From: a virus
Strand: one strand, 5' to 3'
DNA: 32,266 nucleotides
Virus record (IMG/VR): IMGVR_UViG_3300037285_000147
Coordinates: 1-32,266 of that record
The notes below the pieces were generated by a model. The model was not told where the DNA came from and did no database searches. It was given only the letters and a program-made list of their open reading frames with translations. Made by a program: the position numbers and the translations under genes. This document shows positions 1-32,266 of the stretch, one piece after another; position 1 is the stretch's first letter, and each line of letters opens with the position of its first letter.

Positions 1-236
1 AATATGGTAATGAAACAGAAATGGGTGTCAACGGATTCCGTCCATACCTTACAAAATGGGACAAGCATCCTGATCGTGATGATGCATGGGCTGCTGAAGA
101 ACGTGCAAAGATTGGTGACGAACGTTTCCGTCGTGAGCATGAATGTGTGATACATGCAACACTTTTAAAATTAATTGGTGAAAATGGTGAGTTTGAACAA
201 GAAATTGGTGAATTGTTTGAAACTATAGATGAATAA
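1..236 (+). CDS. terL: Terminase large subunit, N-terminal part (3' end of gene) fused to split-intein N-half
   Basis: The gene enters from upstream; its first complete codon here is at position 3. The visible extein (FRPYLTKW, then FRREHE) corresponds to the region of T4 gp17 just after the ATPase domain, around T4's FRQEH. At codon 144-146 the reading switches at a Cys into an intein N-half of 30 residues and then stops. TerL is the packaging motor that moves DNA into the prohead. This half lacks the nuclease domain, which is encoded separately at 1260-2351. I read it as one half of a fractured gene restored by protein trans-splicing, not as a pseudogene, because the second half resumes exactly at CEF with an intein C-half in front. 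The ATPase motifs lie outside the window. Confidence 0.85.
   Translation, partial: YGNETEMGVNGFRPYLTKWDKHPDRDDAWAAEERAKIGDERFRREHECVIHATLLKLIGENGEFEQEIGELFETIDE
144..233 (+). other. Split intein N-half of TerL (atypically short, 30 aa)
   Basis: The segment starts with the nucleophile Cys (block A, CVIHATLL) and ends 30 residues later at the stop. Conventional split inteins have about 100 residues in the N-half. Here the split lies between blocks A and B, and block B (TDNH) is in the C-half. This matches the layout of the AceL-TerL intein from Ace Lake metagenomes, whose N-half is about 25 residues. Block A is divergent: it has H-A-T where most inteins have G-D-T, so splicing activity is inferred rather than shown. 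Confidence 0.8.
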
Positions 237-268
237 GTTTGCATAGACACAATATAGAAGCAAACACA

Positions 269-1312
269 ATGAACAACACAAATTACATCACAAGCAAAAT
301 TGACCAAAAATCCTACTGTAAATCAAACGGACAATTTACTCGGCACCTGCGCCAGCATAACATTACATATCAAGGATATTATGAATTATATGAAACAGGC
401 ATATGTATGTTATGTTATTGTCAAAAATCGCTAACGTTTTACCAAAAATCAAATTCATATGCAAATAGTTGTGGTGATCCTATATGTGTAGGTAAAACTA
501 TATCTGCAACCAAGCAAAACTGGACAACCAAGCAGCGCGAGTTGGATAGTAAACACAAGAAAATTGCTGCATCAAATAGAACACCTGCGCAAATACAGGC
601 ACAAAAAGACAAGTCATCAGCAACAGCGCGTGCGAAATATGGTGTAGATTGGGTGACACAATCAGATGAATACAAGGCCAAATCCAAGGCTACCAAACTA
701 GAACGGTATGGCAATGAACATTATGCTGGGTGGGAAGCATCGGCCCATACAAATCGTAACAAAACCATAGTGGAGCAAGATGCGATAAATGATAAACGGC
801 GCGCCACAAATTTAGAGAGATTTGGTGTAGAAAATGTGTTTATGTTACCTAATAATAGTTCAAAGACAAATAAAGGTAACAGCTCTATCAAAGAATACAT
901 TACACCATCTGGTAAAGTTATTGGCATTCGAGGATATGAACATTTAGTGCTAGACATATTATTTAATGATTACAATGAAGATGAATTATACATACATGAT
1001 GACTTTGCTGAATATTCTATAGAAAGATTTGAATATCAGGCTGTAGACAGGAAACGACTTTATTATCCTGATATCTACATACCAAAAGAAAATTTAATTA
1101 TCGAAGTCAAGAGTGAATGGTGGTGGAATGGTAAGTTAGATGAGCGTTACCGCAATAGATTGGAAAACAATTTACGCAAGCGCCAATCAGTTATAGACAA
1201 GGGTTATAATTTTCAATTGTGGCTGTTTTCAACTAAATATACACATAGGATATTACATAATGACACCGATTTTCAAAGAGAACACAAAAAATTTAAAAGT
1301 ATTGACTGCTGA
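269..1312 (+). CDS. Intein-associated free-standing homing endonuclease (VSR/PD-(D/E)XK-like)
   Basis: This 347-residue protein lies between the two halves of terL. The N-terminal part has a Cys cluster (CMLCYC, then SCGDPIC) that could bind zinc. The middle carries repeated segments of the type ATKLERYGNEH and ATNLERFGVEN, often seen in phage endonucleases as DNA-contact repeats. The C-terminal part has the nuclease signature: GYEHLVLD, then YYPDIYIP, then LIIEVKSEW. I chose the ATG at 269 over a TTG at 239. Its last 53 bases overlap the start of the intein C-half gene in another frame. The position matches the fractured-gene arrangement of Dassa and colleagues (2009), where a new VSR-like endonuclease family lies between split-intein halves. 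It probably cuts uninterrupted terL alleles. Confidence 0.8.
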   Translation: MNNTNYITSKIDQKSYCKSNGQFTRHLRQHNITYQGYYELYETGICMLCYCQKSLTFYQKSNSYANSCGDPICVGKTISATKQNWTTKQRELDSKHKKIAASNRTPAQIQAQKDKSSATARAKYGVDWVTQSDEYKAKSKATKLERYGNEHYAGWEASAHTNRNKTIVEQDAINDKRRATNLERFGVENVFMLPNNSSKTNKGNSSIKEYITPSGKVIGIRGYEHLVLDILFNDYNEDELYIHDDFAEYSIERFEYQAVDRKRLYYPDIYIPKENLIIEVKSEWWWNGKLDERYRNRLENNLRKRQSVIDKGYNFQLWLFSTKYTHRILHNDTDFQREHKKFKSIDC

Positions 1313-1601
1313 CGGATATCAAAGTTTCAAAGGTATTCAATGTTTGGGTGAACGTCCAATATACCGGCTGGAATTTGAGAATGAAAATTGGATCGAGTGT
1401 ACTGACAATCATCAAATTTTCATTGACGACGGCACAAAAATCGATGCCGCCAAATTAAAAGTTGGTGACAATGTTATGGCATTGGGTGGCGACCTGGTAA
1501 TTATCAAAGCGTATTATACTGGTCGTATTGAAAAAGTATATGACTTGGTGGGGGTAGATGGTGGCAATCGGTTTTATGGTAATGACATTTTGGTCTCGAA
1601 T
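1260..1601 (+). other. Split intein C-half of TerL (114 aa, carries blocks B, F and G)
   Basis: Block B is seen as WIECTDNHQIF (T-x-x-H), block F as VYDLVGVDGGNRFYGND, and block G as ILVSN followed by extein Cys. Its N-terminus (NTKNLKVLTADGYQSFKGIQ) resembles, from memory, the start of the AceL-TerL C-half. The penultimate residue is Ser where His is usual, leaving Asn114 to cyclise without the common helper; some active inteins tolerate this. Long C-half plus 30-residue N-half makes this an atypically split intein. Confidence 0.8.
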
Positions 1602-2351
1602 TGTGAATTTATTGCCTTTGACGAAACTCTTATCAGTGCTATTTTCCTTAGTGAAATGGATATGGGTATGGAGCCCATGCGCAAGCATGGTCAGGTTCGC
1701 TGGTATGATAAAATTAGAGATGATCAAACATATTTGGTTGCACTTGATCCCAGCTTGGGAACAGGTGGTGACCCCAGTGCAATTCAGATATTCGCAATTC
1801 CTGGGATGCGTCAAGTCGGTGAGTGGCAACACAATAAAACCCCTATTCAGATGCAGATTAAAATTATGAGGGCAATCCTTGAAGAAATTGAGGAGGCTGC
1901 CCCCAATAGTGAACTGTATTATTCTGTGGAAAATAACACACTGGGCGAAGCAGCACTGGTGACAATTGAAGAAATGGGTGAAGAACACATACCTGGTACA
2001 TTCCTCAGCGAGCCTAAGAAAAAAGGCAAAGGCAGACGTTTCAGAAAAGGCTTCAACACCACCAACTCAAACAAGCTGGCATCATGTGCAAAGCTAAAGC
2101 GTTGGGTTGAAGAAAGCACAATGAAAGTGCGCAGTAAAAATCTTACTCGTGAACTCAAAACATTCGTAGCCCATGGTAACGGTTATAAGGCAAAAGAGGG
2201 TGAAACAGACGACTTGGTCATGGCAACCATCCTTGCAATCCGTATGGCCATGCAGGTCGCTCGCTACGATCCAGAAGCATTTGACGATTTGAAAGAAAGT
2301 TTCGACGACAGCGATCTCCGCCGTCCAATGCCCGTGGGCTTCTTGAATTAG
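1260..2351 (+). CDS. terL: Split-intein C-half fused to terminase large subunit C-terminal (nuclease) part
   Basis: Residues 1-114 are the intein C-half and the C-extein starts at Cys115 (CEFIAFDETLIS). The extein is the gp17 nuclease domain: D163 in YLVALDPSLG, E224 in YYSVENNTLG and D317/D318 in ETDDLVMAT fit the three acidic metal ligands of T4 gp17 (D401, E458, D542). This domain cuts concatemeric DNA at the end of headful packaging. An AGGA nine bases before ATG 1260 supports the start, which lies inside the endonuclease gene. The C-extein is 249 residues with no visible lesion. The stop overlaps the stop of the convergent GIY-YIG gene by a few bases. Confidence 0.9.
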   Translation: MTPIFKENTKNLKVLTADGYQSFKGIQCLGERPIYRLEFENENWIECTDNHQIFIDDGTKIDAAKLKVGDNVMALGGDLVIIKAYYTGRIEKVYDLVGVDGGNRFYGNDILVSNCEFIAFDETLISAIFLSEMDMGMEPMRKHGQVRWYDKIRDDQTYLVALDPSLGTGGDPSAIQIFAIPGMRQVGEWQHNKTPIQMQIKIMRAILEEIEEAAPNSELYYSVENNTLGEAALVTIEEMGEEHIPGTFLSEPKKKGKGRRFRKGFNTTNSNKLASCAKLKRWVEESTMKVRSKNLTRELKTFVAHGNGYKAKEGETDDLVMATILAIRMAMQVARYDPEAFDDLKESFDDSDLRRPMPVGFLN

Positions 2352-3175
2352 ATACCGTTAAGATAAAATCCGGCTTGATTGAATGTACATCCGATTAAGT
2401 CGGGCATATTTTTCCCAATAATTGAATTGTTCCCAATAACTTTATTTTGTGATTTGACGCAATATCCCCATACTGTAGCAGAATTTATTTTAAATGGTGC
2501 TGCCGCCGCCGCAGATGAGGAACCATGAAATTCACCCCATGGGGTCACGTAGGTGCCGTTGCTACTGGGATGGGCGTTATTTTTATACCAATCCGACATC
2601 TGTGCTCGAGTATTGTCGCTATGTGTTTTGCCCCAAAAAGAGTTGCCTTCTTGCTGCCGCATATCACTTAATTTTTGCTTGGTTTGGTCACTAGCAACAT
2701 TTCCCATGTTGGCTTCACTGAGATTTTTCTTCCAATTATCGTCCATACCTAATCGGCCAAATGTCCAACCTTTGGGCAATTCCTTGTCTCTGTGTAACTG
2801 GTGGGATTGTTCCCCGTCGTTGATCCATTTGGAGCCAGAAAAATGGTCAGATATTTTTTGTAAGGCAATGTAGTCATTATCCCTCACGCCAGGCACACAT
2901 CGGTTCAACCATCGTGTAGATGACACGACTTTTAATCGTTGTAAAACTTTCTTCTCCCAACGCCGGGCCGCTATTGAGTTGACAAACACCTTACGAACCT
3001 GTATAATGTCTGGGTCTCCCAACGATTCACGCAATTCCTTGACTATGTCACTGGATGTAAAGTACACTTTCCAAAAATCTTCTGGGTGGCAATTTTTAGC
3101 GTAACGAACGCCATAGTACCACCGGTCAATTGCTGACCAGCCGATGAGGTACGTGTAAGGTTGATAAATATTCAT
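2348..3175 (-). CDS. GIY-YIG homing endonuclease (Seg-like), copy 1
   Basis: This 275-residue protein starts with a GIY-YIG nuclease signature: PYTYLIG near residue 6, WYYGVRYA near residue 19, then NCHP. A helix with RRWEKKVLQRL follows and probably carries the acidic metal ligand. The middle (NLSEANMGN, TKQKLSDMRQQ, FWGKTH) looks like NUMOD3-type DNA-binding repeats. The ATG has a GGAAGGA site in front on the - strand. The gene sits tail-to-tail with terL, sharing four bases. Its N-terminus is clearly paralogous to the genes at 4769-5464 and 26964-27602. By analogy with T4 Seg and Mob proteins it probably promotes its own spread. The target site cannot be read from sequence. Confidence 0.85.
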   Translation of the reverse strand: MNIYQPYTYLIGWSAIDRWYYGVRYAKNCHPEDFWKVYFTSSDIVKELRESLGDPDIIQVRKVFVNSIAARRWEKKVLQRLKVVSSTRWLNRCVPGVRDNDYIALQKISDHFSGSKWINDGEQSHQLHRDKELPKGWTFGRLGMDDNWKKNLSEANMGNVASDQTKQKLSDMRQQEGNSFWGKTHSDNTRAQMSDWYKNNAHPSSNGTYVTPWGEFHGSSSAAAAAPFKINSATVWGYCVKSQNKVIGNNSIIGKNMPDLIGCTFNQAGFYLNGI

Positions 3176-3231
3176 GCTGTTGTATCCTTCCAGATAATAG
3201 AGTAGTCAGATGTTTCAGCATCGTGGGCTAC

Positions 3232-3265
3232 ATATCTATTTATATAACTCAGCATAAATAGATAT
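3232..3265. promoter_or_regulatory. Palindromic bidirectional late promoter
   Basis: A perfect 12-bp inverted repeat (3232-3243 and 3254-3265, 10-bp spacer) contains a TATAAATA box on the - strand (3244 to 3237) and CATAAATA on the + strand (3253-3260). These match the T4 late promoter. They point away from each other, toward the - strand endonuclease (ATG at 3175) and the + strand virion-like gene (ATG at 3285). Confidence 0.65.
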
Positions 3266-3284
3266 AACAAACAGGATAACATTT

Positions 3285-4607
3285 ATGGTATACTCAGTAG
3301 ACATCATTTCGCAACAACTTTTTAAAACCATCAAGGGGTTTGGCCACAGCATTGTATTATTTACAGATGACGGCCAAAAGACAACTGACCCTGGCGAAGC
3401 ACGTCGCTTTTATGCCAAAGATATTCAAATGATGGTAAACTTTGTAGTAGATGAAACCACAAATGAGATTGTGATAAACCTTAGCAACGACTCAGACATT
3501 AAAGAACTTCAGCCAATGTTGACCAGCATTCGCAACGTAGCCAACCGTTACATTATTGAATACACAGTAAAAACATTTGGCAAATCGATACAACCCAGGG
3601 ACTTTTCGTACATGGCAAAGAATACAGTAGAAGAAGGCTTCAGCGGCTGGCATGGGTCAGCACGTAAGAGCATGAATGAATTGGACGATGCACGTCTTGT
3701 GATCAAACACCGTAAGAGTGTAGATGAGCAAAAGCGAGGCGCCCGCACACGCCAGATTGAAAGCATTTTTATTGAAAATGCCGAAGGCGAACGGTTCAAA
3801 TTCCCCAGCAGAAATATTACAGCGGCCAAAGCCATGTTGCGTCACGTCCGAGAAGGCGGCGCACCACATGATAATTTTGGACAACACATTTACAGCATCA
3901 TGGAAGAACTGACTCAGCTCAAAACATTCCAACGCAAGAACAAGCGTAACGACTTCTTTGAGGACGCCAGCATAGGCGAAGAAATCAACACACACATTGG
4001 TGGACTGCGCAACAGTCTAAAAACCATGAGTGGTGTCAAAGGCTATAAGGCACAGTTTGAAAGCTTCACCACAGACAACGCAGAAGTGTCACAAGAGCGT
4101 CTAGACGAACTAAAAGACAACGTAACAGTGTCGTATTTTGATGAAAACATTGCCGAGGCCTTGCCTTATGTTGCCCGCATCATCGAAACACTGCGCGGCA
4201 AGCAGGCAAACCAGTCACATGTTGTTGAATTTGCCCGTGAAATCATGCGCAACAGTGGGGATATTGCCCTTAGTGAAGCATGTGATTGTGACGATCCTGA
4301 TGCACCAGGCACACAGAGCTATAAGTCACAGCTGGACGAAGTCAACGCATGGGCTGCCTACTTGGCACCACGCATGCAGAACCAAGCATTGGCAGCACAG
4401 ATTACACAGATTGCTGAGAACATCAGCACAGTGGACGCAGGACATGCCAGCATGATGATGTCAGCCTTGAACGTGATCCGTCAAAATGGTCAAGTAACAG
4501 AAGCAAGTCATCTTGCCGACGATAAAGACAACGTGGAAGCTGATGAAATCAGCAAGATCAACGAGACTTTCGATAAATACTCAGTACGCAAAATATTCGG
4601 TGTATAG
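3285..4607 (+). CDS. Conserved T4-like phage protein, probable virion component
   Basis: A 440-residue soluble protein without signal peptide or membrane segment. It resembles, from memory, a protein conserved in T4-like phages of aquatic bacteria; no function is known to me. A recognisable stretch is VDEQKRGARTRQ followed by IFIENAEGERFKFP and a region rich in helices. It has its own late-type box (3253-3260) and an AGGATA site before the ATG, which argues for expression with structural genes. Codon use is that of the phage core rather than of the AT-rich endonucleases on both sides. Virion location is an inference from promoter type. Confidence 0.7.
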   Translation: MVYSVDIISQQLFKTIKGFGHSIVLFTDDGQKTTDPGEARRFYAKDIQMMVNFVVDETTNEIVINLSNDSDIKELQPMLTSIRNVANRYIIEYTVKTFGKSIQPRDFSYMAKNTVEEGFSGWHGSARKSMNELDDARLVIKHRKSVDEQKRGARTRQIESIFIENAEGERFKFPSRNITAAKAMLRHVREGGAPHDNFGQHIYSIMEELTQLKTFQRKNKRNDFFEDASIGEEINTHIGGLRNSLKTMSGVKGYKAQFESFTTDNAEVSQERLDELKDNVTVSYFDENIAEALPYVARIIETLRGKQANQSHVVEFAREIMRNSGDIALSEACDCDDPDAPGTQSYKSQLDEVNAWAAYLAPRMQNQALAAQITQIAENISTVDAGHASMMMSALNVIRQNGQVTEASHLADDKDNVEADEISKINETFDKYSVRKIFGV

Positions 4608-4618
4608 TTAACCGGCAA

Positions 4619-4739
4619 GGTGTTATGGTAACACCACAAACGTTGACTGAACCCAAGAAATTGTGTATTATCAACGTATTACAAGAAATGATTTGTAATA
4701 CGTTTGTTAGAATAAAACAAACCAGGACCGCACTAGCGG
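4619..4739 (+). promoter_or_regulatory. Structured intergenic region with consecutive hairpins
   Basis: Four inverted repeats follow one another: 4619-4625 with 4629-4635 (7 bp, 3-base loop), 4675-4684 with 4693-4702 (10 bp, 8-base loop), 4702-4708 with 4716-4722 (7 bp), and 4728-4731 with 4736-4739 (4 bp). A further 7-bp pairing, 4640-4646 with 4671-4677, would compete with the second hairpin. No long T tract follows any of them, so simple termination is doubtful. Attenuation, RNA stabilisation or protection of the endonuclease start are possible. Confidence 0.5.
4643..4671 (+). promoter_or_regulatory. Sigma70-type promoter upstream of GIY-YIG copy 2 and gp32
   Basis: TTGACT at 4643-4648, a 17-bp spacer and TATTAT at 4666-4671. 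It fits the replication-gene promoter pattern in this window. It may be the original gp32 promoter, now separated from gp32 by the endonuclease gene. Confidence 0.5.
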
Positions 4740-4768
4740 AACACATTATGGCTATTATAGGAATGACA

Positions 4769-5464
4769 ATGACACCATACACATATTTAATCGGTTGGAC
4801 TTATTTAGATCGCTGGTATTATGGTGTGCAATATTCTAACAATTGTCATCCAAGTCATCTAATGGTTTCATATTTTACCTCAAGCAAATCTATAGCAGAA
4901 ATTATCGTTGATAACGGCTTACCAGACGTTGTGATGGTAAGAAAAACATTCAATGATATTAACAAAGCACGTGACTGGGAGCATACAGTCTTGCGTAGAC
5001 TTAATGTAATTAATTCACTTAAATGGATTAACCAAACAGATAATGTATCCTTCCCAGTGTTTTCAGGCCACTCCCATCACAATTATGGGAGAAAAGGCGA
5101 CCTGCATCCATTAACTGGAAAATCGCGGCCAGAAATATCAACTTCCCGCAAAGAAAAACAATGTTGGGTTGGCACTGACAATCCAATGTATGATAGTGTA
5201 CAAAAAGAAAAATCTATTGCTGCACGATCAGGCAACGCACATCATATGAAACGTAAAGATGTTAAAGAAAAGGTCAGTGGCACTAATAATTGGATTTTCC
5301 AAAGTCCTGAAGCATTAGCACAACGACAAGATCAGTTTAGACAAATGAATATTGCTAGGCGAGGAATGAAATATGAAAAAATTCCATGCCCGGTATGTCA
5401 AATTAACATGCCTAAGAATAATTTCAAAAGACATGTTAAAATATGTGAATTAAAACATTCATGA
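4769..5464 (+). CDS. GIY-YIG homing endonuclease (Seg-like), copy 2, with C-terminal zinc finger
   Basis: The GIY-YIG signature is at the N-terminus (PYTYLIGW, then WYYGVQYSNNCHP). The ATG at 4769 was chosen because paralogues start just before PYTYLIG and an AGGA lies seven bases upstream; longer starts at 4625, 4748 and 4763 exist. The middle has NUMOD-like repeats (GTDNPMYD, ARSGNAHHMK). The C-terminus ends in a C-x2-C-x11-H-x3-C finger (CPVC to KIC) that the other two copies lack. It lies directly before gp32, so it may have inserted into the gp32 leader. The gene is visibly more AT-rich than gp32. Confidence 0.85.
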   Translation: MTPYTYLIGWTYLDRWYYGVQYSNNCHPSHLMVSYFTSSKSIAEIIVDNGLPDVVMVRKTFNDINKARDWEHTVLRRLNVINSLKWINQTDNVSFPVFSGHSHHNYGRKGDLHPLTGKSRPEISTSRKEKQCWVGTDNPMYDSVQKEKSIAARSGNAHHMKRKDVKEKVSGTNNWIFQSPEALAQRQDQFRQMNIARRGMKYEKIPCPVCQINMPKNNFKRHVKICELKHS

Positions 5465-5552
5465 AACACATTTATCAATTTAGTGTATAAACGACAAATT
5501 GTTAAAACACCCAAAAGCCGAAACTCGGTAACCAATATAGGAAAAAATTAAA
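5465..5552 (+). promoter_or_regulatory. gp32 5' leader with possible pseudoknot
   Basis: CAATTT (5476-5481) can pair with AAATTG (5496-5501). GTGT in that loop (5483-5486) can pair with ACAC at 5507-5510, giving a pseudoknot-like fold. A small hairpin CCGA/TCGG lies at 5518-5528. T4 gp32 represses its own translation by binding a 5' pseudoknot, so a similar role is conceivable. The stems are short and AT-rich and the inner loop is long, so this is weak. Confidence 0.3.
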
Positions 5553-6545
5553 ATGGCAACTTTAAGTGAAATTCGCGCGAAACTACAAGCGCAAGACTCC
5601 AAGCAAAACAAGGGCGGATCGTTTGACAACGCAATTTACCCACATTGGAACACCCCCGAAAATGAATCAAGTACACTACGGTATCTAGCAGATGCTGACG
5701 AAAGCAACGACTTCTTCTGGCGTGAACGTCAGATGATTAACATCACATTTTCTGGTGTTAAGGGTGGCGACGAAGGCAAGCCTGTTACAATTAAGGTGCC
5801 ATGTATCGAAATGTGGGATGGTCAGAAATGTCCAATCCATCAAGAGATTCGTCCTTGGTTCAAAGACCCAAGCATGGAAGACATGGCTCGCAAATACTGG
5901 AAGAAGAAAAGCTACCTGTACCAAGGTTTGGTAGTACATTCTGGCTTTGCAGAAGAAGAAGCACCAGAGAACAAAGTTCGTCGCTTCATCAACAGCCCAC
6001 AAATTCATAACATTATCAAAGCAGCACTTATGGACCCTGAGTTCGGTGATCACCTGCCAACTGATTATGATATGGGTGTGGACTTTAAGATTGCTAAGAC
6101 CAAAAAAGGTCAGTACGCTGACTACACAACTTCAAACTGGGCACGTAAAGAGCGCAGCTTGGATCAAGCAGAACGTGATGCAATTGCAGAGCATGGCTTG
6201 TTCGACTTGAACGACTTTATGCCCAAGAAGCCTACAGACGACGACTTGGCTATTATGTTCCAAATGTTCGAAGCAAGTGTAGATGGTGAACTTTATGATC
6301 CAGAACGGTTTGCAGACTACTATCGCCCATATGGTATGGAAGCACCAAGCAGTGGTTCCAGCAAGCGGGTGTCAACACCAAAAGCAGAAGCCCCAAAAGC
6401 AGAAGCCCCAGCCGCAGCCGCAGCACCAGCATCGACCCCTGCCGCAGAAGAAAAGGCACCTGCACCAGCTGATGATTCATCAGCAAACACAGGTAAAGAT
6501 GCGAAAGATATTCTCGCAGCGATCCGCGCCCGCAAGGATGCATAA
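5553..6545 (+). CDS. gp32: Single-stranded DNA-binding protein gp32
   Basis: The 330-residue protein has the gp32 layout: a short basic N-terminal segment (MATLSEIRAKLQAQ) for cooperativity, an OB-fold core (about residues 25-230) with the conserved NAIYPHW, FWRERQMI and KSYLYQGLVV stretches, and a flexible tail. C-x-n-CPIH around residues 88-98 probably holds part of the zinc site. The tail is an Ala/Pro/Lys/Glu-rich linker with a repeated PKAEA unit, ending in a helical KDILAAIRARKDA rather than T4's strongly acidic tip. It coats single-stranded DNA in replication, recombination and repair and contacts gp41 loading, UvsX and polymerase. A strong hairpin follows the stop. Confidence 0.95.
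   Translation: MATLSEIRAKLQAQDSKQNKGGSFDNAIYPHWNTPENESSTLRYLADADESNDFFWRERQMINITFSGVKGGDEGKPVTIKVPCIEMWDGQKCPIHQEIRPWFKDPSMEDMARKYWKKKSYLYQGLVVHSGFAEEEAPENKVRRFINSPQIHNIIKAALMDPEFGDHLPTDYDMGVDFKIAKTKKGQYADYTTSNWARKERSLDQAERDAIAEHGLFDLNDFMPKKPTDDDLAIMFQMFEASVDGELYDPERFADYYRPYGMEAPSSGSSKRVSTPKAEAPKAEAPAAAAAPASTPAAEEKAPAPADDSSANTGKDAKDILAAIRARKDA
6378..6413 (+). repeat. Short tandem repeat in gp32 linker
   Basis: Two near-identical 15-base units encode PKAEA PKAEA in the flexible Ala/Pro-rich tail of gp32. This is probably a length-variable linker and not a mobile element. Confidence 0.6.
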
Positions 6546-6567
6546 CTAAAACTTCACACTTAACATA

Positions 6568-6591
6568 TTGGCGAGCCTCCGGGCTCGCCAA
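6568..6591 (+). terminator. Perfect 10-bp hairpin with UCCG loop after gp32
   Basis: TTGGCGAGCC (6568-6577) pairs perfectly with 6582-6591 around a TCCG loop closed by C-G, a UNCG-class tetraloop. It is the strongest GC hairpin in the window. No T tract follows, so it may block exonucleases at the 3' end of gp32 mRNA or act as a partial terminator instead of a classic intrinsic one. Confidence 0.6.
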
Positions 6592-6615
6592 CCCTACTCA
6601 ACAAGGAGAAGAGCT

Positions 6616-6633
6616 ATGAGTAATAACTCATGA
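6616..6633 (+). other. Five-codon mini-ORF (MSNNS) before the next gene
   Basis: A good AAGGAG site (6603-6608) precedes ATG 6616. The resulting ORF has five codons, and its TGA overlaps the ATG at 6630 of the next gene. It could be a leader peptide coupling translation into that gene, or the remnant of a longer start. No peptide function is claimed. Confidence 0.4.
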
Positions 6634-6908
6634 TGTGGCAAGCAGAGACTAAGGATCAATGGCTGACAAGATGTAAATTGGGCATTCGTTGTTTTGCACT
6701 ATTCCCACGTAAAATGGAAGATGGTAAAGTAGTATGGCTAGAACACTATTGGTCAGTATTACACCATATTAGAGCGGGCAATATACAAAGTGAAACATGG
6801 AAGAATTCATATAAACAAGAAGATATGATATTCCCTACACCCATGCAGCGTCCCCCTCCCCCCCACAACCCATCCGATCAAAGCCCCCGTCCACTGGCAC
6901 TGTGGTGA
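6630..6908 (+). CDS. Small hypothetical protein with Pro-rich tail
   Basis: A 92-residue protein not recognised by family. The first 70 residues look folded: Trp-rich, with MMWQAETKDQWLTRCK, then FPRKMEDGKVVWLEHYW. The tail is Pro-rich (QRPPPPHNPSDQSPRP) and encoded over C runs at 6852-6864. It lies between gp32 and uvsX and may be coupled to the five-codon mini-ORF in front. A slippage or sequencing error in the C run could change the true C-terminus. Confidence 0.6.
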   Translation: MMWQAETKDQWLTRCKLGIRCFALFPRKMEDGKVVWLEHYWSVLHHIRAGNIQSETWKNSYKQEDMIFPTPMQRPPPPHNPSDQSPRPLALW

Positions 6909-6938
6909 AAAAGAAAAACACAAAAAAAGGAAAGTAAA

Positions 6939-8036
6939 ATGGCAGCACGCGCGTTTGACGTAAGCAAATTTAGAAAAGGCATCACCAAGAGTGTTAAAGG
7001 CCTATCAGTGGGATTCAGAGATCCAAAGACATGGATTTCCACTGGAAACTTTACACTCAACAAATTAATCTCAGGCGATTTCAACAAAGGCGTGCCACTA
7101 GGCAAAGTAACGATGTTTGCTGGTGAGTCAGGATCAGGCAAAAGCTTTATCTGTTCTGGCAACTTGGTAAAATCTGCACAAGACTTGGGTATCTTTGTGG
7201 TCTTGATTGACTCAGAGAACGCATTGGATGAAAGCTGGTTGCATGCACTTGATGTAGACACCAGTCCTGAAAAGTTGCTGAAATTGAACATGGCAATGAT
7301 TGACGAAGTAGGTAAAGTTATCAGCGACTTTGTGGCACAATACCGTGCAGACTATGGTTCAACTGACCCAGACGAACGGCCCGAAGTGTTGTTTGTTATT
7401 GACAGTTTGGGCATGCTAATGTCGCCCACAGAGATCAATCAGTTTGAAGCTGGTGATATGAAGGGCGACTTTGGCCGCAAAGCCAAGCAGCTTAAAGCAC
7501 TTGTAACAAACTGTGTAAACATGTTTGGCGACTTGAACATTGGATTGGTGGCTACAAACCACACATACGCCTCACAGGATATGTTTGACCCAGATGACAA
7601 AATCTCTGGCGGTGCTGGTATGATTTTTGCCAGTTCAATCGTAGTTGCTATCAAGAAGATGAAGCTGAAAATTGATGCTGACGGTAACAAAACATCACAA
7701 GTACATGGTATTCGTGCTGGCTGTAAAGTGGTAAAATCACGCTACGCAAAACCGTTTGAATCTGTGCAGATTAAGATTCCATATGAAACTGGCATGGATC
7801 CAAGAAGTGGGCTTGTGGAATACTTTGAAGCCAAAGATGTGCTTACAAAATCTGGCAACAGCTTAGAGTACATCGACAAGGAAACTGGTGAGGTCTACAA
7901 GATGTTCCGCAAGGCTTGGGAGAAGAACAAGAATGAATATCTTGACGTGATCATGGCTCAATTTGATATGGTGGACCCAAATGCTGTTGTAGTTGTGGAA
8001 GAAGATGACGACGATGGCGAAGACGACGCAGAATAA
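6939..8036 (+). CDS. uvsX: UvsX RecA-like recombinase
   Basis: UvsX forms a filament on single-stranded DNA and drives strand exchange for recombination-dependent replication and repair. This 365-residue protein has Walker A GESGSGKS at 62-69, the Glu of LIDSENALDESW near 93, Walker B VLFVIDSLG with D155, and L2-like ATNHTYASQDMFDP followed by SGGAGMIF. The C-terminus is very acidic (EEDDDDGEDDAE), as in other UvsX/RecA proteins where it tunes DNA entry. Length is close to T4 UvsX (about 390). AAAGGAAAG precedes the ATG. Confidence 0.95.
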   Translation: MAARAFDVSKFRKGITKSVKGLSVGFRDPKTWISTGNFTLNKLISGDFNKGVPLGKVTMFAGESGSGKSFICSGNLVKSAQDLGIFVVLIDSENALDESWLHALDVDTSPEKLLKLNMAMIDEVGKVISDFVAQYRADYGSTDPDERPEVLFVIDSLGMLMSPTEINQFEAGDMKGDFGRKAKQLKALVTNCVNMFGDLNIGLVATNHTYASQDMFDPDDKISGGAGMIFASSIVVAIKKMKLKIDADGNKTSQVHGIRAGCKVVKSRYAKPFESVQIKIPYETGMDPRSGLVEYFEAKDVLTKSGNSLEYIDKETGEVYKMFRKAWEKNKNEYLDVIMAQFDMVDPNAVVVVEEDDDDGEDDAE

Positions 8037-8039
8037 TAG

Positions 8040-8068
8040 TTGACAAATTGAGCCAAACCCAGTAGTAT
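8040..8068 (+). promoter_or_regulatory. Sigma70-type promoter downstream of uvsX
   Basis: TTGACA at 8040-8045, 17-bp spacer, TAGTAT at 8063-8068. It would drive the two small genes that follow. The -35 is perfect and the -10 matches four of six. Confidence 0.55.
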
Positions 8069-8092
8069 TACATCATGCTAATTGGGTTTGGC
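8052..8092 (+). terminator. 10-bp inverted repeat after uvsX overlapping a promoter
   Basis: GCCAAACCCA (8052-8061) pairs perfectly with 8083-8092 across a 21-base loop. It lies in the uvsX 3' region and spans the -10 box of the promoter at 8040-8068. No T tract follows. It may protect the uvsX mRNA end or be an operator-like site. Confidence 0.4.
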
Positions 8093-8146
8093 CCAACATT
8101 TCTAATAAATACCCTGAATAATAAACTTCAGAACAAAGGGCACCAT

Positions 8147-8398
8147 ATGACATTACAAGCAACTGACAGCACTGCACTCGTTGAACTTTGGTCAGGCATT
8201 AAAAATTATGTGCCAGTGAAAGACCAACGGGCCGCCGCCGAACAATTTATTGCCAATATTGCTGACTCAGGGTTAGTAGACCTTGACGTGGACAGTGACC
8301 ATCTTTATGGAATTTGTGATACGTTTGACAAAGTATTACGGCAGTATCTTGAAGACAATGGACACGAACAAGAAGATCACAATGACTGGAACGAATAA
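8147..8398 (+). CDS. Small acidic conserved hypothetical protein
   Basis: Starting at ATG 8147 this gives 83 residues; a longer frame opens at 8075 but runs through the promoter and hairpin. The protein is acidic (VDLDVDSDHLYG, ending EDHNDWNE) and probably helical. No family was recognised. Its last base is the first of the following ATG, so the two genes are translationally coupled. Location between uvsX and further replication genes suggests a replication or recombination accessory role, which is an inference. Confidence 0.65.
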   Translation: MTLQATDSTALVELWSGIKNYVPVKDQRAAAEQFIANIADSGLVDLDVDSDHLYGICDTFDKVLRQYLEDNGHEQEDHNDWNE

Positions 8399-8859
8399 TG
8401 GCTGGATGGTACAACAAGGTAAAGAATAATATCAGTGATATTGTTCCTGCCCTTGTATTTTTTGAAAAAGAGCTGGACGCTGCCAAACCAGAGACATATA
8501 TGAATGGCAATCTGGAACGCAACAGCAGAGAAATTCCTGGCAGTATTGCATGGAGATTTGGCCAATTACAGGAAGTAGAGGCAATCCTTGAGCACCTGAA
8601 CATTGAGCTACGTAAAATCCACCACAAGCATTATCGCAAATATCTAGAACATTACAACAAAGTGTTGAGTAGCCGTGATGCAGACAAGTTTGCAGCAGGC
8701 GAACAAGACCATGTGGATATGGAAAACATCATCAATGAAGTGGCACTGGTGCGAAATCGCTATATGGCACTGATGAAGGGCCTGGAAGCCAAGCAGTATC
8801 AGCTGGGTCACATTGTGCGATTGCGGGCAGCAGGCCTGGAAGATATTACTTTAAGCTAA
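8398..8859 (+). CDS. Conserved helical protein of the uvsX region, possibly UvsY-like
   Basis: A 153-residue, mostly helical, charged protein. Distinct segments are NLERNSREIPGSIAWRFGQLQEVEAIL, LNIELRKIHHKHYRKYLEHYN and a C-terminal LRAAGLEDITLS. Size and helical build are close to T4 UvsY (137 residues), the mediator that loads UvsX onto gp32-coated DNA, and it is near uvsX. I cannot align it with T4 UvsY by eye, so the symbol is withheld. It is coupled to the preceding gene. Confidence 0.65.
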   Translation: MAGWYNKVKNNISDIVPALVFFEKELDAAKPETYMNGNLERNSREIPGSIAWRFGQLQEVEAILEHLNIELRKIHHKHYRKYLEHYNKVLSSRDADKFAAGEQDHVDMENIINEVALVRNRYMALMKGLEAKQYQLGHIVRLRAAGLEDITLS

Positions 8860-8867
8860 ATGAGTTG

Positions 8868-8896
8868 TTGACAGCATGGCATCTTGATGCTATATT
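8868..8896 (+). promoter_or_regulatory. Sigma70-type promoter
   Basis: TTGACA at 8868-8873, exactly 17 bp, TATATT at 8891-8896. It is followed by AGTAAGCAAAAAGGAAA, a leader and ribosome-binding sequence that recurs before the ATPase gene at 10100. Confidence 0.7.
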
Positions 8897-8923
8897 CAAC
8901 AAGTAAGCAAAAAGGAAATGAAC

Positions 8924-9163
8924 ATGGAACAGTATTTTAACCTTATCGAGTCCGACCAACCGTGCGTTGAAGATAACATGTGGGTGTTGACCACAAACGA
9001 AGATATTTATATCCAAGTGTTGAGCGACAGCACATACTTTGTGTACAACGATATGGACGAAGTTGGCCCCGCCGACACCATGCGAGAAGCTATGATAATG
9101 GCTCTAGCTTCCGACTTGATGGAGGAATTTGCTGCCGTATTTACAGAGGCTGACGCATCATAA
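8924..9163 (+). CDS. Small acidic hypothetical protein
   Basis: A 79-residue acidic protein (start 8924 is seven bases after AAAGGA; 8918 is possible). It contains MWVLTTNEDIYIQVLSDSTYFVYND, which looks like a short beta-sheet, then an Ala/Met-rich helix. No family recognised. It has its own promoter, which suggests early expression. Confidence 0.6.
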   Translation: MEQYFNLIESDQPCVEDNMWVLTTNEDIYIQVLSDSTYFVYNDMDEVGPADTMREAMIMALASDLMEEFAAVFTEADAS

Positions 9164-9220
9164 AAACTTTGCCCTCAATATTCAGCAGGGCACCCAATCA
9201 GAAATCAAAAAGGCTACATA

Positions 9221-9997
9221 ATGTCAAAATATAAACCATTCTCAAAGTCATACCAACCCTCAAGCGAAACATTTCCTATTATGGATGTACTGTCTGTTGC
9301 AGTTGCAATTGACCGTACACAGGGATTTATTCAGTCTGGCAAGGGATACAAGGACAGAACTTCTGGCATCCGAGTTGATGACAACCGAACAACTGCTTTG
9401 CGAACGTTGCGGGCTGGCGATTCTGATGCTGAACCTCAAGTGGATTCCAACGGCATGGAACTTGCCATATACCCACCAACTGCTGAAGATCGTGCCCAAG
9501 CACAGGTGATTATGGATCACTTTGGTGAGATTGTGGTATTGGCCAAATTGGGCGACAGCTTGGAACACACATACCAGGACGGTCGGGTAAACAACTTTAA
9601 TGTCAGCTTGGACCGGATCTTTAGAGTGGGTCAATGCGATATCAACAAAGAAATGGCCATGATTGTCAGCTTGCCCAACAGCTTTCGAGTAAGCCACAAG
9701 CGTCAGGAAATGGCTGACTTTTATGCCACAAACTCCAACAATGGCTACATTGGCGAAGTTAAACAGCGGCTGGAAGTCACAGGATTTGTAGTTGATGTAA
9801 AATTCATTCCACGCCACAAAGTGTTTCTGGCTACAATTAAGACAACTGAAGGCAAGATTGCTAAATTTATGCTCACCAACAATCATCATAACATTGCTGG
9901 CAAAGACGTGTCATTCCTGGCTACTGTAAAAAAGCAGGAAGTCAACGAGTTTGATGGGGCAGAATACACAATGTTTAATCGTGTAAAGATCAACTAA
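9221..9997 (+). CDS. Hypothetical protein of replication region, possible OB-fold C-terminus
   Basis: A 258-residue soluble protein without a family I recognise. Residues about 180-258 alternate hydrophobic strands (VTGFVVDVKFIP, KVFLATIKTTEGKIAKFML, DVSFLATVKKQE) in a pattern that could be an OB or small beta-barrel domain. The N-terminal half is mixed. AAAAGG lies before the ATG. It lies between uvsX and an AAA+ gene and a terminator follows, so a DNA-transaction role is plausible but unproven. Confidence 0.65.
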   Translation: MSKYKPFSKSYQPSSETFPIMDVLSVAVAIDRTQGFIQSGKGYKDRTSGIRVDDNRTTALRTLRAGDSDAEPQVDSNGMELAIYPPTAEDRAQAQVIMDHFGEIVVLAKLGDSLEHTYQDGRVNNFNVSLDRIFRVGQCDINKEMAMIVSLPNSFRVSHKRQEMADFYATNSNNGYIGEVKQRLEVTGFVVDVKFIPRHKVFLATIKTTEGKIAKFMLTNNHHNIAGKDVSFLATVKKQEVNEFDGAEYTMFNRVKIN

Positions 9998-10018
9998 CTA
10001 TCAATATAATATCACATT

Positions 10019-10041
10019 AAAGGGCAGGCAACTGCTTTTTT
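10019..10041 (+). terminator. Intrinsic terminator
   Basis: GCAG (10024-10027), a GCAA tetraloop and CTGC (10032-10035) are followed by six Ts (10036-10041). The preceding AAAGG can pair into the T run. The next promoter begins four bases later. Confidence 0.65.
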
Positions 10042-10044
10042 CTG

Positions 10045-10073
10045 TTGACAGCCCAGGCGTTTATCTGTAGTGT
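10045..10073 (+). promoter_or_regulatory. Sigma70-type promoter for AAA+ ATPase gene
   Basis: TTGACA at 10045-10050, 17-bp spacer, TAGTGT at 10068-10073. The leader repeats the AGTAAGCAAAAAGGAAA element found at 8902-8918. Confidence 0.55.
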
Positions 10074-10099
10074 ATAAGAGTAAGCAAAAAGGAAACACA

Positions 10100-11095
10100 A
10101 TGACTGATATTATTATTAAGCGCGGTACATTTGGTAAGAACGATGTGTTTAACCAAGAAGCAGTTATGACACTGACGCCACGTGAAGGTACACGCGGAAT
10201 GTACGTGACAGTTAATGGCGCGCCATTTGGCTTGGACCGTAATGTGCGAGTGTTGATTGACAGTGAAGACGATATTGACATGTTGGGCTTTGATGCACAA
10301 CCTGAGCAAGAGCCTGAAGCACCTGTGTTGTCAGATAATGAAATAATGGATAACATGCGCGAACGTTTTAGCGTGTTGGATGACATGTCGCATGCGGCAC
10401 TTGACGGTATTGTGCGCGGTTTGATTGTAACAGGCCCTCCGGGAATTGGTAAAAGCTTTGGTGTTGAAGCCATCCTTGAGCAAGCAGAATGTCAGCGCAA
10501 AATGGCAGACGGAGCATACAAGGTTGGTGTTGAAAAGGGCAGTGCAAGCCCCATCGGATTGTATATGTTGTTGTTTCAATATGCCAACAAAGGCAGTGTT
10601 TTGGTATTGGATGACAGCGACACCATCCTTTATGATGAAGCATCGTTGAACTTGCTGAAAGCTGCTACAGACTCCACAGCCAAGCGCCGGCTGTCCTGGC
10701 GCAGTGAATCCAATGCGCTCAAAGATGCTGGCATTCCAAACACGTTTACCTTTCATGGCTCCATTATCTTTATTACCAACTTGGACTTTGAAAAGACACG
10801 TGGCAAAGTTGGCGCACACCTTGGTGCTATTATGTCACGTTGCCATTATTTGGATATGGGTATCACTGGCACACATGAAAAGTTTTTGCGCTGCAAGCAG
10901 ATTGTAGCAGACGGTATGCTGCGCAAGTATGATTTTACCCCAGAAGCAGAAGCGGAGATTTTGGACTTTATCCAAGTTAACCAGACCAACTTGCGTGAAC
11001 TCAGCTTGCGGATGGTTAGCAAAATTGCAGACTTGCGCAAAATGAATGTCAAGAGCTGGAAGAAGTATGCCACTGCAACATGTTTGCGGGGCTAA
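10100..11095 (+). CDS. AAA+ family ATPase
   Basis: Start 10100 was preferred to 10070 because AAAAAGGA lies just upstream. The 331-residue protein has Walker A GPPGIGKS (about 116-123), Walker B VLVLDDSD (about 172-179), a sensor 1-like segment IIFITNLDF and a C-terminal helical lid. Residues 1-100 form a separate acidic N-terminal part. It resembles hexameric AAA+ ATPases common in large phages whose role is unclear (remodelling or DNA metabolism). It is not the gp44 clamp loader as far as I can see. Its own promoter and terminator make it a separate unit. Confidence 0.8.
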   Translation: MTDIIIKRGTFGKNDVFNQEAVMTLTPREGTRGMYVTVNGAPFGLDRNVRVLIDSEDDIDMLGFDAQPEQEPEAPVLSDNEIMDNMRERFSVLDDMSHAALDGIVRGLIVTGPPGIGKSFGVEAILEQAECQRKMADGAYKVGVEKGSASPIGLYMLLFQYANKGSVLVLDDSDTILYDEASLNLLKAATDSTAKRRLSWRSESNALKDAGIPNTFTFHGSIIFITNLDFEKTRGKVGAHLGAIMSRCHYLDMGITGTHEKFLRCKQIVADGMLRKYDFTPEAEAEILDFIQVNQTNLRELSLRMVSKIADLRKMNVKSWKKYATATCLRG

Positions 11096-11108
11096 AACCA
11101 AGTATTAC

Positions 11109-11137
11109 TTGACAACACGGCTAAGTCACTGTAAACT
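11109..11137 (+). promoter_or_regulatory. Sigma70-type promoter for uvsW
   Basis: TTGACA at 11109-11114, 17-bp spacer, TAAACT at 11132-11137. The predicted transcript start near 11144 leaves a leader of about 70 bases before the uvsW ATG. Confidence 0.6.
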
Positions 11138-11145
11138 AACAAGAT

Positions 11146-11193
11146 ATTATATGGCAGTCTGTGATTGCCATATAATCTCCTACTCGATGTAGG
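11146..11193 (+). promoter_or_regulatory. Two hairpins in uvsW 5' leader
   Basis: ATTATATGGCA (11146-11156) pairs perfectly with 11166-11176 (11 bp, 9-base loop). CCTAC (11179-11183) pairs with GTAGG (11189-11193). The first hairpin would begin at the very 5' end of the transcript, as in RNase-protecting leaders. The ribosome site before 11215 is weak. Confidence 0.5.
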
Positions 11194-11214
11194 CATTAAT
11201 AAAAAGCACCTTAT

Positions 11215-12291
11215 ATGCGCGAAGTACAAATAGAACTATTGGACGAAACCAACTGTAAAATACATGGACTTGAGACAAGAACCCGCCGCAAGTTGTATGA
11301 CCAATTTGCGTTTATGATACAATCAGCAAGACACACACCAGCCTTTAAAATGGGCAGATGGGACGGCAAAAAGAACTTCTTTGCCATAGGTGGAAAAACA
11401 TATGTGAATTTGCTTGACGACATTTTACCTGTGTTATTGGAAGAAGGATATGATGTTACACTGGTGGACAACCGTGTAAAATATGACATCACACTGGATA
11501 CTATCTCAGCAGATCATTTTAGTGACAGACAGTGGCCAGAAGGTCATCCTGTTGCAGGCACAAATGTTGAACTGCGCGACTATCAAGTTGAGATTATCAA
11601 TAACTTTTTGAAGAATCAAGCTGCCGCACAAGAAGTAGCAACTGGTGCTGGTAAGACATTAATTACTGCCGCACTAAGTCAGCTGGTGGAAACTTGTGTT
11701 GATGATGCTCAGCTGACCACACTGGGGTACGAGCCTGGCACAAATTGCAGATCCATCGTTATTGTGCCCAATAAAGGTCTGGTCACACAGACAGAGGAAG
11801 ACTATGTCAATCTTGGATTGGACGTGGGCGTATATTTTGGCGATAGAAAAGACTATGGCAAAACACATACAATCTGCACATGGCAAAGCCTGGAAGTTAT
11901 ACAAAAGAATTTCCGAGAAGGCAAGAGTGATATGTCATTAGAGGACTTTACATCAGGTGTGATGGCTGTTATTGTTGACGAATGTTTTGACGGCAATACT
12001 ATGATTAGCACACCTGATGGATCGCGTAAAATCTCAGAGTTACAAGCTGGCGACAAAATTATTAATTTGGATGAAACTAAATTGGTGTTGAAAGAAGACA
12101 CAGTAGTCGCTGTACACAGTAATCTTACAAAATCTGATTCTGCGGAAATGCTACAATTGGAATTTGATGATGGTACAACGATAGATGTGACATCAAATCA
12201 TGAATTTTTAACCAATACTGGATGGGTGGCTGCCGAAGATCTGACTACCGATATGGACATCATGGACATAAATACATACAGCAAAGGGTGA
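11215..12291 (+). CDS. uvsW: UvsW helicase, N-terminal part, fused to split-intein N-half
   Basis: UvsW is the T4 superfamily 2 helicase that unwinds branched DNA and R-loops. This half holds the small N-terminal domain (FAFMIQSARHTPAFKMGRWDG), the LRDYQ motif near 120-124, Walker A ATGAGKT at 142-148, and motif Ia-like IVIVPNKGLV. The extein ends at VIVDE (residue 256), and Cys257 starts a 102-residue intein half. The helicase motif II (DECH) is therefore cut between DE and CH. Splicing to the gene at 13200 would give 526 residues, close to T4 UvsW (503). There is no sign of decay. Confidence 0.93.
   Translation: MREVQIELLDETNCKIHGLETRTRRKLYDQFAFMIQSARHTPAFKMGRWDGKKNFFAIGGKTYVNLLDDILPVLLEEGYDVTLVDNRVKYDITLDTISADHFSDRQWPEGHPVAGTNVELRDYQVEIINNFLKNQAAAQEVATGAGKTLITAALSQLVETCVDDAQLTTLGYEPGTNCRSIVIVPNKGLVTQTEEDYVNLGLDVGVYFGDRKDYGKTHTICTWQSLEVIQKNFREGKSDMSLEDFTSGVMAVIVDECFDGNTMISTPDGSRKISELQAGDKIINLDETKLVLKEDTVVAVHSNLTKSDSAEMLQLEFDDGTTIDVTSNHEFLTNTGWVAAEDLTTDMDIMDINTYSKG
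11983..12288 (+). other. Split intein N-half of UvsW (102 aa)
   Basis: Block A is CFDGNTMISTPDGSRKISELQAGD, read from the DNA at the DE/CH junction. Block B is LEFDDGTTIDVTSNHEFL, with the T-S-N-H signature and then TGWVAAEDL. The length is normal for a split-intein N-half, with the break where the endonuclease domain would sit in a full intein. Confidence 0.92.
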
Positions 12292-12298
12292 CGTATTT

Positions 12299-13210
12299 AT
12301 GACTAAAAAATTAATAAGATTCAATAACACATTAAAAGAACACAATCAAGAACTACGTGCAATTGAACTCACAAGTAAAATAATACATTTATCAAACGGG
12401 GTAAAATTGTATGACATTGCAGAGATTAGACGCTGCTGTAGACGGGTGTTAGATGAATCAGCAGCATATGTCGATCTGTTTGATAAAATATATCAAACAG
12501 ATCGACAGTGTGGTGCGACATTTGAAAAAGAAGCAAAAAGCATTACTAGTCGTAAAGGCGGTATCAACTGTCAAGCACTACATAAAGATACTATTAAACA
12601 GAACCTCAATACAGGTACACCTTGGAACAAAGGAAAAAAACTGCACTATGACGTATGGAACACTGGGTTAACAAAGGAATCAGATCGTAGGGTGCATAAC
12701 ATCAGCAAATCTAGAATGGGCTGCGCCAATCCCATGTACGGGCATGTACATACAGACGAATACAGAAAAAAGCAAAGTGAACGCATGAAGGAATTAATCA
12801 GAACTGGTCAATTCACACCAAATAGTAACAATAATAATACGCATTGGGAGTCAACGTTCAACGGAAAAAAATTTAGAAGTTCATGGGAAGCCATATATTA
12901 TTCACATTTTCCTGAATCTGAATACGAAGTATTACGCATAGACTATATATATAACGGTAACGATCATGTGTATATTGTTGATTTTGTAGATAACGTTAAT
13001 AAACTTGCGATAGAAGTGAAGCCACAAGAACATATGGCAGACTTACGCACAATTGCCAAATTAGCAGCGTTACAAATATGGTGTAATAATAATCAGTTTA
13101 CATTAATAATTGCTGATCAGACTTACTTACGGGAATGTGGAATGCCACCTGATCTTTCAGGTTTTGATCAACAAACAACAGAAAAGGTACTAAAATTTTA
13201 TGCGACTTAA
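12299..13210 (+). CDS. Intein-associated free-standing homing endonuclease (VSR/EDxHD-like)
   Basis: This 303-residue protein occupies the gap between the two uvsW halves. Residues about 115-175 carry NUMOD3-like DNA-binding repeats (GTPWNKGKK, CANPMYGHVHTDEYRKKQSERM). The C-terminal nuclease part reads FRSSWEAIYYSHF, then HVYIVDFV, then LAIEVKPQEH, comparable to the endonuclease between the terL halves and to the VSR-like family described with fractured genes. AAAGGG lies before the ATG. Its last 11 bases overlap the intein C-half gene. It is strikingly AT-rich relative to uvsW, suggesting separate ancestry. It likely targets intact uvsW near the DECH codons. Confidence 0.82.
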   Translation: MTKKLIRFNNTLKEHNQELRAIELTSKIIHLSNGVKLYDIAEIRRCCRRVLDESAAYVDLFDKIYQTDRQCGATFEKEAKSITSRKGGINCQALHKDTIKQNLNTGTPWNKGKKLHYDVWNTGLTKESDRRVHNISKSRMGCANPMYGHVHTDEYRKKQSERMKELIRTGQFTPNSNNNNTHWESTFNGKKFRSSWEAIYYSHFPESEYEVLRIDYIYNGNDHVYIVDFVDNVNKLAIEVKPQEHMADLRTIAKLAALQIWCNNNQFTLIIADQTYLRECGMPPDLSGFDQQTTEKVLKFYAT

Positions 13211-13304
13211 AAATAAAACTGTTATAGATAAGCCTGAGACAGTGTACAATCTCCATGTAAAAGACGACCATAATTATCTAGCAAATAATGCAGTAGCTAA
13301 AAAT
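13200..13304 (+). other. Split intein C-half of UvsW (35 aa)
   Basis: Block F is TVYNLHVKDDHNYLANN and block G is AVAKN, followed by extein Cys36. The terminal Asn and +1 Cys are present. The penultimate residue is Lys, not His, as in few inteins. Size is typical of a conventional C-half. Confidence 0.92.
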
Positions 13305-14117
13305 TGTCACGGCGCAAAAGCTGATGTGCTGTTGAAAATGCTGATTGGCCCGTTCCGTAATATCCCCATTCGATGGGGCCTCACAGGCACGATACCGCCC
13401 GATGAAGTGGCTGCATGTGGACTGACAGTCGGCATCGGCCCTGTTGTTGGTGAGTTAGCTGCTAGAACATTACAAGCTGATGGTGTGTTATCCAATTGTC
13501 ATATTGATGTTGTACAGTTGCAAGACACTGTATTTTACGATAATTACCAAAGTGAATTGTCATATTTAACAACTGATGAATCCAGACTGGATTATATGGC
13601 CAGTATGGTAATGGCCATTGCGGAAAGTGGCAACACACTGATATTGGTGGACCGTGTGAAAACAGGTAAGGGTCTGTTGGAAAGACTGCCTGTGGATCGT
13701 GCAGTATTTATCAGCGGCGCAATGAAAAACGATGACCGGCGTGAGCATTATAAAGAGATTGCCAGTGAGGACAATAAGATCATTATCGCCACATATGGCG
13801 TTGCGGCTGTGGGTATTAACATTCCCAGAATTTTCAACATGATGATGATTGAGCCTGGTAAGAGTTTTATCAGAGTGATCCAGAGTATTGGTCGTGGTTT
13901 ACGAACCGCTGCTGATAAAAACTTTGTCAACATTTATGACTGCACCAGCAGTGCAAAGTTTAGTAAACGACATTTAACTGAACGTAAGAAATTCTACAAA
14001 AAATCCCAGTATCCATTCAAAATCACAAAAGTGGATTGGCAAGCAGATATGAGGGCCAACAAAGCAACACTGGCAAACGTGATCACAAGCATACCCATAA
14101 CAAAGGATACACAATGA
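13200..14117 (+). CDS. uvsW: Split-intein C-half fused to UvsW helicase C-terminal part
   Basis: Residues 1-35 are the intein C-half; the extein restarts at Cys36 with CHGAKAD, completing the DECH box. RecA-like domain 2 follows: LTGT (motif III) near 61, ILVDR, VFISG, IATYGVAAVGINIP (motif V) and QSIGRGLR (motif VI, arginine finger). These are the core SF2 motifs in the right order. AAAAGG is about 12 bases before the ATG. The stop overlaps the next start (ATGA), coupling it to the downstream gene. Confidence 0.93.
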   Translation: MRLKNKTVIDKPETVYNLHVKDDHNYLANNAVAKNCHGAKADVLLKMLIGPFRNIPIRWGLTGTIPPDEVAACGLTVGIGPVVGELAARTLQADGVLSNCHIDVVQLQDTVFYDNYQSELSYLTTDESRLDYMASMVMAIAESGNTLILVDRVKTGKGLLERLPVDRAVFISGAMKNDDRREHYKEIASEDNKIIIATYGVAAVGINIPRIFNMMMIEPGKSFIRVIQSIGRGLRTAADKNFVNIYDCTSSAKFSKRHLTERKKFYKKSQYPFKITKVDWQADMRANKATLANVITSIPITKDTQ

Positions 14118-14614
14118 AAATTTTAACCAGCGACAACACCACATACGACTTGGATTTTGTGCCAGATGAAATTGATGACATTCGCTATTGCGTTTTAGAT
14201 TACAGTGACAAGAATAATCCAGACTACTTTTTTATGCCACTGGTATTCTTGGAAATCTTCAATGCTCCTGCCGCGGTGCTGCAAATTGGCAACTCAACGT
14301 TTAAGGTGCCCATTGATTGGAGCATTGTAATTTGCGACCGTGAAATTGGTGAGCCTGAGATTATCCCTATTACAGCATTAAACGATCGTGGCTTCACAGC
14401 ATTTACACTCAATCCCATCAGCAGCTATATGCCTGACTATCATCGGATTGAGATTGTCAATGTGTATAATGAAGTGAAATGGCATTTTCCCAAACTCAAG
14501 CAAGGCCATTTGTTGGCTGTACCCTTGGAAGATACCCCCAAGAGCTTGTGTGCTTTCTTTGTTAAAGAGACCAGCAAGATTCCTGATGTGCTTGACATTT
14601 CTGAACTATGGTAA
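14114..14614 (+). CDS. Conserved hypothetical protein downstream of uvsW
   Basis: Start 14114 overlaps the uvsW stop (ATGA) and has AAAGGA upstream; an earlier in-frame start at 14036 would lie deep in uvsW. The 166-residue protein is acidic and rich in beta strands (YDLDFVPDEIDDIRYCVLD, EIFNAPAAVLQIG, GHLLAVPLEDTPKSLCAFFVK). I recognise no family. Tight coupling suggests coexpression with UvsW. Confidence 0.7.
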   Translation: MKILTSDNTTYDLDFVPDEIDDIRYCVLDYSDKNNPDYFFMPLVFLEIFNAPAAVLQIGNSTFKVPIDWSIVICDREIGEPEIIPITALNDRGFTAFTLNPISSYMPDYHRIEIVNVYNEVKWHFPKLKQGHLLAVPLEDTPKSLCAFFVKETSKIPDVLDISELW

Positions 14615-14703
14615 TTACCGCACTTGTGCCTTTGCCACCATGGGATATGGATACTTGGCTGTACGAACTGGGCAAGACCCTTGAGACAAAGGACAAATTG
14701 TGA
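14608..14703 (+). CDS. Tiny hypothetical protein (31 aa)
   Basis: The ATG overlaps the previous stop by a few bases and the frame MVITALVPLPPWDMDTW runs 31 codons. The following gene begins with a similar phrase (MIITAIMPKP), which hints at duplication. It is supported by coupling only. Confidence 0.4.
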   Translation: MVITALVPLPPWDMDTWLYELGKTLETKDKL

Positions 14704-14897
14704 TAATTACAGCCATTATGCCTAAACCATATCAGCCCAGCTTACCAAGAATAGCGTTTGACCATGATGGAACTGTGATGATGGAGGTTGGGCAATTTGG
14801 TGATATTGTTAATGTATATAAATTGCGTACTGCATGGGATATATCAACTGCATGCGTAACACCAAAAATCACAGAGTGGCTATATGATGATAACTAA
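14700..14897 (+). CDS. Small hypothetical protein (GTG start)
   Basis: A 65-residue ORF whose GTG overlaps the previous TGA, a common coupled arrangement. The start MIITAIMPKPYQPSLP echoes the preceding mini-gene. It contains RIAFDHDGTVMMEVGQFGDI and no recognised domain. Confidence 0.45.
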   Translation: MIITAIMPKPYQPSLPRIAFDHDGTVMMEVGQFGDIVNVYKLRTAWDISTACVTPKITEWLYDDN

Positions 14898-14940
14898 TGT
14901 TATGCAACTGGGCCTAAATTGTTAATAAAGGTAAACCTGA

Positions 14941-14968
14941 TTGACTTTCCAGGATTCCTATGTACAAT
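14941..14968 (+). promoter_or_regulatory. Sigma70-type promoter in gap before gp62
   Basis: TTGACT at 14941-14946, a 16-bp spacer and TACAAT at 14963-14968. The gap 14898-15049 otherwise has no gene I trust. An ORF from 14919 runs into gp62 in another frame and lacks support. Confidence 0.45.
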
Positions 14969-15049
14969 GGATGGAAGACACCTATATCTGAATAAACCGT
15001 TGTTCTTTATAGCACGGTTGCAAGTATTACAAATAAAAAGTGAGGATAG

Positions 15050-15520
15050 ATGCCAACAATTAAAGAAGAAATGTCTGCATTGGACCGGCGTAATTTTGCC
15101 TGGTATGATGGACTAAGCGCAGAAGATCAAAAGAAATTGAGCATGTGGGTTGTGATGCGATACGCCAGCAGCACCAGCAGCAAAGTCACTGAAATTAACG
15201 AACACTACTTGACAGTCATCAATGATTTTGTTAATGTGGGATTTAACGATTTACGTCACTATCCAGAGTTTCAATGGCGACTGATGCAACTGGCTGGTAT
15301 CAATAAAGAGCAATTCCACTCATGGATTCCTCCTATGAAGAAGAAGAAAAGTAAAAATGCTGTAAATGATGCACTGATTACATTCTATGCAGAGTTGAAT
15401 CCATTCTTAAACAGTGATGAGTTGGGTATATTACTCACACATAAAACCAAAGATGAAATTAAAGATGAACTAGAAGCACACGGCCTCACTCCCAAGAAAA
15501 TTAAAGAAATGATGAAATGA
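15050..15520 (+). CDS. gp62: Sliding-clamp loader small subunit gp62
   Basis: gp62 is the non-ATPase subunit of the T4 clamp loader and, with gp44, places the gp45 clamp at primer ends. This 156-residue protein (T4 gp62 is 187) shows the typical pattern ALDRRNFAWYDGLSAEDQKKLSMWVVMRYAS, then YLTVINDFVNVGF, then EFQWRLMQLAG and HSWIPP. GAGGATAG lies before the ATG. Its stop overlaps the next start (ATGA). The partner gp44 is not in the window. Confidence 0.8.
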   Translation: MPTIKEEMSALDRRNFAWYDGLSAEDQKKLSMWVVMRYASSTSSKVTEINEHYLTVINDFVNVGFNDLRHYPEFQWRLMQLAGINKEQFHSWIPPMKKKKSKNAVNDALITFYAELNPFLNSDELGILLTHKTKDEIKDELEAHGLTPKKIKEMMK

Positions 15521-16185
15521 CTTTTAAGTGTGGATATTGCAACAAGGTGTTCAAGCTAGAGCGTACTATTGCAGCGCATATGTGTGTTGGTAAGAAGCGA
15601 TATCTGCAAAAGGATGAGCAGCATGTTAGGCTGGCTCTTACATTCTTTAATGACTGGCATCGTATTGCCATGGGCAACAACAGCCAAAAAGATTACAAAA
15701 TATTTATGAAGAGCCAGTATTATGGTGCATTTGTGCGTTTTGGATTGTATGTATTGGAAGCCAGAGTAATTGCTCCAGAACGATACTTGGCATGGTTGAT
15801 AACTAATCAGAAGCCAGTTGATATCTGGTGCAAAGACACCATATACAATGCCTATTTGGCACAACAAAGCAAACTTGAAACTGCCGAGCGAGCGCTGGAA
15901 CGATTTGTAATTCATGCTGATCTTTGGTCACAGAGAACTGGATGTCATTGGAGTGAATATTGGAGCATGGTACAGCCACATACTATGGTGAACGATATCA
16001 AGATGGGGAAAATATCCCCTTGGGTGTTTTTGGGCTATAATTTTGCCCGCAAGCAATTGGAAGACTTGCCTGGTGAAATGCTAAATGATGTTGCTGATAC
16101 AATTGACTTGGCATTTTGGCAACGTAAGATTGACGTAAACAAACCCACAGTCAAGTGGATATCTGAAATGTTGAATGTATCTTGA
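15517..16185 (+). CDS. Conserved phage protein with N-terminal zinc finger
   Basis: A 222-residue protein starting with a C-x2-C-x12-H-x-C finger (C5, C8, H21, C23), probably zinc-binding and nucleic-acid-contacting. The remainder is helical and Trp-rich (FFNDWHRIAMG, APERYLAWLI, SEYWSMVQPH, ISPWVFLGYNF). It is coupled to gp62 by ATGA, which suggests a replication-linked role. The function is unknown to me. Confidence 0.72.
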   Translation: MTFKCGYCNKVFKLERTIAAHMCVGKKRYLQKDEQHVRLALTFFNDWHRIAMGNNSQKDYKIFMKSQYYGAFVRFGLYVLEARVIAPERYLAWLITNQKPVDIWCKDTIYNAYLAQQSKLETAERALERFVIHADLWSQRTGCHWSEYWSMVQPHTMVNDIKMGKISPWVFLGYNFARKQLEDLPGEMLNDVADTIDLAFWQRKIDVNKPTVKWISEMLNVS

Positions 16186-16193
16186 TTATTTTG

Positions 16194-16226
16194 TTGACAT
16201 CAATGGTCTTGTATGCTAAGTATAAT
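16194..16226 (+). promoter_or_regulatory. Candidate promoter
   Basis: A perfect TTGACA at 16194-16199 is followed by TATAAT at 16221-16226 with a long 21-bp spacer, or by TAAGTA at the standard 17 bp. Spacing and -10 quality conflict, so it is only a candidate. Confidence 0.4.
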
Positions 16227-16239
16227 TCAAAGGATAAAA

Positions 16240-16539
16240 ATGATACCATTTCTCAGCGGCGACATGAAACGACGATTATATCAACAGGCCTGTTGTACGG
16301 ATGATGAGGGCAATCAGTATTTCGGCCGCATCTATGTCAACAACAACCATTGTTTGCAGACTGATCGTGTGGTCAAACGATTGATCCGCCGAGGATATTT
16401 TAAAATGAGCATCAAACGTGAAATGCACTATGCACGGCTTGCAAATAGGTTTGCTACCAAGAAATCAGGCAAATGTGCATCTTACATTGAATTGACTGAC
16501 AAAGGCCGGGCTGATGCCAGAAGGATACTGAAACTATGA
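16240..16539 (+). CDS. Small winged-helix-like protein
   Basis: ATG 16240 follows AAAGGATA; a start at 16213 is less likely. The 99-residue basic protein has a helix-turn-helix-like TDRVVKRLIRRGYFKM and a wing with YIELTDKGRADARRIL, the LTxKGR signature of MarR-type winged helices. It is probably a DNA-binding protein; its target is unknown. Its stop overlaps the next ATG. Confidence 0.65.
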   Translation: MIPFLSGDMKRRLYQQACCTDDEGNQYFGRIYVNNNHCLQTDRVVKRLIRRGYFKMSIKREMHYARLANRFATKKSGKCASYIELTDKGRADARRILKL

Positions 16540-16709
16540 AAGAATATATAGCCTATAAAGCATGGTGGATTCAACATCAATCTCCACGTTGTGTAGCATC
16601 TGGCCAATGGCCAGATACCGCTGAGGAAGCGTTTGAACAACATATTAACGATTTAGGGCTTTACCAGCTTATGGAAATTCTCACAGATGAATGGATAACA
16701 CAATTATGA
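16536..16709 (+). CDS. Small hypothetical protein (57 aa)
   Basis: It starts at ATG 16536, overlapping the previous stop, and ends with an overlap into the next ATG (16706). Composition is normal protein-like (YKAWWIQHQSPR, DTAEEAFEQHINDLGLY), Trp and Glu rich. No family recognised. Confidence 0.65.
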   Translation: MKEYIAYKAWWIQHQSPRCVASGQWPDTAEEAFEQHINDLGLYQLMEILTDEWITQL

Positions 16710-17167
16710 AAATGTATATCGCAGTGCTGGACAGTGTACCAGATTTTATGACACCCACACTGGTGGCGCACTCTGTTCTGGCAGCACATACACATTTCCT
16801 CACAGCCAACAAGCTTGAAGATATTATGGATCATGGTCCCTATAAATTTCCTGACTATATTGATTGGTTTGAAAATCACTTCCGCAAAGTTGTGGTCAGG
16901 GTGAACGAAAAAGAATTCGTCAAGATTTGTCAGATTCCTGATGTGTATCTTGGTCATGAAAACACCACACTGGGCGGCGAAAAATGCTGTGCAATCCCAC
17001 CACCATGTGACAATGATAATCGTGAAAACGTGCTGAAATTTGCCAAAATGTGGAAGCCAGACACAACTGCATTGGAAAAAGAACTGGCAGCATGGAAAAA
17101 ACTGTACACGCAATCGGATGAACCTGATGTGGTATATGAGAACGGTGAAATGATTTATGTGTATTAA
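16706..17167 (+). CDS. Hypothetical protein, possible peptidyl-tRNA hydrolase 2-like fold
   Basis: Start 16706 overlaps the previous stop; 16691 is upstream in frame. The 153-residue protein begins MKMYIAVLDSVPDFMTPTLVAHSVLAAHTHF, then VVVRVNEKEFVKICQI. The order of a first strand, a helix holding AxAHxxLAAH, then a strand and short helix is reminiscent of Pth2-type proteins seen in T4-like phages. The catalytic lysine of Pth2 is not evident, so enzymatic function is doubtful. Confidence 0.55.
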   Translation: MKMYIAVLDSVPDFMTPTLVAHSVLAAHTHFLTANKLEDIMDHGPYKFPDYIDWFENHFRKVVVRVNEKEFVKICQIPDVYLGHENTTLGGEKCCAIPPPCDNDNRENVLKFAKMWKPDTTALEKELAAWKKLYTQSDEPDVVYENGEMIYVY

Positions 17168-17178
17168 GGAAACATACT

Positions 17179-17364
17179 ATGCAGAATTATGAAAATGCGA
17201 TTGTGAAGTTCAATGGCGGCAGAGGTGCCTTGTTATGCAACTGGTGCAGGCGTGTGATTACAACTGGAATCAAGCATGAAGATGTTTGGCACAGTTGTGA
17301 CACCTGTGAGCAGCAATTGTATGATTATACCAAAAAACCGTCAGATGGAATTGGAGATTACTAA
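17179..17364 (+). CDS. Small zinc-ribbon protein
   Basis: A 61-residue protein with CNWC at 20-23 and CDTC at 40-43, a compact zinc ribbon. AAGGAA precedes the ATG, and its stop overlaps the next ATG (TAATG). The role is unknown, probably protein or nucleic-acid binding. Confidence 0.7.
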   Translation: MQNYENAIVKFNGGRGALLCNWCRRVITTGIKHEDVWHSCDTCEQQLYDYTKKPSDGIGDY

Positions 17365-17681
17365 TGAGTGAAAATATCCAGTGCATGGTTTGTGCAATTG
17401 ATTTACCAAACTTAGCATATGAATACAGCAAGACTCCTGAATTAAACATTCATCCCAATTATGGATTGCATTTCCGCACATATGGACATTATGGCTCGTG
17501 TATTTTTGACCCTATGGGCACTGGAGAATACCTTGACGTGGCAATTTGCGATGTGTGTATCATGGCTCATTTGGACAAGGTACGGGGTTCTGGCAAGGTT
17601 GAACTTGCAGATAATGCGCAACTATACACCGATGCCGCCACCTCAAATGCGGCCCGCCGCAAAGCTGCACTTGGTGAGTAA
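17364..17681 (+). CDS. Small Cys-pair protein
   Basis: A 105-residue protein with CMVC near the N-terminus and CDVC near residue 70, so a split zinc-binding site. Between them lies HFRTYGHYGSCIFDPMGTGEYLDVAI, possibly beta-rich. It is coupled to the preceding zinc ribbon and overlaps the following GTG start. Confidence 0.65.
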   Translation: MSENIQCMVCAIDLPNLAYEYSKTPELNIHPNYGLHFRTYGHYGSCIFDPMGTGEYLDVAICDVCIMAHLDKVRGSGKVELADNAQLYTDAATSNAARRKAALGE

Positions 17682-17841
17682 AATTACCAGTCCATGTATA
17701 CAAACATGTATGATTGACAACACCAGCAAATTATGCACAGGCTGTTTTCGAAGTATGGATGAAATACGTGAATGGAGCATATTGACACCACAGGCACGTG
17801 ACGCTATTATGCTGGAACTGCCCAACCGCAAACCAACATAG
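17674..17841 (+). CDS. DUF1289 family protein
   Basis: Using GTG 17674, overlapping the previous stop, gives 55 residues with the full DUF1289 signature: SPCIQTC, then KLCTGCFRSMDEIREW, i.e. C-x3-C-x8-C-x2-C. Bacterial members (YdhL type) are predicted metal or Fe-S binding proteins of unknown role. A longer frame opens at 17461 but lies inside the preceding gene. Confidence 0.75.
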   Translation: MSKITSPCIQTCMIDNTSKLCTGCFRSMDEIREWSILTPQARDAIMLELPNRKPT

Positions 17842-17851
17842 GGGAACTGCA

Positions 17852-18088
17852 ATGAATGAATCAATGATAATGATACAAGATCATACCTTGGGCATTGCTG
17901 TTTTTACACCCACCAGGGAATTGGGTATGCTGCGATATTCTCTTGTCCTCACAGATTATGGAAAATGGGGACTAATCACAGATGAGTTAGATCACTGGTT
18001 GGTGGGCTTTGAGGCTTATCGCACGGGGATGTTAGTTATGTGGTCTGACCCAGAGTTCTTTACAATGTTTAAACTGAGGTGGGGCTAA
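17852..18088 (+). CDS. Small protein ending in MFKLRWG (1 of 3)
   Basis: 78 residues from ATG 17852, which follows AGGGGA. The body (TLGIAVFTPTRELGMLRYSLVLTD) is probably beta-rich and unrelated to the next two proteins, but the last seven residues, MFKLRWG, are the same. The codons for RWG form AGGTGGGG, which would be the ribosome site for the next gene. Confidence 0.7.
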   Translation: MNESMIMIQDHTLGIAVFTPTRELGMLRYSLVLTDYGKWGLITDELDHWLVGFEAYRTGMLVMWSDPEFFTMFKLRWG

Positions 18089-18520
18089 CTGTGGAACCAC
18101 ATAAGGCTATGTTGAATTACAAAGATTATCAGTGGGAAGCATTTGTTGATCATGTAGCAGACACCTCACCTTACTCAGTTGACGAATTCAATGGTCTTTA
18201 TAATGTCATTGTGCAGTATTTATTGAGCAATTATAATGCTGTTATTAAAGATAACGATATATACTTTAATAGCGACGAAGATATGGTCATGTTTAAATTA
18301 AGGTGGGGCTGATGTATTATATCGTTAATCCAGATTGGCGTCCTTCTGACCCACGATGGGTAACAACAGCTTTCGCCAGCGCAGAAGTCAGAAATTGGTG
18401 TATTAATTATGGTGCTGTTGTGGGAATACCAATCTCCGCAAACACCAAGATGAAAATAGAGCAGGCGTATATTCATTTCTTTGATGAAGAAATGTATACT
18501 ATGTTTAAATTAAGGTGGGG
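18065..18520 (+). repeat. Three copies of a 20-base end-of-gene repeat
   Basis: Copies at 18065-18084, 18289-18308 and 18501-18520 encode MFKLRWG at the ends of three consecutive genes. Copies 2 and 3 are identical and copy 1 differs at two third- or first-codon positions. Each ends in AGGTGGGG just before the next start codon, so it serves both as a C-terminal peptide and as the Shine-Dalgarno region. Confidence 0.85.
18091..18312 (+). CDS. Small protein ending in MFKLRWG (2 of 3)
   Basis: GTG 18091 lies six bases after AGGTGGGG at the end of the preceding gene; ATG 18109 is also possible. The 73-residue protein is acidic (WEAFVDHVADTSPYSVDEFNGLYN) and ends NSDEDMVMFKLRWG. The stop TGA overlaps the next ATG. 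No family recognised. Confidence 0.65.
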   Translation: MEPHKAMLNYKDYQWEAFVDHVADTSPYSVDEFNGLYNVIVQYLLSNYNAVIKDNDIYFNSDEDMVMFKLRWG

Positions 18521-18524
18521 ATAA
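18312..18524 (+). CDS. Small protein ending in MFKLRWG (3 of 3)
   Basis: 70 residues from ATG 18312, overlapping the previous stop. The body (MYYIVNPDWRPSDPRWVTTAF, AEVRNWCINYGAVVG) differs from its neighbours, but the end FFDEEMYTMFKLRWG is shared. The stop overlaps the next ATG (TAATG). Confidence 0.68.
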   Translation: MYYIVNPDWRPSDPRWVTTAFASAEVRNWCINYGAVVGIPISANTKMKIEQAYIHFFDEEMYTMFKLRWG

Positions 18525-19093
18525 TGAAACCAGTAGTAACAGATATTGACATTGACGTGCCGGATCGAGAGCAAGTGCTCAAACTATTTCCACATGTGGT
18601 GGCAAACAATGGCAAGTCCAAGCACAACACTGGTATATATTTCCACCGCGTGCCAGTGAATCCCATGACCAACCGATGCAGCATTGATTACAAGCAAGCT
18701 GAAGAACAAGGTTACTTCAAGATTGACGTTTTGAATGTTGCCATCTACAAAGAAGTACGTGACGAAGCACACATGGAAGCCCTGCTGGCAACTGAGCCAC
18801 TGTGGGAGTTATTGGAGGAGGAGGAATTCTGCTCTATGTTATTTCACATGAGAGGCCATCATGATATTTGCAGACAAATGAAGCCACAAAACATATCACA
18901 ATTAGCTGCGGTGCTGGCAATGATTCGTCCAGCTAAACGTCATTTAGTTGGAAAGAGTTGGCCGTTTGTTGAGCAGCATGTATGGACCAAGCCCAAGGAC
19001 AACAGTTATTACTTTAAAAAGTCGCATTCAGTTGGATATTCACTGGCGGTAACGCTGCACATGAACATTTTAGTTGAGCAATTTGGTAGTTAA
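18524..19093 (+). CDS. Phage protein with polymerase III alpha-like segment
   Basis: A 189-residue protein beginning MKPVVTDIDIDVPDREQVL. Residues about 105-189 (HHDICRQMKPQNISQLAAVLAMIRPAKRHLVG, then DNSYYFKKSHSVGYSLAV) recall bacterial C-family DNA polymerase alpha subunits, where a similar helix is followed by IRPG. Only part of such an enzyme is present and catalytic aspartates of that family are not obvious, so polymerase activity is unlikely. The first part could be a PHP-like remnant (DIDIDVPDR). The gene is coupled to the preceding three and is convergent with the - strand gene, overlapping it by four bases. Confidence 0.55.
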   Translation: MKPVVTDIDIDVPDREQVLKLFPHVVANNGKSKHNTGIYFHRVPVNPMTNRCSIDYKQAEEQGYFKIDVLNVAIYKEVRDEAHMEALLATEPLWELLEEEEFCSMLFHMRGHHDICRQMKPQNISQLAAVLAMIRPAKRHLVGKSWPFVEQHVWTKPKDNSYYFKKSHSVGYSLAVTLHMNILVEQFGS

Positions 19094-19464
19094 GGCTGCT
19101 TCCTAATAAGCTGCACGTTCTTGCGTTTAATCCTCTTCTGCATGATGTCTTTCAAACATACAGTGGGGCCATGTATAATTTCAAAATCCTTTACATTAAA
19201 TGACCGCAATGCTGGTCTGAACGGCCAAAACCTTTGCCCAAGGATAATATTAATGGGGATCAAACGATTGGTCTCCCACCACCATTCTGCTCCATATAGT
19301 AGGAACTCTTTGCGTAATTCAGGAGTTTTTATTTCCTCATACACATACATTGATATTAGATTGCCGTCTTGATTTTGTATAATTCCTAGATATTCACTTT
19401 TACCATACACTGCGACAGTGAGGAATGGATAAGCGTCTAGCAGTGTTTGTAATTCTATGCTCAT
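19090..19464 (-). CDS. Small conserved hypothetical protein
   Basis: 124 residues from the ATG at 19464 on the - strand. Longer in-frame starts (up to 19533) would cross the promoters. The protein has strands VAVYGKSEYLGIIQNQDGNLISMYVYEEI and EWWWETNRLIPINIIL; no family recognised. No Shine-Dalgarno site is present and a TATAAATA box ends five bases upstream, so the mRNA may be leaderless. Confidence 0.7.
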   Translation of the reverse strand: MSIELQTLLDAYPFLTVAVYGKSEYLGIIQNQDGNLISMYVYEEIKTPELRKEFLLYGAEWWWETNRLIPINIILGQRFWPFRPALRSFNVKDFEIIHGPTVCLKDIMQKRIKRKNVQLIRKQP

Positions 19465-19480
19465 GCGTATATTTATACGC
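19465..19480 (-). promoter_or_regulatory. Late promoter for - strand gene
   Basis: TATAAATA reads from 19477 to 19470 on the - strand, inside a palindrome (GCGTATA, TT, TATACGC). It leaves five bases before the ATG at 19464. Confidence 0.65.
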
Positions 19481-19499
19481 GACCTTTTCAACCAATTCG

Positions 19500-19507
19500 G
19501 ATAAATA
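19500..19507 (+). promoter_or_regulatory. Late-type promoter
   Basis: GATAAATA, with five bases to the ATG at 19513 and no Shine-Dalgarno site. It diverges from the - strand late promoter 20 bases away. Confidence 0.55.
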
Positions 19508-19512
19508 TTTAC

Positions 19513-19950
19513 ATGACAATATTCGCCTATCACACCAACTATGCTGCATCACCAGTTAATGACCAACGCGCAGGCACAATCCGTGTGGGTAGCGACCATC
19601 CTGAACCGGTGAGATTTACTCGAGGATGGGATGCTGTTTTACATTTTGCTTTTCGCAATCATAATCAAAAGCCATTTTTAACATCTGGCAGCACAATTAC
19701 TGCTAGATTTTTCAACACAGAAAACACAGAAGTGTTGGCACGTGATTTTGTATCTGATCCATTAATCACTGGTGCAGCAACATTGGTACTCAACAGTGTG
19801 GCAACTAGTATGTTTGCAGCTGGCCTGTATATTATGGTAATTGAATACACTGATGATCACGGCCGTGTAATGCTGGCTCAATCAACACACAGCCTTCCAC
19901 GGCATGTTGTAGAAGTCATTGATATTACTACTGTTTCCTTAAATAACTGA
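19513..19950 (+). CDS. Probable virion protein (baseplate/fibre-type)
   Basis: A 145-residue, almost all-beta protein. The layout of strands (GTIRVGSDHPEPVRFTRGWDAVLHF, GSTITARFFNTENTEVL, AAGLYIMVIEYTDDHGRVML) resembles BppU-type N-terminal domains of receptor-binding or baseplate proteins. A late-type box fits a structural role. No ribosome site precedes the ATG. It may be an accessory fibre piece; assignment is by pattern only. Confidence 0.6.
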   Translation: MTIFAYHTNYAASPVNDQRAGTIRVGSDHPEPVRFTRGWDAVLHFAFRNHNQKPFLTSGSTITARFFNTENTEVLARDFVSDPLITGAATLVLNSVATSMFAAGLYIMVIEYTDDHGRVMLAQSTHSLPRHVVEVIDITTVSLNN

Positions 19951-19979
19951 TAGACAGACACCACGTTCTGTAATATAAT
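19951..19979 (+). promoter_or_regulatory. Strong sigma70-type promoter for gp61
   Basis: TAGACA at 19951-19956, 17-bp spacer, perfect TATAAT at 19974-19979. The predicted transcript start is at or next to the A of the gp61 ATG at 19986. Confidence 0.7.
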
Positions 19980-19985
19980 AACCAC

Positions 19986-20993
19986 ATGCACTTTTTTGTA
20001 AGCTATATTCGCGGGGTTGTCCCTGCATGGCGTCCATCGTCTGGAGGATGGTTATCTGGTAATTGCCCAGTGTGCGTTCGTATGGGCGAAGCTCGCGCAG
20101 ATGAAAAACAACGCGGCGGGTTCCAGATGTCTGATGACAGTTGGAGTTACAATTGTTTCAACTGTAAATTTAAAACAGGCTGGAGCAAAGGCAACCGTAT
20201 GAACAGTGGCACTCAAATGTTGCTGTCTGGATTTGGTCTGCCCCGCAGTGATATGCAGCGTATTAATATTGAACTCATGCGTGAAGAACAGACAGCACAA
20301 CTATTGAATCCCTTGCCTGAAGTCAAGCCCCCATTTACACCTGTGTGGCCAGAGATACAACTGCCCACAGGTGCTGAATACATTATGGAGACAGATACTA
20401 TAAACAACAACCTTGCTGCTGGTATAGAAATGTTGGATCAACGAGATCTGTTGCACTGGACTGATTGGGCGTATACTTCCAAGGATTTTAAATTCCGCAA
20501 AAGAATAATTCTGCCATACAGATACAATGGCGTGTTGGTGGGACACAATGCCAGATACATTGGTGAACCGCCCAACAGTGAAACGCCCAAGTATATGTTA
20601 AATAAACCGCCAGGATATGTATTCAATCTTGATGCACAAAAACCTGACAGAAATATTGTAATTGTGCTGGAAGGCGATTTTGATGCCATAAGTATAGGAG
20701 GCGTTAGCTTGGGTAGTAATAGTCTAAGTGAAGACCAAGCTAGCCTTATTAACCAACTTAAAAAGAAAACTATCTTATTGCCAGATGCAGATCATGCTGG
20801 TAATGAATTAATCGTCCCAGCAATCCGTGAAGGCTGGTGGGTGGCGTTTCCAGAATGGATGGAACAGCACAAAGATGCAAACAGTGCCATCCAGGAATTT
20901 GGCAGGGCATTTGTGTTACACAGTGTGATCCAAAGTGCTGTTGGTAATCCAACTAAAATAAAAGTATTAGCAAAGAAATATCTAAGGGACTAG
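19986..20993 (+). CDS. gp61: DNA primase gp61
   Basis: gp61 makes pentaribonucleotide primers with gp41 helicase. This 335-residue protein (T4: 342) has an N-terminal zinc site (C27, C30 and C57, C60, in CPVC and CFNC), and a TOPRIM core with EGDFDAIS (E229, D231, D233) and LPDADHAGNE (D267, D269). There is no ribosome-binding site before ATG 19986, and the promoter -10 ends six bases upstream, so the message is probably leaderless. gp41 is two genes downstream. Confidence 0.92.
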   Translation: MHFFVSYIRGVVPAWRPSSGGWLSGNCPVCVRMGEARADEKQRGGFQMSDDSWSYNCFNCKFKTGWSKGNRMNSGTQMLLSGFGLPRSDMQRINIELMREEQTAQLLNPLPEVKPPFTPVWPEIQLPTGAEYIMETDTINNNLAAGIEMLDQRDLLHWTDWAYTSKDFKFRKRIILPYRYNGVLVGHNARYIGEPPNSETPKYMLNKPPGYVFNLDAQKPDRNIVIVLEGDFDAISIGGVSLGSNSLSEDQASLINQLKKKTILLPDADHAGNELIVPAIREGWWVAFPEWMEQHKDANSAIQEFGRAFVLHSVIQSAVGNPTKIKVLAKKYLRD

Positions 20994-20994
20994 A

Positions 20995-21552
20995 ATGACA
21001 TTAATCATCGGTATAACACAAGACAATCAGACATATATGGGAGGGGATGCAGCGGCATCTAGTGAATGCGATATTGAACTTCGCCAGAATCCAAAAGTAT
21101 TTTATAATGGCGCCTATATGATGGGCTACACTACTTCATTTAGAATGGGACAATTATTACAATATGAGCTTGACCCTAAAAACCCCACGCCTGAAGACCT
21201 TGCAACACCTGATTCTATTGTGCGATTTATGGTAACTGAGTTTATACCACAAGTTCGTACATTATTTGACGACAGTGGGTTTAGTAAAATTGAGACAAAT
21301 GTTGAATCAGCTGGTAATTTTATTGTGGCTGTGGGCAACTATTTGTTCGGAATTGAATCAGATTATCAAGTAGGACTATCAACACTGCCATACTTGGCTG
21401 TGGGATCAGGTGCACAGGTAGCCCGTGGATCATTATATACAACACAGCATTTAAATATGACAGCACAAGACAGAATTGCAGTTGCTATGGAGGCAGCACA
21501 AACATTTGTGAATACGGTGGCAGCACCAGTAACAATTATCAAAGGAACATAA
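20995..21552 (+). CDS. Proteasome beta/HslV-like Ntn-hydrolase
   Basis: A 185-residue protein, HslV-sized (about 175). It begins MTLIIGITQDNQTYMGGDAAAS, the proteasome-fold start. If Met1 is removed, Thr1, Asp17 (GGD) and Lys33 (NPKVF) fall exactly at the positions of the catalytic triad of proteasome beta subunits and HslV. A GSG turn (137-139, YLAVGSGAQVARGSL) matches the AxGSG near Ser129. No HslU-type ATPase is next to it. It is placed between primase and helicase, one base after the gp61 stop. Proteolysis during phage growth is a fair inference; the substrate is unknown. Confidence 0.82.
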   Translation: MTLIIGITQDNQTYMGGDAAASSECDIELRQNPKVFYNGAYMMGYTTSFRMGQLLQYELDPKNPTPEDLATPDSIVRFMVTEFIPQVRTLFDDSGFSKIETNVESAGNFIVAVGNYLFGIESDYQVGLSTLPYLAVGSGAQVARGSLYTTQHLNMTAQDRIAVAMEAAQTFVNTVAAPVTIIKGT

Positions 21553-22932
21553 ATGGCAGAAGAATACAACATTGAATTACAGCGACTATACTTGGAGTTT
21601 TTGGTAAGCGACCATGAATTATTTGTGCGATGTAACTCTATCCTTGATGAGGCATATTTTGATCGGGGCGTTCGGGAAAGTGTGAAATTTGTACGTGAGT
21701 ACGCCAATGAGTATGGCGCAGTGCCTGAGCTCATGCAAATTAAAGCCAAGACTGGTTTGGAAATGCAAGACATTGGTCGGGCTGGCGAAGATCATCGCAA
21801 ATGGTTCCTGGATGATTTTGAAACATTTTGCAGGCACAAAGCACTTGAGCTGGCAATTTTAGCCTCCACAGACAAACTGGAAAAGAAAGAATACGGTGCC
21901 GTTGAAGAACTGATTAAAAATGCAGTACAAATTGGCCTTGCAAAAGAGCTGGGTACAAACTATTGGGAAGACCCAGTCAATCGCCTTCAACGTATTATGG
22001 AAAAGAAGGGCGGAACCAGCACAGGCTGGACCACAGTGGATTATCATCTGTATGGTGGATTTAACCGTGGTGAATTAAACATCTTTGCTGGTGGGTCTGG
22101 TGCAGGTAAGAGTTTGTTCTTGCAAAACCTGGCGCTAAACTGGGTGGAGAAAGGCTTCAATGTATTGTATGTGAGTTTGGAGCTCAGTGAAGATTTATGC
22201 GGCATGCGTTTGGACAGCATGCTAACTGGATACAGCACCAAGCAACTATTCAAGAACATGGAAGACGTAGCCCTCAAAGTTACTATGAAGAGCAAAAAGT
22301 CTGGTAAGTTACAGCTTGTGCAATTGCCCAACGGTATCAATGTAAATGATCTCAAAGCTTATATCAAAGAATATCAGATTCAGAACAATGTTAAAATTGA
22401 CGGTGTGTTGTTGGACTATTTGGACTTGATGAATCCTGCCAAAGTAAAGATCAGCAGTGATAATATCTCACAAAAAGACAAGCACGTATCCGAAGAGTTG
22501 CGTAACTTTTCCATGGAAGGCGACTATTTGTTTGCCACTGCATCACAGCTTAACCGTGGCGCAGTTGACGAAGTGGAATTTGACCACAGCCACATTGCTG
22601 GTGGACTGAGTAAGATTCAGACAGCAGACAACGTGGTGGGTATTTTCAGCAGCAGGGCAATGCGAGAACGTGGCAGAGTACAAATTCAGTTTATGAAAAC
22701 ACGTTCCAGTTCAGGCGTGGGCAACAAAGTTGACCTGGGCTTTGATGTGGACAGCTTGCGGATTCGTGATCTGGAAGAAGACGAGGATGATGCAGAAACT
22801 GCCGCAGGCAACGGCTTGTATGACAAACTCAGCAAGGCAACAGTGAAAGATACCAAAGCCACTGTGGGTGATACACAGTCAGCAATCACCAATGGTGACA
22901 AGCTCAAAGCCATGCTGCGTCGGTCCGAATAA
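21553..22932 (+). CDS. gp41: Replicative DNA helicase gp41 (DnaB-like)
   Basis: gp41 is the hexameric 5'-3' helicase of the T4 replisome and partners gp61. The 459-residue protein (T4: 475) has an N-terminal helical domain, then Walker A GGSGAGKS at 180-187, catalytic Glu in VSLELSED near 210, Walker B GVLLDYLDLM (D288), the SQLNRG motif at 331-336 and the arginine-finger region FMKTRSS. The C-terminal tail is flexible. Its start follows immediately after the preceding stop with AAAGGA as ribosome site. Confidence 0.94.
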   Translation: MAEEYNIELQRLYLEFLVSDHELFVRCNSILDEAYFDRGVRESVKFVREYANEYGAVPELMQIKAKTGLEMQDIGRAGEDHRKWFLDDFETFCRHKALELAILASTDKLEKKEYGAVEELIKNAVQIGLAKELGTNYWEDPVNRLQRIMEKKGGTSTGWTTVDYHLYGGFNRGELNIFAGGSGAGKSLFLQNLALNWVEKGFNVLYVSLELSEDLCGMRLDSMLTGYSTKQLFKNMEDVALKVTMKSKKSGKLQLVQLPNGINVNDLKAYIKEYQIQNNVKIDGVLLDYLDLMNPAKVKISSDNISQKDKHVSEELRNFSMEGDYLFATASQLNRGAVDEVEFDHSHIAGGLSKIQTADNVVGIFSSRAMRERGRVQIQFMKTRSSSGVGNKVDLGFDVDSLRIRDLEEDEDDAETAAGNGLYDKLSKATVKDTKATVGDTQSAITNGDKLKAMLRRSE

Positions 22933-22933
22933 C

Positions 22934-22941
22934 TATAAATA
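22934..22941 (+). promoter_or_regulatory. Late promoter (TATAAATA)
   Basis: An exact T4 late box, 22 bases before the ATG at 22964, with AAAGGA in the leader. Confidence 0.65.
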
Positions 22942-22963
22942 CAATTAACAAAAGGACTTCATA

Positions 22964-23224
22964 ATGGTTAAAAAACGCACCCGTAGTATTTTAGAAGAAA
23001 TTAGTCGCATTGATGTCAATAAAGACAAAGAGCATTTTATTGAAGGCAAGGCGGCGAATATCATCGCAGGTACTGAAAATCTTTTACATCTCATCAACGA
23101 AACATACGATGAAGCAACTGCACAGGACTTGACAAAGCGCCTGTTAAATGCTATACGTACACAAGATCCTAAAAAGTTTCAACGTGGCATTCGTAGAGTA
23201 AACGAGGCCCGCAACAACAAATAA
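22964..23224 (+). CDS. Small helical conserved protein
   Basis: An 86-residue, charged, helical protein (KKRTRSILEEISRI, ENLLHLINETYDEATAQDLTKRL, RGIRRVNEARNNK). From memory a similar protein occurs in T4-like phages of aquatic hosts, function unknown. A late promoter lies directly in front. Confidence 0.7.
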   Translation: MVKKRTRSILEEISRIDVNKDKEHFIEGKAANIIAGTENLLHLINETYDEATAQDLTKRLLNAIRTQDPKKFQRGIRRVNEARNNK

Positions 23225-23233
23225 GGAAGTTGT

Positions 23234-24049
23234 ATGACCTCTAAACAACATGGTATGGAAGGCGCGGGTGCAATCCATATCAGTGAAATCCCCGCCACCC
23301 TCGGACAACTTGAAAAAGATCTAGGTGTGGACCTACAATCAAATACATTGGGCTCAGTGGGCAAGAAAACATTCAGTGGTGATATTGATGTAGCCATGCT
23401 GATCCCAGATGCAGCTATTGCTGATTTCATTACCACAGTTAGTGAAAGCAATATTGTAGAACAGGCCCGACGCGGCCCATTGGTAGTGATTTCCAAAGTA
23501 AAGATTCAAAACTATAATCCCAATTTAGTCACTGACAAACTGCGCACAGGTTATGTGCAAGTTGACTTCATGATTGATGAAGATCCTGATTGGCTGAAAA
23601 CATTTTACCATTCCCCTACAGAAATTGAAAGCAAATACAAAGGTGCCCATCGCAATATTGTGTTGGGCGCTCTTAGTAAACATGTCAACCCCAATTTTAG
23701 TTTAACAACAACTGACGATGGACGACCCTTGGAAACTGAACGATATATGTTCAGCAGTAAAAAAGGGTTGGTGCGAGTTGTGCGACGACCCACACCCAAG
23801 AAGAATGGCAAGGGTTACACTAAAGCATGGACAAATGAAATTGTGGGCGGCCCATGGAAAACATCAGATACAATTGCTGCCACATTAAAATTAGGTACAG
23901 CCGCTGATATCAACAGCTTTGAAACTGTATTTGCAGCTATTCAGCAAAACTTGGGTGCAGAGATCGCCACTAAGGTAGCTGTTGACTTATCCAATGATAA
24001 ATGGATACAAAACGCCGGAATTCCAATTGAGGTACAGAAATTATTATGA
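23234..24049 (+). CDS. Polymerase beta-type nucleotidyltransferase
   Basis: A 271-residue protein with the nucleotidyltransferase signature: LGSVGKKTFSGDIDVAM (G40-S41, D50, D52) and the third carboxylate in GYVQVDFMI (D111). This metal-binding triad transfers an NMP group to RNA, protein or small molecule. AAGG lies before the ATG. It overlaps the following ligase-like gene by four bases (ATGA), implying joint function. The substrate is unknown; CCA-adding, polyA, or tRNA-end activities are possibilities. Confidence 0.75.
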   Translation: MTSKQHGMEGAGAIHISEIPATLGQLEKDLGVDLQSNTLGSVGKKTFSGDIDVAMLIPDAAIADFITTVSESNIVEQARRGPLVVISKVKIQNYNPNLVTDKLRTGYVQVDFMIDEDPDWLKTFYHSPTEIESKYKGAHRNIVLGALSKHVNPNFSLTTTDDGRPLETERYMFSSKKGLVRVVRRPTPKKNGKGYTKAWTNEIVGGPWKTSDTIAATLKLGTAADINSFETVFAAIQQNLGAEIATKVAVDLSNDKWIQNAGIPIEVQKLL

Positions 24050-25119
24050 GCCGTATTGCGACCATGCCTAAAAAAGGCAGAGACCTTAATCATCTTGAGG
24101 ATTATGTATTCTTCTATGGCAGCACTGGTGTTGCAGAAGCAATTGATATTTTGACTGATATCACCAGCCATCAGCATGATCTCAGTATCAAATGGGATGG
24201 CAAAGTAGCGTTATTCTATGGGCGTGACGCTGATGGTGTGTTCCAAATGGGAACACGTGGTAATTGGGCAAAAAACACACCTGTGACAACTGCACAAGGA
24301 ATGTATGATTACATCATGGGCAATGGCAAGGGTGAAAGTTTCCGCCCAGCCATGGCACAGGACTTGCGCACGATTTTTCCATACTTGCAGGCATCAGTAC
24401 CCACAGACTATGTGGGCTTTGTCATGGGCGACTTGCTGTTTTCTCCAGACTTATCACCCAAGCAGTATGTATCTGATAAAATTACATTCACACCCAACCA
24501 AGTTACTTACACAGTGCCAATCCAGTCTACAAAAGGACAGCTTATAGACGCAGCCGTTTGTGGTTTGGCGTTACATGTAGAATTCCCAGAGTGGAAATCC
24601 GCTACTAGCTCAATTGTCTGCCCTTGTACAGTACATGACTTTAATAGTAGCCACACGTATGTGACTGGGCAACATTATATGCCTGACAGCCCGCGCCTGG
24701 GGGCGTGTGTGGTATACAATCTCCAGCAGTTGGCAAAGAAAAACAATACTATGCTTGACAACCTGATCGCCCGGCGTCCGGGATTTAGCGATGTATCTGA
24801 TATCATATACACATTCACAAATCAAACAATGCGCTCAGGAGGAAACACACTGTCTACTGATGTCTTTTTTCACTGGTTGGCGTCGTCAAGGATAAGTAAT
24901 AACAAGCAAGCTAAACTTATAGCTATGAAGGCATCATTTCCGGCAATGTTTGAATTATTCAATGCTGTGGCTGACGCAAAGAACAATATTATATCACAGT
25001 TGGATGCTGTGAACACAGATATTACAACATCAACGAATGGTGTACAGGGCGGTGAAGGTTATGTAAGCCTGAAGCACAAAGTAAAGCTGGTACCTAGAAC
25101 AACATGGCGACCCAGTTAA
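24046..25119 (+). CDS. Ligase-type covalent nucleotidyltransferase
   Basis: A 357-residue protein with motif I IKWDGK (K49 as the expected AMP-linked lysine, D51, G52), an RGN-like motif near 71-73, motif III GFVMGDLLF (124-132) and motifs IV/V EGYVSLKHKVKLV (E337, K343, K345). These are the ordered motifs of DNA/RNA ligases and capping enzymes. The spacing between III and IV is long, with a large insert (about 200 residues), so it is distinct from classic T4 ligases. Coupled with a nucleotidyltransferase it may repair or modify RNA ends. The exact family is not known to me. Confidence 0.75.
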   Translation: MSRIATMPKKGRDLNHLEDYVFFYGSTGVAEAIDILTDITSHQHDLSIKWDGKVALFYGRDADGVFQMGTRGNWAKNTPVTTAQGMYDYIMGNGKGESFRPAMAQDLRTIFPYLQASVPTDYVGFVMGDLLFSPDLSPKQYVSDKITFTPNQVTYTVPIQSTKGQLIDAAVCGLALHVEFPEWKSATSSIVCPCTVHDFNSSHTYVTGQHYMPDSPRLGACVVYNLQQLAKKNNTMLDNLIARRPGFSDVSDIIYTFTNQTMRSGGNTLSTDVFFHWLASSRISNNKQAKLIAMKASFPAMFELFNAVADAKNNIISQLDAVNTDITTSTNGVQGGEGYVSLKHKVKLVPRTTWRPS

Positions 25120-25134
25120 GACCAGGAGAATATG

Positions 25135-25860
25135 ATGACCAACACACCTAAGGCACTAAACCTTTCATTAATAACAGATTTTACAGAGAGTGCGCAATAC
25201 CGCAGTAAGCAAGCATTTAAGCAAACGAATGCCCGGGTGGTATGTGATCATGCTTTCATGGATATGATTGCTATTTGGATTATGTACAATGAATTTAACA
25301 CAGCACCAACCGCTCGTGAGTATGCTGCACGAACAGCATCTTATAGCCGCTTCACAAACTTTCGCCAAGCCAGCACAGACCTTTATCTAAACCTGCATGT
25401 GATTACTGAAAAGCAATCTGCACTTTTGGGATCTGATGCTGATGCTACATTGTTAGACAGAGTGCAACTTGATGTCAGACAAATTGTCCGTTATTTGCGC
25501 ATGGCCAGCAGCAACAAATTAACCACATCCGCTGTTCGTCAAACTCTGCAACGTATGGAGCAAGCACTACATATCGAAACTTCCAATTATCGCAGTATTC
25601 GCCGGTTAGCACAGAACTGGCCAGAATTGAACACCAGCCAAAAGCGTACGGTTCTCACTCGTATGGTACAATTTTATAAAATGAACGCACGCCGAAGTGA
25701 AATGGGTAATTATATTAAAGCATTGGCCAAGAGTAAAAACTTGCTGGATCCCAACGCCACAGATGCAGAAATTAGTCCACTCAAGAAGGCAGCAGCCGTT
25801 GGTGCAGCAGGCGTTGCAGGAGTTGCAACGGGATATCAAATAGGAAAAAACCTGGTATGA
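25135..25860 (+). CDS. Hypothetical protein with hydrophobic glycine-rich C-terminus
   Basis: AGGAG lies six bases before ATG 25135 (25132 is in frame too). The 241-residue protein is mostly helical and basic, ending KAAAVGAAGVAGVATGYQIGKNLV, a small-residue hydrophobic stretch suited to membrane insertion or close helix packing. The function is unknown. The stop overlaps the next ATG. Confidence 0.7.
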   Translation: MTNTPKALNLSLITDFTESAQYRSKQAFKQTNARVVCDHAFMDMIAIWIMYNEFNTAPTAREYAARTASYSRFTNFRQASTDLYLNLHVITEKQSALLGSDADATLLDRVQLDVRQIVRYLRMASSNKLTTSAVRQTLQRMEQALHIETSNYRSIRRLAQNWPELNTSQKRTVLTRMVQFYKMNARRSEMGNYIKALAKSKNLLDPNATDAEISPLKKAAAVGAAGVAGVATGYQIGKNLV

Positions 25861-26273
25861 CCTTTCGCGTAACCGCGCACACATTAGTTGACATTACTGA
25901 AACTGGAATACGCCGTGTGAGAGACAGTAACACACTTGAATATCATCAGCAACAAAATCTCAATGTGCTGATGCAAACCATAGGTATACGCACACAGATA
26001 TTCGACCCCAACGTAAAACTTTATCCTAATATGTTGTTGACAAAAGACAGCAATATGGGTGAAGTTTATCGTGAAAGTACAGTTGCTATGTGGACGTTCA
26101 CATTCAATGTTGAAACAGAAGCTATCTGGAACGACGGTGTAGACGATCTGGCATTCTTAAAGCAAGATGTTCACGGTGTAGCCATAACCAGTGATCTCAA
26201 TAACACTGTGGATTTTCCTGTGAATATGTTTGATACATCTGACAACATAAATATCACCTTCCAAATAAGTTAA
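25857..26273 (+). CDS. Conserved hypothetical protein, possibly structural
   Basis: A 138-residue protein rich in beta strands (FRVTAHTLVDITETGIRRV, TVAMWTFTFNVETEAIW, DNINITFQIS). It resembles small conserved tail- or neck-region proteins of T4-like phages in general character only. It is coupled by ATGA to the gene before. Confidence 0.65.
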   Translation: MTFRVTAHTLVDITETGIRRVRDSNTLEYHQQQNLNVLMQTIGIRTQIFDPNVKLYPNMLLTKDSNMGEVYRESTVAMWTFTFNVETEAIWNDGVDDLAFLKQDVHGVAITSDLNNTVDFPVNMFDTSDNINITFQIS

Positions 26274-26301
26274 CTGGTAGTATATTTTTATTCTATTAAC
26301 A

Positions 26302-26309
26302 TATAAATA
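26302..26309 (+). promoter_or_regulatory. Late promoter (TATAAATA)
   Basis: An exact T4 late box 20 bases before the ATG at 26330, followed by AGGAGA as ribosome site. Confidence 0.7.
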
Positions 26310-26329
26310 TGATTAGTAGGAGAAATGAT

Positions 26330-26626
26330 ATGTCAGACGCGTACAATAGTGAATTAGAAAAAACAAATCTTGAAGTACATGTTGATATGTCACGTCAACG
26401 GTATGCAATTATGTCTGAAAAGATTGAAACTATTGATGAACGTTTGGACGCCATCATTAGGGACCTCGCAGCATTTCGTAAAGAACAAGCTGATAATATG
26501 ACACAAATTAGAGAAGAAAATGCAGCCAATGCACAAGGCACCAATAAGTTATTTGTTGGGGCGGCGGCTACTGTGATTGGTGGTCTACTGAGTACCATTC
26601 TTGTACTGCTAATTGCCTTTATGTAA
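26330..26626 (+). CDS. XhlA-like coiled-coil protein with C-terminal membrane anchor
   Basis: ATG 26330 has AGGAGA upstream; 26309 lies in the promoter. The 98-residue protein has a heptad-rich coiled coil (about 5-65, DMSRQRYAIMSEKIETIDERLDAII) and one C-terminal membrane segment (NKLFVGAAATVIGGLLSTILVLLIAFM). This is the layout of XhlA/holin-associated lysis proteins. No endolysin is adjacent, so a virion or membrane-tether role is possible too. Confidence 0.65.
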   Translation: MSDAYNSELEKTNLEVHVDMSRQRYAIMSEKIETIDERLDAIIRDLAAFRKEQADNMTQIREENAANAQGTNKLFVGAAATVIGGLLSTILVLLIAFM

Positions 26627-26630
26627 CATC

Positions 26631-26648
26631 AAAAACAATCTTGTTTTT
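26631..26648 (+). terminator. Intrinsic terminator-like hairpin
   Basis: AAAAACAA (26631-26638) pairs with TTGTTTTT (26641-26648), giving an AU stem whose 3' arm is itself a T run. Position just after a stop and before a late promoter fits termination. Confidence 0.45.
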
Positions 26649-26649
26649 A

Positions 26650-26657
26650 CATAAATA
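26650..26657 (+). promoter_or_regulatory. Late-type promoter (CATAAATA)
   Basis: Box 17 bases before the ATG at 26675, with AAAGGA between. Confidence 0.6.
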
Positions 26658-26674
26658 CCATAAAGGACGAACGC

Positions 26675-26959
26675 ATGAAAATGAGTGACATCATAACAGA
26701 AGCTGACGAAATAGTCGAGACCAAAATGGTCTGGGCCAAGCGTGGCAATAAAGTTGCCCGCAAGTATCGTTGCACATTTGGTAAACGCAGAGGCAGAGTG
26801 GTCTCAGATCCAGGCCAATGCAGTAAACCAGTTGATATGAAAAAACGATTTACAATGCGTCGTACAAAAGCACAAAAAGGTGACCGGATGGCACGTAAAG
26901 CCCAACGTACAAAACGTACAAATTCGGCAAGCAAAATGGTAAAGGCGCTCAATCGATAG
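26675..26959 (+). CDS. Basic protein with capsid-targeting-like leader, candidate internal head protein
   Basis: The 94-residue protein begins MKMSDIITE-ADEIVE. This resembles the leader of T4 internal proteins (MKTYQEFIAE-A), where the gp21 protease cleaves after I/L-x-E before Ala. The rest is very basic (KRGNKVARKYRC, GKRRGRVV, KAQRTKRTNSASKMVKALNR), suited to DNA binding inside the head. A late-type promoter is in front. From memory the basic body is conserved in T4-like aquatic phages. Cleavage and injection are inferences. Confidence 0.7.
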   Translation: MKMSDIITEADEIVETKMVWAKRGNKVARKYRCTFGKRRGRVVSDPGQCSKPVDMKKRFTMRRTKAQKGDRMARKAQRTKRTNSASKMVKALNR

Positions 26960-26963
26960 ATAG

Positions 26964-27602
26964 TTATTTTTGTTCGCGGTCTTCCCACCATGTGGTGACT
27001 GATTGTGATATTTTAGCACAATGTTCTTTAGAAAGACTTTTACCTGTTTCAGCGTCACTCATCCGCGACCGAGCCACGACAGACATTTTCTTCCCAATAT
27101 TGGCTTTTGCAATTTTTTGTCGAGTCTCTTCAGAGTGTGGGTCACGTTTTCGTTTTTTGGCTGACGCTGACATTTTCGCGCGTGCCGCCAGCGAAACAGG
27201 TTTTCGTGTCTTTGCCCCATCAGTTATTTTTTGCCGATTTTCGGTAGACATATTACTAGCAGCAGCAGCAGACATTTTACGTCGCGTTTCCTCGGTTATT
27301 ACTCTCAATGGCCAATAACCACATGACTGATTAATCCAACGGGCTGATTCTGCCACATTTAATCGAGTCAACACATTCCTCTCCCAATGCATTGCTGATA
27401 CTGCATTGGCAAATGTTTTTCTAATTTGAATAATATCAGGATCACCATATAACTGTCGTATTTCAGTTACATACGTAGACGACGTAAAATACTTTTCCCA
27501 AAAGTCAGACGGATGACATCCTTGCGCGTGACGGACGCCATAATACCATTTGTCGAGGGCAGTCCATCCGATTAAATAAGTGTAAGGTAGATAAATACTC
27601 AT
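26964..27602 (-). CDS. GIY-YIG homing endonuclease (Seg-like), copy 3
   Basis: 212 residues with the signature PYTYLIGW, WYYGVRHAQGCHP and HWERNVLTRL. The C-terminal half is a run of NUMOD3-like repeats (TRRKMSAAAA, ENRQKITDGA, ARAKMSASAKK, TRQKIAKANIGK, ARSRMSDAETGKS, HCAKISQSV), which probably wrap DNA. GGGGAG is before the ATG. It is inserted in the late block, convergent with the basic protein gene. The upstream region resembles that of copy 1. Confidence 0.87.
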   Translation of the reverse strand: MSIYLPYTYLIGWTALDKWYYGVRHAQGCHPSDFWEKYFTSSTYVTEIRQLYGDPDIIQIRKTFANAVSAMHWERNVLTRLNVAESARWINQSCGYWPLRVITEETRRKMSAAAASNMSTENRQKITDGAKTRKPVSLAARAKMSASAKKRKRDPHSEETRQKIAKANIGKKMSVVARSRMSDAETGKSLSKEHCAKISQSVTTWWEDREQK

Positions 27603-27620
27603 ATGCTGTTGCTCCCCAAG

Positions 27621-27662
27621 TAATAGTGTAGTTAGGATTCAAGTCCGTGAACTACGCTATTA
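27621..27662 (-). promoter_or_regulatory. Inverted repeat upstream of GIY-YIG copy 3
   Basis: TAATAGTGTAGTT (27621-27633) and 27650-27662 form a 12-of-13 bp stem with a 16-base loop. A related arrangement (AATAG.GTAGT ... CTAC ... CTATT) precedes copy 1 at about 3195-3240. It lies in the leader of the endonuclease on the - strand and may control its translation. Confidence 0.5.
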
Positions 27663-27686
27663 TTTAGTAGGATTGGCATTAAACAG

Positions 27687-28424
27687 ATGAAATTATTAGA
27701 GAATATGAAGGAACTTGGCGGCACAATTCATGACGCCATCCAGCAAATGGTTAACGAGCTATTTCGTGAAGAATTAGATGATGATGAAATTTCTGAAATT
27801 GTCAACAAATTAAGTCTCAGTGATATCCTTTCACTTGATGCAGCGTACACCGCTGGCAACAAAGAACAAGTACAAGATATCCTTGGACCAATATCACGAA
27901 TAGAAGAATATAATATGGGCGGCGGAGGCGCAGTTAGTTCAGCATCTACTCGTCCAACCACTGCTGGCGCAGCAAAAAAGACCGCCGCCGCTGCACCCAA
28001 AGCTGCCAAAGAGCCAGCCAGTAACTACTCAGGTGGTAACCAAAATGTTGCTCCTAAAGTAAGTAACACCACGGTGAATAACATGGCGGACGATGATGAA
28101 TTAGAAGAAGACATGGATGACATGGATGACACCACAATGGAAGAATATTCCGAATATGACTTATGCACAGCAGATGACCAAACTGAAGAATTAGAGGAAT
28201 CTGACACATTTGACATTGGTAATATGTCTGATGATGACTTGGAGTTTTTCCATAAAAAAGTACCACATGGGCGCTATTCTAGCAAGGAAGTTGCTGACGA
28301 AGTTAAACGCCGCCGCCGTCATGAACCAAATGGTCATGAACGATTTAAAGAAGAAGCCGAAGAAGAAACCAACATTGTAGAAATGACAGCATGGCTAAAA
28401 CGCCGCGCAGGGATTGACACATGA
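27687..28424 (+). CDS. Acidic protein of late block, unknown function
   Basis: A 245-residue protein with an N-terminal helical part (LGGTIHDAIQQMVNELF), an Ala/Lys/Pro linker (GAAKKTAAAAPKAAKEP) and a strongly acidic middle (DDDELEEDMDDMDDTTMEE). The end has basic HEPNGHERFKEE and EMTAWLKRRAGID. The layout resembles prohead-core or scaffold-like proteins, but no family is recognised. It overlaps the next start (ATGA). Confidence 0.65.
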   Translation: MKLLENMKELGGTIHDAIQQMVNELFREELDDDEISEIVNKLSLSDILSLDAAYTAGNKEQVQDILGPISRIEEYNMGGGGAVSSASTRPTTAGAAKKTAAAAPKAAKEPASNYSGGNQNVAPKVSNTTVNNMADDDELEEDMDDMDDTTMEEYSEYDLCTADDQTEELEESDTFDIGNMSDDDLEFFHKKVPHGRYSSKEVADEVKRRRRHEPNGHERFKEEAEEETNIVEMTAWLKRRAGIDT

Positions 28425-28636
28425 GATCAGTAGTTACCAAAGGCGGCTTCCCAACGTTTGTGTCGTCTGAGGAATTTGAATTTATTGAAAGTATTACTGA
28501 AAATGCTTATAAGAGTAAAATGGATGAACGTCAAGCAGAGTTAGCAAAAGTGTTGACCAGTCGAGGAGTGTTGTCAAGATACAACGACACTGACAACGGC
28601 ATTTATTATACCCGCAACCAGAATCAAGGTGTATAA
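28421..28636 (+). CDS. Small hypothetical protein
   Basis: 71 residues (TKGGFPTFVSSEEFEFIESITE, SRGVLSRYNDTDNGIYYTRN), coupled to the gene before by ATGA. No family recognised. Confidence 0.6.
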   Translation: MRSVVTKGGFPTFVSSEEFEFIESITENAYKSKMDERQAELAKVLTSRGVLSRYNDTDNGIYYTRNQNQGV

Positions 28637-28639
28637 GTA

Positions 28640-28762
28640 ATGGTTAAGCCAGTCAAACAGTCGTGTCCCCCATGCAAAATTGAATTTACGGGAAGTGATA
28701 TAATTGACGGGTTATGTGATAAGTGCCAGATGGCAGTATACATATATCAACTTAATCAATGA
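28640..28762 (+). CDS. Tiny zinc-ribbon protein (40 aa)
   Basis: ATG 28640 lies three bases after the previous stop. CPPC (9-12) and CDKC (26-29) form a classic two-CxxC zinc ribbon in only 40 residues. It is too short for automatic gene callers. Confidence 0.6.
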   Translation: MVKPVKQSCPPCKIEFTGSDIIDGLCDKCQMAVYIYQLNQ

Positions 28763-28775
28763 ATGGAGAATCTAA

Positions 28776-29375
28776 ATGACGCAACACGATGATACAAATT
28801 CAATGGCTGATATCATGGGGAAACTCAATAATATTTCTGAGGGCAAACCAATGCCCAAAACAAATACCAATACTGATGATATAAATGCCATGGCAGAAGT
28901 AATGCGTAAATTACAAGAGGCTACTGGGGTAGCAGCCCAAGCAGTTGTTACTGAAAGTAAAGCTAATCCAGAACTGGATGCTGCTTTCAATACACAACGC
29001 ACAGCAACAGGCGTCACAGTGTCGCGTTACGATATTCGTACTGAAAAGAAAACTGTTCAAGAAGGCTTGCAAAAAACATTTTACTACATTATTGACAACA
29101 CAACTGGCGCAGTTGCATACAGCGATCTAGGATTGTTTGAGAGCGCTATGGGCATTGTCAAGCACAAACTATACACACAAGACGATAATAAGCTACAACG
29201 TATAATTGATTTGGATCAAGAGTATGTTGGCGCTATGATGGAAACTTATGGCTATAAACGCCGCCTCAAGCGAATTGATGAGAGTTCCGTACAATTTGAC
29301 GTTACAACTGCAAAATACAGCAACAGTAAAACCAAATTGAGCCTAACCAAAGCAAAGCTATTAAAGGCCTTGTAA
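28776..29375 (+). CDS. Conserved hypothetical protein of late block
   Basis: A 199-residue protein with two N-terminal similar helices (NSMADIMGKLNNISEG and NAMAEVMRKLQEATG), which look like a short internal repeat. It then has a beta-rich part with RYDIRTEKKTVQEGLQKTFYYIIDNTTG and a helical, Tyr-rich end. TGGAGAA precedes the ATG. Structural or assembly role is inferred from location. Confidence 0.68.
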   Translation: MTQHDDTNSMADIMGKLNNISEGKPMPKTNTNTDDINAMAEVMRKLQEATGVAAQAVVTESKANPELDAAFNTQRTATGVTVSRYDIRTEKKTVQEGLQKTFYYIIDNTTGAVAYSDLGLFESAMGIVKHKLYTQDDNKLQRIIDLDQEYVGAMMETYGYKRRLKRIDESSVQFDVTTAKYSNSKTKLSLTKAKLLKAL

Positions 29376-29387
29376 AGTCTGGTTTTG

Positions 29388-29395
29388 CATAAATA
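29388..29395 (+). promoter_or_regulatory. Late-type promoter (CATAAATA)
   Basis: Box 27 bases upstream of ATG 29423, with a GGAG ribosome site between them. Confidence 0.6.
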
Positions 29396-29422
29396 TAATA
29401 TATAGAAACACGGAGATCTAAC

Positions 29423-30145
29423 ATGATTTTGAAAGAATTTACATCACACAATGCAAGTAAGCTAGTGAAGCTTACCGCAGCACTGTCAGAAAACTACAAC
29501 TACAACATCAACTTAAACAAGATGACACCAGACCGCGCCCAGCGCATTGCTGATAAAGCACTTGTCAAAGTCACAGAAACACGTGACGTAAACCAGCGTG
29601 TTAAGTTTGCAATGATTGCAGAAAGCTTGGACCTTTGGATGCAAGCAAATGTACAAACAGAGCTTACAGCTTTCAACCTAGCTGAAGGACTTGGCGACGA
29701 CGATTTGGAAGCTTCCAAAGTTATTTTGGCTGCACAAGAATTAAGCGACAAGATCCAGGGCATGATTGAAGATGCTGCTAAGATGCAAGTACAAGATTTA
29801 CTGCCAATTGTTGACGCAATGAAAAGTGAACTTGGACAATCTGAATCAGATGCATTTGCACAAAGCGCAGACGCTGCAATTGGCGGTTTAGTTGACTCAC
29901 TCAAAGGCGCAAAGTCCGAGTATGACAATTCAATCTCAGCAGCACAGGGTATTGATGTTGGTGGCGACATGGACAATTTTGACATGGACGGCGAAGACGA
30001 TATGGGCATGGACGTTGATATGTCAGCTATGGACGACGATGAAATGGGCATGGACGACATGGGCATGGACGACGAATTTGGTGGCGATGCTGCTGAAATT
30101 GGTGATGATGATCCAACTGGTCGCGAAATGAAAGCAGAAATCTAA
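29423..30145 (+). CDS. Helical protein with highly acidic Asp/Met repeat tail
   Basis: A 240-residue protein: residues 1-170 helical (MTPDRAQRIADKAL, ASKVILAAQELSDKIQGMIEDAA), then Gly/Asp/Met-rich repeats (MGMDDMGMDDEFGGD), encoded by 12-base units. Acidic helical proteins of this kind are typical of prohead core or scaffold, but no identity is claimed. Overlaps the next ATG (TAATG). Confidence 0.68.
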   Translation: MILKEFTSHNASKLVKLTAALSENYNYNINLNKMTPDRAQRIADKALVKVTETRDVNQRVKFAMIAESLDLWMQANVQTELTAFNLAEGLGDDDLEASKVILAAQELSDKIQGMIEDAAKMQVQDLLPIVDAMKSELGQSESDAFAQSADAAIGGLVDSLKGAKSEYDNSISAAQGIDVGGDMDNFDMDGEDDMGMDVDMSAMDDDEMGMDDMGMDDEFGGDAAEIGDDDPTGREMKAEI

Positions 30146-31092
30146 TGCGTTTTAGTGAGCTGTTAGAAAATGATTATAACGAAGATCTCCGGTCTGAGGT
30201 GATCACACTTTTGACGGCTGTTAGCGCAGAAGGTATTTCAGAAATCAGTACGCAAAACTTGTTGAACGATTTAGAACAACAAGGTTTTGCGGTTGATGCA
30301 GAAAGCCTATTGCTATTACTTGCTGATATGGATATTGTCAGCAAGGCAACAGATGAAGAAATTACTATTTCCACCACTGATGCAGATTATATGGTGGGCG
30401 CACAAACTGACGATGTTAAATCCGACCGTGTGGATAACATGGCAGCAACACAGGCAACCAAGGATCTTGGTGAAGATGAAGCATATGATCCATCAGCACA
30501 ATATAAAGAAATGGGCGATGCAAAATTAATGTCACTAAAAAGTTACGGTTTAGGCAAGCAACGTGATTTTGCCCGTGATGAAATTGCCCGCAGAGCAGAA
30601 TCAGGCGCTAAATGGCAATGGTCTGAAGATAACAGTGGTGAAGTTGATTCCAACTACGGTATTGAATTTGATGAGAGTTTGACACGTATGCGTAAGTTAG
30701 CTGGCCTAACAGAAGATCAAAGTGTTAATTATTTAACGATTGCAAAACAATTAAAACAGCAAATTGAAAACAGTGGCAGATCATTCCAAACGCAAATAAA
30801 TCAACATTTAATTGACGATTTACAAGACGCTAAAGTAACTGACGTGGAGTCAGCAGTTGAATGGTATGAGGGTTGGATAGCAGACGGTGAATATGGTCTG
30901 GGCCATCCTGATTTGGAAATTATAATTGCGTACAATGGATATGATTATGATGTTACGGCACCAGGTGCTGAATATAGTGATATGACTGAACTTGGCCACT
31001 TTGATTTTGATCAAGCAAAACTGGCTGCCCGAGAAGCAAGAGCACGTCTTCAAGACGAAGGTCACAAAGTTAAAATTACATTAAGGAAATAA
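30145..31092 (+). CDS. Hypothetical protein of late block
   Basis: A 315-residue acidic protein. Residues 1-70 could be a helical winged-helix-like domain (VITLLTAVSAEGISEISTQNLLNDLEQQGF), the middle has RMRKLAGLTED, and the C-terminal part (LEIIIAYNGYDYDVTAPG, REARARLQDEGHKVKI) looks beta/alpha. Function unknown; the next ATG follows one base after its stop. Confidence 0.68.
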   Translation: MRFSELLENDYNEDLRSEVITLLTAVSAEGISEISTQNLLNDLEQQGFAVDAESLLLLLADMDIVSKATDEEITISTTDADYMVGAQTDDVKSDRVDNMAATQATKDLGEDEAYDPSAQYKEMGDAKLMSLKSYGLGKQRDFARDEIARRAESGAKWQWSEDNSGEVDSNYGIEFDESLTRMRKLAGLTEDQSVNYLTIAKQLKQQIENSGRSFQTQINQHLIDDLQDAKVTDVESAVEWYEGWIADGEYGLGHPDLEIIIAYNGYDYDVTAPGAEYSDMTELGHFDFDQAKLAAREARARLQDEGHKVKITLRK

Positions 31093-31093
31093 A

Positions 31094-31408
31094 ATGGCAG
31101 ACTTATCAGCAACACAAGCACGTATCATATCAACAACTGACCTAGTCATTTATAATGAAATTGATACCATAACACGGGCAGTAATGGCCGCAGCATTAAC
31201 TGGTGAATTAACCGTCACCGTTTCCACAGGTACAACAATTACAGATAGTACAGACTATTTTAATGTATGGAGTAGCATAGAAGATGACCGTAAGAAGTCA
31301 TATGAATTTAGCCAAGTTGTTTCACATTTTCAACGCCTGGGCTACAACATTGTGGCAAAAAAGAACGCAGTGACAACAAATACAATCAAATGGGAGTTAT
31401 ACTGGTGA
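31094..31408 (+). CDS. Small conserved hypothetical protein
   Basis: 104 residues with helix then strands (DTITRAVMAAALTGELTVTVSTGTTI) and an SYEFSQVVSHFQRLGYNIV helix. It resembles small neck- or tail-region proteins of T4-like phages in general. Coupled by TGATG to the next gene. Confidence 0.65.
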   Translation: MADLSATQARIISTTDLVIYNEIDTITRAVMAAALTGELTVTVSTGTTITDSTDYFNVWSSIEDDRKKSYEFSQVVSHFQRLGYNIVAKKNAVTTNTIKWELYW

Positions 31409-31665
31409 TGGATATTGATAGAATGCAGGCCCTTGCTGGCATGCACCAACAAGCAACCCACAACGATGAACCGGATATTATTGACGAAGCTGGTATTGGA
31501 GGCCTATCTGGTGAAGATTGGCAGCGCACCAAAGACGAGATTGAAAATGTGGCTGGTCAGTTACGTGAAATGTCCACAGAAATGTCCACAATGGGTAAAC
31601 CAAATCGCGCAGCGGTGATTGACAAACTTGCAATCAGCCTTGAAAGATTGTGCAGCGAGCAATAA
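31408..31665 (+). CDS. Small acidic helical protein
   Basis: 85 residues from ATG 31408 overlapping the previous TGA (31390 and 31405 are less likely). Starts MDIDRMQALAGMHQQ and continues with helices GEDWQRTKDEIENVAGQL and AVIDKLAISLERL. Function unknown. Confidence 0.62.
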   Translation: MDIDRMQALAGMHQQATHNDEPDIIDEAGIGGLSGEDWQRTKDEIENVAGQLREMSTEMSTMGKPNRAAVIDKLAISLERLCSEQ

Positions 31666-31671
31666 AATCAC

Positions 31672-31700
31672 TAGACTTTCCAATGATTTCAGTGTATTAT
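31672..31700 (+). promoter_or_regulatory. Sigma70-type promoter for the nuclease gene
   Basis: TAGACT at 31672-31677, 17-bp spacer, TATTAT at 31695-31700, five bases before ATG 31706. The only AAGG is one base from the ATG, too close to serve. Confidence 0.6.
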
Positions 31701-31705
31701 AAGGT

Positions 31706-32266
31706 ATGATAACAAACAAATACCCATACACTGAAATTAAACGTAAACTTGTGGATGGCAAGCGTCTTTACGATACAGAGACTGGTCCACTCCCAAGTGT
31801 AACAACTATCCTAGATAAAACCAAAACTGCTGAAAGCCGTGCGGCACTACAGAATTGGCGCAATAGGGTAGGGCATGTGGAAGCTCAAAAAATTACAACT
31901 GAAGCAGCAGGCGTTGGTACGCTGATGCACCAGTATTTGGAAGATTGGTGTATCCATGACAAATACGAACGTGCTGACAATTTGGTTCACCGCACAGCTG
32001 GTAAAATGGCAGACACAGTTATTGAAAATATCACTCCCCATCTGGACGAAGTATGGGGAACTGAAGTAAATTTATACTATCCTGGTCTTTACGCAGGTAC
32101 AATCGACCTTCCCGGAGTGTGGAAAGGGCAAGAAGCCATCATGGATTTTAAGCAATCAAATAAATTAAAGAAACGTGAATGGATTTCTGATTATTTTTGT
32201 CAGGCAGCGATGTATGGGCAGGCCCATAATGAACTATTTGGAACAAACATCAGCACCATAGCAATC
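31706..32266 (+). CDS. RecB/Cas4-type PD-(D/E)XK nuclease, N-terminal part (runs off window)
   Basis: 187 residues are visible and the frame is open at the window end. Motifs in order: GTLMH (H75), E120, D134 in GTIDLPG, DFK at 147-149 and QAAMYGQA (Q166). This is the RecB/Cas4-type nuclease set with the typical GxxxH helix in front. Such exonucleases are conserved in T4-like phages of aquatic hosts. It probably processes DNA ends for recombination; no [4Fe-4S] cysteines are visible in this portion. The promoter location predicts a leaderless message. Confidence 0.8.
   Translation, partial: MITNKYPYTEIKRKLVDGKRLYDTETGPLPSVTTILDKTKTAESRAALQNWRNRVGHVEAQKITTEAAGVGTLMHQYLEDWCIHDKYERADNLVHRTAGKMADTVIENITPHLDEVWGTEVNLYYPGLYAGTIDLPGVWKGQEAIMDFKQSNKLKKREWISDYFCQAAMYGQAHNELFGTNISTIAI

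Follow-up and report, generated by a model that had tools for sequence, protein, structure and literature searches.

INTRODUCTION

Split inteins with a short intein-N are prized for protein labelling and, to our knowledge, few natural ones have been characterised. Genes fractured by split inteins and accompanied by EDxHD/Vsr-like homing endonucleases were reportedly described by Dassa et al. in 2009; those inteins are said to be split at the usual site, whereas the intein considered here is split N-terminally. Atypically split inteins of the large terminase subunit (TerL) form a family represented by AceL, GOS and Cat, in which the reported lengths of intein-N and intein-C are 25/104, 37/115 and 30/104 residues, respectively (PMC11766414), against 30/114 in the locus described below. 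Contiguous inteins are believed to have been broken up by homing endonucleases (review, PMC11766414). A further case is found in the isolate Aeromonas phage PX29 (NC_023688), for which the public annotation reads '17A putative N-intein / 17B GIY-YIG endonuclease and C-intein'.

Here we describe a window of 32,266 bases, which is the whole linear virus record IMGVR_UViG_3300037285_000147, and compare it with related loci designated by L-numbers. Judged from its sequence, terL in the window is very probably a fractured gene whose intein, mobile and class 1-like, is atypically split and belongs to the AceL/GOS/Cat TerL family; we infer that it splices. The kind is already known from AceL, GOS, Cat and phage PX29; this study adds the nuclease gene, evidence for transfer, a cis relative by which the split point is located, and a series of states at the same site.

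RESULTS

The terL gene is divided between two reading frames

In the window, terL lies in two ORFs, both within the first 2351 bases (Table 1). ORF 3–236 is open at the first bases of the record, the start of TerL lying off it, and reads GDERFRREHE, then CVIHATLLKLIGENGEFEQEIGELFETIDE, then a stop. ORF 1260–2351 begins with MTPIFKENTKNLKVL, and the TerL extein CEFIAFDETLIS follows from 1602. Thus TerL-N and intein-N are encoded as one protein and intein-C and TerL-C as another, with a homing-endonuclease-like (HEN) gene of the same orientation in between. The start codon of intein-C is inside the HEN ORF, out of frame, with an overlap of 53 nt with the HEN end. The profile phrog_36964 (terminase large subunit) matches ORF 3–236 before Cys1 and ORF 1260–2351 after residue 113. 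The N-extein aligns with the intein-free TerL of L016–L019 up to the exact junction, and the C-extein is about 90% identical to the corresponding part of intein-free L016. The initial annotation had described a frame stop 30 residues after an intein-like Cys, a restart at 1260 with 114 intein residues followed by a CEF extein, and a block B in the C-half, where we read ECTDNH, and all of these agree with the positions in Table 1; the HEN gene was absent from that account.

Table 1. Positions of terL, intein and nuclease features in the window
Feature	Position	Strand	Evidence or remark
TerL N-extein end, 47 residues visible (...FRREHE)	3..143	+	phrog_36964 terminase large subunit, E=2.1e-10
Intein-N, 30 residues, CVIHATLLKLIGENGEFEQEIGELFETIDE	144..233	+	Cys1 at 144–146, stop 234–236
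Homing-endonuclease-like (HEN) gene, free-standing, 347 aa	269..1312	+	ATG at 269; Pfam DUF7487 (E=9.8e-33); PHROG profile 'homing endonuclease' (E=1.6e-9)
AGGA, Shine-Dalgarno-like, 9 nt upstream of the intein-C start codon, within the HEN gene	1247..1250	+	read directly
Intein-C, 114 residues (MTPIFKEN...GNDILVSN)	1260..1601	+	CatC 6dsl_B, E=1.5e-13
Block B T-D-N-H, assisting Thr and His	1401..1412	+	T and H invariant in 9 aligned intein-C
Block F/G, NRFYGNDILVSN	1566..1601	+	alignments: Asn for block F His, Ser for penultimate His, terminal Asn retained
TerL C-extein, nuclease domain, Cys+1 start (CEFIAFDE...)	1602..2351	+	phrog_36964, E=6.9e-52; stop 2349–2351

With only one metagenomic record and terL at the end of it, such a break could stem from misassembly or from a frameshift in an ordinary gene. 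This reading is refuted by recurrence and retains next to no credence, since the 30-residue and 114-residue halves are found again in the independent contigs L003 and L004, and more distant cases with other HEN states occur in L008, L025, L108 and L124. Joining of the two ORFs by RNA splicing of a group I or II intron was considered in the same way, as terL introns are known in phages (PMC10448857, PMC12350094). However, searches of the window with Rfam and for tRNAs returned no RNA family and no tRNA, and the intron reading was dropped on this basis; moreover, the intein residues encoded on both sides would survive removal of an intron, and they match solved inteins, so that we regard RNA splicing as a negligible prospect.

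The two halves correspond to one intein of the TerL family

The best PDB match of intein-C was CatC (6dsl), an engineered consensus of atypically split TerL inteins (phmmer, E=1.5e-13), followed by VidaL (E=0.002), and the Pfam Intein_splicing profile gave E=1.6e-4, below the cut-off. Its AlphaFold model (pLDDT 79) likewise retrieved Cat 6dsl_B as the top Foldseek match (E=9.5e-6, 36% identity). When a relative was used as query, the CatC alignment ran across the junction into C-E, showing that the start of the C-extein is alike. The proposal of a diverged AceL-TerL homologue at the same site is borne out by these matches. With the 30-residue intein-N alone, a query too short for a database match, the PDB search returned only pentatricopeptide-repeat noise; the intein-N of L025 aligned with CatN 6dsl_A at E=0.29, which is suggestive only. 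The intein-N of the window is conserved in L003 and L004 and aligns with the N-terminal end of the cis intein of L107.

In the alignments, the class 1 residues Cys1, block B Thr and His, block F Asp, the C-terminal Asn and Cys+1 are present, and block A reads HAT, the common GDT being lost. The locus therefore combines homology to Cat in sequence and fold, a short intein-N, a long intein-C bearing block B, and the same TerL site, as in atypically split TerL inteins. The break lies near the ATPase/nuclease boundary of TerL, where the two products might instead act as separate ATPase and nuclease proteins in a non-covalent assembly, with the intein as a passenger. Separate subunits would have no need of both intein halves, which are kept together with Cys1, Asn and Cys+1, and we consider such a two-protein terminase very improbable.

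A contiguous counterpart of the split intein was found in L107 (IMGVR_UViG_3300047667_001377), in which TerL is unbroken in one 668-aa ORF with a cis intein at the same site. This 149-residue intein plus Cys+1 folds confidently as a HINT domain (pLDDT 91.7, pTM 0.84), and the sole segment with pLDDT below 50 is residues 30–33, where the intein-N of the window ends and its intein-C begins. Foldseek with the L107 intein returned solved inteins throughout, VidaL first (E=6.4e-9). The cis fold used intein-C rows only; the intein-N rows slid to block B in MAFFT. Because of the L107 fold, its disordered residues 30–33 and the intein matches, the halves in the window are predicted to form together one HINT domain with the break in a loop.

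Both C-terminal assisting histidines are replaced throughout a clade

The block F His (F:13) is replaced by Asn and the penultimate His by Ser in the window, L002, L003, L004, L025 and L107; all other aligned relatives retain at least one of the two. The clade lacking both is about 50% divergent and includes the cis form L107. Both residues are regarded as assisting and less conserved, and inteins are known to splice in the absence of the penultimate His (PMC4031507). By contrast, the H182Q change at this residue of the split PolB16 intein abolished or nearly abolished splicing (PMC10189870).

The dN/dS values of intein-C (0.08–0.17) and of the HEN (0.15 against L004) indicate purifying selection, and intein-N gave 0.18–0.40, a noisy estimate from 30 codons only. 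Such values speak against an inactive relic, that is, a decayed intein in a broken and unused terL, which the lack of both histidines and the degenerate block A (HAT) might otherwise suggest. Loss of the histidines is also fixed across the whole clade, including L107, rather than confined to one locus. In addition, terL is essential for packaging, and only the broken gene was found when the contigs of L003 (168 kb) and L004 (145 kb) were searched for another terL; in the window itself, a single C-half of terL and no intact copy are present. An intact terL elsewhere had been named, along with a lack of similarity to AceL-TerL, as an observation that would contradict the split-intein proposal, and neither was seen. 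We thus consider a relic improbable and retain the interpretation as a probably functional split intein.

The cassette has been transferred between terL alleles

At the DNA level, the intein-C of the window is about 90% identical to that of L002 and the flanking extein 74%. Along the sequence, identity is 87–95% from inside the HEN (1061) through intein-C and 65–83% in the extein, dropping at the block that starts at 1601, which is the splice junction. The intein-C dS between the two is 0.45 (0.49 when the HEN overlap is left out, the contrast being unchanged), whereas the synonymous sites of the extein are saturated (pS 0.80). For L003 and L004, no contrast between intein-C and extein was seen (pS 0.76 in both). 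In the trees, the intein of the window is nearest to L002, whereas the sister of its extein is the empty-site L016 (support 96/92 on protein and 99/98 on DNA), and a clade of the window and L002 exteins was rejected (AU p=0.006 for protein, 0.010 for DNA). The contrast in divergence, the grouping with L016 and the AU rejection together show, as far as sequence comparison can, a past transfer of the cassette between terL alleles. The adjoining HEN may have driven this movement.

The nuclease gene varies independently of the split

The HEN carries a PD-(x10)-EVK motif (YYPDIYIPKENLIIEVK) of the PD-(D/E)xK-like type, read directly from the translation, and shares 62% identity with the HEN that occupies this position in L004. 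As in a fractured gene, it lies between the intein halves on the same strand; as a DUF7487 protein with PD-x10-EVK it does not belong to the EDxHD/Vsr-like family, and by eye a Vsr-like motif was seen only in the HEN of L003 and the second HEN of L008. Upstream of 1061, identity to the L002 HEN falls to 42–68%, indicating that the window HEN is a mosaic. In L002, the intein-C start, also inside the HEN gene, is apparently GTG (379–381) and not ATG. Two further homing-endonuclease-like ORFs are located near terL in the window (2348–3175, minus strand, and 4625–5464, plus strand), both matching phrog_37840 and showing GIY-YIG-like motifs by eye; the former also has a NUMOD3 motif (E=3.1e-9) and matches a PHROG homing endonuclease.

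About ten further loci of the class were found beyond the window, a scan of genome contigs giving one relative. Several states were observed at this one site. (i) An empty site, in which RREHE|CEF or a close variant runs on without interruption, was seen in L016–L019, in L022–L024 and in the majority of the 80 nearest TerL relatives; the exact sequence is found in L016–L019. (ii) L107 has the cis intein and no HEN. (iii) The intein is split without a HEN in L025, whose two genes share a few bases, and in L124/L125/L127. (iv) In L108 and L110, the halves flank a 131-aa remnant of the HEN C-terminal domain, with 47% identity over 127 aa to the HEN of the window. (v) The intein is split with the HEN type of the window in the window, L002 and L004, (vi) with a different, longer HEN in L003, and (vii) with both HENs in tandem in L008. 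(viii) In L105 the halves are 6.5 kb apart, with a 1031-aa tail-sheath-like ORF and other genes between them. The position of the split is constant across the loci while the nucleases vary. L107 and L025 fix the place of the break, not its date, and in the intein tree the deep branches do not resolve whether cis or split is ancestral.

The remnants (L108:4712–5104, L110:1857–2249 and a shorter one at the start of L109) comprise the C-terminal domain only and stand between intact intein halves; in these loci the nuclease appears to be decaying while the split persists. In L008 (2086–4997), the second of the two different HEN-like genes has, besides its Vsr-like motif, a Mom/GNAT-like C-terminal part. 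The L105 halves (278–1354 and 7885–8976 of contig CASEYV010000001.1) also enclose an exonuclease-like ORF and two DNA-methyltransferase-like ORFs, and the record, catalogued as a bin from an uncultured bacterium, looks like that of a jumbo phage.

Other arrangements of terL were noted in the same comparison. In L085 (IMGVR_UViG_3300002307_000092, 2127–4762), terL apparently consists of three genes with two atypically split inteins in tandem and no HEN, at ISLLY|C...CDEFAF (Walker B) and RREYG|C...CEF. Campylobacter phage CP21 (L098, NC_019507, 106–4413) seemingly has three inteins in terL: two are contiguous, and the third is atypically split, its halves separated by an ORF. The inteins are unnamed in the annotation. 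In the Krischvirus phages kaaroe (L096) and JK32 (L099) and in Vibrio phage VP-1 (L101), terL is divided between two ORFs that overlap, and intein-N continues directly into fused endonuclease-like sequence, the site in L096 being Walker B (DEC|...CAF).

DISCUSSION

Under the proposed mechanism, the short intein-N would dock on intein-C after translation, Cys1 would attack, the N-extein would shift to Cys+1 and Asn114 would cyclise, so that TerL is joined seamlessly at RREHE-CEF and the intein is released. Splicing would have to proceed in the absence of the histidines usual in block F and at the penultimate position. The separate nuclease would cut intein-free terL alleles of co-infecting phages, and the whole cassette of intein-N, nuclease and intein-C would be copied into the cut allele. 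More generally, the TerL split intein may be a mobile element in two parts that homes as a single cassette although its nuclease is a separate, swappable gene, in a clade that splices without either C-terminal assisting His; we put the chances of this wider proposal at about even.

If it is true, the graded series would demonstrate gain and loss of nucleases around a fixed split point, and it might also reveal that a break can exist before any nuclease arrives or persist after its loss. The states at one terL site, together with the transfer measured here, whose recipient lineage has an empty-site phage as its nearest relative by extein, make the order of events directly testable. The clade also provides several diverged natural split inteins with a short intein-N, some of them without either of the usual histidines.

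The initial annotation regarded the locus as a new natural member of a rare class. Our results support the new member; the rarity does not hold, as the further loci and the already annotated isolate PX29 support a class more widespread than that word suggests. AceL, GOS and Cat resemble the window in the protein interrupted and in having a short intein-N and a long intein-C, and the Cys+1-Glu start of the C-extein is shared with CatC; by contrast, CatC has a penultimate His where the window has Ser, and block A of the window reads HAT instead of GDT. The HEN gene overlapping intein-C is a feature noted for the window, AceL and GOS being compared by intein only. PX29, an isolate, has terL split at the corresponding site, with annotated N-intein and C-intein and an endonuclease, but its annotated GIY-YIG endonuclease is fused to the C-half in one ORF whereas the HEN of the window is separate, and its intein-C, about 30% identical, has the penultimate His. 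The fractured genes are alike in that a same-strand, free-standing HEN gene interrupts both host gene and intein, and differ in that their HEN is EDxHD/Vsr-like and that of the window is DUF7487 with a PD-(D/E)xK-like motif. The cis intein of L107 occupies the same site, is 55% identical to the intein-C of the window and has the same Asn and Ser in place of the histidines, but is encoded in a single unbroken ORF with no HEN.
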